From the NCBI GenBank assembly GCA_028280735.1, contig JANQLH010000097.1, positions 1-54,431 of the forward strand: a stretch of 54,431 nucleotides of DNA. Reading direction: 5' to 3'. Shown here one piece after another: positions 1 through 54,431 of the stretch; position 1 is the stretch's first letter; every line of letters begins with the position of its first letter. The notes below the pieces were generated by a model. It saw only the letters and a list, made by a program, of their open reading frames with translations. It was not told where the DNA came from and did not search any database. Position numbers and translations under genes: made by a program. This stretch comes from SAR324 cluster bacterium (lineage in GTDB: Bacteria; SAR324; XYD2-FULL-50-16).

Positions 1-1021
1 GACTTTATGCTCGTTTAAGTGCCAACTCCTGACCTTTAGCCCTTGGGGCATAAATACTCTTGAATCTTCCATCGCTGGATGATCCCATACCTTTGATCAC
101 AGCATATATTCGATCGTTATCTTTTTTCGCGTCTTCCAATCTTTTTAACAACAGCATCCCAATCCCTTCACCCATAATCATGCCATCAGAATTGGCACTA
201 AACGGGGTTGATCTGTCTTGGGTGGTGAAGGCTTGGGTTTTGCTGAAGCACAGGTACATGTATGGAGAATTGTCGGTATCGACACCGCCGGTAATCATCA
301 TATCAGCTCTGTATTCCAGCAATTCACTAATTGCCATGCGGATACCGCTCAGTGAGCTCGCACAGGCCGCATCAACAACACTGTTTGTGCCGCCCAAATC
401 CAGTCTATTGGCTATTCTACCGGCTATAACATTGCCCAATGCTCCCGGAAAGGCGTTTTCCTCCCACCCGATGTATGCTTTTTTTATTTTTTCAACAATT
501 TTTGCCGTGTCCCCGTCAGAAACTCCTGCGTTGTTTAATACTCTTTCCCATACAGGGTATTGAAGTCTTGAAACCAGGGGGATCATCATTTTCTGACCAC
601 CACCAACTCCCAGTATGACACCGATATTTTGCCTTAAATCTTCGGACGGGTTTTCATAACCTCCATCTCTTAAAACTTCCTTCGCTAAAACAAGAGAAAG
701 GAGCTGGTGAACATCGGTAACTTCCAGGATGTTGGGAGGCAGGCCGAATTCCATCGGGTCAAAATCGATCTCGGGAATAAATCCACCTCGTTTGCAATAA
801 GTCTTGTCTTCTTTTTGGGGATCAGGATCGTAATAGTCTTCCAAATTCCAGCGGGTTGCAGGAACATCAATGATACAGTCGACTTCTCTGACAATATTGT
901 CCCAATATGCCTGTAGGTTTTTAGATTCCGGGAAAATTGCTGACATCCCGACTATGGCTATGGGGATCTCTTGTAAACGTGAATGTAATTCTTTGATTTT
1001 TTTGTCCTGCTTAGGCGACAT
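1..1021 (-). CDS. pfaA: PfaA-type polyunsaturated fatty acid synthase, N-terminal ketosynthase (partial)
   Basis: The gene runs off the left edge, so only the first 340 or so residues are visible. They form most of a beta-ketoacyl synthase domain: the entry motif IAIVGMSAIFP is at about residues 21-31, and the nucleophile C220 lies in VVDAACASSL. Several stretches match the PfaA class rather than ordinary modular PKS: YCKRGGF near 75, FGLPPNILE near 92, GVGGGQK near 138 and FPGALGNVIAGRIANR near 191. PfaA is the multidomain first subunit (KS, AT, tandem ACPs, KR) of the anaerobic-type synthase that makes EPA/DHA-like lipids in marine bacteria. The ATG at 1021 has a GGAG six bases upstream. 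The downstream domains and the KS histidines lie outside the window, so the full domain order cannot be checked. A related glycolipid synthase is the main alternative. Confidence 0.88.
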
Positions 1022-1280
1022 GTTTTACTCCAAATGGTTAAGCGAATGGCAGTATTTACCGTTGCTTTCTTAACTCCCTGCCTTTCTCCATTTCAAACTA
1101 TACAAATATCACTAAAAATTCTTTTCATCAATGCAGGTCTCCGGCCAAGCATGTTGGATTTATATGGTCATTTAAAAGGCTGGAGATCCTTTGAATATTC
1201 TTAATGCTGATACGGCGACCATTCATATTGATAAGCCGGTCAACCGCCAATTTGGTGTGAATCGAGTAACAAAGCGGGGA

Positions 1281-2522
1281 TCATGAGGTCAGGTATTGAA
1301 TATGCTCTTTGTTTTTAACATTTATCTTAACAGTTGATTCACTCTGATCTTTGTTGGAGTCCTTCTTAAGCGTGTTTTCAGCTGCAGGTTTCCGGTCTGC
1401 CTTGGTTTCATCGATTTTATCTGCTGTTATGGAATCTGTCTTTTTTGCAGTAGCAGAGAGATTTGCGAGAGGTTGTTTGTTTCGGGCAAGACGATTGGTT
1501 GATCCGGTCAGCAGATCTTTGTATTCGACCTGCAGTCTATCCATCTCATCACACATTGAACTCAATAACGTCACACTGTCCTCACTATCCTCTTCGTTAA
1601 TTGAGAAATAGCCGCCTTCCGGGAGTTGATTAAGCATCTTTGCGATCTTTTTTTGGAAATTTGTGATGGCAGTTTTCGGAATCTCTTTACCTTGTTGCAG
1701 GCGCACGATTTCCATCACAAACTTAACCAGCGTCTCTCTCTTTAGAACGTCGACAGACAAGTAACCCAAAAACCTATTGAAACTATTTTCAAAAGCTGAT
1801 GGTACTAAAAGTTCAATGAAAACAGGATTTCCAACATTGAGATTGTTGATTTCCAATGGTGGAGCATCTTCTGTAAGGTCATGAATTTTCAGCACAAATT
1901 CATAGCTGGTTTGGAAAAAATTGATCAGGTTCGTGCACATTTCAAGCGTAAAGCTGGCATCCTCCGGCATGTGATAACGGACACCCACCTGAGAGAAATC
2001 TTTCTTTTCCACATCACCAACAATCGTTTTTAGGATTCCCGATACCGTTAAGTATTTTTCCAGGTAAACATCCCAACGAATTCCAATCCTGTCTATTTCC
2101 AGAATAAAAGCTATGATTGCTTCATTGCCGGCGACAGATTTCTCGTACTTGTAGAACTCCCAGTGAGTTTGCAATAATTCGTAGATTGCGTCAGACACCT
2201 TTTTTAACTGACTGAAATCATTTATAAAGGTGGTATCATATTGGTTTTCTTCTACGAATTGTTCCAATTTTATGTTTTCAGATAAAAACTGCTTTTTAAT
2301 CGCTTCAATTTCTTTGCAATGCTCGGGATCAAATAGTTTTGGCCGAATTTCATTTTGCAGGTAAGCCCCCAGGTTGTTGGCCTCGACATTTTTGCCCAAG
2401 TTTTTAAAAAACTCGTTACAGATTGAAGTGTAAAAACCGAAGGTTTTTTGCATTAGTTTAAAAAATCCATCGCTAACCGGCATGGTTTCTTTAAACTTGA
2501 TTCTCAGGTCTCTTAAAATCAC
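1281..2522 (-). CDS. Hypothetical protein, 413 aa, charged C-terminal tail
   Basis: I do not recognise a family. The protein starts with GTG at 2522, with AGGAG placed six bases upstream. No signal peptide or membrane segment is evident, so a cytoplasmic location is likely. Residues 1 to about 340 look like mixed helices rich in Phe, Leu and Glu. The last 65 or so residues are a low-complexity tail rich in Lys, Asp, Ser and Thr. It lies 259 bp upstream of the PfaA-type synthase on the same strand and may be co-transcribed with it. That is position only; there is no sequence evidence for a role in lipid synthesis. Confidence 0.75.
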   Translation of the reverse strand: MILRDLRIKFKETMPVSDGFFKLMQKTFGFYTSICNEFFKNLGKNVEANNLGAYLQNEIRPKLFDPEHCKEIEAIKKQFLSENIKLEQFVEENQYDTTFINDFSQLKKVSDAIYELLQTHWEFYKYEKSVAGNEAIIAFILEIDRIGIRWDVYLEKYLTVSGILKTIVGDVEKKDFSQVGVRYHMPEDASFTLEMCTNLINFFQTSYEFVLKIHDLTEDAPPLEINNLNVGNPVFIELLVPSAFENSFNRFLGYLSVDVLKRETLVKFVMEIVRLQQGKEIPKTAITNFQKKIAKMLNQLPEGGYFSINEEDSEDSVTLLSSMCDEMDRLQVEYKDLLTGSTNRLARNKQPLANLSATAKKTDSITADKIDETKADRKPAAENTLKKDSNKDQSESTVKINVKNKEHIQYLTS

Positions 2523-2726
2523 TGGTACTCCTAATACTTCAGTAATTAGAAAGTCTACAAGGTATTGATTTTTTTATATGATTTGCTCTGATTCGTGATC
2601 CGCATCAAAAAACTGTCAGATAACCTTTTTGTTGGTACGGGCTTTGGCCCTGGTTGTCAATCAGAAATTGCTGCAGGATTGTGCTCTTTGCAGGGCCTTT
2701 GACAAAGACCCTTGCTCTTTAGGTCG

Positions 2727-3149
2727 TCAGTTCACCAATTCTGTTTCAGCAAAAAAATAAGCAATTTCAGTTCTGGCAGTATCGGGTGCATCAGAGCCGT
2801 GGACAGTGTTTTCACCGACATATTCGGAGTAATCCGCACGAATGGTACCAGGGTCTGCATCTTTCGGGTTTGTAGCTCCCATGAGTTCTCTGTTTTTAGC
2901 AATGGCACTTTCTCCTTCCAGGACGGAAATTACGACGGGTCCACTGGACATAAATGTGGTAAGCTCGTCAAAAAAACCTTTATCACTGTGAACAGCATAA
3001 AATCCTTCCGCTTCTTTTTTGCTGAGTTGAACCAGTTTCATCGCAACCAGTTTCAGGCCGGCTGTTTCAAAACGGTTCAAAATATTTCCTATTACTCCTT
3101 TTTTAACACCGTCAGGCTTAATGATAGATAGTGTTCTTTCTACTGCCAT
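2727..3149 (-). CDS. ndk: Nucleoside diphosphate kinase
   Basis: This 140-aa protein has the standard NDK length. It transfers the gamma phosphate of ATP to other NDPs through a phosphohistidine, balancing (d)NTP pools in the cytoplasm. The N-terminus [12 protein letters not shown] carries the conserved K11. The active-site histidine is H117 in [12 protein letters not shown], followed by the usual TEIAYFF near the C-terminus. The ATG at 3149 has AAGGAG a few bases upstream. It is transcribed leftward. A rho-independent terminator of the preceding lipoprotein gene lies just upstream, so ndk is probably its own transcription unit. Confidence 0.97.
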
Positions 3150-3177
3150 GAATACTCCTTAGCTTTACAACATATGT

Positions 3178-3212
3178 TAAAATAAAAAATCGCCTGCGAG
3201 AAAAGCAGGCCT
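3178..3212 (-). terminator. Rho-independent terminator of the SNase-like lipoprotein gene
   Basis: On the minus strand GCCTGC (plus 3205-3210) pairs with GCAGGC (plus 3192-3197) across a seven-base loop. The stem is followed by a T-rich run corresponding to the plus-strand A-tract at 3178-3190. It sits just after the stop of the 3309-3992 gene and ahead of ndk. Confidence 0.75.
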
Positions 3213-3308
3213 CAATCAGGTATTACCCGAAACGGATCTCCCGATTGCAGCGTATGGTGGAGCTGCAAGGAGAGAAGAAACTCGAATTTGGATGGTAAAA
3301 ACAGGCGT

Positions 3309-3992
3309 TTACTGATATTTCCAAAGCCCGGCTTTGTTTCTCTGTGCAACTAACTGGGCATTACGAAAAGCGTTATCGTTTACGGCCTTGCCTCGATCGA
3401 TAAAATAGTAGGAAAGTCCCTGGGTAACCATCCAAAGGTTTATATTTCTGGCTCGATCCCCGTCTTTGGTTTGAATCACTACAAAGCAGATCCCCCAAAG
3501 CTTCCTTGCTTTTTCTTCATAATCGATCTCAACAAGGACTTGTCTGTTAACCATTTGATTCTCTAGATTTGCTACCACATGATCGCGCCATTTTTTTCTG
3601 AAGTCACCCCTACGAGTGACTGAGCCAAGCGGAGAGACGTGTCTGAGCTGTATTTTCAACTCTTTTGTTTCGTCGTTCCTGTTACCGCCGGACAACCTTT
3701 CAGCTAAAATCATATAAGGTTTTCTTTCATCTATTTTCAACCAAAAAGATTTTGCATCGTCTTCGATACGTGATACAATTCCGTAAACCTGCTGGGTTTT
3801 TCCCGGTATCGGACTGAACACCTGCAAGGCTGATTTTTTGACTCCACGGTTGGTTGGTCTGACGTATTTATATGTTTTTGTCTCTTCGTCATAATAACCA
3901 CCGTCTTCATCAAGCTTTCGGCATGCACTGGCGCTTAATATCAAAACCAGTAGCAAAATAAATGCAGGGATTTTTCTGCTAACATTTTTCAT
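3309..3992 (-). CDS. Lipoprotein with divergent staphylococcal-nuclease (SNase) fold
   Basis: This 227-aa protein has a lipoprotein signal: a basic start, a hydrophobic stretch at about 10-20 and the lipobox LSASAC with C24. The second half follows the SNase pattern. ARKLWGICFV (about 162-171) resembles the YGR-L region, WMVTQGLSYYF (about 187-197) resembles the family's vn-lv-GLA segment, and RNAQLVAQRNKAGLWKYQ is the typical C-terminal helix ending in GLW. The family's calcium-site and catalytic signatures (DGDT, IDTPE) are not recognisable. R163 could match the catalytic arginine, but the catalytic glutamate appears absent. A membrane-anchored, possibly non-nucleolytic SNase homologue is the best reading. 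The start codon is ATG with a weak ribosome site. Confidence 0.7.
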   Translation of the reverse strand: MKNVSRKIPAFILLLVLILSASACRKLDEDGGYYDEETKTYKYVRPTNRGVKKSALQVFSPIPGKTQQVYGIVSRIEDDAKSFWLKIDERKPYMILAERLSGGNRNDETKELKIQLRHVSPLGSVTRRGDFRKKWRDHVVANLENQMVNRQVLVEIDYEEKARKLWGICFVVIQTKDGDRARNINLWMVTQGLSYYFIDRGKAVNDNAFRNAQLVAQRNKAGLWKYQ

Positions 3993-4135
3993 TTGTTGAT
4001 ACTCGGTGATGATTTAGGCTTAGCTTAATAGTCCTCTTTTTGTTGCTTAATTATCAAAAAAGTTTCATTCTGACGTTAAGAAGCATTTGTTTTTTAGAAA
4101 CCCACAGCAAGCAACCCGGATGACATAGGAACCTC

Positions 4136-4699
4136 ATGACATTTGGTAAAGCAAACTTTTTAGTCGCCATGCCCTCCTTAAAAAGTCCAATTTTCTCCAA
4201 TTCCGTAATTCTTATGGCAGAATACAAAGACAGCGGGGCTTTGGGGTTTATCATAAATCTGCCAACCGGTACGATGGTGAAGGATGCTTTGAACTTGATG
4301 AAAATCGACCATAAACAGTCACTGGATATTCCGATTTTGTTTGGTGGACCTGTACAGACCGATTTTTTCTGGGCGATACATTCACCTGTTTTTCAAGGGG
4401 TTTCTACTATTAAGGTTCATGATAATTTCTATTTAACTTCTGCTCAAGAGCTAATTCCACTTTTATCTGATGAAAACTGCCCGGAAATTTTTTATGCAGG
4501 TGTTGGTTACTCCGGGTGGGGTGTCAAACAGCTTGATCGCGAAATCGAAGAAGGATCATGGTGGTACGGCGAATTTGATCTTGACCTACTCTTCGAAGTC
4601 GATTTTGTTAAAAAGTGGGATGAAGCCTTCAAAAGCCTGGGAGCAGATCCGGAACATCTTTTTGATCAATCGGACCCCTTCGACCCAATCATCAACTGA
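4136..4699 (+). CDS. YqgE/AlgH family protein (UPF0301)
   Basis: This 187-aa cytoplasmic protein has the family's usual length. It shows the conserved opening FLVAMPSLKSPIFSNSVIL, then GALGFIINLPTG and PILFGGPVQTDFFWAIHS. The middle carries FYAGVGYSGWGVKQLDREI, matching the family's G-Y-GW-QL-E block. AlgH was first linked to alginate regulation in Pseudomonas, but the biochemical role of the family is not settled. It is a single plus-strand gene between the minus-strand lipoprotein and inositol phosphatase genes. The ATG at 4136 has AGGA about six bases upstream. Confidence 0.93.
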   Translation: MTFGKANFLVAMPSLKSPIFSNSVILMAEYKDSGALGFIINLPTGTMVKDALNLMKIDHKQSLDIPILFGGPVQTDFFWAIHSPVFQGVSTIKVHDNFYLTSAQELIPLLSDENCPEIFYAGVGYSGWGVKQLDREIEEGSWWYGEFDLDLLFEVDFVKKWDEAFKSLGADPEHLFDQSDPFDPIIN

Positions 4700-4712
4700 C
4701 CCGCAGTTCGTT

Positions 4713-5513
4713 TCACATTAAATCGACCATGGACTGATGCAGTGGTGGATTTGTTACAAGCACTTGCTCCGGATTCAATCCATTCTTCCCGCCAAAATCA
4801 CTAACTATTGCACCCCCTTCTCGAGCTATAACTGCTCCGGCAGCTACATCGTAAAGGTTTAAATGCTGTTCCCAGAATGCATCCAGTTGTCCGTCGCCCA
4901 CCATGCACATTTCAAGGGCTGCGGATCCGCATCTTCTTTGGTCTCTAGTTTTCAAAGCAACCCTGGTAAATCTATCCAGGTTATTGTCTTTGAGGTCGGA
5001 CCGCAGGCAGGCGAAGCCTGTGCAAACCATGGCTTCGTTCAAAGCATTTGTCCGGGAACAGAATACCGGATGTCCGTTTCTGGTAGCTCCCTTACCGATT
5101 TCCCCCAGGTACAAATCATCCAACGCCGGTGCGAAGACCGCACCCAATTGAAGTTCTCCTTTCAGTTTTAAAGCAATGCTGATGCTCCAAAAATATTGAC
5201 CTCTAAAAAAAGAATGGGTTCCATCGATTGGGTCAACGATCCAGCAGTTCTCCAGTTCATCGCTTTTTCCCGTTTCCTCGCCCCAAAATCCCAGTTTCGG
5301 ATATTTGCCTGTCAATTGGTTCCGGATAAATTTCTCAACCTGGATATCTGCTTCAGTTACCAGATCTTTCGGACTTTTTTTGTCGAAATAAAGCCCGGTC
5401 GATTTTCTAAAAAAATCCTTGGCCAGGGCGCCTGCCTGCAGGATCACTTGTCTGATAGTTTCTCTGTAGTTCTCTGTCCGTTTACCTTCCTGCATGCTAT
5501 TGCCCGGCTGCAT
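4713..5513 (-). CDS. Inositol monophosphatase family protein (SuhB-like)
   Basis: This Mg2+-dependent phosphatase family hydrolyses inositol-1-phosphate or related sugar phosphates. The two signature motifs are present: WIVDPIDGTHSF at about residues 91-102, giving the metal-binding DPIDGT, and YDVAAGAVIAREGG near the C-terminus. A GEET metal-ligand segment lies near residue 79. The start is uncertain. An in-frame TTG at 5540 would overlap glyA by 17 bp. ATG codons at 5513 and 5495 are alternatives without good ribosome sites. I use 5513 (266 aa), just after the glyA stop, which suggests translational coupling. It is the last gene of an apparent rpiB-glyA-phosphatase group. The substrate could equally be a sulfur nucleotide (CysQ-like). 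Confidence 0.88.
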   Translation of the reverse strand: MQPGNSMQEGKRTENYRETIRQVILQAGALAKDFFRKSTGLYFDKKSPKDLVTEADIQVEKFIRNQLTGKYPKLGFWGEETGKSDELENCWIVDPIDGTHSFFRGQYFWSISIALKLKGELQLGAVFAPALDDLYLGEIGKGATRNGHPVFCSRTNALNEAMVCTGFACLRSDLKDNNLDRFTRVALKTRDQRRCGSAALEMCMVGDGQLDAFWEQHLNLYDVAAGAVIAREGGAIVSDFGGKNGLNPEQVLVTNPPLHQSMVDLM

Positions 5514-5523
5514 TGGAGTTTGC

Positions 5524-6768
5524 CTAAAAGGTGTCCTCAAATTCCGGAAAGGAGCAGGAAAACTCTTTTACCGTTTCACCGATTTTAAGGACTTTCTCTT
5601 CATCGGAAAGGTTAACAAGGACCTGGTCGATAAAATCGGCAATGGTTTCAATATCTTTCTCTTTCAAACCTCTTGAAGTCAAAGCCGGGGTTCCCAACCT
5701 GATACCGCTTGTTACAAACGGGCTTCTGGTTTCAAATGGCACAGTGTTCCGGTTTGTGGTTATATTGGCCTTGTCGAGTGCAAATTGGGCTTCTTTTCCG
5801 GTGATGTCCTTATTGGTTAAGTCGACCAGCATCATGTGATTATCTGTACCGCCGCTAGTCAGATGATATCCTTTTGAGATTAAGGCATTGGCCAGGGCTT
5901 GCGCGTTTTTGATGACCTGCTTTGCATATTCTTTGAATTGAGGGGCTTGTGCTTCTTTGAGTGCTACAGCCTTTGCAGCAATGACATGACAGAGCGGACC
6001 GCCCTGGATTCCCGGGAAAATCTTTGAATTCAGTTTCTTTGCATAATCTTCCTGACAGAGGATCATACCGCCTCGAGGGCCTCGCAGGGTTTTATGGGTG
6101 GTGGTGGTTACGTATTGTGCATGAGGGACGGGGTTATCATGCACACCGGCTGCAATTAATCCGGCAATGTGCGCCATATCAACCATTACAACGGCGCCAA
6201 CCGTATCTGCGATTTCCCTAAACAGTTTAAAATCGATTGCCCTTGGGTAAGCGCTGGCTCCGACGACAATCATTTTTGGCTTGTGCTCTCGTGCAAGATC
6301 CTTGACCTGGTCATAATCAATACGCTGGTTGTCCTCTCTTACTCCATAATGCACAATCTTATACAAAATACCTGAAAAGTTTACGGGAGAACCATGAGTC
6401 AGGTGACCTCCATGGGATAAATCCATCCCCAGCACGGTATCACCTGGTTTGAGCTCAGCCATGTAAACCGCCATATTTGCCTGGGAGCCCGAATGGGGCT
6501 GCACATTGGCATGGTCGGACCCAAAGATGGTGTTTGCCCTTTCAATCGCCAGGTTTTCGGAGTTATCGACAAATTCACAACCGCCATAATATCTTTTTGC
6601 GGGATATCCTTCTGCATACTTGTTGGTCATGACTGATCCGGTCGCCTCCAAAACCCTTGGGGATACGACATTTTCGGAAGCAATCAGTTCAAGTTTTTCA
6701 ACTTGCCTTTTCTGCTCATTTTCAATGGCTTGATACAAATCTTGGTCGAACGTTTTTAAGTCTTTCAT
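5524..6768 (-). CDS. glyA: Serine hydroxymethyltransferase
   Basis: This 414-aa PLP enzyme converts serine and tetrahydrofolate to glycine and methylene-tetrahydrofolate, supplying one-carbon units. Diagnostic segments are [18 protein letters not shown] near the N-terminus, [20 protein letters not shown], and the PLP-lysine motif [15 protein letters not shown]. Later blocks ([13 protein letters not shown], then [12 protein letters not shown]) are also typical. Length is normal for bacterial GlyA. It starts at ATG 6768, 49 bp after rpiB on the same strand, and its 3' end abuts the phosphatase gene, so the three are probably one operon. No glycine riboswitch is visible in the short gap upstream. 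Confidence 0.97.
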
Positions 6769-6817
6769 GGCTATTTACTGAAAAGGAGGTTTAAAATTCG
6801 GTGGAAATAAATCCTCA

Positions 6818-7261
6818 CTATTTTGTAAGTTCGTCGAACATTCCGATTCTTGTACTGTGACGGCCGCCCTGGAAGTCGGTATTGAGCCATACTTCAAGAA
6901 TATCTTCGGCAACTTCGTCGCCTGTCACTCTTCCCCCTAAAACTAAAACATTGGAGTTATTATGCTCTCGGGACATTCTGGCGGTGAAATGGTCATGGCA
7001 AAGGGTGGCTCTGACGCCATTAAACCGATTTGCAGCGATGGACATGCCAATTCCGGTTCCACAAACCAGGATCCCCTGTTGAAATTCACCATTGGAGATT
7101 TGGGATGCAACCACTTTAGCAATTTCAGGGTAATGAACGGATTCTCCATTAAAACAACCTGCATCATCAACTTCGTAAGAAGCTTCCTGAAGGCGTTTGA
7201 TTAAAATTTCCTTTAATTCATACCCTCCATGATCAGAACCGATTATAATCTTTTTTTTCAT
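6818..7261 (-). CDS. rpiB: Ribose-5-phosphate isomerase B
   Basis: This 147-aa enzyme interconverts ribose-5-phosphate and ribulose-5-phosphate in the pentose phosphate pathway. It begins MKKKIIIGSDHGGYELK, with the conserved D10-H11. The active-site loop is GILVCGTGIGMSIAANR with C67, and H100 lies in MSREHNN. A longer reading frame extends upstream to 7336, but that extension is not family-like. The ATG at 7261 gives the usual RpiB start and length. The product feeds nucleotide and one-carbon metabolism, which makes grouping with glyA sensible. Confidence 0.95.
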   Translation of the reverse strand: MKKKIIIGSDHGGYELKEILIKRLQEASYEVDDAGCFNGESVHYPEIAKVVASQISNGEFQQGILVCGTGIGMSIAANRFNGVRATLCHDHFTARMSREHNNSNVLVLGGRVTGDEVAEDILEVWLNTDFQGGRHSTRIGMFDELTK

Positions 7262-7543
7262 AATCTCTGTTTGAATTCTGTTTGTGAATGACTGCAATAG
7301 TTCTTTACCAGCCTTGGCGATAAAAGGGTTGTACAAGTTCGGGTGTTGACTTTACACTATTACCATTCAAAGGCAGGAATGTACCGATTCCAGGCCGATT
7401 CATATCCAATGATGCTAACGTTTAACGTCTTAAAAGACAACCCGTTATCTCAACGGAAAAAGAGCCGAAAGCTCATCACCTGAACTGAAAAGATTCGGTG
7501 TGAGCCCTTACGGAAAAATGTCCTTTGTTTCAAGGAGTGTTTA

Positions 7544-8407
7544 ATGGGTAGCCAGGTGAAAAGAAAGTGTGGAAATTGTGAAGACACCAAGATCCAAGTT
7601 GTTGCGAAAGGCCAATATGCTTGGGCGGAATATTGCCCCAGCTGCTTTAGTGAATGCAAGGCTTGTGACGGCACCGGCTTTCTATTTCAATATGACGAAC
7701 AGGAGAGAGAACAGGCTATTCCTTGTGAATGTAAAAACCTGGATCTAAGAATAACGCTTTTTAACAATGCGCAAATTCCCGGGCAATTTTTTGATGCTAC
7801 TTTCAAAAACTTCGATGTTTCCGGTGACCCATCATTAGAGGAGGCACTACGAACAGCATCATTCTTTTTTAAAAACTATAAAAACGGAAATCGTAAAGGG
7901 CTTCTTTTTATGGGGGGGGTAGGCGTCGGAAAAACAAGATTAGTGAGTACTATTTTAAGGGACTTTACTTTAAATCATGGGATTCCAGGAATTTTCAGGG
8001 AGTTTTCCAGTTTACTCAGTGAGATCAAAACAGGGTATGACAAGGGATTGTCCGAATCCGGATTGTTGGAGAAAATCAATAATGCTGAGATACTTGTGAT
8101 TGATGAATTGGGAAAAGGTCGGAAAAGTGATTGGGAAATTGCCATCCTGGATTCGATTATCTCTAATCGATACAACATGCGCAAAACCACAATTTTTACT
8201 ACCAATTACACCGAAAAAAAGAGCACTACCTACGTGGAACCTGTTTTGGTAAAAACAGATAAAGAGGGAGTCAAGGAAAAACAAAGGAAAGAAACATTGG
8301 AGCAACGGGTCTATTCAAGAATATATTCCCGGCTAAAAGGCATGTGTGATTTTATCGAGATGAAAGGTCCGGATCATCGTCACCCCTACAGCGAGTTCTC
8401 CGGTTGA
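7544..8407 (+). CDS. DnaC/IstB-like AAA+ ATPase with cysteine-rich N-terminal domain
   Basis: This 287-aa protein has two parts. Residues 1-65 carry eight cysteines (C9, C12, C31, C34, C38, C41, C61, C63), including a CKACDGTG segment, and look like a zinc-binding domain. From about residue 118 it is a DnaC-type AAA+ ATPase: Walker A GGVGVGKT at 124-131, Walker B in EILVIDELGKG near 185, and sensor-1 TIFTTNY. DnaC-like proteins load replicative helicases or, as IstB, assist transposases. No IstA-type transposase or phage genes lie nearby, so a chromosomal helicase-loader role is the more likely reading. The ATG at 7544 has AAGGAG upstream. It is divergent from rpiB and convergent with the next gene. 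Confidence 0.85.
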   Translation: MGSQVKRKCGNCEDTKIQVVAKGQYAWAEYCPSCFSECKACDGTGFLFQYDEQEREQAIPCECKNLDLRITLFNNAQIPGQFFDATFKNFDVSGDPSLEEALRTASFFFKNYKNGNRKGLLFMGGVGVGKTRLVSTILRDFTLNHGIPGIFREFSSLLSEIKTGYDKGLSESGLLEKINNAEILVIDELGKGRKSDWEIAILDSIISNRYNMRKTTIFTTNYTEKKSTTYVEPVLVKTDKEGVKEKQRKETLEQRVYSRIYSRLKGMCDFIEMKGPDHRHPYSEFSG

Positions 8408-8413
8408 ACGTGG

Positions 8414-9796
8414 TTAACGCCCTCTTTGAAACTTGCTAAGATTTACTTCTACCCTTTCCATCAATTCATTGATGTTTTCCTTGGTCATCAGAATTTCTGT
8501 ACGATCAGGCATTACAGCAAAAATATAACGGACGTATTCCGGCAGTAAGTGTAATAATAAAGAGTTATCCGGCTCTTTAATCTGCTTTAGCATGAAAGAG
8601 TTCATCTGTTGCAAAGACATCTTTCGAAAGACCGGGGTAAATGCGCCCACGTCCTTTTCCAGCTCGACAGTCACGTCTTTGGGATAAAATGCATTAAAAA
8701 CGTAGCGAGAACAAAACATCTTCGCATATGCTGTCATCATTGCTCCAATCAATAGACCTTCAATCAGGCTCACTGGTGCCAGTTCCAGAAATCCTATGCC
8801 CACGGCTCCCAATCCAAGGAATATGGCAAGTATTTGTAGGGTGATTCTAACTTTTTCTACGGCCAAATATTTAAAATTATAGCGCTTTTCCAGCCAGAAT
8901 AAATATAAGCCGTGTTTGAAAGGAGTGACTGCCGTGATCACTTCTTCCGCACTTGCTTCTCTTTCCCTGAGTTCTTTTTCAAGTTGTTTCTTTTTCTCGA
9001 GTGCGAAGCGGTTCATGATATCCTGAATCACGTAACGCCGTGTGCTCCGCATCCGGTCCGCCAGGATTATGATATATTCGTTGGGGTTTTTCTGGTTGAG
9101 GGTATCAGAGCGGAATGTACCCCGTTGGGAGATATAATCTACAATATCATCGTAAAGTTTCTTGGGATTTACAATATCTCCATCGCGATCTCTTTTTCTG
9201 CCGGTAATGACTCTTTTTTTATCCGCTTCGTCTTTTTTTCTTTTTAAATCCCGATGCATTTCAGTGCGGATAACGTAGCTGTAGATATCCGTTAAGACAT
9301 TGTAGAGATCACTATTCAACTTCATCATCTGAATGAAGGATTCTCCAAGATAATATGCATAGGCAGAGAATTCACCTTCAATATCATCGCTTTCGTAGGG
9401 CGGCCGATCTGCTTTGGAGTGACCCGAGATGACGAAATCCAGGATTTTCTCCAGGAATTGCCGATATTCGGGATGCTCATCTTCATGCCATAAAATTGCT
9501 GTCCAGGTTGTTGCGGCAAATCGCTGATTGTCTTCATTTCGCAGCAAAGCTTCTACCGTTTCTATGAAATAGGGGAACATATCCGCCGAGTTCATGTTGC
9601 GATAGATTATGGATGCCACCTGGCCGGACGCCACTTCCTCATCCAGTTCTCTTTCATTGATGGAAGCAATTTTTGCCGCCAAGCGTTGGGCAAAATCTTT
9701 CGGAATTACTCTTTCGTTCGAGGAGCTCTCCCCTTGCTCGCTATTGATGGTTGCATCATTGACGGTCTGATCCCGCTCTAGAACTTCCGGTTCCAT
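8414..9796 (-). CDS. Hypothetical protein with two central transmembrane helices, 460 aa
   Basis: I do not recognise this family. The first 310 or so residues are hydrophilic, highly charged and largely helical, with an Arg/Lys/Asp-rich segment near 190-215 and a Lys/Glu coiled-coil-like stretch (EKKKQLEKELRERE) near 275. Two hydrophobic segments follow at about 325-345 and 350-370, the second including EGLLIGAMMTAYAKMF. A hydrophilic C-terminal domain of about 90 residues completes it. No signal peptide is seen, so both ends are probably cytoplasmic with a membrane hairpin. It converges on the DnaC-like gene with a 6-bp gap. Confidence 0.7.
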   Translation of the reverse strand: MEPEVLERDQTVNDATINSEQGESSSNERVIPKDFAQRLAAKIASINERELDEEVASGQVASIIYRNMNSADMFPYFIETVEALLRNEDNQRFAATTWTAILWHEDEHPEYRQFLEKILDFVISGHSKADRPPYESDDIEGEFSAYAYYLGESFIQMMKLNSDLYNVLTDIYSYVIRTEMHRDLKRKKDEADKKRVITGRKRDRDGDIVNPKKLYDDIVDYISQRGTFRSDTLNQKNPNEYIIILADRMRSTRRYVIQDIMNRFALEKKKQLEKELREREASAEEVITAVTPFKHGLYLFWLEKRYNFKYLAVEKVRITLQILAIFLGLGAVGIGFLELAPVSLIEGLLIGAMMTAYAKMFCSRYVFNAFYPKDVTVELEKDVGAFTPVFRKMSLQQMNSFMLKQIKEPDNSLLLHLLPEYVRYIFAVMPDRTEILMTKENINELMERVEVNLSKFQRGR

Positions 9797-11259
<1,463 letters not shown>

Positions 11260-11270
11260 ACTGCAATTCC

Positions 11271-11313
11271 TTAAGGTCTTTATTCTTGAACAGTTCGCAA
11301 ATAAAGACCTTAA
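11271..11313 (+). terminator. Hairpin downstream of gapA
   Basis: TTAAGGTCTTTATT (11271-11284) is perfectly complementary to AATAAAGACCTTAA (11300-11313), a 14-bp stem with a 15-base loop, directly after the gapA stop. It lacks a T-run, so it may act as an mRNA-stabilising end or a weak terminator. Confidence 0.5.
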
Positions 11314-11327
11314 AACCGCAATAAGTC

Positions 11328-11349
11328 GGTGACTTTTTACTCGGTCACC
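11328..11349 (+). terminator. Second small hairpin downstream of gapA
   Basis: GGTGAC (11328-11333) pairs with GTCACC (11344-11349) around a T-rich loop, in the space between gapA and the convergent rhomboid gene. No T-run follows, so its role is uncertain. Confidence 0.3.
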
Positions 11350-11481
11350 AAATCCATTCCCTAAGGTTTCTCAGTAGTTATAATCTGTTACCAGCCTGTT
11401 TAAGATTCATAAAGATCTGAAATCTGACTTGAGTATTCAAAGCAGGAGCAGGGTTTTGTTCAGCAAAAAACCTAATGCTGC

Positions 11482-12360
11482 CTATAACTGGGAATGAACG
11501 TATATTAGTCGCAGTATCATTTGAAAAAAAGAGTACCCGCATAAAAACAAAATGCATGTCCCCAGCACGACGTAGATTTTATTGGTTGAAGGAGCACTTT
11601 GCAAAGGTATCAAACGACCAATTATATATCCTGAAACAAATCCTCCTATATGTCCGGCATTGCTTATGCCAGGGAAGATGAACCCCATGGCGATTAAAAT
11701 GGCTGCCCACATACCAAGTTGACGGACAATTTGGCGTCCCCAAAATCCACCTCGTTTTTTTCCAAAGGCGATAATTGCACCTATTAAACCAAAAACTGCC
11801 CCGGAAGCGCCAACAACGGGATAGTTGCCCAAAGAGAGAGACATGAGTGAGTTTGCAACAACAGGTGTATAGACTGCAGCGACATTGCCGCCAATTCCGG
11901 AAAGCACATATATGATTAACATTTTGTGAGGGCTAAACAAGACTTCTGTTTGAGGTCCAAGATCTCTGACCCAAAGCATGTTAAACATTATGTGCAGAAT
12001 ACCTCCATGCAGGAACATAGCAGTGATTAAAACCCACCAGTCGCCTCTTTCAAGCATTCGAAGATCAGCCCAGCCCAATAAAGCAAGCGACTGGCTTCTC
12101 GGAGCCGGCAAAAAACCCAACGATCTTTCTGCAAGAGGACCGCCAAACGGAAAAAACAATGGCACCAAAAACGATGCGGCAAAAAATATTACATTGACGG
12201 TGATGATAATCTTTACAAAGCTTCGCTGGTTGGCTCCAAATAGTTTATAAATTTTACTTTTCTGGCCCGGGGATTTTAATCCGCAATGCGGACATTCGTC
12301 AATGTAGCTACTAATCAGTTTATTACAGTCAGGACATAGTATCGAGGTTCTTTGTGTCAT
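11482..12360 (-). CDS. Rhomboid-family intramembrane serine protease with N-terminal zinc ribbon
   Basis: Rhomboids cleave substrates within the membrane. The catalytic serine S186 is in VVGASGAVFGL and the catalytic histidine H237 in SNAGHIGGF. The HGGILHIMFNMLW segment near 118-130 is the typical helix-2 motif. A zinc ribbon precedes the membrane core, with C9-x2-C12 and C23-x2-C26 (CPDC, CPHC), followed by about six hydrophobic segments. The ATG at 12360 (292 aa) is chosen; a TTG 30 bp upstream is in frame but adds residues before the zinc ribbon. It is convergent with gapA. Substrates are unknown. Confidence 0.93.
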   Translation of the reverse strand: MTQRTSILCPDCNKLISSYIDECPHCGLKSPGQKSKIYKLFGANQRSFVKIIITVNVIFFAASFLVPLFFPFGGPLAERSLGFLPAPRSQSLALLGWADLRMLERGDWWVLITAMFLHGGILHIMFNMLWVRDLGPQTEVLFSPHKMLIIYVLSGIGGNVAAVYTPVVANSLMSLSLGNYPVVGASGAVFGLIGAIIAFGKKRGGFWGRQIVRQLGMWAAILIAMGFIFPGISNAGHIGGFVSGYIIGRLIPLQSAPSTNKIYVVLGTCILFLCGYSFFQMILRLIYVHSQL

Positions 12361-12970
12361 AATTATCTGGCATGCGATTTTAAGAAACAAAAGTGTTTCA
12401 ATAATTGAAAATCAATCAAGAGTTTTTTGAATAAGCTTTTCGAGTAGCTCATAATCATATTATAGTTTTTTAAGAGCGTTATCAAAAGGACATTCAATAC
12501 GAATGAAAACTAATGCCAAACATTTCAGTTTAAAAGCAGTGGCCGCCAGTATTGATTCTTTCAAATCCGAAAATAACGGGCAAGAAAGAATCTACTGACT
12601 GATTCGGGACAAGGATGGAATAGTTCACTGGTTGGTCTGATTTGAACAGCCGGTCTCATTCATTTAGCTATATCCAAGATATAAGATATTTTTTAAACTA
12701 ATCTAACTAATGTCTGAACGGAAAATCGCTAAATCCTTTTCCGACTTTGTACCAGATACCGAAATCCAACGTGAAGATTAACGTGCTGTCAGCTTGCAAC
12801 CTTCAGCTTAAGGCATGACAAAGACACGCAAAAACTGGCTGATCGCTGAAGGCTGAAAGCACTGAACCTCGAAGTACCAAGCTGCTTTTAAAAACTTTAT
12901 TGGTATGGGTTAAACTGATTTTCGTTCAGACACTAACTACAAGGACGTAAAACATTTAAGTATAGGCTCT
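12361..12970. other. Long intergenic region with a possible rhomboid promoter and an inverted repeat
   Basis: About 610 bp lie between the divergent rhomboid and MBL genes. The minus strand holds TTGATA (plus 12480-12485) and TATAAT (plus 12459-12464) separated by 15 bases, a possible rhomboid promoter with slightly short spacing. An imperfect inverted repeat lies at 12783-12862. No convincing gene was found in any frame. Confidence 0.4.
12783..12862. repeat. Imperfect inverted repeat with CCTTCAGC / GCTGAAGG arms
   Basis: GTGCTGTCAGC plus CCTTCAGC on the left is complementary, with a small insertion, to GCTGAAGGCTGAAAGCAC on the right (about 12845-12862). It could fold into a long hairpin or be a remnant of a dispersed intergenic repeat. 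There is no second copy in this window. Confidence 0.4.
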
Positions 12971-13633
12971 ATGGAAATTACCAGTGAAATTTTTCAGGTC
13001 GGAGGCGAAGGATTCACTTCGGCACAGGATGCGGCGATCTTTTTAGTCGCTATAAACGGTCAGTCAGTGTTGGTTGATGCCGGTTGTGGACATGAAGAAA
13101 CGAGCCTTCTGACGAATATCGAATCGTTGGGAGTTAATCCCGAACAAATTAGCCTGTTATTACTAACCCACTGCCATTATGATCATTCCGGCGGTGCACA
13201 ATCACTAAAAGAAAAGCTGGGCTGTAAAACGGTTGCCCATGAACTGGATGCTGTCTATCTGGAAGAAGGAGATAACACGGTGACTGCAGCCTTGTGGTAT
13301 GAATCTAGGATTTCTCCTGTAATAATCGATCGAAAGCTGAAGAATCCTAAAGAATCAATTTTTGTAGGTGGGCGTGAAATATCTGCTATTCATGTTCCCG
13401 GTCACTCTCCTGGATCGGTGGTTTACATGATGGAGTCAGACGGGAAAAACATTATTTTCGGTCAGGATGTTCATGGTCCCCTGCATCCCACTTTAAAATC
13501 TAACGAAAGCGATTATAAGAAGTCCTTAAAAAAAATGATAACATTGGAGCCCGATATTCTATGTGAAGGGCATTATGGAGTTATTGAAGGTAAGAAACCG
13601 GTTATTGATTTTATAAATTCCTATCTCAAATAA
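12971..13633 (+). CDS. MBL-fold metallo-hydrolase
   Basis: This 220-aa protein has the metallo-beta-lactamase fold. The dinuclear metal motif THCHYDHSGG gives H67, H69, D71 and H72. Further ligand segments are HVPGHSPGSVVYM near 140, FGQDVHGP near 160 and CEGHYGV near 200. Family members include glyoxalase II-like thioesterases and other hydrolases; the substrate cannot be read from sequence. The stop codon overlaps the start of the next gene by one base (TAATG), showing translational coupling with the Nudix hydrolase. Confidence 0.9.
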   Translation: MEITSEIFQVGGEGFTSAQDAAIFLVAINGQSVLVDAGCGHEETSLLTNIESLGVNPEQISLLLLTHCHYDHSGGAQSLKEKLGCKTVAHELDAVYLEEGDNTVTAALWYESRISPVIIDRKLKNPKESIFVGGREISAIHVPGHSPGSVVYMMESDGKNIIFGQDVHGPLHPTLKSNESDYKKSLKKMITLEPDILCEGHYGVIEGKKPVIDFINSYLK

Positions 13634-14241
13634 TGATAGTGGATTCCATAACAGAAGAGATCAGAACAAAGCTTAGTCATTACAAACCAAAATTTGAAAA
13701 AGCTCCTCCTAATTTTAAACAGGCCTCCGTCCTGATTCCGTTTTATTTGCAGCCAACGGGATTACATATGGTTTTTATGAAAAGACCCAATGACCAGGGG
13801 CCGCATAGTGGTCAGATTTCGTTTCCCGGAGGCTCCAGGGATGAGTCGGATAACGATGAATCAAGTGTGGCATTGAGAGAAACTGAAGAGGAATTCGGTG
13901 TCAACAGGGATTCCATTGAATTGTGGGGTAGACTGAAACCACAATTTACTTCAGTTTCCAACTTTTGGGTTACGCCATTTGTGGGGATTTTACCTTATCC
14001 CGCTAATTTCAGTCCCAGCAAGACTGAAGTTGAAAGGCTTCTAATCATACCGTTTTCACTTTTACGATCGAACCATTCATTTTCAGTCGGTACCTACAAT
14101 TGGAAAGGATTCGAGGTGCCGAGTTACCTATACCGATACAAACATGATGTCATTTGGGGATTGACGGCTCGTATCCTATTCAATTTGATCACTCTGATCG
14201 AAACAGGATGTGAATCAAACGATCCTTGGCCACCTACCTAG
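13633..14241 (+). CDS. Nudix hydrolase, CoA-pyrophosphatase (NudL-like)
   Basis: This 202-aa Nudix protein has the box GGSRDESDNDESSVALRETE, running into EEFGV, at about residues 61-85. It is preceded by HSGQISFPGG, the variant seen in the CoA-diphosphatase (UPF0035/NudL) subgroup. These enzymes split CoA or acyl-CoA into phosphopantetheine and 3',5'-ADP. It shares one base with the MBL gene upstream, so the pair may act together on a CoA-related or thioester metabolite, which is inference. The C-terminus includes HDVIWGLTARIL, typical of the subgroup. Confidence 0.88.
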   Translation: MIVDSITEEIRTKLSHYKPKFEKAPPNFKQASVLIPFYLQPTGLHMVFMKRPNDQGPHSGQISFPGGSRDESDNDESSVALRETEEEFGVNRDSIELWGRLKPQFTSVSNFWVTPFVGILPYPANFSPSKTEVERLLIIPFSLLRSNHSFSVGTYNWKGFEVPSYLYRYKHDVIWGLTARILFNLITLIETGCESNDPWPPT

Positions 14242-14490
14242 TAATTCCGGAGAACATTCATGCCGAGTCGGAACTAAGCATTTATTCCGACGAAGGTCTT
14301 CAGAAAGATTGCTGAAGATGGGAGTTTTACATGGAAAAACTGACACATGCATAACAAAGTCAAGCAGCTTCAGGGTATAAACCAGCTTCACATAGTTGTT
14401 CCGATACTAGTAGGATGTCTTCAGTAAAGCCAGTCAAGTCGGAACCCGGGGCCAATGCAATCGAAAGCAACACAAAGGAGCACTTAGAGG

Positions 14491-15468
14491 ATGAATAAAT
14501 CAAAATGGATGTATCCTATTATTACATTGATTTCATCTATCATTGCCCTCTTTCTTTCGCTTGTGCTGTATATTTATTGGTACTTGGAGGTCAGTGAAGG
14601 TCTCAGGGCCGTGATCAAACGATTTAATATTGATGCTAAGCAGGCTTTGGAACCCCAAACCTGGGTTGTGATCATGGTATTGTCTATTCTGGTGGGATTT
14701 ATTCTGATTTGTATCTTCATGATCTTTGTCTACAACCAGAAAATCATGCAGCTCTATAGACTACAAAACAATTTCATTAATAATTTCACACACGAACTAA
14801 AAACACCTGTTACATCATTGAAGTTATACCTTGAGACCTTTGTCAAATACGAGCTACCAAGATCAGACCAGCTTAAGTACATCGATTTTATGATTCAGGA
14901 TGCCGAACGGCTGTCTGACAATGTCAGTCAAATCCTGAATTTGGCCCGTATTGAAAGTAGTGCTTATTCCAGTGAGAAAGCAATTATCGAGCTGGTCACG
15001 GCCACTAATGATTTTTTGAATGAGAACGGACATTTGTTTGCCGAAAGTGAAATCACAGTAGAAAACCAGGATAATAGCGATTTCATGTTTAATATTAATC
15101 TACCTTTGTATGAAATGTTCTTGATGAACATTATTACAAATGCCATTACCTACAACGATTCGGATAAACCTAAAATTGACATTGTTTTTCAACGACAAAA
15201 AAACAATATCCATATACGTTTCCTGGATAATGGAATCGGTATTGAGAAGTCCGAACTAAAAAAAATATTCAGAAAGTTTTACCAGGTTGGAACTTCAGAT
15301 GACATGTCGGCAAAAGGAAGCGGGCTAGGGTTGTATGTGGCTGAAAATATAGCTAAAATTTATAGTGGCAAGCTAAAAGTTGAAAGCAAGGGAAAGGGCA
15401 AAGGATCTCAATTCACATTGATCTTGCCCTGTGATCCAATTTTAAACCAGCGTACTCAGTCTGACTAA
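14491..15468 (+). CDS. Membrane sensor histidine kinase
   Basis: This 325-aa kinase has two transmembrane helices (about 8-31 and 58-81) enclosing a short periplasmic loop of some 25 residues. The phosphoacceptor is H101 in NNFTHELKTPVTSL. N-, G1- and G2-box motifs follow: IITNAITYND near 215, FLDNGIGIEKSEL near 248 and GSGLGLYVAENIAKIY near 280. The very short sensor loop suggests sensing within the membrane or through a partner. It precedes the response-regulator gene by 5 bp. A ribosome site AAAGGAG lies at 14474-14480. Confidence 0.95.
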   Translation: MNKSKWMYPIITLISSIIALFLSLVLYIYWYLEVSEGLRAVIKRFNIDAKQALEPQTWVVIMVLSILVGFILICIFMIFVYNQKIMQLYRLQNNFINNFTHELKTPVTSLKLYLETFVKYELPRSDQLKYIDFMIQDAERLSDNVSQILNLARIESSAYSSEKAIIELVTATNDFLNENGHLFAESEITVENQDNSDFMFNINLPLYEMFLMNIITNAITYNDSDKPKIDIVFQRQKNNIHIRFLDNGIGIEKSELKKIFRKFYQVGTSDDMSAKGSGLGLYVAENIAKIYSGKLKVESKGKGKGSQFTLILPCDPILNQRTQSD

Positions 15469-15473
15469 AAATC

Positions 15474-16205
15474 ATGGAAAAGCAGGAACATAAAAGGGTG
15501 TTGATTGTAGAAGATGATGATCACATAGCTGAAGGACTTCGTCTTAATCTGACTATGCAAGGGTATGAAGTTAAAATTGCCGTTGATGGCATGACGGCCT
15601 TGCAAGATTGGAAGGAATGGAAACCTGACTTAATTGTACTGGATATCATGTTGCCGGAGATAGATGGGGTTTCCGTTTTGCGCAGCATTCGTTTGGAAGA
15701 TGAAAAGATCCCGATTTTGGTGCTTTCCGCGAAAAGTTCACCAGATGATAAAGTCGAGTGTTTCCATTATGGGGTGGATGATTATCTGCAAAAACCATTT
15801 GATTTGAACGAGTTCCTGTTAAGAGTAGAAAGGTTGTTGACTCGATTTTCCTGGAACCAGGACAATAGCCTGATTCAAGAATCGGAGATTCTACCCAGTG
15901 CGGAACAGTACAACTTTGGAACAAACAGGATCGATTTTGCCCAGGCAGTGGCACATTGCAAGTCAGGTAAGGTTAATTTAACAGAGCAGGAAATTAAATT
16001 ACTCAAACTGTTTATCAACAACAAGGGAAAGCCCTTATCCAGGGCAAAACTGCTTGAAATAGGCTGGGGGTATACCAGGAGAACCGAGACTAGAACCATC
16101 GATAATTTTATCGTACGATTTCGGAAATATTTTGAAGACAACCCAAAAAAACCTCAATATTTCAAAAGCCTAAGAGCGATAGGTTACTTGTTTGATCATG
16201 AGTGA
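15474..16205 (+). CDS. OmpR-family response regulator
   Basis: This 243-aa regulator has a receiver domain with acidic residues in VEDDDH (about 12-17), phosphoacceptor D57 in LIVLDIMLPE, and K107 in DDYLQKPFDL. A winged-helix DNA-binding domain follows, with LTEQEIKLLKLFINNKG and a C-terminal TRTIDNFIVRFRKYFE recognition region. It is the partner of the histidine kinase just upstream. It ends only 2 bp from the end of the convergent 1650-aa PPDK-like gene. Target genes are not identifiable here. Confidence 0.96.
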   Translation: MEKQEHKRVLIVEDDDHIAEGLRLNLTMQGYEVKIAVDGMTALQDWKEWKPDLIVLDIMLPEIDGVSVLRSIRLEDEKIPILVLSAKSSPDDKVECFHYGVDDYLQKPFDLNEFLLRVERLLTRFSWNQDNSLIQESEILPSAEQYNFGTNRIDFAQAVAHCKSGKVNLTEQEIKLLKLFINNKGKPLSRAKLLEIGWGYTRRTETRTIDNFIVRFRKYFEDNPKKPQYFKSLRAIGYLFDHE

Positions 16206-16207
16206 AA

Positions 16208-19200
16208 TTATCGTTTTTTCAATACCCGGGTTAATGGTAAGCAACCCTCATAGATATTACCGCTGTACGGTGAAACCGATTTGGGATTGCCAATGATGGT
16301 GAAAAGATCCGGATGATTGGAGTTCCCAAGATTGATTTTACGATCACCAATGAACCAGTCATTGTCTTTTAACGTCACCGAGGCTTCACAAACAAACATC
16401 TTCCCATCCCTTTTTGCTGCTATTGACGCATGACTGGACTTGCCAATTTTGGATGTAATCACACCATCGACACCTTCAATATTCATCTTTAAAGCTTCTT
16501 CCGGAGTAACATATTTCATTAAAAGAAATATTCCCGGACCATGAAATTCGTTTTTTAAACCCAGTTTGTTGCGTACATCCTTTACAGTGTCCCGCAGCTC
16601 ATAATATTCCTGGGAAATACCATCCAGAAGCACACCGTGTTGCACGCCACCATTAACTCCTTTTCCGGTTGCAACCGGGGCAATATCTGTCGGCGTGAGT
16701 CTGTAATCCTCGCTTTCTCCTCTTGTCCCCAGGGGCATTTGCCTTTCCTGTACTACAAACAACTCCATGTGTTCTGTTTCGGGATCAAACTCCCCGACCA
16801 TTTCCACATCTACATTAATGTATCCTTTATTGATTTTAATTTGCTCCAAAAGCTCCGCAATTTGTGCATACAGCCCGGGTTCCTTCGTTTCCAGGTTTTC
16901 CAAATGTTCGCCTCCGGAGGCCAGTCCCGACGCAATATCTTCTCCGGGTCTGCCGAAAAGCAAATCTCCGTGGGGTTTGTCTATCTTTCCTTGGGGATCT
17001 CCTGAAAACAATATGGCACTGAACGACCGGGAGTTTTTATCAGCCTGCTTCATTTCCATTAGCGTTACCGGTGTTTTCCAATCCGGTGATATGTCCAGGA
17101 AATTTCTTAACCTTTCCGCAGCAGAACTATTCCAGGAATTCCAAATACCAAGGGTTGAAATTGCGAGGAGTTCCAGTGGATCATTCCAATCAATGTTAAC
17201 CTGTTTTTCTTCAGGAAGTTCTTTGTTTCTTGACTCGACCAAGTGCTTAAAGCCATTGATTATATTAATTATTTGATCATCACTTAGATCTTCCCATTTG
17301 ATTTTCCTGGTAAACTTGTTTTCAATTTCTTGTTTGCTCTCATCGACGATTTTGGAAAAAGAAGTTTCATTGATACCGAAAACCACATTGCCGAACGTGC
17401 TGATGAACATACGGTATGTGTTTAAGTCTAAGCGTTTGTTTTGAAAGTGGAAATTAGGATTCAATACATCCTTATAACCGATATTCAGAACCGTGCCGAG
17501 TATCCCCGGCATAGACCTGTAAGAACCGCTTCTGGCGGATAAAAACAATTGTGCGGGTGCGTGCCCGGTTTCAGGAAAGTCCTTTCTTGACGTTTCAATT
17601 ATTTTTTGTTGTTCATCATTCAGTTTACTGAAATTAAAATCAAACTTCTTTTTGGTTTTGTTTTCAAGCTCTAAGATTTGCCGGATTAAATGAGTTTTAT
17701 AATCCGTATGGCAATTATTGGAGATGAACTCCGGATGATCGCTGTAATAATTGACCGGAATTGTTACCAGTGCAGGGACATTGAACCCGTCTTGAGCAAG
17801 GGTTTGCAATGCATATGATTTATAGCCGTAATAAACCGGCGATAGCCTGTTGGGCGGCCTTTCGTCAGAATTAAATATTAGCTTTGACGGATCCTTTTTC
17901 TTCAGTTGGGAAGTGAATCGTATCATTTTACCCAAGTGATCCTCCAATAGATGAATCGCTTGGATTCCCCCGATAATATTACCTAACACAGTTTCCTGTA
18001 CCAGCGGATAAAGCAGTTCCTCATTGCTGACAGTTAATTTTTCCAATCCAAAGTCCAGATTTTCTCTGCCCAGTGCCTTGGTAATCTGAGCCGGAAAATG
18101 TCCAAAAGTGTTGGCTATAAAAGAGTCTATATGCGACAGTTCACGATGGTATAAAATCCCCAAAATATCATGCAATTGAGATATGGTTAACTGATCTTTC
18201 CCAAGTACGTCGATAGTATCCAAAAAGTATTTTGATGGCGACAATCCTTCACTAACCAGGTGAACCATGATTCGTTGCAGACAATCCATCAACGCTCTTA
18301 AGTGTAACAGACTGTCATTGCTGATGTGATCGATTTGAGGTCGGTTCCCGGAAAGTTGTTCAACATAATCCTCCAAAAGCATCCTTTCCAATTCAGCCAA
18401 TTTACGATCTGTGTTGTAAGCCTCAAATTTGGTTTCCTTGTAATAAGGCCAGAAACCGAAGAAATCAAAATTCCAATCGCCTTGTATGACGTGCCTTTTC
18501 AAGAAGATGTGTTGGTAGGGTTCCAAATTTTGGTCATATCGATTTATTAAATTCTCAAATTTTTCCCTCCTGTCCCTGGTAATATCCAGTCTTTGTTGTG
18601 TTGTGGCTTTTGCAAACACTTCTTGTTCATCATCCGAAAGATATTCTTGTATAAAGCTGTTGTTAATTCGCTGAGTCCAATAATTGGAAAGGGCAAACGC
18701 AAGCTTGACCAGCCCGATAATATCATTTACGGAATCGGCGTCGATACCCGGTAAATCCCTTACTGTCTTTGTAAACTCCTGGTTTTCCGCGATTGTGCAC
18801 CAATCTTCATTTTGGTAACATTTTTTAAATGCCGAAAGATGCCTGCCTAAGGTCTCAATTTTGGATCGGTAATGTGAAAAATACTCTTCCATATCAGGGA
18901 TGGCCTCATCTCCAATTCCTTTCATCAACCGCTTCAAGTTAAATAAGACCTCATCCGGGTTTTTTGTAGACAATCCTTCCAGAATCTCCATGCAGAAATC
19001 CAAATCCAATTTTGAGGGGGCCCGGTGAATTTTAATGCGGTGATAATGAAACAGGACATTTTTTCGTTTGTAAAACTCGTCTAAATCAGCAATGGTTTTT
19101 CGGATAATTGTTTCATGCTGACTTGAGAAGTCTTTGATATATGGGATGCATGAGATTAGTTGGTGAGCCAGGTACATCTGGTAGCCCAACTCAGGAGTTT

Positions 19201-21160
19201 TTTGATGTCCGGCCAGGGAGTTCAAGTAGAGACTTATATCGGTTTCCACAAAAGCATCTTTCGGGATATTTATGAACTTCATATGAAGAACGGTTATCAG
19301 GAAAACGACGATGGGGTGAAAAATATGTGGGTCCTGAAGATCTGATTCCTGACTGGATACCGGAGTTGATTCCAAACTTTGAGTATATCCACGCTGCTCA
19401 CTGAAACCATCCCTGATTGTGATACCGTTTCTTAATTGTAACTGGCGTTGGGCGACAACCTGGAAAAGCGAGCTGAACAACCTGTAATCAAACGAAATTT
19501 TTGAATTTAACAAAAAGGTCATGAGTTTTTGAATCAGCTCCTTTGCGTCCGGCTCTTTGGAAAGGAGAGTGACAATGTCCTGCATCGGAATGACCCGATC
19601 GATGGTTGTTACCCTGGTTACCGGGGATTCTGTTGCAGCTTTGATGATAAATGTAAACAGACGATCCTCACCAATGAAATTAGTTAGTGCCCAGGAGACT
19701 ATATAATTAAGGCCCCACATTCTGATCAGGGATACGAATCCGTCTTTGGTTTTTGTGTTGATGAACTGCTTGAAGTCATCAAGTTTGTTGTTGATAAAAT
19801 GGAAGTGATTCAAAAATTCCTCTGAATTGGGCTTTGCAGCTTTCTCCAACTTATTTCCGGGCGGTTTCATATAGGCCGAACGGATGAAGTTCCCGAGCAA
19901 GATACCGTCTGGTTGGGTGGTGGTATCCAACTTCCTTAGAGAGTCCCGAAATGACTCTCCAAATGTTTTTACCAGTTTTTCCGCCTGGATGTGCTCAAAT
20001 ATGGAATCATGTTTGTCCACTATTTGCAGCATTTGGTCATAATCGTCCGCTTTTCCCAGGGCTTTAAAAAAAAAGTCCTGCACTTGGTCGGAGTTTTTCC
20101 TTAGAGCTTGAAATGCCCCGTCTCTAACCATTTTATCTACAAACCTGGTATGATAACCCAGGATCAGGTTGATTGATTCTTTGGTGCGAAGTCCTGTTTC
20201 TCCTAGCAATTTTATACTGTACAAATGAACTGCCTCCGGAACAATCTCCTTATCAAGTGATGGAAGCTCGGGGAGTTGGTGGGTATTTTGCAGAATGGCT
20301 GTCAATACTTCTGAGGTAGAAGGAAAAGTATCTTGGATCCAGAGAAGTAACTCCTTTTTTAATTTTGCAAAATCGCCATAAAGATAGTTGTCCCCTCCTG
20401 AATACCCTGATTCCTTTAGCCCATCCCAAAATAGTTGGAGATCGCCGGCATCCAAAATTGACTTAAAATCATCCTTTCTAACGGTTTTAAGAGCTTTATT
20501 AATTTCAGTAATTTGCTGGAGAATAGAAACAAAGGTGTTGTTGCTCATTAACAAATGGCGGATTTGCTCATTAGTCTTTTTGATTTGTATCGTTAAAGCA
20601 TTGAATTTTGGAGATTCTATTCCGTCCTTACGCGCATTAAAATCCTTCAATTGATCTAAGAGATCCCTTCCTAGTTGCTCAAATTCTTCGTCTAAAGCAG
20701 GAGACAGGATGTTTTTGACATGATTAAAAACTTTTTGATAAGCATCCGGACCGGATACAGGAATACTTTTGAAAAGCTCAATCAATACGCTGAGGCTGCG
20801 CATGATATCTTGATAATTATCTGCTATCGGGCGGTTCGGGAATAGTTTTAGATTTTCTTCTATTTCCTGGTCCAATAACCATATGACAGCCGAATCCAGA
20901 TCATGATCCAGGATCTTTTCGCAAAACTCACTGTAGAATTCCGAGAGACGATTCTCGTATTTTGTTTGTTTTAATGCCTTTTGTTTTGATAATCCGTAAA
21001 AATTGACAAATTTGCTGTGAAACTGACGTATAAAGTCTTCCAGCGCCTCAAACGTTTTGATCCGGTCTTTATCTTCTCGTTTGTCCAACCCGGCATCTGC
21101 AATGGTATAAAAGGATTTGAGAGCGAATTCCCGGCAAAACTTTTCTATCTTTGTCGACAT
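16208..21160 (-). CDS. Giant PPDK-related protein: unknown N-terminus, PPDK-type ATP-binding and phosphohistidine domains, no PEP barrel
   Basis: This 1650-aa protein has about 1,100 N-terminal residues that I cannot assign; they look helical and cytoplasmic. A pyruvate-phosphate-dikinase ATP-grasp region begins near 1110 (YYGYKSYALQTLAQDGFNVP), with LFLSARSGSYRSMPGILGTV near 1205. The segment ISTFGNVVFGI matches the PPDK y-GDVV-G block, and ELFVVQERQMPLG corresponds to the end of the ATP domain. A swivelling domain follows with H1577 in ITSKIGKSSHASIAAKRDG, the expected phosphohistidine. The protein ends about 73 residues later, without the PEP/pyruvate TIM barrel of PPDK and PEP synthase. 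It may therefore phosphorylate another acceptor, in the manner of rifampin phosphotransferase or glucan water dikinase. The ATG at 21160 has AGGAG upstream. Confidence 0.85.
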   Translation of the reverse strand: MSTKIEKFCREFALKSFYTIADAGLDKREDKDRIKTFEALEDFIRQFHSKFVNFYGLSKQKALKQTKYENRLSEFYSEFCEKILDHDLDSAVIWLLDQEIEENLKLFPNRPIADNYQDIMRSLSVLIELFKSIPVSGPDAYQKVFNHVKNILSPALDEEFEQLGRDLLDQLKDFNARKDGIESPKFNALTIQIKKTNEQIRHLLMSNNTFVSILQQITEINKALKTVRKDDFKSILDAGDLQLFWDGLKESGYSGGDNYLYGDFAKLKKELLLWIQDTFPSTSEVLTAILQNTHQLPELPSLDKEIVPEAVHLYSIKLLGETGLRTKESINLILGYHTRFVDKMVRDGAFQALRKNSDQVQDFFFKALGKADDYDQMLQIVDKHDSIFEHIQAEKLVKTFGESFRDSLRKLDTTTQPDGILLGNFIRSAYMKPPGNKLEKAAKPNSEEFLNHFHFINNKLDDFKQFINTKTKDGFVSLIRMWGLNYIVSWALTNFIGEDRLFTFIIKAATESPVTRVTTIDRVIPMQDIVTLLSKEPDAKELIQKLMTFLLNSKISFDYRLFSSLFQVVAQRQLQLRNGITIRDGFSEQRGYTQSLESTPVSSQESDLQDPHIFHPIVVFLITVLHMKFINIPKDAFVETDISLYLNSLAGHQKTPELGYQMYLAHQLISCIPYIKDFSSQHETIIRKTIADLDEFYKRKNVLFHYHRIKIHRAPSKLDLDFCMEILEGLSTKNPDEVLFNLKRLMKGIGDEAIPDMEEYFSHYRSKIETLGRHLSAFKKCYQNEDWCTIAENQEFTKTVRDLPGIDADSVNDIIGLVKLAFALSNYWTQRINNSFIQEYLSDDEQEVFAKATTQQRLDITRDRREKFENLINRYDQNLEPYQHIFLKRHVIQGDWNFDFFGFWPYYKETKFEAYNTDRKLAELERMLLEDYVEQLSGNRPQIDHISNDSLLHLRALMDCLQRIMVHLVSEGLSPSKYFLDTIDVLGKDQLTISQLHDILGILYHRELSHIDSFIANTFGHFPAQITKALGRENLDFGLEKLTVSNEELLYPLVQETVLGNIIGGIQAIHLLEDHLGKMIRFTSQLKKKDPSKLIFNSDERPPNRLSPVYYGYKSYALQTLAQDGFNVPALVTIPVNYYSDHPEFISNNCHTDYKTHLIRQILELENKTKKKFDFNFSKLNDEQQKIIETSRKDFPETGHAPAQLFLSARSGSYRSMPGILGTVLNIGYKDVLNPNFHFQNKRLDLNTYRMFISTFGNVVFGINETSFSKIVDESKQEIENKFTRKIKWEDLSDDQIINIINGFKHLVESRNKELPEEKQVNIDWNDPLELLAISTLGIWNSWNSSAAERLRNFLDISPDWKTPVTLMEMKQADKNSRSFSAILFSGDPQGKIDKPHGDLLFGRPGEDIASGLASGGEHLENLETKEPGLYAQIAELLEQIKINKGYINVDVEMVGEFDPETEHMELFVVQERQMPLGTRGESEDYRLTPTDIAPVATGKGVNGGVQHGVLLDGISQEYYELRDTVKDVRNKLGLKNEFHGPGIFLLMKYVTPEEALKMNIEGVDGVITSKIGKSSHASIAAKRDGKMFVCEASVTLKDNDWFIGDRKINLGNSNHPDLFTIIGNPKSVSPYSGNIYEGCLPLTRVLKKR

Positions 21161-21319
21161 GAAGTCTCCTGATCATTCCATACTATAGTGAGTTCCGATG
21201 ATATCATTGTTTGCGAGTATACACCTCGGCAATAACTTTTGAAATATCAAGTTTGAGTTTATAACAACCATTGGATAATGAGGAAGACGTTCAACCTTGT
21301 TGCCATGGTTTGCTTATAA

Positions 21320-21323
21320 TTAA
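21320..21323. repeat. TTAA target-site duplication, left side of the IS
   Basis: TTAA here and TTAA at 22649-22652 flank the element exactly outside its inverted repeats, matching the YTAR target preference of the IS5 group. Confidence 0.8.
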
Positions 21324-22648
21324 GGGCACCTTGATTAATTAAATCTGGCGTTGGCCAGCGTGTCATGACTTTGAATACCCATTGCAGTAACAAAGAGTTG
21401 GTCTAGTATTTATAGCATTGGTGATTAAAAACTCCGATTATTAGAGGATATCACCCTCATATTCGGTTTTTAAAGACTCTTATTATACACTACAACTCTT
21501 TATTCTGCTTATCTGGATGAAACGGCAAATATTATATACAAGGTTCATCAGGCCGATTTGATAGATGGCTCTTTTCTTTCCAATAGTGCGAATGAAGATT
21601 GATGACATGGAGTTCTCTATAAAACCAAAAACATGCTCGACACGGGACCGAATCTTGGATTTTTGTCGGTTGTTTTTTATCTGGGTTTCTGTCAATGGGC
21701 GGTTTTTATAACCTTTTTCATTGATATGATCGGCTATGGATTTACTTTTTAACACCGCTTTGATTTCTGGCGTTTGGTAAGCACTATCCGCCCAGATATC
21801 ATCTGTTGTTGCGTTTTTTATGAGAGTCTCAGCTGCTTGACTATCATGAACATTGGCCGTTGTGACCTCATAATCACGAATGAGTTTGTATTTGTTATCT
21901 ATCAAGACATGATCCTTATAACCGTAGTAGTTCTCATGATTCTTTTTTGTCCAACGAGCATCGACGTCTTTTTGCGCCAGTTTGTGAGGATTTTCTTTGA
22001 AGCTCTCAGGGGTATCTCCAGCTTTGATCTGTTTGTTTTCTTCCCTGGTGTTTCTTTGTTTGGGAACTTCGACAATAGTGGCATCAATGATTGATCCATC
22101 GGTTGCTATGAAACCCTGTTCTGTTAAGAACGATTCGAATCGTTCAAACATTTGCACAACAAGTCCCAACTGAGCCAATCGGTTTTCCCGCTTCCAAATA
22201 GTAGTGAAGTCTGGAGCTGTATCATTGGGATTTAGACCGATAAAACGCTGAAAGCTATGTCGGTCAGTTAGTTGAAACTCTGTCTGTTCATTGGAAAGGT
22301 TGAATAGCTTTTTGAGGAAGATACATTTGATGATAATCAAAGGTTTAATGGGTTTACGACCAGCATTTTTAGGATTTTTCTCTGTCGGTCCATCTTGAAC
22401 TGGAAATGCTTGTTGGTAGATATCTTCAAACATAGAAAAATCGATTAAGTTGTTGATTTCTTCTAAAGGATCTCCCAGTTGGGATAGTTTTTCATATTTG
22501 TCTGCGATGTCGAAAAATCCAAGCTGCATAGTCACCTTTGTATCATTCTGTTTTTATTCGGTTTGTGATATATTATCATAACAATTCCGGCACGTTGAGC
22601 CAAGTATTTTTCTCATTATTTCAGTATATTAAAATAATCAAAGTGCCT
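21324..22648 (-). mobile_element. Complete IS5-group insertion sequence (1325 bp)
   Basis: The element carries one transposase gene and has imperfect terminal inverted repeats. The left end is GGGCACCTTGATTAATT (21324-21340). The complement of the right end (22632-22648) reads AGGCACTTTGATTATTT, 14 of 17 identical. TTAA is duplicated on both sides. It lies in the space upstream of the giant PPDK-like gene, about 160 bp from that gene's start, and upstream of the amino acid ABC operon. The intact frame and clean target duplication suggest a fairly recent insertion. Confidence 0.85.
21483..22529 (-). CDS. IS5-group DDE transposase
   Basis: This 348-aa transposase has the IS5-group DDE triad. 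D149 is in DGSIIDATIVEVP, D248 in DDIWADSAYQTP, and E298 in RSRVEHVFGFIE, with the usual R and K/E spacing of the YREK-type region. The N-terminal part, with KPLIIIKCIFLKKLFNLSNE, matches the family's DUF772-like helical domain. The ATG at 22529 follows AAAGG; a GTG six bases upstream is also in frame. No frameshift or premature stop is present, so the enzyme should be functional. Confidence 0.93.
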   Translation of the reverse strand: MQLGFFDIADKYEKLSQLGDPLEEINNLIDFSMFEDIYQQAFPVQDGPTEKNPKNAGRKPIKPLIIIKCIFLKKLFNLSNEQTEFQLTDRHSFQRFIGLNPNDTAPDFTTIWKRENRLAQLGLVVQMFERFESFLTEQGFIATDGSIIDATIVEVPKQRNTREENKQIKAGDTPESFKENPHKLAQKDVDARWTKKNHENYYGYKDHVLIDNKYKLIRDYEVTTANVHDSQAAETLIKNATTDDIWADSAYQTPEIKAVLKSKSIADHINEKGYKNRPLTETQIKNNRQKSKIRSRVEHVFGFIENSMSSIFIRTIGKKRAIYQIGLMNLVYNICRFIQISRIKSCSV

Positions 22649-23027
22649 TTAAGATATCAATTTTCACTGGTTTTGTTTTTCGTGTTGTTACAATTGGAAT
22701 TTTAAAACGTCGAATCAGCTGTAATTTAAAGCTTTATCAATCAGAATTAAAATATTTGGAAACCAATTTTAACTAAGTTTTGGTTGTAGTCTGAAGCGGA
22801 TTTTGTTACTTATTACATTTCTCAGTAAATGGAGGAGTTTAACGGTCGCGTTGGATTTCCTAAGGAACAGATCGTGATGCAATTCTTAAGGATTTAAGGG
22901 CCATTGCATTTGATAAAATCAAATCTGTTATAAACTGAATTTTTGAGAGAAAGAACCATCATCCATTTGCAGATACTCTGTATTCCTGATGCTTGGTTAT
23001 TTAAAGTTATTAAAAAAGGAGGATTGA
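22649..23027. other. Intergenic region upstream of the amino acid ABC operon
   Basis: This 379-bp AT-rich stretch lies between the IS end and the binding-protein gene. It holds a 22-codon frame at about 22830 with no support. The ribosome site AAAAAAGGAGG sits just before 23028. I see no clear promoter. Confidence 0.4.
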
Positions 23028-23870
23028 ATGAAAAAAGTTTTATTGGGTCTATTGGCTTTTACTCTTATCTTTGCCCTTAGTTCTTGTCAGCAGAGTCAGC
23101 AGGATCAAAGTGCCCAAACAGCACAGCAACCTGTTTCAGAAGATGTGATAAATACTGTCTTGAAGCGGGGTAAGTTGCTGGTTGGACTGGAAGCAGGGTA
23201 TATGCCCTTTGAAATGAGAGACAAGGAAGGGAACATTATCGGTTTTGACGTAGATATGACAACTGCAATGGCAAAAGCCATGGGCGTTGAAGTTGAGTAC
23301 GTTAATACAAATTGGGATGGTATTATTCCGGCACTGATGACGAGAAAATTCGACATTATAGCTTCCGGTATGACGGTAACCCAAGGTCGAAATCTGAAGA
23401 TCAACTTTGCAAATCCATATATTACCGTTGGACAATCCATACTATTGAATAAAAAACATGAAGGAAAAATCACTTCTTACGAGCAATTAAACAATCCTAG
23501 GTATACTGTTGCTTCCAAACTCGGAACCACAGGAGAGCAGGCTGTTAAAAGAATGATTCCTCGGGCCAAGTATTTAAGCTATGAAACAGAACAGGAAGGG
23601 TCACTGGAAGTAATTAACGGTCGTATTGACGCTTTTATCTATGACCTGCCCTTTAATGCCATCTTGGCGAGCAGCAAAGGCAAAGGCAGAATTGTTCACC
23701 TTGACACTCCTTTCACATTTGAGCCACTTGGTTGGGCCATTCGCAAAGGTGATCCGGATTTCATCAACTGGCTGAATAACTTCTTATACCAGGTTAAGAA
23801 TGACGGAACCTACGATGAGATTTATGCCAAATGGTTCAAGGACTCCAGCTGGTTAGAAAAGGTTCAATAA
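23028..23870 (+). CDS. Amino acid ABC transporter substrate-binding lipoprotein
   Basis: This 280-aa family 3 solute-binding protein has a lipoprotein signal with lipobox FALSSC (C20) and a Gln/Ser-rich linker. The mature part shows LVGLEAGYMPFEMRDKEGN, IGFDVDMTTAMAKAMG and WDGIIPALMTRKFDII, the usual polar amino acid binding pattern. KLGTTGEQAVKRM and YDEIYAKWFKDSSW close it. It delivers substrate to the permease encoded 258 bp downstream. The exact amino acid is not determinable. It has a strong ribosome site and is followed by a GC hairpin that may set its higher expression relative to the permease. Confidence 0.95.
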   Translation: MKKVLLGLLAFTLIFALSSCQQSQQDQSAQTAQQPVSEDVINTVLKRGKLLVGLEAGYMPFEMRDKEGNIIGFDVDMTTAMAKAMGVEVEYVNTNWDGIIPALMTRKFDIIASGMTVTQGRNLKINFANPYITVGQSILLNKKHEGKITSYEQLNNPRYTVASKLGTTGEQAVKRMIPRAKYLSYETEQEGSLEVINGRIDAFIYDLPFNAILASSKGKGRIVHLDTPFTFEPLGWAIRKGDPDFINWLNNFLYQVKNDGTYDEIYAKWFKDSSWLEKVQ

Positions 23871-23880
23871 TATCATGACG

Positions 23881-23897
23881 GGCGGGGCTTTCCCGCC
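23881..23897 (+). terminator. GC-rich hairpin after the binding-protein gene
   Basis: GGCGGG (23881-23886) pairs with CCCGCC (23892-23897) around a five-base loop, 10 bp after the stop. No long T-run follows. It probably stabilises the binding-protein mRNA or attenuates transcription into the permease and ATPase genes. Confidence 0.55.
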
Positions 23898-24128
23898 TTC
23901 AATGCTGGATTAGAGATTGCTGTAAATTCTACTATTTCAGGATTTATTGTTGAAGTTTACTCGTTGGCTATCCAGCCTGAATTTAGGAATAGGTGGCTTC
24001 GACCTGCTTCTAAATTTGGTCTCTACGGTTTTGGATAACCGGATTGCTAATGCACTATAGGTGTTTTTTCCGCTATCGGTTGGCGATGCTACCTGGTGGT
24101 TAAATGTATGAGGTAAATAAAAATTGTT

Positions 24129-25094
24129 ATGGCTTCCGAACTGGCAAAAAAGGTCTTCTGGTATATCTGTTTGATTCTGGTACTCAGTGGCATCGTATGG
24201 AAACTAGTTGATCTGACAAACAGCATTCCAGGTTACAAATGGTACTGGAACCGAGTTCCAACCAATTTCTTTTTTAAAGGGGATATTGATCAATATGCAG
24301 TAAAAAACGGTGCAGTACAATTCATTAAAGAAGATGGTGAAATGGCAGTTATCACCTTATCGTATGATGATGGCGACGTTTCAGAGGTTGAAGTTTTAAA
24401 AAAGACCTTATTGGTTAGTGAAGGGAACAGAATTAACGAAGATAGTAAATTAGGGCACATTTCGGTCTGGCAAAAGGGGATATTGATAAAAGGTTTAATA
24501 ACCACTCTTGAGATATCCGTTTACGCAACCTTTTTAGGGTTGATTATTGGTCTTTTTGCCGGTCTGGGAAGAATTTCTAATAATCCCCTGGCAAAAGGTC
24601 TCTCTACTGTTTACGTCGAGATTATTCGCGGAACTCCATTGCTGGTGCAGATTTTTGTCTTTTACTTTTTTCTGGGAACGGTCCTGCAATTTGATCGAAT
24701 GTCGGCCGGTGTCATGGCATTGGCTGTTTTTACCGGGGCTTACGTTGCCGAAATAGTAAGGGCAGGAATTCAATCCATTCACACGGGTCAAATGGAAGCG
24801 GCACGCTCTTTGGGGATGAACTACTTTCAGGCAATGGGGTATATCATTCTCCCACAGGCATTTAAACGAATTCTTCCTCCACTCGCAGGGCAGTTCATTT
24901 CACTTATCAAAGATTCATCACTTGTTTCGATCATTGCCATTACCGATTTAACCAAGGCAGGACGGGAAATTATAACATCGACGTTCGCGACCTTTGAAAT
25001 CTGGTTCACCGTTGCTGCTCTTTACCTGGTTTTGACTTTTTCGTTGTCAATGATTGTTCGTTATATTGAAAGGAGATTTGCCGTCAGTGATTAA
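24129..25094 (+). CDS. Amino acid ABC transporter permease with N-terminal periplasmic insert
   Basis: This 321-aa HisM/GlnP-type permease is longer than most single-domain members. One membrane helix at about 8-28 is followed by some 85 hydrophilic residues (about 30-115), then the usual five-helix core starting [18 protein letters not shown]. The EAA motif that contacts the ATPase is [20 protein letters not shown] near 222. [15 protein letters not shown] and [17 protein letters not shown] are also family signatures. Its 3' end overlaps the ATPase gene by 8 bp. The ribosome site is weak. The extra segment is probably extracytoplasmic and of unknown function. Confidence 0.93.
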
Positions 25095-25821
25095 ACTAGA
25101 AAACCTAAACAAAACATTTATTGTCGGGGCACACATCGTAAAAGCTGTTGACAACGTCTCTTACCAGGTTGAAAAGGGTGAGGTGGTGGTTGTTTGCGGA
25201 CCTTCCGGTTCAGGCAAATCTACCCTGCTACGATGCATTAACCAGCTTGAGACTATGGATTCAGGGAATATTTTCATTGATGGTGTCGATATTAAGGGTA
25301 AAGGCGTCAATATTAATAAAGTAAGGGCGGAAGTAGGGATGGTTTTTCAGTCGTTTAATCTTTTCCCTCATAAATCTGTCAGGGAAAATATCAACCTTGC
25401 CCAGCAAAAAGTTCGCAAACGGTCTGTCGATGAAGCCAACCTGAAAACCAATGAACTGCTGAAAAAAGTTGGGATTAGTGAAAAGTCCGAAGTGTATCCT
25501 TCGCAATTGTCCGGTGGACAGCAGCAGAGAGTCGCAATTGCCCGGGCCCTGGCAATGGATCCTAAAATCATGCTCTTCGATGAACCAACCTCTGCCCTTG
25601 ACCCGGAGATGGTCGGTGAAGTGCTAGACGTTATGAAAACGCTCGCCAAAGAAGGAATGACCATGGTTGTTGTTTCTCACGAAATGGGTTTTGCAAGAGA
25701 AGTTGGCGACAAGGTTGTAATGATGGATGAAGGAAAGATAATCGAGGTAGGCACCCCGGAACATTTTTTTGAAAATCCAAAAGAAGAACGAACAAAACTG
25801 TTCCTCTCCCAGATATTATAG
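25087..25821 (+). CDS. Amino acid ABC transporter ATP-binding protein (GlnQ-like)
   Basis: This 244-aa ABC ATPase has Walker [10 protein letters not shown] at about 38-46, Q-loop [10 protein letters not shown], signature [16 protein letters not shown], Walker [15 protein letters not shown] and the H-loop [12 protein letters not shown]. These are typical of the polar amino acid subfamily. The start is read as GTG 25087, with AGGAGA at 25071-25076. Upstream in-frame TTG codons give non-family residues. It overlaps the permease end by 8 bp and is followed by a terminator-like hairpin. Confidence 0.95.
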
Positions 25822-25837
25822 AGCTCTTCCCAATTTT

Positions 25838-25866
25838 TGAGGCATGGTATCAAACGGCATGCCTCA
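25838..25866 (+). terminator. Hairpin after the amino acid ABC operon
   Basis: TGAGGCATG (25838-25846) is perfectly complementary to CATGCCTCA (25858-25866), with an 11-base loop and a pyrimidine-rich tract ending CCTTTT just after. It is the likely end of the three-gene operon. Confidence 0.6.
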
Positions 25867-26154
25867 TTCCTCCCCCTTTTGTCAAATCACTTTACATATT
25901 CTTTTTCCGGACTGATTTGCAATCATGTTCGGTTATTATTGAAGTAGTTTTTCAGGAAGCCCTGTTTTAAAATAGGACTACATCTATTTTATTAAAAGAT
26001 TTCCGAATATTGTAAGGCGTTCCCGTTTTTCCGGCTTGCATAAACCTGGTTTAACGGATTGTGAAATGCCGATGCAATAGTCTATCAGGATTTTTTGTTA
26101 CAATACTAACGCCGAAGCGAAACAAGTTTTGGAAAGATTTTTCGAAGGAGAATT
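25867..26154. other. Intergenic region before the YkgJ-type gene
   Basis: Together with the terminator this forms a 333-bp non-coding gap. It is AT-rich, and I see no reliable promoter. The only clear signal is AAGGAG at 26145-26150 before a GTG start. Confidence 0.35.
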
Positions 26155-26841
26155 GTGAACTTAGAACGACGTAAAGAAGTTTTAAATAAAATCTATCAGA
26201 TTTATGATGATTTTATTAAAGATTATGAGCTTGCCTGCAAAAAAAGCTGCTCGGGTTGCTGTACAAGAAATGTCACCATGACAAGTCTGGAAGCCTATGG
26301 AATTATTGAATATTTAAGGAAAAATAACAGGCTGGAGATCATAGACAGGTTGAAAGCCGAAAAAGATAAAAAGCGATTTCAACCGAAGGTGACCATTAAC
26401 AGGCTGGCGGATATATATGCAAACGATGAACCGGTGCCTGTGGAAGGAGATTCGGATCCCTTTTGGGGAAGCTGTCCGATTCTGGAAAATGATATCTGTC
26501 CGATTTATGAAGTGAGACCTTTCGAATGCCGGAGCATGTGCTCCAAAGAATACTGCGAGGAAGACGGTTTCGCCGACATGGATCCCTTTGTCTTATCCGT
26601 CAACAACCTCTTCAAACAATACATCGAACACATCGATATTTTCGGCGTCTCAGGAAACCTTACTGATTTAATAATCTATCTGGAAGAAAACGATAACAAG
26701 GAAATCTTAAGAGGAAGTGAGGAGGTCATTCACCCGAGGCTAATCAATAATCATCCGGCAAAAGTTTTAACCGTCCCGCCCGAGCATCAGGACAAGATCA
26801 AGCCGATCTATGAGAAACTATTTAAAATCGAATTGAAATAA
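26155..26841 (+). CDS. YkgJ-family cysteine-cluster protein
   Basis: This 228-aa protein has the YkgJ-type metal-binding pattern: C28-x3-C-x2-CC in CKKSCSGCC near the N-terminus, then CPILENDICPIYEVRPFECR followed by MCSKEYC in the middle. The family (CxxCxxCC, formerly UPF0153) is thought to bind zinc or an iron-sulfur cluster; its function is unsettled. The protein starts at GTG 26155, with AAGGAG only four bases upstream. It is convergent with the porin gene and shares a bidirectional terminator with it. A second, different YkgJ-type protein is encoded at 29079-29768. Confidence 0.85.
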   Translation: MNLERRKEVLNKIYQIYDDFIKDYELACKKSCSGCCTRNVTMTSLEAYGIIEYLRKNNRLEIIDRLKAEKDKKRFQPKVTINRLADIYANDEPVPVEGDSDPFWGSCPILENDICPIYEVRPFECRSMCSKEYCEEDGFADMDPFVLSVNNLFKQYIEHIDIFGVSGNLTDLIIYLEENDNKEILRGSEEVIHPRLINNHPAKVLTVPPEHQDKIKPIYEKLFKIELK

Positions 26842-26872
26842 GCAATACTGCAAAAGTTAGGTAAATACTGGC

Positions 26873-26911
26873 AAAAAAAAGCCATTGCAAGGTCACCCTT
26901 ACAATGGCTTT
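26873..26911 (-). terminator. Bidirectional rho-independent terminator between YkgJ and porin genes
   Basis: AAAGCCATTG (26878-26887) pairs with CAATGGCTTT (26902-26911). On the minus strand the stem is followed by a run of eight T (plus A-tract 26873-26880), a strong terminator for the porin. On the plus strand a weaker T-rich tail follows. Confidence 0.85.
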
Positions 26912-26939
26912 CGAAACTTATTTTTCTAAGAAGTTTATC

Positions 26940-28016
26940 TTAGAAACTTACTTTCATACTGTAACCAATTTTGCTATCTTCATCAGCATCATCAGCATCT
27001 TCTTCTTTCCAGGTTGATGACCAGTATGTGAAATAGTGGCTAGCTCCACCTGTAGCAAGCATGAAACTCAAATGAAGATCTGATCCAGCATAATTTGTTT
27101 CATCCTGGTCTTGTGTCTTCATTCCGTATCCAGCTGTTAAACCTTGAGTATCACTCAAAGCCATATCAAAAACCAGCTCCATCCAGGCCTTTTTGAGGTC
27201 TTCGTTGCCATCACCACCATAAGTAGTATTCTGGCTTGCATAATTAAATACAAATGCCATGTTACCGAGTGAGTATTGAACGGCAAGAGCAATTTCTGAA
27301 ACGCTAGCACCATCCCATTTTGAGTCTTCTTTCACATGGTCGCCGTTCTCTTCATCTCTTGTGAATCCAGCAGCAACATACTCAACTGCGAGAGCCAAAT
27401 CACCAAAAGATTTATCAAACGTAACTCCATATGCGGTAGAAGCTACCTGACCATCATTAGAAGCGTCATAATCTGTACTAGTTATGTCTGCTTCACCTTT
27501 TTGAACTTGGTTCATACCAATGAAAAGATCAAGTCCAACGTCTGTCAAACTAAGCATTAACCAACCTTGCTCGTTTGGTACATCATCATCACCGCCACCA
27601 AAACCGCCAGCACCGTATGATTCGTCAATATCTGCAACGTACTCCCAACCTTTGCCAACTCCTACTGGGTCAAATTCACCAAATGAGATCGCCATAGTGT
27701 CGTTAGACATCTTAACATAAACATCATCAATTACTATTTTCTGATCTTCCGGATCCGGCTTGGAACTGAAATCAAAATCAAGATATGCTGTACCAGTCCA
27801 GGTGTCACCTGCTACTGCTGCTGTCAGGTCCAAGTCACCTGTTGCATACATATCCATTTCAACTTTAGCATCGCCAGTACCATCTTTATCAGATGTTTGC
27901 TGCAGAGTAGCCGTAGCGTTACCAGACCAGGTTAAAGTCGCTTCAGCCGAAGCACTAGCTGAGAACGCACCGATCATTGCGATTGTCAGACAACCTGTCA
28001 ATAATTTCTTAAGCAT
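26940..28016 (-). CDS. Outer-membrane porin-like beta-barrel protein
   Basis: This 358-aa exported protein has a Sec signal peptide (Lys-Lys, hydrophobic core, ASASAEA cleavage near residue 24). The mature part alternates short polar/hydrophobic strands with acidic, Gly- and Asp-rich loops and ends in KVSF, the terminal aromatic expected for insertion by BAM. No close specific family is recognised; it resembles general Gram-negative porins. The acidic loops suggest a saline habitat or cation preference, which is inference. AAGGAG lies a few bases before the ATG, and a strong terminator follows. About 1 kb of non-coding DNA precedes it, which may hold complex regulation. Confidence 0.82.
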   Translation of the reverse strand: MLKKLLTGCLTIAMIGAFSASASAEATLTWSGNATATLQQTSDKDGTGDAKVEMDMYATGDLDLTAAVAGDTWTGTAYLDFDFSSKPDPEDQKIVIDDVYVKMSNDTMAISFGEFDPVGVGKGWEYVADIDESYGAGGFGGGDDDVPNEQGWLMLSLTDVGLDLFIGMNQVQKGEADITSTDYDASNDGQVASTAYGVTFDKSFGDLALAVEYVAAGFTRDEENGDHVKEDSKWDGASVSEIALAVQYSLGNMAFVFNYASQNTTYGGDGNEDLKKAWMELVFDMALSDTQGLTAGYGMKTQDQDETNYAGSDLHLSFMLATGGASHYFTYWSSTWKEEDADDADEDSKIGYSMKVSF

Positions 28017-28108
28017 TTTAACTCCTTTTAAAGAAATTATGTTTAGTTTTTATAAAAACTAACCTTGCCTCTAAGCATGACCAAAGAGACATTTTTAAAA
28101 AATCCCCC

Positions 28109-28128
28109 GGAACAAGCTTTCTTGTTCC
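28109..28128 (-). promoter_or_regulatory. Perfect 8-bp hairpin in the probable porin leader
   Basis: GGAACAAG (28109-28116) and CTTGTTCC (28121-28128) flank a four-base loop. On the minus strand the hairpin is followed by GGGGGATTTTTT, so it could act as an attenuator about 80-110 bases upstream of the porin start. Confidence 0.5.
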
Positions 28129-28312
28129 AAGCGATAATTGAATACGCTGGCAAAGCGTTTCATTTTTACCAACAGACTTACCGGTGATATGTACCAAAAA
28201 GAAAGGAGAGTAATAAACTTATTTGAAAATATCGTCTCCAGTTAGCCTGCCAGTTTCACTCTTTCCCGGCCTTCACGTTGGAAGTTCAACGGGATGTCGG
28301 TGAATCGTGTCA

Positions 28313-28335
28313 CAGCAATTGATAGTCAATCGCTG
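28313..28335. promoter_or_regulatory. Near-palindrome upstream of the porin gene
   Basis: CAGCAATTGA and TCAATCGCTG are inverted copies with one mismatch around a three-base centre, a shape typical of dimeric regulator sites. It lies about 300 bp upstream of the porin start. The binding protein is unknown. Confidence 0.35.
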
Positions 28336-28645
28336 TTGTATTCAGCAGCCTACCAAACTCAATCCTATAACTTCAACGAAAAAGTCAAATTGACTGATCA
28401 GGCAGTGCCTAAGAATCTAAACAGATTGGATTGTTAAAAGCCAACCTAAGAAAGGCCGTTGGCAAAACTCTCACAACCTGTTGTTCTCTTCATTAACCCA
28501 AATAAAAGGCGATGCTATGTTATTTAAGTAGAAATATCAACACTAATGCACCGTTTTTTAATTCTACAAATAGTGGACTCTGATTAAGTGGCTGATTTAA
28601 CTGTTTTAGAAACCACATCCCAACTCAAAGTCAACTACCGAGTAT

Positions 28646-28675
28646 GCCTAGTAGGTTATTGGGCCTTTTTGTTTT
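28646..28675 (+). terminator. Terminator-like hairpin with T-run on the plus strand
   Basis: GCCTA (28646-28650) pairs with TGGGC (28660-28664), one G-T pair included, followed by CTTTTTGTTTT. No plus-strand gene lies upstream, so it may end an unannotated small RNA, or be chance. Confidence 0.3.
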
Positions 28676-29078
28676 GATAAACCTTAAAGAGATTAAAAAA
28701 TTGATCTGGAACAACCATGAAAAAGGCTGTTTTTAAAGGCTTTCCTCTTTTTACCTCTTCTGAGAAAGAGCTTTAGCAGACCATAATTCGAAAATCAACC
28801 CCTAATTTAATATTAAATTATCAAATAACTATCTATTATTAATAACGATCAGATGGCTTTTCCTGTTTTGGTTCCCATCAATCATTGCGATATATAAACT
28901 TTATGACAATTGTAGGTCTCACCTTCTTACAAGCGATCATAAGGTCATTTTATAGTATTTAAAACTTACAATTGCAAGTCTCAACTAACAAGAAAAGCCT
29001 TAGGTCTGCATTTAACCTGCATTTATCGCGAAAACATCGAACCACATCGATAGGTTTTTTCGGCGGTAAGATGACTTT

Positions 29079-29768
29079 TCATGTCCGCTGTTTAAATTCA
29101 ATACCCAGCTTTCTCAGTATTAGTTGCATGGGTGTACCAAACAAAAAAGGTATCAAATTTGGATCGGTATCTGTTTTTTCCAGGACCAACGCTCGAATGG
29201 AAATGTCGTATTGGACAATTTCCAGTAATTGCTCTAATGCTTTGCCTGCAATTTTACCCTGGTTTTCGTCTATGATCTGTTTCACCTCTGAGAATGAGCA
29301 TTTTTCCTGGTGTTCCTCAACCAATTCCCATAAACCCTGGATTTCCCCGATGATGTCTTTTCTGGTCAACCTGTCCTTATCGTACAGGGCTTCAATCTCA
29401 GAAGTATCCCAACATTTTAATACTTTGCATTCTAATGGTCTGTTCTCATATATACTGCATTGATTATTTGAAAAATCTGCATAGAGACAAGCTTCCGTTC
29501 CATCTTTTGATTTAATCTTGACAACGTCAGTTTCCGCTTGAATCAAGCCACCTTTGACGTTGTCTTCAGCCGGTTCGCCTTCGCGAATTGTAAATAGAAA
29601 TTTTCCGTGCAGTTTTCCCGATTTAACCAGATCCAAATCATCTTTATGTAAGGCAGGTCCGCCCTTGGCGCAGCATGTACAACAACGCTTGCATTCGGAT
29701 TGATCCGATTTGTTTTGGGCTGATTTGATGAATGATTTATAGTCCGTTTTTTTATTTAGTTTTTCCAT
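29079..29768 (-). CDS. YkgJ-type cysteine-cluster protein
   Basis: This 229-aa protein has the segment CKRCCTCCAKGGPALHKDDL near its start and CLYADFSNNQCSIYENRPLE, then CKVLKC, in the middle. This pattern is related to YkgJ and to a group of putative Fe-S or zinc proteins. It differs clearly from the homologue at 26155, with a longer spacer and a helical C-terminus of about 100 residues. An in-frame ATG at 29930 would add 54 residues without family character, so I prefer ATG 29768, though neither start has a good ribosome site. Function is unknown. Confidence 0.75.
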   Translation of the reverse strand: MEKLNKKTDYKSFIKSAQNKSDQSECKRCCTCCAKGGPALHKDDLDLVKSGKLHGKFLFTIREGEPAEDNVKGGLIQAETDVVKIKSKDGTEACLYADFSNNQCSIYENRPLECKVLKCWDTSEIEALYDKDRLTRKDIIGEIQGLWELVEEHQEKCSFSEVKQIIDENQGKIAGKALEQLLEIVQYDISIRALVLEKTDTDPNLIPFLFGTPMQLILRKLGIEFKQRT

Positions 29769-30603
29769 GTGCGATCTGATTAAAATATTTGTGCTTATAT
29801 TAAAACTGGTCAAAAAACCTCTAATGGTTTCCTGTTTAAGAGCTGGAAAAAATAATCGTATGCTGTTCAAACGCCACCCAAGTGAACACAATATCTTTTG
29901 ACCTTGTTGAATAACTGAGTTGTCAAGCATACCAAAATAACAAGCTCAATTGCATATCTTTAGAGTCAAATGTTCCGGCAAGATCAATATTAAAATTGAT
30001 TACCTCCGGCAGATCTATATTTTGTTTGTCAACCTCGAAATTTTTTAGCTATAATATCGCAGCAATTTGACCGGATGAGGGTGACAAATATCTCAACAAA
30101 GCCCGATCGTGTATCGTGAAAATTGCTTATAGTATTGAAATAAAAAGATATGATGATTTGTCCTCATTCAAATATGCTAAGATTTTTTTTGCTTTTATTA
30201 GGCATCAAGATGAAAAATTATATAATAACAGAATTCTATGCGCCTGATTGAATTAATAAGACTTGAATTCTCCTTTTAGATGTCTGTTGATAAATATCTC
30301 AATAATGAGAATACTCTCGTGGAGAATTATAACCTTTAAAAAACCAAACTTTGGTTAACGTGTTGAAAAGAAAGATCAATTTGTTTGATATTTTGGCTGT
30401 GGCATCACAATTGCTGATTGTATCAAAATGCAACAGTCAGATAGATTTATTCCTTCCAATTATTTAGCAAGTTACTTATTGGTTGGTTATTAGATCAATT
30501 CAGTCCGTTCCAATTCTTTTTTAAAAACAAAGCAGGCAGTTTCAAGACATACGCAATACTTAATATGTCAGGTAATTGTTTGCCGATAGATTGGTTAAGA
30601 AGC
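29769..30603. other. Intergenic region upstream of the Por-Nuo operon
   Basis: This AT-rich stretch of about 830 bp lies between the divergent YkgJ-type gene and porC. The first 160 bp could instead be the 5' part of the YkgJ-type gene. Beyond a promoter-like pair at 30026-30055 I see no gene or conserved RNA element. Confidence 0.4.
30026..30055 (+). promoter_or_regulatory. Candidate sigma-70 promoter
   Basis: TTGTCA (30026-30031) and a perfect TATAAT (30050-30055) are separated by 18 bases on the strand of the Por-Nuo operon. The start of the first gene is about 550 bp downstream, which would make a long leader. Confidence 0.45.
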
Positions 30604-31182
30604 ATGATTGAAATCAGATTACATGGCCGTGGAGGTCAGGGAGCTGTTACATCAGCTGAACTGCTTGCCATTGCAGCCATAAATAAAGGGAAATACGCGC
30701 AAGCATTTCCAAGTTTTGGTCCGGAAAGAAGGGGGGCTCCGGTTACCGCTTTTTTAAGGATTGATGATAAGCCGATCAGAACCCGGACAATGGTTTACCA
30801 TCCGGATGTTGTTTTGGTATTGGATCCGTCAATTTTGCGTTTAGTTGATGTAGCAGCCGGTATCAAAGAAGATGGTGTTGTTGTTGCCAATTCCAAGTAT
30901 TCAGGAAAGGAGCTTCAGCAGGAACTTAAAATCGGTAATTGTTTTGCGTCCGTCAACGCAACCAAAATCGCTATGGAAGAACTGGGTCTGCCAATTACCA
31001 ATACGACAATGATTGGTGCTCTTCTTAAGGTGAAGGAGTTCATCACTGTCGAAGATATGGTGACACCTTTTAACGAACGATTTGGAAAAATAGCGGAAAA
31101 AAACATAAAAACATTGAAACGAGCATTTAAAGAAACCGATTATGCCGATTTCGATAAATCGATTGCTGCTGTTCCAGCCTAA
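30604..31182 (+). CDS. porC: 2-oxoacid:ferredoxin oxidoreductase, gamma subunit
   Basis: This 192-aa gamma subunit starts at ATG 30604 with MIEIRLHGRGGQGAVTSAEL, the standard PorC opening. It continues with AFPSFGPERRGAPVTAFLRI, the family signature. An in-frame start 39 bp upstream adds residues without family character. In split pyruvate:ferredoxin oxidoreductases the gamma chain helps bind CoA. It is the first gene of an operon in the order gamma, delta, alpha, beta, then three NADH-dehydrogenase-like genes. The substrate is probably pyruvate, but another 2-oxoacid is possible. Confidence 0.93.
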   Translation: MIEIRLHGRGGQGAVTSAELLAIAAINKGKYAQAFPSFGPERRGAPVTAFLRIDDKPIRTRTMVYHPDVVLVLDPSILRLVDVAAGIKEDGVVVANSKYSGKELQQELKIGNCFASVNATKIAMEELGLPITNTTMIGALLKVKEFITVEDMVTPFNERFGKIAEKNIKTLKRAFKETDYADFDKSIAAVPA

Positions 31183-31253
31183 GTAACAGCAAGAATTAAA
31201 CTAAAGTTTTCAACACTTTCCTGCTTTTAAGCTCAAGTTTTATAGGAGAAAAC

Positions 31254-31547
31254 GTGACGACTACCCAAAAAGAACCCGGATGGAAAGATTTGGAAGTTGG
31301 CTTCACCATTAGCCAGCCCGGTTCCGGAAAGGAATATAAAACCGGTGACTGGAGATCATTGCGACCGGTTGTCGAAAAGAGTCAATGCATAAAATGTGGC
31401 ATATGCTACATATTCTGTCCTGATATGGCCATTTTAAAAACAGACGACAGTTTTTTTGAGGCCGACCTGTATTATTGCAAAGGATGTGGAATTTGCGCAC
31501 AGGAATGTTTTACCAGATGTATTAACATGGTGGCCGAGGAGGAATGA
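31254..31547 (+). CDS. porD: 2-oxoacid:ferredoxin oxidoreductase, delta (ferredoxin-like) subunit
   Basis: This 97-aa protein carries two [4Fe-4S] motifs: C45-x2-C48-x2-C51-x3-C55P (CIKCGICYIFCP) and C75-x2-C78-x2-C81-x3-C85. An additional cysteine is C89. It relays electrons from the TPP-bound intermediate in the beta subunit to the acceptor. The 43 or so N-terminal residues before the first cluster match PorD. The GTG at 31254 has AGGAG six bases upstream. The stop overlaps the alpha-subunit start (ATGA), so the two are translationally coupled. Confidence 0.93.
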   Translation: MTTTQKEPGWKDLEVGFTISQPGSGKEYKTGDWRSLRPVVEKSQCIKCGICYIFCPDMAILKTDDSFFEADLYYCKGCGICAQECFTRCINMVAEEE

Positions 31548-32725
31548 TGAGTAAACGAATTGGAGTAGAAGTATCCATAGCTGCCGCGGAAGCAGCTGGC
31601 CTGGCGGATGTTGATGTGGTATCTGCCTATCCTATCACGCCTCAAACCCATATCGTGGAACATTTGGCCGAGATGGTCGCTCATGGAGATCTGGATGCGG
31701 AATACATTCCGGTTGAATCGGAACATTCAGCAATGAGCGTTGCCTGCGGCTCTTCGGCAGTTGGTGCCAGGACTTTTACCTGTACCAGTTCACAGGGATT
31801 GGCATTGATGAATGAGATTGTGTTTTTGGCTGCCTCTTTGAGATTGCCCATCGTGATGGCATTGGCCAATCGATCCCTTTCCGGACCATTAAGTATCTGG
31901 AATGATCATTCGGACGTGATGTCTATCCGCGATAGTGGCTGTATTCAGATTTTTACCGAGACCGGTCAGGATGTTTACGATCATATGATATATGCCTTCA
32001 GGGTGGCGGAAGATCCAAGTGTGTCTCTTCCCTTTATCGTTAACCTGGATGGTTTTCTGCTGACCCATATGATCGAGCCGATTGAATACTGGGAAAAAGA
32101 CTGGGTTAAAAAATTCCTACCCGAACTCAAGCCTGTCAACCGATTACATCCCGATAAACCTATTACCATGGGTGCACTGGGAATGCCCAACATCTTTACC
32201 GAAGCCAAAAAGCATCAGGACCATGGGTTGATCGAATCAAAATCAGTTTTGATTGATGCCTGGAAAGAAATGGGCGATATCACCGGCAGGTATTACCAAC
32301 CAATAGAGACCTACAAGGCTGAAGGTGCAGAAACCTTAATCCTGACAATGGGAAGCCTGGGTGGAATCGCATCCCTGGCTATAGATGAACTCAAGGAAAA
32401 AGGTGAATCGGTTGGATTGATGAAATTAAGACTTTGGAGACCGTTTCCACTGGAAGAACTAGTTGAAACAATGAAAGGTGTCAAGCAACTGATCGTTATC
32501 GATCGTGCTGTTTCCTTTGGTGGACCGGGTGGTCCGGTTGCTTCCGAAATCAGATCCGCATTGTATCACACGGAGAATCGTCCAGTGATCACTAATTATG
32601 TTTGCGGATTGGCTGGTAGAGATGTCACCCAGGATGATTTTATCAAGATCTATGAAGAATCGAAAAGCAGAGCCAACGATTCTGTCAACCAATCTGAATA
32701 TGTTTATCACGGAGTCAGAGAATGA
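31544..32725 (+). CDS. porA: 2-oxoacid:ferredoxin oxidoreductase, alpha subunit
   Basis: This 393-aa alpha subunit contains VSAYPITPQTHIVEHLAEMV near 25-45 and IPVESEHSAMSVACGSSAVG, in which the glutamate activates TPP. TCTSSQGLALMNEI and ANRSLSGPLSIWNDHSDVM are also PorA blocks. The C-terminal part holds the transketolase-like domain (LRLWRPFPLEELVE). It forms the catalytic core with the beta subunit. It begins ATGATG, overlapping the delta stop, and ends overlapping the beta start by 4 bp, both signs of tight coupling. Length is normal for split PFOR alpha chains. Confidence 0.95.
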   Translation: MMSKRIGVEVSIAAAEAAGLADVDVVSAYPITPQTHIVEHLAEMVAHGDLDAEYIPVESEHSAMSVACGSSAVGARTFTCTSSQGLALMNEIVFLAASLRLPIVMALANRSLSGPLSIWNDHSDVMSIRDSGCIQIFTETGQDVYDHMIYAFRVAEDPSVSLPFIVNLDGFLLTHMIEPIEYWEKDWVKKFLPELKPVNRLHPDKPITMGALGMPNIFTEAKKHQDHGLIESKSVLIDAWKEMGDITGRYYQPIETYKAEGAETLILTMGSLGGIASLAIDELKEKGESVGLMKLRLWRPFPLEELVETMKGVKQLIVIDRAVSFGGPGGPVASEIRSALYHTENRPVITNYVCGLAGRDVTQDDFIKIYEESKSRANDSVNQSEYVYHGVRE

Positions 32726-33651
32726 TGGAGCCATTAAACGTTTACGCCTCGCGTCTTGTAAACGAAAAAGAATTTTTTACCCCTGGACATAAATCCTGTC
32801 AGGGTTGTGCTGAGGCTTTGGCTGTCAGACTCGTTGCTAAAGCTTTGGGAGAAAATGTTGTTGTAGCTGCGGCTACAGGTTGTATGGAAGTAGTTTCATC
32901 TGCATATCCTCATACCAGCTGGGACGTTCCCTGGATTCACGTAGCATTTGAAAATGCAGGTGCTGTAGCTTCAGGACTTGAAGCCGGTTTTAAGGCACTG
33001 GTTCGTAAGGGAAAACTTCCCGAAAAAGAAACTGTTTTCTTAGGCATGGGTGGAGACGGTGCCACGCTAGATATTGGATTCCAGGCTCTTTCAGGAGCAA
33101 TGGAACGGGGACATGATATGGTCTATGTTTGTTATGACAACGAGGCCTACATGAATACCGGTATCCAACGATCATCAGCAACACCGGTCGGGGCCACCAC
33201 CACCACCACACCGGGCGGTAAGATCAACCCCGGAGAAGAGTTCTCAGGGAAAAAGGACATGCCGAAAATTATGGTGGCACATAATATTCCATATGTTGCA
33301 ACTGCCTGTGCCAGTTACCCATTGGATTTAATCGAGAAAGTCAAGAGAGCAGCCGCAACAAAGGGGCCTGCTTATGTTCATATCCTCTCTGTTTGCCCGA
33401 CTGGTTGGAGAATCGCCAGCGAAAAAGCGATCTGGATAGGAAGGTTAGCGGTTGAAACAGGTGTTTTTCCGCTTTATGAAGTTATCAACGGCAGATACAA
33501 GATGACGTATCCTGATTTGGAACTGAGACCTGTAGAAGAATATCTGAAGCCACAAGGTCGATTCAGAGGCTTATCTCCAGTTCAAAGGGAAGAATTTCAG
33601 AAAACTGTAACTGCTGAATACGAACGACTTAAAAAAAGAACCGTCTTATAG
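32722..33651 (+). CDS. porB: 2-oxoacid:ferredoxin oxidoreductase, beta (TPP-binding) subunit
   Basis: This 309-aa subunit binds TPP through the GDG motif at about 111-113 and DNEAYMNTGIQRS near 139-151. The proximal [4Fe-4S] cysteines C26 and C29 (KSCQGCAEA) and C54 (ATGCMEVV) are present, with a further cysteine in SVCPTGW. GATTTTTPGGK is a common PorB block. With PorA it decarboxylates the 2-oxoacid and forms acyl-CoA. It overlaps porA by 4 bp and is followed 9 bp later by the NuoE-like gene, which places the diaphorase genes in the same transcript. Confidence 0.95.
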   Translation: MMEPLNVYASRLVNEKEFFTPGHKSCQGCAEALAVRLVAKALGENVVVAAATGCMEVVSSAYPHTSWDVPWIHVAFENAGAVASGLEAGFKALVRKGKLPEKETVFLGMGGDGATLDIGFQALSGAMERGHDMVYVCYDNEAYMNTGIQRSSATPVGATTTTTPGGKINPGEEFSGKKDMPKIMVAHNIPYVATACASYPLDLIEKVKRAAATKGPAYVHILSVCPTGWRIASEKAIWIGRLAVETGVFPLYEVINGRYKMTYPDLELRPVEEYLKPQGRFRGLSPVQREEFQKTVTAEYERLKKRTVL

Positions 33652-33660
33652 GTTTGCGAT

Positions 33661-34125
33661 ATGGAAAATACAATAAAATCAATCGTTGAAAAGTACGACT
33701 CTGATAAAGGGTTTTTGGTTCCAGTGCTCCAGGATGTTCAAAAAGAACTGAACTATTTGCCAAGGGAAGCGTTGGACTATGTCAGTCAGTTTTTGAAAGT
33801 TTCGATCGCCCAGATATATGAAGTGGCTACATTTTATACAGCATTCAGTCTGGAACCTCGTGGAAAATACCAACTTGCCTTATGCCAGGGAACAGCTTGC
33901 CATGTTCGAGGTGTACCCCAGATTACCGATCACATAGAGCGAACGTTGGATATGAATGCGGGTGAAACAACCGAAGACTTGAAGTACACTTTCGAAACAG
34001 TAAATTGTGTGGGAGCTTGCGCGCTAGGTCCCGTATTGGTAGTCAACGGCGATTACCACGGTAACATGACCATCGCAAAAACGGATAGACTCCTGAAAAA
34101 GCTTGGCAAAGAAGGGACTGAATAA
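33661..34125 (+). CDS. NuoE/HoxE/HndA-like [2Fe-2S] subunit
   Basis: This 154-aa thioredoxin-fold ferredoxin corresponds to the 24-kDa subunit of complex I and soluble diaphorases. The [2Fe-2S] ligands are C75 and C80 (CQGTACHVRG) and C116 and C120 (NCVGACALGPV). The helical N-terminus with LNYLPREALDYVSQFL and IYEVATFYTAF is typical. It starts 9 bp after porB and shares one base with the NuoF-like gene (TAATG). With the next two genes it should form an NAD(H)-reacting module attached to the Por enzyme. Confidence 0.95.
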   Translation: MENTIKSIVEKYDSDKGFLVPVLQDVQKELNYLPREALDYVSQFLKVSIAQIYEVATFYTAFSLEPRGKYQLALCQGTACHVRGVPQITDHIERTLDMNAGETTEDLKYTFETVNCVGACALGPVLVVNGDYHGNMTIAKTDRLLKKLGKEGTE

Positions 34126-35978
34126 TGGAAAAATTAAAAACACCCCAAGAATTTTTAGACTTCCAGAAGAAAACGACGGAAGCGATAAATCCAAAAAAGA
34201 CCCGCGTCATTATTTGTGCCGGTAGCGGTTGTCTGGCTTATGGAACGCAAAAGTTGATTGATGGGTTTGAAGAGGAAATTGAAAAACAGAATCTGCATGA
34301 TGTCATGGAAGTAAGAGCTTCCGGCTGTCATGGATTTTGTGAAAGAGGACCGATGATTTTGATCAGTCCTGAAAATATCTATTATCAAAAGGTCGGACTA
34401 AAGGATGCACCGGAAATTATCGAAAAAACCATCTTGAACGGGGAGATAATTGAACGGCTGCTTTATGTTGACCCGCGGACATCTGAAAAGATTATCAAAG
34501 AGCAGGATGTTGAGTTTTATAAAAAGCAACAACGGTACATCCTGGACATGAACCAACTGATCGATCCAACTAAAATCTTGGATTATGTTGGTAACGGCGG
34601 TTATTCAGCCCTGGCCAAAGCTCTTTCCGACATGCAACCCCAGGGAATCATTGATGAGGTGATCGAAGCCAATCTTCGGGGAAGAGGTGGCGGAGGATTT
34701 CCTGCCGGTTGGAAGTGGGATTCCGTGAAAAAAGCTGTAGGTGATCCGAAATATGTGATTTGTAATGCTGATGAAGGTGACCCGGGTGCCTATATGGACC
34801 GCAGTATCCTGGAGGGAAATCCCCATGCGGTTCTGGAAGGAATGATCATCGGTGCTTACGGAATGGGATCAAACCATGGTTATATCTACGTAAGGCATGA
34901 ATATCCACTGGCTGTAACCAATACCGAAATTGCCATAGACCAGGCAAGAGAATTGGGTCTTTTAGGTAAAAATATCCTGGGCAGCGGGTTTGATTTCGAC
35001 ATTCAGATCAACCGCGGTGGTGGAGCGTTTGTTTGTGGCGAGTCTTCGGCACTGTTTGCCTCCATTGAAGGTCGAGCTGGTATACCTCGCGCCAAGTATA
35101 TTCACGCGACAGATCGGGGTCTTTATGACAAACCGACCTGCTTGAACAACGTGGAAACCTGGGCGAATGTTCCGCTGATTATCAACCGGGGTGCCAAATG
35201 GTATCAATCGATCGGTACGGAAAACAGCAAGGGGACCAAGATTTTTGCATTAACCGGTAAGATCAATAATACCGGTTTGGTGGAAGTTCCCATGGGAATC
35301 ACCTTACGGGAAATTGTTTATGAAATTGGTGGTGGAATCCCCAAAGGAAGAAAATTCAAGGCTGTCCAGACAGGTGGACCTTCCGGTGGATGTATTCCTG
35401 AGCAATATCTCGATGTTCCCGTTGATTTTGATGAGCTGACAAAACTCGGATCCATGATGGGATCAGGTGGTCTGATTGTCATGGACGATCGAACCTGCAT
35501 GGTAGACATCGCTCGATACTTTACCCAGTTCCTGGAAGATGAATCCTGCGGAAAATGTACACCTTGTCGGGACGGTGTTCATCAAATGAGACTGATTTTG
35601 GATCGGATTTGCGCCGGTGAAGGGAAAAAAGAAGATATCGATACCTTGGAATGGATGGGCCAGGGAATTGCTGACGGCTCCTTATGTGCTTTGGGTGGCT
35701 CTGCTCCAGCGCCGGTTCTAAGTACTATTCGATACTTCAGAGATGAATACGAAGCCCACATTAAAGACAAGAAATGTCCTGCAGGTGTTTGTAAATCGTT
35801 GATCACATTTTTGATTGATGAGGAAAACTGTACGGGATGTAAGCTTTGTATCAAGCCTTGTCCGACTAATGCTATTACAGGCGAGAAGAAGCAATTACAT
35901 GTTCTGGATCAGGAAAAATGTATCCAGTGCGGCGCTTGCTACGAAGTCTGTAAATTCGATGCAATCATTGTGGAATAA
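34125..35978 (+). CDS. NuoF/HndC/HydB-like NADH-binding flavoprotein subunit
   Basis: This 617-aa protein has the extended HydB-type layout. An N-terminal thioredoxin-like [2Fe-2S] domain has C31, C36, C68 and C72. The FMN/NADH-binding NuoF core follows, with GRGGGGFPAGWKWDSV near 187 and NADEGDPGAYMDRSILEGNP near 211. The [4Fe-4S] motif ESCGKCTPCRDG lies near 472. The C-terminus adds a two-cluster ferredoxin domain (CTGCKLCIKPCP and CIQCGACYEVC, about 565-610). This architecture occurs in NADH-linked soluble and electron-bifurcating [FeFe] hydrogenases. No hydrogenase gene is present here; the partners are Por subunits. It is translationally coupled to the NuoE-like gene. Confidence 0.95.
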   Translation: MEKLKTPQEFLDFQKKTTEAINPKKTRVIICAGSGCLAYGTQKLIDGFEEEIEKQNLHDVMEVRASGCHGFCERGPMILISPENIYYQKVGLKDAPEIIEKTILNGEIIERLLYVDPRTSEKIIKEQDVEFYKKQQRYILDMNQLIDPTKILDYVGNGGYSALAKALSDMQPQGIIDEVIEANLRGRGGGGFPAGWKWDSVKKAVGDPKYVICNADEGDPGAYMDRSILEGNPHAVLEGMIIGAYGMGSNHGYIYVRHEYPLAVTNTEIAIDQARELGLLGKNILGSGFDFDIQINRGGGAFVCGESSALFASIEGRAGIPRAKYIHATDRGLYDKPTCLNNVETWANVPLIINRGAKWYQSIGTENSKGTKIFALTGKINNTGLVEVPMGITLREIVYEIGGGIPKGRKFKAVQTGGPSGGCIPEQYLDVPVDFDELTKLGSMMGSGGLIVMDDRTCMVDIARYFTQFLEDESCGKCTPCRDGVHQMRLILDRICAGEGKKEDIDTLEWMGQGIADGSLCALGGSAPAPVLSTIRYFRDEYEAHIKDKKCPAGVCKSLITFLIDEENCTGCKLCIKPCPTNAITGEKKQLHVLDQEKCIQCGACYEVCKFDAIIVE

Positions 35979-36006
35979 CATATATTTGGAACTACATTAA
36001 CGAGAG

Positions 36007-36726
36007 ATGAACATGCCGGAAAAAGTAAGTCTGACAATAGACGGAAGGTCGATAGAAGCTCCAGCAGGGACAACGATCTTGGAAGCAGCACAAAGTGCCA
36101 ATATATATATTCCGCATCTTTGTCATAACGCTGAGCTAAAGCCTTATGGCGCCTGCCGACTGTGTGTTGTCGAAATTAAACATGGAAAACGCATTAGACA
36201 GGTAGCTTCCTGTATCTATGAAGTAGCTGACGGATTGGAAGTGGATACTAATGCAGAAAGCGTTCAACGCGTCAGGCAACTGGTGATTGAACTGCTTTTG
36301 GTTCGTAATACCAAACACCCTACAATCCGAAAAATCGCTGAAAGACATGGTGTCGATAAAAGTAGATTTGATAAGGATATAAAAGGATGTATCTTGTGTG
36401 GAATGTGCATCAGAACCTGTCAGGAGGTAGTTGGTGTCAATGCTATCGGTTATAAATACCGCGGAGTGAACAAGGAAATCGCAACTCCTTTTGACGGACC
36501 TCCAGAAGATTGTATTGCCTGCGGTTCGTGTGCGTATGTTTGCCCGGTTGATTTTATTCAATATACCGAGAAAAACGGCGTCAGAACTATCTGGAATACG
36601 GATTTTGAAATGCACAAATGCGATACATGCGGACGTGATTTTGCACCGGTTAAGCAATTGGAATATTTCCAAAAGACGCTTAACCTGCCGGAAGATCACT
36701 TCAAAACCTGCGTTCACTGCAAATAA
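36007..36726 (+). CDS. NuoG/HoxU-like iron-sulfur subunit, short form with C-terminal CxxC pair
   Basis: This 239-aa protein has an N-terminal [2Fe-2S] ferredoxin domain (C39, C50, C53, C69) and two [4Fe-4S] motifs (C128/131/134/138 and C169/172/175/179). The His/Cys-liganded cluster that NuoG and HoxU carry between them is missing: the equivalent stretch LLLVRNTKHPTIRKIAERHG has no cysteine. The C-terminus adds C205-x2-C208 and C235-x2-C238, a likely zinc or extra cluster site. No molybdopterin or H-cluster domain follows. It probably links PorD to the NuoF-like chain. ATG 36007 is used; ATG 36013 has better ribosome spacing. Confidence 0.9.
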   Translation: MNMPEKVSLTIDGRSIEAPAGTTILEAAQSANIYIPHLCHNAELKPYGACRLCVVEIKHGKRIRQVASCIYEVADGLEVDTNAESVQRVRQLVIELLLVRNTKHPTIRKIAERHGVDKSRFDKDIKGCILCGMCIRTCQEVVGVNAIGYKYRGVNKEIATPFDGPPEDCIACGSCAYVCPVDFIQYTEKNGVRTIWNTDFEMHKCDTCGRDFAPVKQLEYFQKTLNLPEDHFKTCVHCK

Positions 36727-36733
36727 TCAAATC

Positions 36734-36763
36734 GTCAGTTCCCCGGTTATTCGGGGAATTGAC
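36734..36763 (+). terminator. Terminator of the Por-Nuo operon
   Basis: GTCAGTTCCCCG (36734-36745) pairs with CGGGGAATTGAC (36752-36763), 12 bp with one G-T pair and a six-base loop, followed by ATTTATTCC. It starts 7 bp after the stop of the NuoG-like gene. Confidence 0.75.
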
Positions 36764-36950
36764 ATTTATTCCTTCCTAGAGTACTTTTCCCTTATCGAAA
36801 GGCATTCGATTTGTTGCGGTATCTTGGATTACCCAAGAAAGTCCGTTATCAATCATGGTTTCGTTATCTTTTTTTCACAAACGATCACATCCGGTTACCA
36901 TCGTCCGAATAGGCTCAAATTAGACCGGCTATTAATCTGATAGATCATTC

Positions 36951-37973
36951 ATGAAAGCAGTCGTTTTTAAAAAAGAAAAAGGGTTGTTGTATTCAGAAGT
37001 TCCTGATCCTGTTCCGGAATCTGATCAAGTCATGTTGAAGGTTTCAAATACAGGTTTCTGCGGATCGGACCATTCTCTAATTGAGACTGAAGGCACCCCG
37101 GATGGTATTATTCTTGGGCATGAAGTCAGTGGGATTGTGGTGGAAAAAGGATCGTCGGTACAAAATATCGATCTTGGTATGAAAGCCATTGTACGGCCGA
37201 CTTTTTGCGGTGAATGTGTAGGATGTAAATTAGGCAAACCGGAGCTCTGCTCCAATAATCGACGCTCTATTGGTATCGGTGATTTGCCGGGTGGTTTTGC
37301 GGAATACCTGAAAGTATACCCGCAAATGCTGATTCCGGTTCCTGATTCTGTGGATTCACAAAATGCTGCGTTAGCCGAATTGTTTGCTGTGGCATTGCAC
37401 GGGGTTAATCAGTCCGGAAAAAAACCGGGTTCTGCCCTTGTCATCGGCGCCGGAGCTGTTGGTCTTGCACTAGTGAAGGTACTAAAAATTCTGGAATACG
37501 GTCCGATTGCCGTTTCAGAGCCTGTGGACGGCAAACGTAAAATGGCAGAAGAATTCGGGGCGGATTTGTTAATCAACCCGCTTAAGGACGATCTGCAGAG
37601 TGAAACATTTAAACACATGGGAACAGCGTGTTTCAGTTCGGTTTTTGAATGCAGCGGCTTGTCCGATATGCTTGCAACGGCAATGAATGTTGCCGGTCCG
37701 ACAGCTAGTATCTGTCAGCTCAGTGTCATTTATCAGGATATTTCAATAAATCCTGCAGTTTTGATGTTTAAAGAATTAAACCTAACCGGTTCTTACGGCA
37801 ACACCCATGAGGAAAATCGTCAGTGTTTGAGATGGATGGCTGATGGCAGGCTTTGCGGGAAGGAGTTGATATCGGATTGGTGTAATCTTGAAGAACTGCC
37901 GCAAGTGTATAAAAAGAAGATTCATACCGGAAAATCCATAAAAGTGATGCTTACTATCGGTGAGGAATTTTAA
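36951..37973 (+). CDS. Zinc-dependent medium-chain alcohol/polyol dehydrogenase
   Basis: This 340-aa MDR-family enzyme oxidises an alcohol or polyol with NAD(P)+. Catalytic zinc ligands are C37 (NTGFCGSDH) and H57-E58 (LGHEVSGIVV). The structural zinc site is C86, C89, C92 and C100. The Rossmann motif VIGAGAVGLALVKVL lies near 164. The substrate could be a sugar alcohol, threonine or a simple alcohol; sequence alone does not decide. It lies just upstream of a TetR-type regulator on the same strand with a 29-bp gap, so the regulator may control it. No clear ribosome site precedes the ATG. Confidence 0.92.
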   Translation: MKAVVFKKEKGLLYSEVPDPVPESDQVMLKVSNTGFCGSDHSLIETEGTPDGIILGHEVSGIVVEKGSSVQNIDLGMKAIVRPTFCGECVGCKLGKPELCSNNRRSIGIGDLPGGFAEYLKVYPQMLIPVPDSVDSQNAALAELFAVALHGVNQSGKKPGSALVIGAGAVGLALVKVLKILEYGPIAVSEPVDGKRKMAEEFGADLLINPLKDDLQSETFKHMGTACFSSVFECSGLSDMLATAMNVAGPTASICQLSVIYQDISINPAVLMFKELNLTGSYGNTHEENRQCLRWMADGRLCGKELISDWCNLEELPQVYKKKIHTGKSIKVMLTIGEEF

Positions 37974-38002
37974 AAACTTGGAATGATGTTCCGGAGATAA
38001 TA

Positions 38003-38626
38003 TTGGGTGTAAAAGAAAGAAGAGAGAGAGAGAAACAAGCCAGGCGAGAACAAATTCTTACGGCGGCAAGGGAATTACTCCATAAAAAAGGCATAAATGC
38101 CGCATCAATGAATCAAATCGCAAAAAAAGCGGAACTGGGAGTAGCCACCTTGTATTCCTATTTTAAAAACAAGGAAGAGCTTTTCATAACGTTACAGCAA
38201 GAAGGGTTGGATCTCCTCAAATCGCATGTATCGAAGGCAATTAACACAGCTAAAAGCCCGGAAGAAAAGTTGAAACAGGTTGCCCTCTCATTTCTGGATT
38301 TTAGTCAGAAACGTAAAAACTATTTTTTTATCATCAATTATTTTATTTCGAACCCCGAGATACTATTTGATCCCCAGTTAAAGGATAAAGTGGATTTTCA
38401 GGCCGAGAAAACGTTGGTTGTTGCGGAACAGGTAATTCGGGAAGGTATTGACAAAAAAGTTTTTAAAAATCTGGATTCTCGTCGCTGTTCCATTATGTTC
38501 TGGGGAATGATCCACAGCCTCACGTTATATAAAAAACTGGAAACCACAATCCTTCGTAATGATAATCACTATGAAGTTTATGAATTTGCCGTTGATCATT
38601 TTATCGACTCTATCCGAAGCCAATAA
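38003..38626 (+). CDS. TetR-family transcriptional regulator
   Basis: This 207-aa regulator has the N-terminal TetR helix-turn-helix: ILTAARELLHKKGINAASMN, then QIAKKAELGVATLYSYFKNK, at about residues 18-57. The C-terminal helical domain would bind a small ligand. The start is a TTG at 38003 with GGAG seven bases upstream. The next ATG would cut into the DNA-binding domain, so TTG is well supported. It sits between the MDR dehydrogenase and the convergent tag gene and ends 7 bp from the latter. Its ligand and operator are not identified. Confidence 0.92.
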   Translation: MGVKERREREKQARREQILTAARELLHKKGINAASMNQIAKKAELGVATLYSYFKNKEELFITLQQEGLDLLKSHVSKAINTAKSPEEKLKQVALSFLDFSQKRKNYFFIINYFISNPEILFDPQLKDKVDFQAEKTLVVAEQVIREGIDKKVFKNLDSRRCSIMFWGMIHSLTLYKKLETTILRNDNHYEVYEFAVDHFIDSIRSQ

Positions 38627-38633
38627 CCGCAAC

Positions 38634-39215
38634 CTACTGGTATGAACTATTAATTTCATCGTACCTGAAGCATTCAACAATGTGATCGTTGATCAAGCCT
38701 GTTGCCTGCAGGTGTGAGTAAACCACGGTCGTTCCCAGGAATTTAAATCCCTTTTGTTTCAGCTCCTTACTTATTTGGTCCGATAAAGCAGTGTTTGGGG
38801 GAACCTGTTCGAGTTTGTCCCATTGATTGATAATCGGTTTTCCCTCAACAAATCTCCAGATATATTGATCAAAACTTCCGAATTCTTCCTGTATTTGAAT
38901 AAATCTCCGGGCATTGTTGACGGCAGCATTAATCTTTAATTTGTTGCGAACAATCGACGTGTCGTTTAATAATTCCTGAACCTTCACCTCATCGTAGCGT
39001 GCAACCTTTTCTACTTCAAAACTGGAAAATGCCTTACGAAAGTTTTCCCGTTTATTAAGTATCAACTCCCAGCTTAAACCGGCCTGAAAGCTTTCAAGAA
39101 CAAGAAATTCAAACAAGACCCGGTCATCGTGTACCGGAACGCCCCATTCCTTATCGTGATAACTCAGATATAAATGATTCTCCGGCTTTGCCCAGCCGCA
39201 ACGTATTATTGACAT
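38634..39215 (-). CDS. tag: DNA-3-methyladenine glycosylase I
   Basis: This 193-aa base-excision repair enzyme removes 3-methyladenine from DNA. The zinc ligands match E. coli Tag: C6 (RCGW) and H20 (SYHDKEWG) near the N-terminus, H178 and C182 (NDHIVEC) near the C-terminus. The core blocks QAGLSWELILNKRENFRKAF, IVRNKLKINAAVNNARRF and GFKFLGTTVVYSHLQATGL are highly characteristic. The ATG at 39215 has AAGG upstream. It is convergent with the TetR gene and divergent from the two-component genes. No Ada-type regulator is present nearby. Confidence 0.96.
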   Translation of the reverse strand: MSIIRCGWAKPENHLYLSYHDKEWGVPVHDDRVLFEFLVLESFQAGLSWELILNKRENFRKAFSSFEVEKVARYDEVKVQELLNDTSIVRNKLKINAAVNNARRFIQIQEEFGSFDQYIWRFVEGKPIINQWDKLEQVPPNTALSDQISKELKQKGFKFLGTTVVYSHLQATGLINDHIVECFRYDEINSSYQ

Positions 39216-39364
39216 CGATATGCCTTAAAAAAAAAAGAAAACCTATTCTAATTTTGGAAACTGCCGTCAGGTTTTGTTTGGACTTTTCTTGCGGAATAAT
39301 TTCCACTAGTATGCCATATACATAAGATTAACAAAGCCTGGAAACGCACACAAGACGATCACTA

Positions 39365-41263
39365 ATGACAATGCAATTTACCATCCGCTCCAAACTGATT
39401 ACCGGGTATATCACCCTGTTGGTATCTGTGACCATAGCAGCTATATACGGCTACTACTCCTTAGCCAAGGTTGTTGAAGGCAAAAAGAATATTCAGTTTT
39501 TTACCAGAAGTGTGATTCTGTCTAACAGCATTTACCAATTTATGTCTGAAGCCAGGCAGGATCAAAATTCGTTTATCCGTTCCATGAATTTGGATTTAGC
39601 CATTGCCGTCACGGCAAAAGTGGCCTTACTCAGTGAGAAAGCGCTTGAACTGGAAGATCTCGGGCGAAAAATCAAAGATTTCAACCAAATCGAAATGGCC
39701 AGGGCAATCAATGAATCAGCCCTGGTTTACCTGGAAACCTTTCAATCCCTGGTTGATTCAGTTACCAGGAGGGATTTGGTAATTGACGGAAGTGTTCGGG
39801 GACAGTTGGCAGAACTGCGTAATTTCCTCGAAAAAGAGCTTCCGGTGGAACTGATATTAAAAATGCAACTGCTGGAAAACAACCGGAACTTGGAGCTGTC
39901 TGATATTCTTCCTCAAAAATCGAAATCCAATTATTTTGTCGAATTTTTTGACTATGCCCGGGAAACCAACAATCCGGAAGTCCTGGAAAAGCTAAAGACC
40001 TATCAGGATAACCTGGTGAGATTGTATTTTGAAAATGCAAATATTGACGACCTGATGCCCCTCATGCAAATCAACGCAGAGATGATAGAGCTTCTGGTTG
40101 TCGATAACGTTGATACTGCGCAACAGGAGCTTAAACGTCAATTTGCCATCACGGAAAGATTGGAACAAAGGCAGAAAATCTTAAGCCTGCTGGTTACCGC
40201 CATAACAATCTCTGCAGGGCTTTTAGTGGTATTTGTGTTCGGAGCTGAAGCCCTTGACCTTTCCAAACTCAACTTGGAACTGGCAGCCATTCTGGAAGCA
40301 ATCAGGGATGGAATTGTTGCCGTAAATCGAGAAGCCAAGGTGACTTTGATTAATGAACGGGCAAAAGACCTGTTAGGCTTAAGAAAAGACTACCTGGGAA
40401 AGCATATCCTTGAATTGTTCCCCAATTCGAAGCTGCCTGAAGTAATGAAAAGCGGTGAGGCTCACTACGATCAAGAACAGCAACGTGGTAAAATCACTGT
40501 TTTGACAACGCGAATTCCTGTTAGGTACAAAAACGAAACCATTGGTGGTATTGTTTGTTTCAGAAAAAAGGAGGAATTATCACGATTGGCCAGCGAATTG
40601 ACTCATGTGAATGCATATATCGATGCATTGCGAGCTAACAATCATGAATTTAAAAACAGGCTGCAGACTATCCAGGGTATGGTTCAGTTGGGTAAAACAG
40701 ATGAAGTCCTATCATTTATTCAATCCCTTCAGGTTTCTCATGAGCAGAGGATTTCGCTTTATCTTGAAAACATAGGAGATCCCGCGGTATCCGCTATTTT
40801 ACTGGGAAAATTCAATCGAGCCAACGAACTGGGTATTTCTCTTTCATTAGCCGAAGAATCCCACATGACCGTTTTGCCAAACTATATTGACCGCAATGGT
40901 ATTGTCAGTATTATTGGAAACCTGGTTCAGAATGCGATCGATGCGGTCCGAGAATTGAAGAATAACGATAAGGAGATTCGGGTCGCCGTAAAAGAGTATC
41001 CCGATTCTTTCTATTTTTCGGTTGAAGATAACGGGCCCGGGATTTCCCACACCATCTCCGGTAGAATTTTTGAACAGGGCTTTACTACAAAAAAAGGTCA
41101 ATCAGCTGTTGATACTTCAGAACTCGGTGAACTGGGAGAAAAACATATTGGAATGGGTTTGTACATTACAAAAAACCATATTATCAGTATGGGAGGCATG
41201 ATACAGTACAAATGTGAAAACGGAACCATGTTTGAAGTAACAATTCCCAAACAATCTGAATAA
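39365..41263 (+). CDS. CitA/DcuS-type sensor histidine kinase
   Basis: This 632-aa membrane kinase begins with a transmembrane helix near 10-30. An all-helical periplasmic sensor of about 235 residues is followed by a second helix near 270-290. A cytoplasmic PAS domain (about 300-400: AILEAIRDGIVAVNREAKVT) and a CitA/DcuS-type dimerisation segment follow, with H427 in NHEFKNRLQTIQGMVQ. ATPase motifs are NLVQNAIDAVRE, FSVEDNGPGIS and GMGLYITKNHI. The helical sensor differs from the PDC-fold of CitA and DcuS. Its partner regulator lies 9 bp downstream, then TAXI-TRAP genes, so it probably senses the substrate of that transporter. Confidence 0.94.
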   Translation: MTMQFTIRSKLITGYITLLVSVTIAAIYGYYSLAKVVEGKKNIQFFTRSVILSNSIYQFMSEARQDQNSFIRSMNLDLAIAVTAKVALLSEKALELEDLGRKIKDFNQIEMARAINESALVYLETFQSLVDSVTRRDLVIDGSVRGQLAELRNFLEKELPVELILKMQLLENNRNLELSDILPQKSKSNYFVEFFDYARETNNPEVLEKLKTYQDNLVRLYFENANIDDLMPLMQINAEMIELLVVDNVDTAQQELKRQFAITERLEQRQKILSLLVTAITISAGLLVVFVFGAEALDLSKLNLELAAILEAIRDGIVAVNREAKVTLINERAKDLLGLRKDYLGKHILELFPNSKLPEVMKSGEAHYDQEQQRGKITVLTTRIPVRYKNETIGGIVCFRKKEELSRLASELTHVNAYIDALRANNHEFKNRLQTIQGMVQLGKTDEVLSFIQSLQVSHEQRISLYLENIGDPAVSAILLGKFNRANELGISLSLAEESHMTVLPNYIDRNGIVSIIGNLVQNAIDAVRELKNNDKEIRVAVKEYPDSFYFSVEDNGPGISHTISGRIFEQGFTTKKGQSAVDTSELGELGEKHIGMGLYITKNHIISMGGMIQYKCENGTMFEVTIPKQSE

Positions 41264-41272
41264 AACCCGCTA

Positions 41273-41950
41273 ATGAGCAATTACAGAGTGTTGATAGTCG
41301 AAGATGACTTCAGAGTCGCCAATATCTGGAAAGAATTTACCCTGACACTTCCTGAGTTTTCAGTCACAGGGACAGCGAAGAGCGGCACGGAAGCTTTAGA
41401 GAGTCTGCAAAAAGAGTCGACAGATTTAATGATAATGGATGTCTACATGCCGGATATCGATGGTGTGGAATTACTAAGAGAAGTCAGAAAACTGGGTTTG
41501 GCTCTTGATGTTATTGCCATTACTGCTGCAAAAGAATCAAGAATTGTGCAGCGAATTATACGTATGGGAATCATAGATTATATTATAAAGCCTTGCGCCC
41601 TGGAGAGATTTCAGGTGGCCTTGAACCGGTTTAAACAGGTCAGGGAGACATTTGAAAAAGAAGAGTTGGAGCAAAACGAGCTGGACCATCTGCTTCATCG
41701 AAGTGCGGCCAGTTTCGGGAATTCTCGTAAACTTCCGAAAGGGATGCAGGAACTAACCATGAAAAAGGTATTGCACTGTTTTGACAATAATCCCTACGCC
41801 AGAAGTGCAGAAGAAATAACCAAGGCGACCGGGCTTTCCCTTGCTACTGTCCAACGTTATCTTCGCTATCTCGCAGAAAGTGAATTGATCAAAAAGGAGC
41901 TTACCTACGGCTCCCAGGGACGACCAGAACATAAGTATTCGAAAACGTAA
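41273..41950 (+). CDS. CitB/DcuR-family response regulator
   Basis: This 225-aa regulator has a receiver domain with acidic D11-D12, phosphoacceptor D56 in LMIMDVYMPDIDG and K106 in IDYIIKPCALERFQ. The C-terminal domain carries a helix-turn-helix of the CitB/DcuR type: SAEEITKATGLSLATVQRYL then RYLAESELI. It is paired with the kinase immediately upstream. The TAXI binding protein gene that follows after 303 bp is the most likely target. Upstream of that gene, at about 42068-42100, an imperfect AACAAC/GTTGT inverted repeat could be its operator, which is speculative. Confidence 0.94.
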   Translation: MSNYRVLIVEDDFRVANIWKEFTLTLPEFSVTGTAKSGTEALESLQKESTDLMIMDVYMPDIDGVELLREVRKLGLALDVIAITAAKESRIVQRIIRMGIIDYIIKPCALERFQVALNRFKQVRETFEKEELEQNELDHLLHRSAASFGNSRKLPKGMQELTMKKVLHCFDNNPYARSAEEITKATGLSLATVQRYLRYLAESELIKKELTYGSQGRPEHKYSKT

Positions 41951-42253
41951 AAAACCGTTCATCCCGACACCTCTGATGTTCATTCCGTTGTTTCCCATTG
42001 GTGAAACGATCTCCTACTTTCCTGTCTGCTGCCTTTCACGAACATACTAAAATTTGACCAAATTGATGTGATAACAACGAGCTATGTCTTGTTGTGATTT
42101 TTATGACATTTATTTGTAAAATGATATTAATCAAATTTATTAAATCAATGAAAATAAAGAGGAAATTGTTGACGGTATGGCAGGGTTTTAACTTAGAATG
42201 TCCTACCAAAAAACAATGTTAAACAGATCCTCAAAGTTATAACATAAGCTTGA
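41951..42253. other. Intergenic region upstream of the first TAXI gene
   Basis: This 303-bp AT-rich stretch probably contains the promoter of the TRAP genes. TTGACG (42169-42174) and TAGAAT (42194-42199) lie 19 bases apart, a possible but wide-spaced promoter. An imperfect inverted repeat with AACAAC and GTTGT arms lies near 42073-42095. Confidence 0.4.
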
Positions 42254-43237
42254 ATGACTCGACTATTTTTTCTTACTCTCGTAGCAATTTGTTCAATTTC
42301 TGCAGCAGTATCCGACTGCACGGCCAAAGATTTTCTGAAGTTTACCGGGGGGCCGAGCGGAGGAACTTTTCAGTATTTCTCAAACGGAATTGCCCTTCGG
42401 CTTTCCAAGAATATTGCCGACTTGAGGGTATCCAACCAGTCCTCCAAGGGAAGTGTGGAGAATATTCGCAAAGTAGATCAAGGTACGGCTGATTTTGGAA
42501 TTGCCTATTCGGGCGACCTTTATTTGGCCAGCAGCGGAAAACTTACCAATGACAATAAAAAATATCGGAATATCAGAGCAGTTGCGTTTCTTTATAAAGC
42601 CCCGGCCCAATTGACGGTAAGAAAAGACAGCGGTATTTCGAACGTATCCCAACTGAGAGGAAGGAGGGTTGCTTTGGGAGCGGCAGGCTCCGGAGCAGCT
42701 GCATCGGCCGAGCGTTTTCTCAAGCTTGTGGGGCTCTGGAACCAGATTGACAGGCATTATTTGGGATACACCAACGCCGCAAAAGCAATGAAAACCGGAA
42801 AGATCGATGCCATGTGGATACTGGCCGGCTATCCTACCCGGGCGTTAATTGAGCTTTCAACAACGCATGACATTGAACTGCTGCATGTATATCCCATTGC
42901 GACACATCATGGTTTAAGTGAAAAATTGCCGTTTTATCAACCGATCTTCATTCCGGCTAATATTTATGAAGGTGTCACTCACGCTACCGCCTCATTTTTC
43001 GATTCAGCCTTATGGATCGCCCGGGAAAATGTACAAGATGATATTGTTTACAAAGCATTGAAAGAGATTTTTACCAGGGAAGGATTAACTTATTTACGCA
43101 GAATCAAATCCACTGCAAGCCAGATGTCAATTGAAAGAGGACTCACTGGTATCCTAACTCCACTGCATAAGGGAGCAGAAAGATTCTGGAGTGAGCACGG
43201 CATTCAACTGGAAATTGCGGCAAATGAACATAACTGA
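42254..43237 (+). CDS. TAXI-family TRAP transporter substrate-binding protein (copy 1)
   Basis: This 327-aa periplasmic protein has a short signal peptide (hydrophobic 4-20, cleavage near DCTA) and the TAXI start KFTGGPSGGTFQYFSNGIAL. The motifs ADFGIAYSGDLYL, LRGRRVALGAAGSGAAASAE and GKIDAMWILAGYPT are typical of the family. TAXI proteins feed fused TRAP permeases and usually bind organic acids or amino acids such as glutamate; the ligand here is unknown. A second TAXI gene lies 336 bp downstream, then the permease. No ribosome site is evident. It follows the two-component genes. Confidence 0.93.
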   Translation: MTRLFFLTLVAICSISAAVSDCTAKDFLKFTGGPSGGTFQYFSNGIALRLSKNIADLRVSNQSSKGSVENIRKVDQGTADFGIAYSGDLYLASSGKLTNDNKKYRNIRAVAFLYKAPAQLTVRKDSGISNVSQLRGRRVALGAAGSGAAASAERFLKLVGLWNQIDRHYLGYTNAAKAMKTGKIDAMWILAGYPTRALIELSTTHDIELLHVYPIATHHGLSEKLPFYQPIFIPANIYEGVTHATASFFDSALWIARENVQDDIVYKALKEIFTREGLTYLRRIKSTASQMSIERGLTGILTPLHKGAERFWSEHGIQLEIAANEHN

Positions 43238-43573
43238 TTTCTCATTCGTTTTCCCAATCACCGACTAACACCATTTTTCCGGATTTGGATGGTATAAAAA
43301 AGCAGGCCAAAACAGTGATTTAATAAGGCATTCGTTTTTCTGGTCAAATTGAATCGTGCACTAACAGGCCTGTTTTTAATTGGTAAAGTTATCAAATCCG
43401 AGTTTTCCCAGGAGGAGGAAGTGTCAAAAAATTCAGGTAACTAGAGTTGATTGCACATATGATTTTTAATTGTAGTGGAATCAACTGATGTTTTCTAATT
43501 GTAATCTTGCCACTTGCTTCAAATGCTCCAAATCTTTTTGGGCAAAAATGAAAATTAAATAAGGAGATTTTCC
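43238..43573. other. Intergenic region between the two TAXI genes
   Basis: This 336-bp stretch holds CAGGCC near 43303 and GGCCTGTTTTT near 43368, which could pair over a loop of about 55 bases as a weak terminator for copy 1. AAGGAG precedes copy 2. No gene is visible. Confidence 0.35.
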
Positions 43574-44551
43574 ATGAACAAAAAAAACTTAACACGTTTT
43601 TTCAGCGCTCTGTTTATAGCTGCGTTTTGCACGGTTATGGCGAGTTCAGATGCGTTTGCCAGGAAAAAGAGAATAGTCTTTGGCGGTGGTCCGGCCGGTG
43701 GAACTTTTCAGGTCGTGGCAAATGGTATTCAGGTAATGAAGTCGGTGAAAGCGGAAAAGAAATACTCCGTCAAAGCACAAACTTCAGGTGGTGCTATTGA
43801 AAATTTAAGAAAAACCAACTCCGGTCGCCAGCAATTCAGTGTGACCTATTCCGGAAGCGTTTGGCAGGGAAGAAACGGATTGTTAACAAACGACACCAGA
43901 AAGTATAACGACGTTTTAGTTGTTGCCTGGTTGTATGGTGCACCGGCTCAGCTGGTTGTTAAGGCCGATTCCGGCATAAAAAGCGTGAAGGATCTGGTAG
44001 GCAAGAAAGTAGGTGTCGGAAATGCAGGCTCCGGTGCGTTCGCTAACTGTCAGCTATTTTTTGCCCATATGGGAGTTTGGGATAAGATCGAAAGAAACGC
44101 CATGGGATACAATGATGCTGCTTCCGCTTTTGGTAATAACCAGCTTGATGCATTCTGGTTATTCACTGCGTTTCCAAGCGGTGCAGTAATTATGGCTGCT
44201 CAGACAAATGATATTAAGTTGCTCGACTTAGCAGCGGACGCTAAAAAATACGGTTTCTTCGATAAATATCCTTATTTCAGCCAGCTTTCAGTACCTGCAG
44301 GTACGTATAGAGGTGTGGACTACGACTCTCCGTCGTTCCAGGATAGTACATTGTGGGTAGCAAATTCCAAAGTAGATGATGAGATTGTATATGATCTGCT
44401 TTCAAAAGTTTTTTCAGATGAAGGTCTGAAGCACATGTATGGTCAGAAGAAGACGTTTAAGGACATGAGCCTCAAAACTGGTGCCACCAATATAATTACT
44501 CCTTTCCATCCGGGAGCTGAAAAATTCTGGAAAGAAAAAGGTATGCTCTGA
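43574..44551 (+). CDS. TAXI-family TRAP transporter substrate-binding protein (copy 2)
   Basis: This 325-aa periplasmic protein has a signal peptide ending near DAFA. VFGGGPAGGTFQVVANGIQV is the TAXI opening. FSVTYSGSVWQG, LVGKKVGVGNAGSGAFANC and NQLDAFWLFTAFPSGAV line up with the corresponding blocks of copy 1, and the two C-termini share the ITP-H-GAEKFW pattern, so they are paralogues. It has a strong ribosome site (AAGGAG eight bases upstream). A 12-bp hairpin separates it from the permease gene, which may favour higher expression of the binding protein. Confidence 0.95.
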   Translation: MNKKNLTRFFSALFIAAFCTVMASSDAFARKKRIVFGGGPAGGTFQVVANGIQVMKSVKAEKKYSVKAQTSGGAIENLRKTNSGRQQFSVTYSGSVWQGRNGLLTNDTRKYNDVLVVAWLYGAPAQLVVKADSGIKSVKDLVGKKVGVGNAGSGAFANCQLFFAHMGVWDKIERNAMGYNDAASAFGNNQLDAFWLFTAFPSGAVIMAAQTNDIKLLDLAADAKKYGFFDKYPYFSQLSVPAGTYRGVDYDSPSFQDSTLWVANSKVDDEIVYDLLSKVFSDEGLKHMYGQKKTFKDMSLKTGATNIITPFHPGAEKFWKEKGML

Positions 44552-44951
44552 TGGTGAGGTAACCAATGCAATTGATCAGCTGCGCTCATAACCGGAATCC
44601 GGATCTTGATAAAAACAATGATCAGGAAAAAGGGAGTGATGGAAGCTGATTCATCTGTTTCTGTAATACACCTGCAGGATCAAAGAATATTCGATCCTGC
44701 AGGTCTGTTTCATCCAAATCACAAAAGGTTTTTGCTTTGAATTATTGATATGTTTCGGGCGGCTCCTGAAGTATACCCCTTGTTTGAGTATGCCTCAAGA
44801 AGCGTTCGAAATAGTAGTCACCTTCTGCAGGCAATCCCATCTAAAACATCAATTGAACTTGCCAAATTATCGGTGTTTTTGTGTGAATGTATCCGGCAGT
44901 AATATGTTTTGTTCTCTAATCATCAATGTAATTCTTTTAAGGTAGTTAACT
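44552..44951. other. Intergenic region between TAXI copy 2 and the TRAP permease
   Basis: This 400-bp stretch contains the strong hairpin at 44670-44704 and no credible gene. AAGG at 44938-44941 serves as the ribosome site of the permease. Confidence 0.4.
44670..44704 (+). terminator. 12-bp hairpin between binding-protein and permease genes
   Basis: ACCTGCAGGATC (44670-44681) is perfectly complementary to GATCCTGCAGGT (44693-44704) with an 11-base loop, followed by a short T-run. It probably ends or attenuates the TAXI copy 2 transcript. Confidence 0.65.
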
Positions 44952-46676
44952 GTGTATAAACAATTAAATCGAGTTGAACAGGTAGTTTTTGATTTCCTGT
45001 CTGTGTTTCTGATCTTGTTTTATTCCTACTCAGCCGTGCTTCAACCTGCTTCAACGCAATATCATCGTGGCATTTATGTGGTTATCACCTATGTCCTGAT
45101 TTTCATGTCTTACAAGTCTAAGTACAAGTTTTTCAGAATACTTGATTACATTTTATTGGTTCTTTCCATCGGAAGTATCGGCTATTGGATCTTGAACTTC
45201 GAAGCCATCAATTACCGGACTGGTGCTGAAACACTGCTGGATCAATATATCGCTGTGATCGGAGTGTTGATAGGAATCGAGCTGGCTCGCCGTGTCGTAG
45301 GAAACGTTTTTGTAATTTTAGGAATAGTACTGCTGTTGTTTGGGGTCTATGGTGATTATATGCCGGAGATGATTTCTCATGCCGGGGCCCCTTTCATGGA
45401 ATTGTGTACCAGCATCTTTTACAAGAGTGACGGGGTATTTGGAATCATGGCCAATGTTCTGGCAACCTATGTTATTCTATTTGTTTTGTTTGGTGCTTTC
45501 CTGGAGAAATCGGGTGCTCAACGCTTTTTTATCGATTTCCCACTTGCGGCAGTCGGACATCGAATTGGCGGACCCGGAAAGGTAGCAGTAATCGCCAGCG
45601 GTCTTTTCGGTTCAATATCAGGCAGTGCCATCGCAAACACCGTGTCTACCGGGGCTTTTACCATACCGATGATGAAGCGAGCAGGATTCAGACCTCATGT
45701 GGCCGGAGGTATTGAGCCCGCTGCGTCGATTTCAGGGATGTTCATGCCTCCGATTATGGGTGCAGGAGGATTTATCATGGCCGAACTGACCGGTGTTCCC
45801 TATTCTCAAATCATGTTGGTCGCTATTTTCCCGGCTTTTATGTATGTGTTTAGTGTGTTTATGATGGTCCATTTCGAAGCCAAGATTCATAACGTAAGGG
45901 GAGAAAAGAGCAAGCATAGTGCCAAGGAAATTTTAAAGAAACAATGGTACTACACCTTACCATTGGGTATGATTACTGTCCTGATGCTTTATGGATATTC
46001 TCCCGCATATTCAGCGATTATCGGATTATTTACTTGTCTGGTTGTCAGTTGGGTACGGCCGGAAACCAGAATAGGTTTTAAGGGGTTTGTTGAAGCAGCC
46101 AGGGCCGGAACTGAAAATAGTCTGACTATCGGTGCGACAGTCGGGGTGATCGGAATTATCATTGGTGTCTTGACATTCAGCGGACTTATTCTTACATTCG
46201 CCGATATTGTGATTGAGTTGGCTGCCGGTAGATTATGGATGACAATCCTTTTTATCGCGCTGGCTTCGCTCATTCTGGGGATGGGAGTCCCCGTTACCGC
46301 CGCTTACCTGATCACGGCAGTCGTCGCTGTGCCTGCACTGTTGCACCTGGGAGTGAATGAAATTGCCGCTCATATGATTGTCTATTGGTTGTCCCAGGAT
46401 TCAAACATTACGCCGCCTGTTTGTATAGCAGCTTTTGCCGGTGCAACCATAGCAGGAGCGAATATGTGGAAAACAGCCTTTACTTCGTTTAAGTTTGCCA
46501 AGTTCCTTTATCTTGGTCCGTTTCTTTTCGGATATGTCCCGGCATTTTCACTTAACGGCAGCAACGCGGATATCGCCAAAGCATTTGTTATCATCTTCGT
46601 AGGGACCTGGATATATGCTTACCTTCTCAGCGGTATCTGGATAAAGCGTCTCAAGGGTCAAAAACTCGCGGCTTAA
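44952..46676 (+). CDS. TRAP transporter fused permease (TAXI type, DctQM fusion)
   Basis: This 574-aa integral membrane protein has many hydrophobic segments. An N-terminal DctQ-like region of about four helices is fused to a DctM-like channel part, as in TAXI systems. Recognisable blocks include GLFGSISGSAIANTVSTGAF, PHVAGGIEPAASISGMFMPP, LASLILGMGVPVTAAYLITA and WLSQDSNITPPVCIAAFAGA. It moves organic acids using an ion gradient with the TAXI binding proteins. The start is GTG 44952 with AAGG about ten bases upstream. Length is in the lower range for the fused family. Two binding proteins but only one permease are present. Confidence 0.95.
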   Translation: MYKQLNRVEQVVFDFLSVFLILFYSYSAVLQPASTQYHRGIYVVITYVLIFMSYKSKYKFFRILDYILLVLSIGSIGYWILNFEAINYRTGAETLLDQYIAVIGVLIGIELARRVVGNVFVILGIVLLLFGVYGDYMPEMISHAGAPFMELCTSIFYKSDGVFGIMANVLATYVILFVLFGAFLEKSGAQRFFIDFPLAAVGHRIGGPGKVAVIASGLFGSISGSAIANTVSTGAFTIPMMKRAGFRPHVAGGIEPAASISGMFMPPIMGAGGFIMAELTGVPYSQIMLVAIFPAFMYVFSVFMMVHFEAKIHNVRGEKSKHSAKEILKKQWYYTLPLGMITVLMLYGYSPAYSAIIGLFTCLVVSWVRPETRIGFKGFVEAARAGTENSLTIGATVGVIGIIIGVLTFSGLILTFADIVIELAAGRLWMTILFIALASLILGMGVPVTAAYLITAVVAVPALLHLGVNEIAAHMIVYWLSQDSNITPPVCIAAFAGATIAGANMWKTAFTSFKFAKFLYLGPFLFGYVPAFSLNGSNADIAKAFVIIFVGTWIYAYLLSGIWIKRLKGQKLAA

Positions 46677-46701
46677 TTGGCAACTCATCGCAATACCCCG
46701 A

Positions 46702-46726
46702 CCCGGAGGTGAATTTTAACTCCGGG
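46702..46726 (+). terminator. Possible terminator after the TRAP permease
   Basis: CCCGGAG (46702-46708) pairs with CTCCGGG (46720-46726) around an 11-base AT-rich loop, about 25 bp after the stop. It is not followed by a T-run, so the call is tentative. Confidence 0.45.
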
Positions 46727-46867
46727 CTCCCCGCCTAAATACCCGCCTTTTGGAATCAAAGCTTAATTGAGCTGCCAAATGAAAAACCTTTAATCCTGCA
46801 TTCCAAGTTATATGTTTTTTTCAGCCTTTCGAACGGCCCGGATTCATCACCTGGCGCTTACTTGATC

Positions 46868-46896
46868 TTGACTCTCTTCCAACTTGCGATCATACT
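46868..46896 (+). promoter_or_regulatory. Candidate sigma-70 promoter of the DUF2804-peptidase-Dpp cluster
   Basis: TTGACT (46868-46873) and CATACT (46891-46896) are separated by 17 bases, about 150 bp upstream of the DUF2804 gene, which has its own ribosome site AAGGAGAG. Confidence 0.4.
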
Positions 46897-47044
46897 CAGT
46901 CGTGTAGTATTAACATTGCGTTGTCCGGTATTAAAGACCGCAAACCAGTTGTTCATCGGAATTGATTTGGTTTTGTGATCTTTTCACGTCAGAACTGGTT
47001 GTTTACTGAACCATGGAGTCTATTCACAATTTTAAGGAGAGAAC

Positions 47045-48088
47045 GTGGGACAGCAGAACAGGATAACCGAACCTTGCGATTTGCTGGATGATAATGGCCA
47101 TATTCCTAACCAGGGCTATGCAACCAAACCATATTGGCGATACAATCGCAAACGTATTAAAGCAGCCTGGCATCGAATTAAGGAATGGGATTATTACTAC
47201 ATTCTGGCACCGGACAGGGGATATGGAGTAACCTTTACCATCGCGGATCTCGGTTATATTGGCTTGTCAGCTGTTTGTTGGTTGGATTTCCAAAAAAAGA
47301 CCTTTACCCAGCTGGATTCGCTTTCCATCCTGCCCATGGGGAAAACCAAACTCCCACCCACTTCAGAGGCGGGTACCTCAGCCTTTCAAGACAAAAAACT
47401 TAAATTAAACTTTGATGTTTCCAAAGGAGTACGACTGCTTTCTTTTGAAGCCCCCGGATTCCTGGACAACAAAGGCAAACAGGGGCTGGATGGGAAGATC
47501 CTTCTTTCTGAGGACACCGAATGTGACAGTATGGTCATTGCTACTTCCTGGAAAGAGAATCGCAAGGCATTTTATTACAATCGCAAGATAAACTGCATGC
47601 CGGCGGAAGGCAGGGTGATTATTGGAGACCAAAAATATGATTTTACTCCCAATACCAGTTTTGGTGGTCTGGATTGGGGCAGGGGGAACTGGACTTACAA
47701 AAACCGGTGGTGTTGGAGTTCGGCCTCCGGATTGCTGGATGGAGAACCGTTCGGTTGGAACCTCGGTTACGGTTTTAGCGACAGGTCGGTAGCTTCTGAA
47801 AATATGTTGTTTTATAAAGGACAAGCACACAAGTTAGATGAAGTTACCTTTGGGTTTGATGAAAATGATTATCTGAAACCGTGGACATTCACAAGCAGCG
47901 ATGACCGCTTTGAGATGACATTCTCGCCGCTGTTGGACAGGGATTCCAATACGGATTTCAAGTTGGTTCGTTCAGTGCAGCACCAGGTATTTGGGCATTT
48001 CACCGGAAAAGCTGTGTTGGACGATGGAACTGAATTGCTGGTCGCTGATTTTCTTGGATTCGCAGAAGACGTGTTAAACTGGTGGTAG
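47045..48088 (+). CDS. DUF2804 domain-containing protein
   Basis: This 347-aa protein matches the DUF2804 pattern. The N-terminal ITEPCDLLDDNGHIPNQGYA is followed by YWRYNRKRIKAAWHRIKEWD, and a middle block SFGGLDWGRGNWTYKNRWCW leads into GYGFSDRSVASENM. The fold is probably a lipocalin-like beta barrel, and the biochemical role is unknown. The start is GTG 47045 with AAGGAG five bases upstream. It is the first gene of a run containing an M81 peptidase, a P1/NylC-like hydrolase and a peptide ABC transporter, which suggests a role in handling the same substrate. No signal peptide is visible. Confidence 0.85.
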   Translation: MGQQNRITEPCDLLDDNGHIPNQGYATKPYWRYNRKRIKAAWHRIKEWDYYYILAPDRGYGVTFTIADLGYIGLSAVCWLDFQKKTFTQLDSLSILPMGKTKLPPTSEAGTSAFQDKKLKLNFDVSKGVRLLSFEAPGFLDNKGKQGLDGKILLSEDTECDSMVIATSWKENRKAFYYNRKINCMPAEGRVIIGDQKYDFTPNTSFGGLDWGRGNWTYKNRWCWSSASGLLDGEPFGWNLGYGFSDRSVASENMLFYKGQAHKLDEVTFGFDENDYLKPWTFTSSDDRFEMTFSPLLDRDSNTDFKLVRSVQHQVFGHFTGKAVLDDGTELLVADFLGFAEDVLNWW

Positions 48089-48121
48089 TGATAATGAGCA
48101 GCAGACAAACAGGAGTTGATG

Positions 48122-49609
48122 ATGAAGATTCTCATTGCCATGATGAAGCATGAAACCAACACGTTTTCGCCCATTCCCACAAATTGGAAACGGTTTGAAG
48201 ATTGGGGCATCCATTTTGGCTCAAAGGCTTTGGAAGTTTACCAGCATACAGGAATGCCCATGGCTGCGTACATCGACCTGGCCAAAAGTATTGGTGCGGA
48301 AATCATAACTCCCGTAGCTGCCGAAGCCATGCCCTCGGGCGTGGTTCATGCCGAGACTTATAATCGGCTTACAGACTCTATCTGTGAGGCCGTCAACTCA
48401 GGCTGCGATATCGCCCTGTTGGATCTGCATGGAGCAATGGTCTCTGAAACCACTGATGATGGTGAAGGCACCCTGCTCGAAAAGATCAGAACTATCTCAC
48501 CAAACCTGCCCATTGCCGTCACCTGCGACTTCCATTGTAATTTAACCCATAAGATGGTGGATAACTGTACTGCTTTGATTGGATACAAAACCTACCCTCA
48601 TGTGGACATGTATCAAGTCGGAAAACAAATCGGTCAGGTAGTGCTTGATACATATGAAGAGAAGCTGATCCCTGTTATGACAAGGCAACAGCTGCCTATG
48701 CTGACTCACACTTTAAAACAGGGAACCGATGACCAACCGACTAAGTCGTTGATCGATGCCTGCAGGCAAGCAGAACAACAGGAAGATGTCTTGGCCGCCA
48801 CATTTTTTGGTGGATTTCCGTTGGCTGATATGCCGGATGCGGGCGCTTCAACCGTGGTTGTGACTAATCAAAATCCCGATCTTGCGCAACGGACAAGTTT
48901 CGACATTGCGAGTCTGGCCTGGAAACAAAGGAAACAATTTGTTTATCAATGTGGATCGCTCCCCGAACAGGTAAAGATCGCCAGGGAGTTAAGCAGTTAT
49001 CCGGTTATTCTCTTGGACCACGAGGATAACTGTGGCTCCGGTGGTACCCAGGATGTCATGGCTGTGATCAGGGAAATGGTTGAACAGAACCTGGATGGTG
49101 TAGCGGTAGCAGCAGTGTATGATCCCGGGGCAGTGACTGAAATGCAAAAGGCGGGTGTAGGCAAAGAGATGACAATTACCTTGGGTGGTAAAACCGAAAT
49201 ACCCTCTTTACAACTAAAACCAAAACCATTGGAGTTAACAGGTAAAGTCAAGGTATTGAGCGATGGAAAATGGACGGTTCACGGCCCGATGTATACAGGA
49301 GTTAAGGTGGATATGGGACCTACCGCGGTTTTCGATACAGGGAAAATCAAGATTGTCGTGGTTTCACTTCATCACGAACCTTGGGACGTCGGTGTCTTCA
49401 CATCCGTCGGCATTTTACCTGAAAAGGAAAAGTATCTTCTCTTAAAATCGCGCATTCACTATCGAGCCGGTTTTGAGGGAATTGGAAAACAAACCTTGCA
49501 TTGCGATGGCGAGGGCGTTACTACATCCCGTTATGAACTGTTGGATTTTAAAAAGTTAAGACGACCGATATATCCTTTGGATCATAACGTGGAATTTCAC
49601 AACAATTGA
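48122..49609 (+). CDS. M81-family metallopeptidase (MlrC-like)
   Basis: This 495-aa protein belongs to the M81 family, named after MlrC, which cleaves linearised microcystin peptides. The N-terminal MKHETNTFSPIP, the zinc-site segments DLHGAMVSE near 100 and CDFHCNL near 136, and FFGGFPLADMPDAGASTVVV are conserved. DHEDNCGSGGTQDVMAVI near 300 and SLHHEPWDVGVF near the C-terminus are also family blocks. The ATG at 48122 has AGGAG six bases upstream; ATG 48119 is an alternative. It is likely cytoplasmic and may hydrolyse cyclic or unusual peptides or amides taken up by the Dpp-like transporter nearby. Confidence 0.93.
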   Translation: MKILIAMMKHETNTFSPIPTNWKRFEDWGIHFGSKALEVYQHTGMPMAAYIDLAKSIGAEIITPVAAEAMPSGVVHAETYNRLTDSICEAVNSGCDIALLDLHGAMVSETTDDGEGTLLEKIRTISPNLPIAVTCDFHCNLTHKMVDNCTALIGYKTYPHVDMYQVGKQIGQVVLDTYEEKLIPVMTRQQLPMLTHTLKQGTDDQPTKSLIDACRQAEQQEDVLAATFFGGFPLADMPDAGASTVVVTNQNPDLAQRTSFDIASLAWKQRKQFVYQCGSLPEQVKIARELSSYPVILLDHEDNCGSGGTQDVMAVIREMVEQNLDGVAVAAVYDPGAVTEMQKAGVGKEMTITLGGKTEIPSLQLKPKPLELTGKVKVLSDGKWTVHGPMYTGVKVDMGPTAVFDTGKIKIVVVSLHHEPWDVGVFTSVGILPEKEKYLLLKSRIHYRAGFEGIGKQTLHCDGEGVTTSRYELLDFKKLRRPIYPLDHNVEFHNN

Positions 49610-49627
49610 AACAGCTGACAAAGATTT

Positions 49628-50644
49628 ATGATCAGAACTGGAGAAAAAAACCTGGTTACGGATGTTCCGGGAATAACTGTAGGAAATTCAGAAGATCACA
49701 ACGTAAGGAGCGGGGTTACCGTTATCAAACCATTGGAGGCTGCCGTCGCCTCCGTCGATATCAGGGGCGGTGGACCCGGTACTCGGGAAACTGATGCCTT
49801 AAACTCCGACTGCCTGGTTGATGTCATTCATGCGGTGGTTTTAAGCGGCGGTTCAGCATATGGATTGGATGCAGCGGGTGGAGTCATGTCCTACCTGGCC
49901 GGTCAAAAAGTAGGTTTTCAGCTGGAGGATGCCGTCATACCCATAGTGCCTGGTGCAATTCTGTTTGATCTTTTGAACGGAGGTGATAAGAACTGGGGTG
50001 ACACATCTCCCTATGCAGACCTTGCAAAGAAAGCTGCAGCTGACTGTAATACTACATTTAAACTGGGAAACCATGGTGCAGGCCTGGGAGCAGTCGCTGG
50101 AGGGATTAAGGGAGGACTCGGGAGTGCTTCTTTTGTTTTTAATGACGGCAACAATGAAATAACGATTGGTGCGATTGCAGCGGTGAACTCCATGGGTTCG
50201 GTTACTATGCCTGATAGTCACACTATGTGGGCTGCACCATTTGAACAAAATAACGAATTCGGGGGGCAATCCAATTTGCATTCCGGTATCGATAATTTGG
50301 ATTATACCTTTGAATTGCCTGTCGGAAAAAACACCACAATTGTTGCTGTCGCTACCGATGCGGTGCTGACAAAGTCTCAAGCCAGAAGAGTTGCCATAAT
50401 GGCCCAAGACGGCCTGGCCAGGGCAATAAGGCCGGTTCATTCTCCGTTTGATGGAGATAGTGTATTTGTGATATCAACCGGAAAGCACGCTCTTTCTGAT
50501 CCTGTAGCAGCATTGGCAAAACTCGGTATGCTGGCTGCGGATTGTGTCACCAGATCCATCGCCAGGGGAGTATTTGAGGCTGAAAGCCTGGGAGGATTTG
50601 AGAGCTATCGGGATAAATTCCATAAACAGTTGTCAAAAGGTTGA
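49628..50644 (+). CDS. P1-family (NylC/DmpA-type) N-terminal-nucleophile hydrolase
   Basis: This 338-aa protein matches the P1 family of self-cleaving amidases and aminopeptidases. TDVPGITVGNSED near 11, RGGGPGTRETDAL, VVLSGGSAYGLDAAGGV and GNHGAGLGAVAGG are typical. The segment GKNTTIVAVATDAVLT matches the NylC-like autoprocessing site, so cleavage is predicted between N235 and T236 with T236 as nucleophile. DGLARAIRPVHSPFDGDSVF follows as in that group. NylC hydrolyses nylon oligomers; natural substrates of this subgroup are largely unknown. It lies 18 bp after the M81 gene. No ribosome site is evident, consistent with translational coupling. Confidence 0.92.
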   Translation: MIRTGEKNLVTDVPGITVGNSEDHNVRSGVTVIKPLEAAVASVDIRGGGPGTRETDALNSDCLVDVIHAVVLSGGSAYGLDAAGGVMSYLAGQKVGFQLEDAVIPIVPGAILFDLLNGGDKNWGDTSPYADLAKKAAADCNTTFKLGNHGAGLGAVAGGIKGGLGSASFVFNDGNNEITIGAIAAVNSMGSVTMPDSHTMWAAPFEQNNEFGGQSNLHSGIDNLDYTFELPVGKNTTIVAVATDAVLTKSQARRVAIMAQDGLARAIRPVHSPFDGDSVFVISTGKHALSDPVAALAKLGMLAADCVTRSIARGVFEAESLGGFESYRDKFHKQLSKG

Positions 50645-50706
50645 TTACAATCTGTAAATTGTTATCAATTCACTTCGAAGAGCAGAAACTCAAAGGAGGA
50701 GAGTTC

Positions 50707-52194
50707 ATGAAAAGCCTAAAATGCATACTTAAGGGATTTTTGTTGATCTTGGTGTTTTCAACCATTGCTTCACCGGCCATGGCGCTTAAAAACAGTTTAA
50801 CCATGGGTGTGGTACTTGAACCTCCCCACCTTGATCCAACAGCAGGAGCGGCAGCAGCAATCGATGAAATAGTCTATGCCAATGTGTTTGAGGGATTGAC
50901 TCGAATTGATAGAAACGGCGCTGTTAAACCGGCTTTGGCTGAGAGCTGGAAGATCTCGGAAGATAAGCTGGTCTATACTTTTACATTGCGAAAAGGGGTT
51001 AAGTTTCATAACGGAACCCTTTTCGATGCAGATGATGTTGTTTTTTCCTTGAATCGAGCCCGTTCGGAAAAAAGTGTCAATGCCCAGAAATCATTATTCA
51101 AACCAATTAAACTGGTGGAAAAGAATGATCTCCACACCGTTACGGTTACCTTGAAGCAGCCAACAGGTAGTTTCTTGTTCAACATGGGTTGGGGGGATGC
51201 CGTTATTGTAGACTCCAGCAGCGCAGAAACCAATAAGAGCAAACCTGTGGGCACCGGTCCCTTTGTGTTTAAGCGTTGGGTTAAGGGTGATCGGGTTGAG
51301 CTGGCCAGAAACCCGGATTATTGGGGCGAATCGGTAAGGCTAAAAAGAGCAACGTTTAAGATCATTCCTGATCCGGCAGCTGCCGTAGCCGCGATGTTGG
51401 CAGGTGATATTGATGCCTTTGCAAATTTACCGGCACCGGAAAGTGTATCGCAATTCGAGGCTGATCCAAGGTTTAAAGTGGTGATAGGCAGCACTGAAGG
51501 GGAAACTATCCTTTCCACCAATAACAAAAAAGGACCCTTTGCCAAGCCGGCAGTCAGACAAGCCATAGCACATGCACTGGATAGACGGGCAATAATCGAT
51601 GGTGCCATGTTCGGGTTTGGCACTCCCATTGGAACTCATTTCGCCCCCCATCATCCGGCTTATGTAGATCTTACCAATAAGTTCGAGTTCGATTTATCCA
51701 AAGCAAAAAAGCTGCTCGCTGAAGCAGGCTATCCGAACGGTTTCAATGCTGTCATCAAGCTTCCCCCTATCAGTTATGCAAGAAGGGGGGGCGAAATCAT
51801 CACATCCCAACTGGCTAAAATAGGTATCAAACTTGAGATTGTACCGGTGGAATGGGCCCAATGGCTGGATGAGGTATTCAGAAAAAAGGACTACGACCTG
51901 ACTATCGTTTCCCATACCGAGCCGATGGACATTGGAATATATGCCCGCCCCGACTATTATTTTAACTATGATAATCCTCAATTTCGCGGTTTGATTGCCG
52001 AACTGGATGCAACGGTGGAGACGGAAAAACGTTATGAACTGATGGGCCGGGCCCAGCGCATCATTTCCAGCGATTGTGTGAACGGGTTTTTGTTTCAACT
52101 AGCCAAGCATGGCGTCTGGAATAAGGATATTATGGGACTTTGGGAAAACAGCCCGATTCAAGCCAATGATCTCACCGAAGTATACTGGAAATAG
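50707..52194 (+). CDS. Dipeptide/oligopeptide ABC transporter substrate-binding protein
   Basis: This 495-aa family 5 solute-binding protein has a Sec signal peptide (MKSLKCILKGFLLILVFS, cleavage near PAMA). The mature start is NSLTMGVVLEPPHLDPTAGA. YANVFEGLTRID, KFHNGTLFDADDVVFSLNRA, VGTGPFVFKRWVKGD and ARNPDYWG are the standard DppA/OppA blocks. It starts at ATG 50707, directly after the strong ribosome site AGGAGGA; an upstream in-frame start at 50641 overlaps the previous gene and adds residues before the signal peptide. No lipobox cysteine is present, so it is probably a soluble periplasmic protein. Permease and ATPase genes follow. Confidence 0.95.
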   Translation: MKSLKCILKGFLLILVFSTIASPAMALKNSLTMGVVLEPPHLDPTAGAAAAIDEIVYANVFEGLTRIDRNGAVKPALAESWKISEDKLVYTFTLRKGVKFHNGTLFDADDVVFSLNRARSEKSVNAQKSLFKPIKLVEKNDLHTVTVTLKQPTGSFLFNMGWGDAVIVDSSSAETNKSKPVGTGPFVFKRWVKGDRVELARNPDYWGESVRLKRATFKIIPDPAAAVAAMLAGDIDAFANLPAPESVSQFEADPRFKVVIGSTEGETILSTNNKKGPFAKPAVRQAIAHALDRRAIIDGAMFGFGTPIGTHFAPHHPAYVDLTNKFEFDLSKAKKLLAEAGYPNGFNAVIKLPPISYARRGGEIITSQLAKIGIKLEIVPVEWAQWLDEVFRKKDYDLTIVSHTEPMDIGIYARPDYYFNYDNPQFRGLIAELDATVETEKRYELMGRAQRIISSDCVNGFLFQLAKHGVWNKDIMGLWENSPIQANDLTEVYWK

Positions 52195-52200
52195 TTCCGA

Positions 52201-53154
52201 ATGAGAGTGTTTCTTTTCAAGCGGCTGGTAACGATGATTTTCACTTTACTGGCTGCCAGCCTGATCGTTTTTGTCGTTATGGAGATTCTTCCCGGAGATC
52301 CCGCCATCGTGATGCTTGGGATCAATGCAGAGCCGGAAACACTTTCCGCGTTAAGGGAGGAAATGGGCTTGAACCGGCCGGTGGCAATTCGGTATCTCAA
52401 TTGGTTGGAAGATTTAATCCAGGGTGATTTCGGAACGAGTTATACCTATGATGTCTCGGTTTTTGAGTTAATCAAGGAACGAATCCAGCTCAGTTTCCCC
52501 CTGGCTGTTTTTGCCATTACACTTTCCACATTGATCGCTATTCCCCTTGGTATTATTGCCGCCTCCAATCATTCCAAACCATTGGACTTTATTGTAATGG
52601 TTTTCTCTCAACTGGGAATAGCCATTCCTAATTTCTGGTTTGCGCTTTTGTTGATTATCGTTTTTTCTGTGAGTCTAAGATGGCTGCCTGCCGGAGGATT
52701 TGCGGGATGGGATGCCGGGTTGATCCCGGCGTTAACATCGCTGCTTTTGCCGACTATTGCCTTGGCGCTTCCTCAATCAGCCATTCTGGCAAGAGTGACC
52801 CGATCTTCCATGCTTGAGGTATTAAAGGAAGATTATATCAGAACCGCCCAGGCCAAGGGGAGTGGGCGCTGGAGGGTATTATCACGTCATGCGTTACGAA
52901 ACGCGATGATTCCGGTCGTGACGATTATGGGTCTTCAATTTTCCTTTCTCCTGGCCGGTACGATCATTATCGAAAATGTCTTTTATCTCCCGGGTATTGG
53001 GAGATTAATATTCCAGGCTGTCGCCCAGAGAGACTTGATCGTGGTAAAAAACCTTGTCATCCTGCTTGCCGTGATGGTGATCCTGATAAACTTCATTGTG
53101 GACCTTCTTTATGCGGTAATCGATCCAAGACTGAGAGGAGGTGAGGATGTTTGA
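52201..53154 (+). CDS. Dipeptide ABC transporter permease (DppB-like)
   Basis: This 317-aa permease has about six transmembrane helices. The N-terminus RVFLFKRLVTMIFTLLAASL and the block MEILPGDPAIVMLG are the usual DppB start. The EAA region lies near residues 205-240 (DYIRTAQAKGSGRWRVLSRH, then ALRNAMIPVVT). ENVFYLPGIGRLIFQAVAQR DL is another family signature. It begins 6 bp after the binding-protein stop, and its 3' end overlaps the DppC-like gene by 8 bp. Confidence 0.96.
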   Translation: MRVFLFKRLVTMIFTLLAASLIVFVVMEILPGDPAIVMLGINAEPETLSALREEMGLNRPVAIRYLNWLEDLIQGDFGTSYTYDVSVFELIKERIQLSFPLAVFAITLSTLIAIPLGIIAASNHSKPLDFIVMVFSQLGIAIPNFWFALLLIIVFSVSLRWLPAGGFAGWDAGLIPALTSLLLPTIALALPQSAILARVTRSSMLEVLKEDYIRTAQAKGSGRWRVLSRHALRNAMIPVVTIMGLQFSFLLAGTIIIENVFYLPGIGRLIFQAVAQRDLIVVKNLVILLAVMVILINFIVDLLYAVIDPRLRGGEDV

Positions 53155-53995
53155 ACGCCCCTTGGAAGTCCTCCGTCACGGTTTAAAAAACCGTAGTTTT
53201 GTGCTTGGTGGTTTGATTACAATACTGTTCTTCTTGATTGCGCTTCTCTCCTATATATGGGTTCCTCATCCCATCGAAAGAATAAACATTTCAGATAAAC
53301 TGCTCACTCCAAACGCCAAATATCTATTGGGAACGGATCATTTTGGCAGGGATATTTTATCGATGCTGATTATGGGTGCGCAAAACTCGGTCATTGTAGC
53401 CTTTGTCGCGGTTGGAATAGGTATGGGATATGGAGTCCCCTTGGGTTTGCTTGCGGCATCCAGAAGAGGCTGGTTAGATGAGATGATTATGAGGTTTAAT
53501 GATTTTGCTTTCGCATTTCCTTCGTTGATATCAGCTATCATGATCACTGCGATTATTGGACCCGGTGCCATAAACTCAATCATAGCTATTGGAATCTTTA
53601 ACATTCCTGTATTTGCCAGGGTAACAAGGGGGGCGGCAATTGGAATCTGGAAAAGAGAATTTATTCTGGCAGCGCGCAGCGCGGGAAAAAGCAAAGACAG
53701 GATTTCAACTGAACATGTCCTTCCCAATATCTTTAGTGTACTGATTGTACAGGCTACTATTCAATTTGCATTGGGAATCCTGGCCGAGGCTGGTTTGAGC
53801 TATTTAGGGTTGGGTACCCAGCCTCCAGCCGCGAGCTGGGGGAAAATGCTTAATGAAGCCCAGACATTTTTACATCTGGCTCCACAACTTGCAATCTACC
53901 CGGGCTTAGCTATTGCTCTCACTGTGCTTGGATTAAACCTCTTTGGCGACGGCCTGAGAGATGTTCTGGATCCAAAATTACGCAGGAACAGGTAA
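53147..53995 (+). CDS. Dipeptide ABC transporter permease (DppC-like)
   Basis: This 282-aa permease has the typical DppC start: a short cytoplasmic N-terminus, one helix near 22-40, then HPIERINISDKLLTPNAKYL and LGTDHFGRDILSMLIMGAQN. The EAA loop is FILAARSAGKSKDRISTEHV followed by LPNI. AGLSYLGLGTQPPAASWGKM is a highly conserved block near the C-terminus. The ATG at 53147 is preceded by AGGAGG within the end of dppB; a GTG six bases upstream is also in frame. It overlaps dppB by 8 bp and pairs with it as the transmembrane heterodimer. Confidence 0.96.
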   Translation: MFERPLEVLRHGLKNRSFVLGGLITILFFLIALLSYIWVPHPIERINISDKLLTPNAKYLLGTDHFGRDILSMLIMGAQNSVIVAFVAVGIGMGYGVPLGLLAASRRGWLDEMIMRFNDFAFAFPSLISAIMITAIIGPGAINSIIAIGIFNIPVFARVTRGAAIGIWKREFILAARSAGKSKDRISTEHVLPNIFSVLIVQATIQFALGILAEAGLSYLGLGTQPPAASWGKMLNEAQTFLHLAPQLAIYPGLAIALTVLGLNLFGDGLRDVLDPKLRRNR

Positions 53996-53998
53996 TCC

Positions 53999-54431
53999 AT
54001 GTCCATACTCCAAGTAAATAACTTGTCCGTTACCATTCCTACCATTGACGGTCCTTTGCAAATAATCAAAAACATAAGCTTTTCCATCAAACGAGGAGAT
54101 CGTTTGGGAATTGTGGGTGAATCAGGCTGCGGGAAGTCAATTACGGCTTTGACATTAATGTCGCTTTTACCTTCTGAATCCAGGATATCAGGTAAAGTTG
54201 AATTGGATGGACTGGACCTGCTTAAACAAAATCAACGCCAAATGTGCGGGATTCGGGGTAAACGCATGGGAATGATCTTTCAGGAGCCGATGACAGCACT
54301 CAATCCCGTTAAAACAATTGGCTCCCAGCTTTTAGAATGCCTGACATTGCATCTTAAACTCCCGAAAACAGAATATAGAAAACGAGTGTTGGAGTTGTTG
54401 GACAAGGTGGGGTTGCCGGAATCGAGATTCC
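53999..54431 (+). CDS. Dipeptide ABC transporter ATP-binding protein (DppD-like), partial
   Basis: The gene runs off the right edge; the first 144 residues are visible. It opens MSILQVNNLSVTIPTIDGPL, with Walker A GESGCGKS near residues 42-49 and a Q-loop in MIFQEPMTALNPVKTIGSQL. This is the standard DppD/OppD pattern. The frame is open to the end of the window. It begins 3 bp after the DppC-like stop, completing the order binding protein, two permeases, ATPase; a DppF-like second ATPase is expected next. Confidence 0.93.
   Translation, partial: MSILQVNNLSVTIPTIDGPLQIIKNISFSIKRGDRLGIVGESGCGKSITALTLMSLLPSESRISGKVELDGLDLLKQNQRQMCGIRGKRMGMIFQEPMTALNPVKTIGSQLLECLTLHLKLPKTEYRKRVLELLDKVGLPESRF

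Follow-up and report, generated by a model that had tools for sequence, protein, structure and literature searches.

A PPDK-derived kinase of 1650 residues in SAR324 bacteria, with a large N-terminal region and no PEP barrel

The window analysed here, the whole of a 54,431-nucleotide stretch of DNA from a SAR324 cluster bacterium (contig JANQLH010000097.1), carries on its reverse strand (16208..21160) a complete gene for a protein of 1650 amino acids, in which a kinase module derived from pyruvate phosphate dikinase (PPDK) is preceded by a very large N-terminal region. With the pyruvate-binding part of PPDK gone and a front of about 1,100 residues fused to what remains, the enzyme probably phosphorylates something other than pyruvate. 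We lean towards reading it as a PPDK-type phosphohistidine dikinase that makes no PEP and in which the N-terminal region binds the acceptor or gives it a docking site. The gene is a single open reading frame, from an ATG at 21160 to a stop at 16208, as in the preliminary description of this DNA. A Shine-Dalgarno-like AGGAGA, read from the sequence, lies 4 nt 5' of the ATG (21165..21170, same strand). That the gene is complete is indicated by full-length homologues and by purifying selection.

The homologues are few. Full-length versions at 54-62% identity are carried by four further SAR324 genomes, two belonging to the window's genus and two to another in the same family, and a sixth, at about 41% identity, was found in one genome of a different phylum (G310). 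A profile of the N-terminal region matched 6 of the 383 genomes of the main sample. Around the distant carrier it matched only G310, already known, and in a further phylum it matched none of 247 genomes. Among viral contigs no relative was confirmed by tblastn, and among the matches listed from plasmids and phages none spans most of the query, only the C-terminal part being matched. In a tree of the ATP and His modules, the six family members form one clade (support 100/100), whose branch is very long and separate from those of canonical PPDKs and of other barrel-less PPDK kinases. The plasmid-borne barrel-less kinases of Methylocella, Aquabacterium, Rhodococcus and Rhizobium fall among the rest, outside the clade of six. 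The tree is rooted at its midpoint and long branches meet in it, so the deep branch order is not asserted. The tree also contains, on a very long branch, a gene of Vibrio phage Ares1 (L072 1926-4001) annotated as pyruvate phosphate dikinase; its 691-residue product has PPDK_N and PEP-utilizers domains and no match to PEP-utilizers_C.

The kinase module occupies residues ~1106-1650. PPDK-type ATP-binding and phosphohistidine domains had been placed in the last third of the protein, and this part indeed proves to be colinear with PPDK, the comparison of the family profile with that enzyme giving a probability of 100 over 450 columns. The ATP-grasp domain (residues ~1106-1480; 16721..17845, reverse strand) is matched by TIGR01828 at 118.8 bits (E 2e-34), short of that family's cut-off of 843 bits, and by PPDK chains in the PDB with an E value of 1e-21 from the single sequence and 1e-37 from the family profile. 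Adjacent to it in the same chain is the swivelling phosphohistidine domain (residues ~1481-1650; 16211..16720, reverse strand), which matches PEP-utilizers in a Pfam scan (E 2e-4) and exceeds the cut-off of that family in a search of the six carrier genomes. The order ATP-grasp then His, evident from TIGR01828 and from the alignment, is the one first described, which differs from that of glucan water dikinases.

In the alignment K1114, R1210, E1407, D1451, E1453, Q1471 and R1473 correspond to K22, R92, E279, D321, E323, Q335 and R337 of PPDK (numbered as in the Clostridium symbiosum enzyme), and all are the same residue as in PPDK and invariant in the six homologues. The position of T253 is taken by S1381, a Ser in all six. 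The predicted phosphorylated His is H1577 (16430..16432, reverse strand), within the motif IGKSSHAS; the choice of this residue as the catalytic one was borne out, as its counterpart in PPDK is the catalytic His and it is likewise invariant in the six. The retention of catalytic residues in six homologues from two phyla speaks for a dikinase that makes no PEP.

The N-terminal region is about twice the size of the kinase part and, as judged from sequence, is unlike anything in the libraries searched. No match to residues 1-1100 was found in Pfam, NCBIfam, PADLOC (including its defence families) or the PDB sequences, in keeping with the original remark that these residues belong to no recognised family, nor was anything alike found in any part of PPDK. 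The region is not uniform. Residues 1-540 (19541..21160, reverse strand), also without library match, evolve faster, according to the identities of successive blocks. Residues 541-750 (18911..19540, reverse strand) form the core, with the highest conservation: across 551-750, about 21-22 residues in every 50 are invariant in the six homologues, the distant phylum included. Examples of motifs from the core are LLNSKISF, AFVETDIS, IRKTIADLD and KIHRxPS. A second conserved block was recognised in the alignment at residues 877-1050 (18011..18532, reverse strand), with the motifs IFLKRHV...DWxF..FGFWP.Y.E.KFE.YN and DQLTxSQL.DI. Both blocks are conserved to the same degree as the kinase, even when the distant phylum is considered. 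Similarly, where synonymous sites have reached saturation, pN is 0.12-0.24 for residues 551-1100 and 0.14-0.24 for the kinase module. Since over the whole length of the gene pN is 0.12-0.34 while pS is saturated at 0.73-0.87, the gene is under purifying selection.

Predictions of structure were of too low a quality to be relied on. AlphaFold2 models, made from an alignment of just the window and two further loci, reached a pLDDT of 41 for residues 1-1113 and 43 for residues 760-1650. The second model could not reproduce even the known ATP domain, so the failure of the N-terminal model is no sign of novelty. Helix and strand propensities did not distinguish between the N-terminus and the alpha/beta barrel of PPDK.

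How might such an enzyme work? According to the reading that we prefer, ATP, with phosphate or water as co-substrate, would phosphorylate H1577 with the release of AMP. The His domain would then swivel to the N-terminal region and the phosphate would pass to an acceptor held there, perhaps a small molecule, a polymer or a protein. The part given to the N-terminal region is suggested by the constraint upon it and by the example of RPH and HpeHI, where a domain that is not a barrel plays this role. The idea that this region binds the acceptor had been put forward at the outset as plausible, and so it may be, its second half being conserved like the catalytic module. Against this, the conserved core of the N-terminal region could serve for docking or regulation and not as an acceptor site, and the neighbours of the gene differ among lineages, so no operon partner names the acceptor. 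It is possible, although we would not count on it, that the N-terminal region (core at ~541-750 and ~877-1050) constitutes a new acceptor-binding fold, with an acceptor new among dikinases.

The genes nearby bear on a second explanation, in which the protein, like VadK, is a phosphohistidine kinase with a regulatory role: having phosphorylated its own His, it would control receivers or partner enzymes, either through contact or by passing on the phosphate. Its N-terminal region would then sense a signal or dock partners instead of binding a substrate. VadK is itself a PPDK-derived ATP and His module without a barrel that autophosphorylates and works as a regulator (PMC13400623), a precedent for this explanation. 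Moreover, in both SAR324 genera a histidine kinase/receiver gene stands next to the giant gene. In the window, a histidine kinase and response regulator pair (14491-16205, forward strand) is convergent with the giant gene and ends 2 nt from its stop codon, an arrangement syntenic in three genomes of the window's genus. In the other SAR324 genus, the neighbour is a cNMP-PAS-histidine kinase-receiver gene, upstream and on the same strand. However, these neighbouring kinases are not orthologous and their orientations differ, and none is adjacent to the gene in the third lineage. Nor does the tree place the clade of six close to the barrel-less kinase of Rhodococcus, which of the kinases sampled is nearest to VadK. 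We consider a VadK-like regulator unlikely, if a serious contender.

The remaining neighbours are no more constant, and a comparison found no single partner gene common to the two SAR324 genera and the third lineage. Across the intergenic stretch from the giant gene lies an amino-acid ABC transporter in the window and in one further genome of the genus; the third genome has only fragments of the gene for the transporter's ATPase there. A transposase gene (DDE_Tnp_1/DUF772; 21483-22535, reverse strand) stands 323 bp upstream of the start of the giant gene, which it separates from the ABC transporter genes. No matching open reading frame is present in the syntenic regions of two genomes of the same genus, so it is probably a recent insertion. 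In the second SAR324 genus, a protein of 1117-1134 amino acids is encoded convergently with the kinase gene (L035 6495-9848, forward strand; L034 9170-12574, reverse strand); the L035 copy, when scanned, had no match in Pfam.

The third lineage has surE, a glycosyltransferase gene and a phosphoglucomutase gene downstream of the kinase gene, the last two on its strand, and this recalls the glucan water dikinases. A bacterial counterpart of these enzymes, phosphorylating glycogen or another glucan, would be built of the same kinds of parts (a large N-terminal region, His and ATP domains, no barrel), and glycogen synthase and phosphorylase are found in most carrier genomes. In GWD and PWD, however, the His domain precedes the ATP domain, the reverse of the order here, and Pfam scans found no carbohydrate-binding module. 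One carrier of the window's genus, 93% complete, has neither glycogen phosphorylase nor a strong match to glycogen synthase, and the lack of the phosphorylase weakens the case for a role in glycogen metabolism; relatives without the giant gene also have glycogen genes. We regard a glucan dikinase as improbable.

It is more improbable still that the protein continues to act on pyruvate and PEP, through a barrel too divergent to be seen or through a partner subunit, even though its ATP-grasp domain resembles in sequence that of PPDK and not that of PEP synthase. In the alignment the protein ends just after SGNIYEGCLPL, where the His domain of PPDK ends, and since this stretch matches the last part of that domain, the PEP-making barrel is missing from the C-terminus, as had been noted in the preliminary description. 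A degenerate barrel in the N-terminal region, which would have contradicted that description, was not found: at the level of sequence profiles, the N-terminal profile, compared with 29 aligned PPDK barrels, gave a probability of 0.2, the positive control giving 100. A separate barrel subunit was also sought. A search with PEP-utilizers_C found no stand-alone PEP barrel in the six carrier genomes, every match lying in a frame of 546-1202 amino acids that also bears a PEP-utilizers His domain. From their sizes, these barrel-bearing frames look like PTS enzyme I, PtsP, PPDK and PEP synthase. Four of the six carriers have an additional PPDK-like frame (915-937 amino acids) with its own barrel, so PPDK activity that forms PEP does not have to come from the giant gene; the two carriers from the other SAR324 genus yielded no second PPDK-like frame. 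The distant carrier has an open frame of 1202 amino acids (G310:C1:21199-22620) with a His domain and a partial match to the PEP barrel.

That the gene is a decaying or non-functional fusion, as its rare and patchy distribution might suggest, is hardly credible and largely refuted by conservation, given an intact gene in six genomes of two phyla, the ATP-site residues kept and pN far below pS throughout.

The ATP and His domains of PPDK have been put to new use repeatedly, in antibiotic inactivation, aromatic catabolism, starch phosphorylation and metabolic regulation, and the giant kinase is a further case, set apart by a deep divergence from those compared here. If it is active, its substrate would represent a new phosphorylation in uncultured SAR324 bacteria, its N-terminal region a new protein family, and the release of AMP an enzymatic handle for finding the ligand. 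If the N-terminal region is indeed a new acceptor fold, it would provide a further, independent way to steer a swivelling phosphohistidine to its substrate, besides the PEP barrel, the acceptor domain of RPH/HpeH and the front part of GWD.

Among known systems, PPDK shares with the giant kinase the order ATP-grasp then His, the ATP-site residues (except for Ser in place of T253) and the catalytic His, but the giant kinase is without the C-terminal PEP/pyruvate barrel and has some 1,100 extra residues at its N-terminus. VadK/Rv1127c is similarly PPDK-derived and barrel-less, with ATP-grasp and His domains. VadK autophosphorylates on its His and has no large N-terminal region, its ATP-binding and kinase domains starting after 17 residues (PMC13400623). 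The truncated PPDKs of the VadK type (NCBIfam model PRK05878) stand alone at about 500 amino acids, against 1650 here, and the giant kinase scores 79 bits with that model, against a cut-off of 456. Two plasmids, of Methylocella tundrae and Aquabacterium olei, carry two-gene operons (L070 50-3518; L073 1972-5539) in which a protein of ~630-650 amino acids is followed directly by a barrel-less PPDK-type ATP and His kinase of ~530 amino acids, the kinase and its large partner thus being divided between two genes. The partner matches PhoU_div/DUF47 in Methylocella and is annotated "phosphate transport regulator" in Aquabacterium. Comparison found no homology between the N-terminal region and these DUF47 partner proteins, and the operon kinases sit on different branches of the tree from the giant kinase.

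RPH and HpeHI/CreHI/PpsAB also join an ATP-grasp to a swivelling His domain without a barrel and have a non-pyruvate acceptor on a different domain; RPH (PMC4844700) and HpeHI (PMC12167813) are active enzymes. Their acceptor domain is either placed between the ATP and His domains or carried by a second protein, neither of which is the case in the giant kinase, and their ATP-grasp is like that of PEP synthase, whereas that of the giant kinase is like that of PPDK; a search of the PDB found no match between RPH chains and the giant kinase. GWD and PWD resemble it in combining a large N-terminal region with His and ATP domains and no barrel, but they possess carbohydrate-binding modules; for GWD there is no high-resolution structure for comparison (PMC12892837). 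Barrel-less dikinases are thus already known in VadK, RPH, HpeHI and GWD, and the giant kinase is a variant of that kind.
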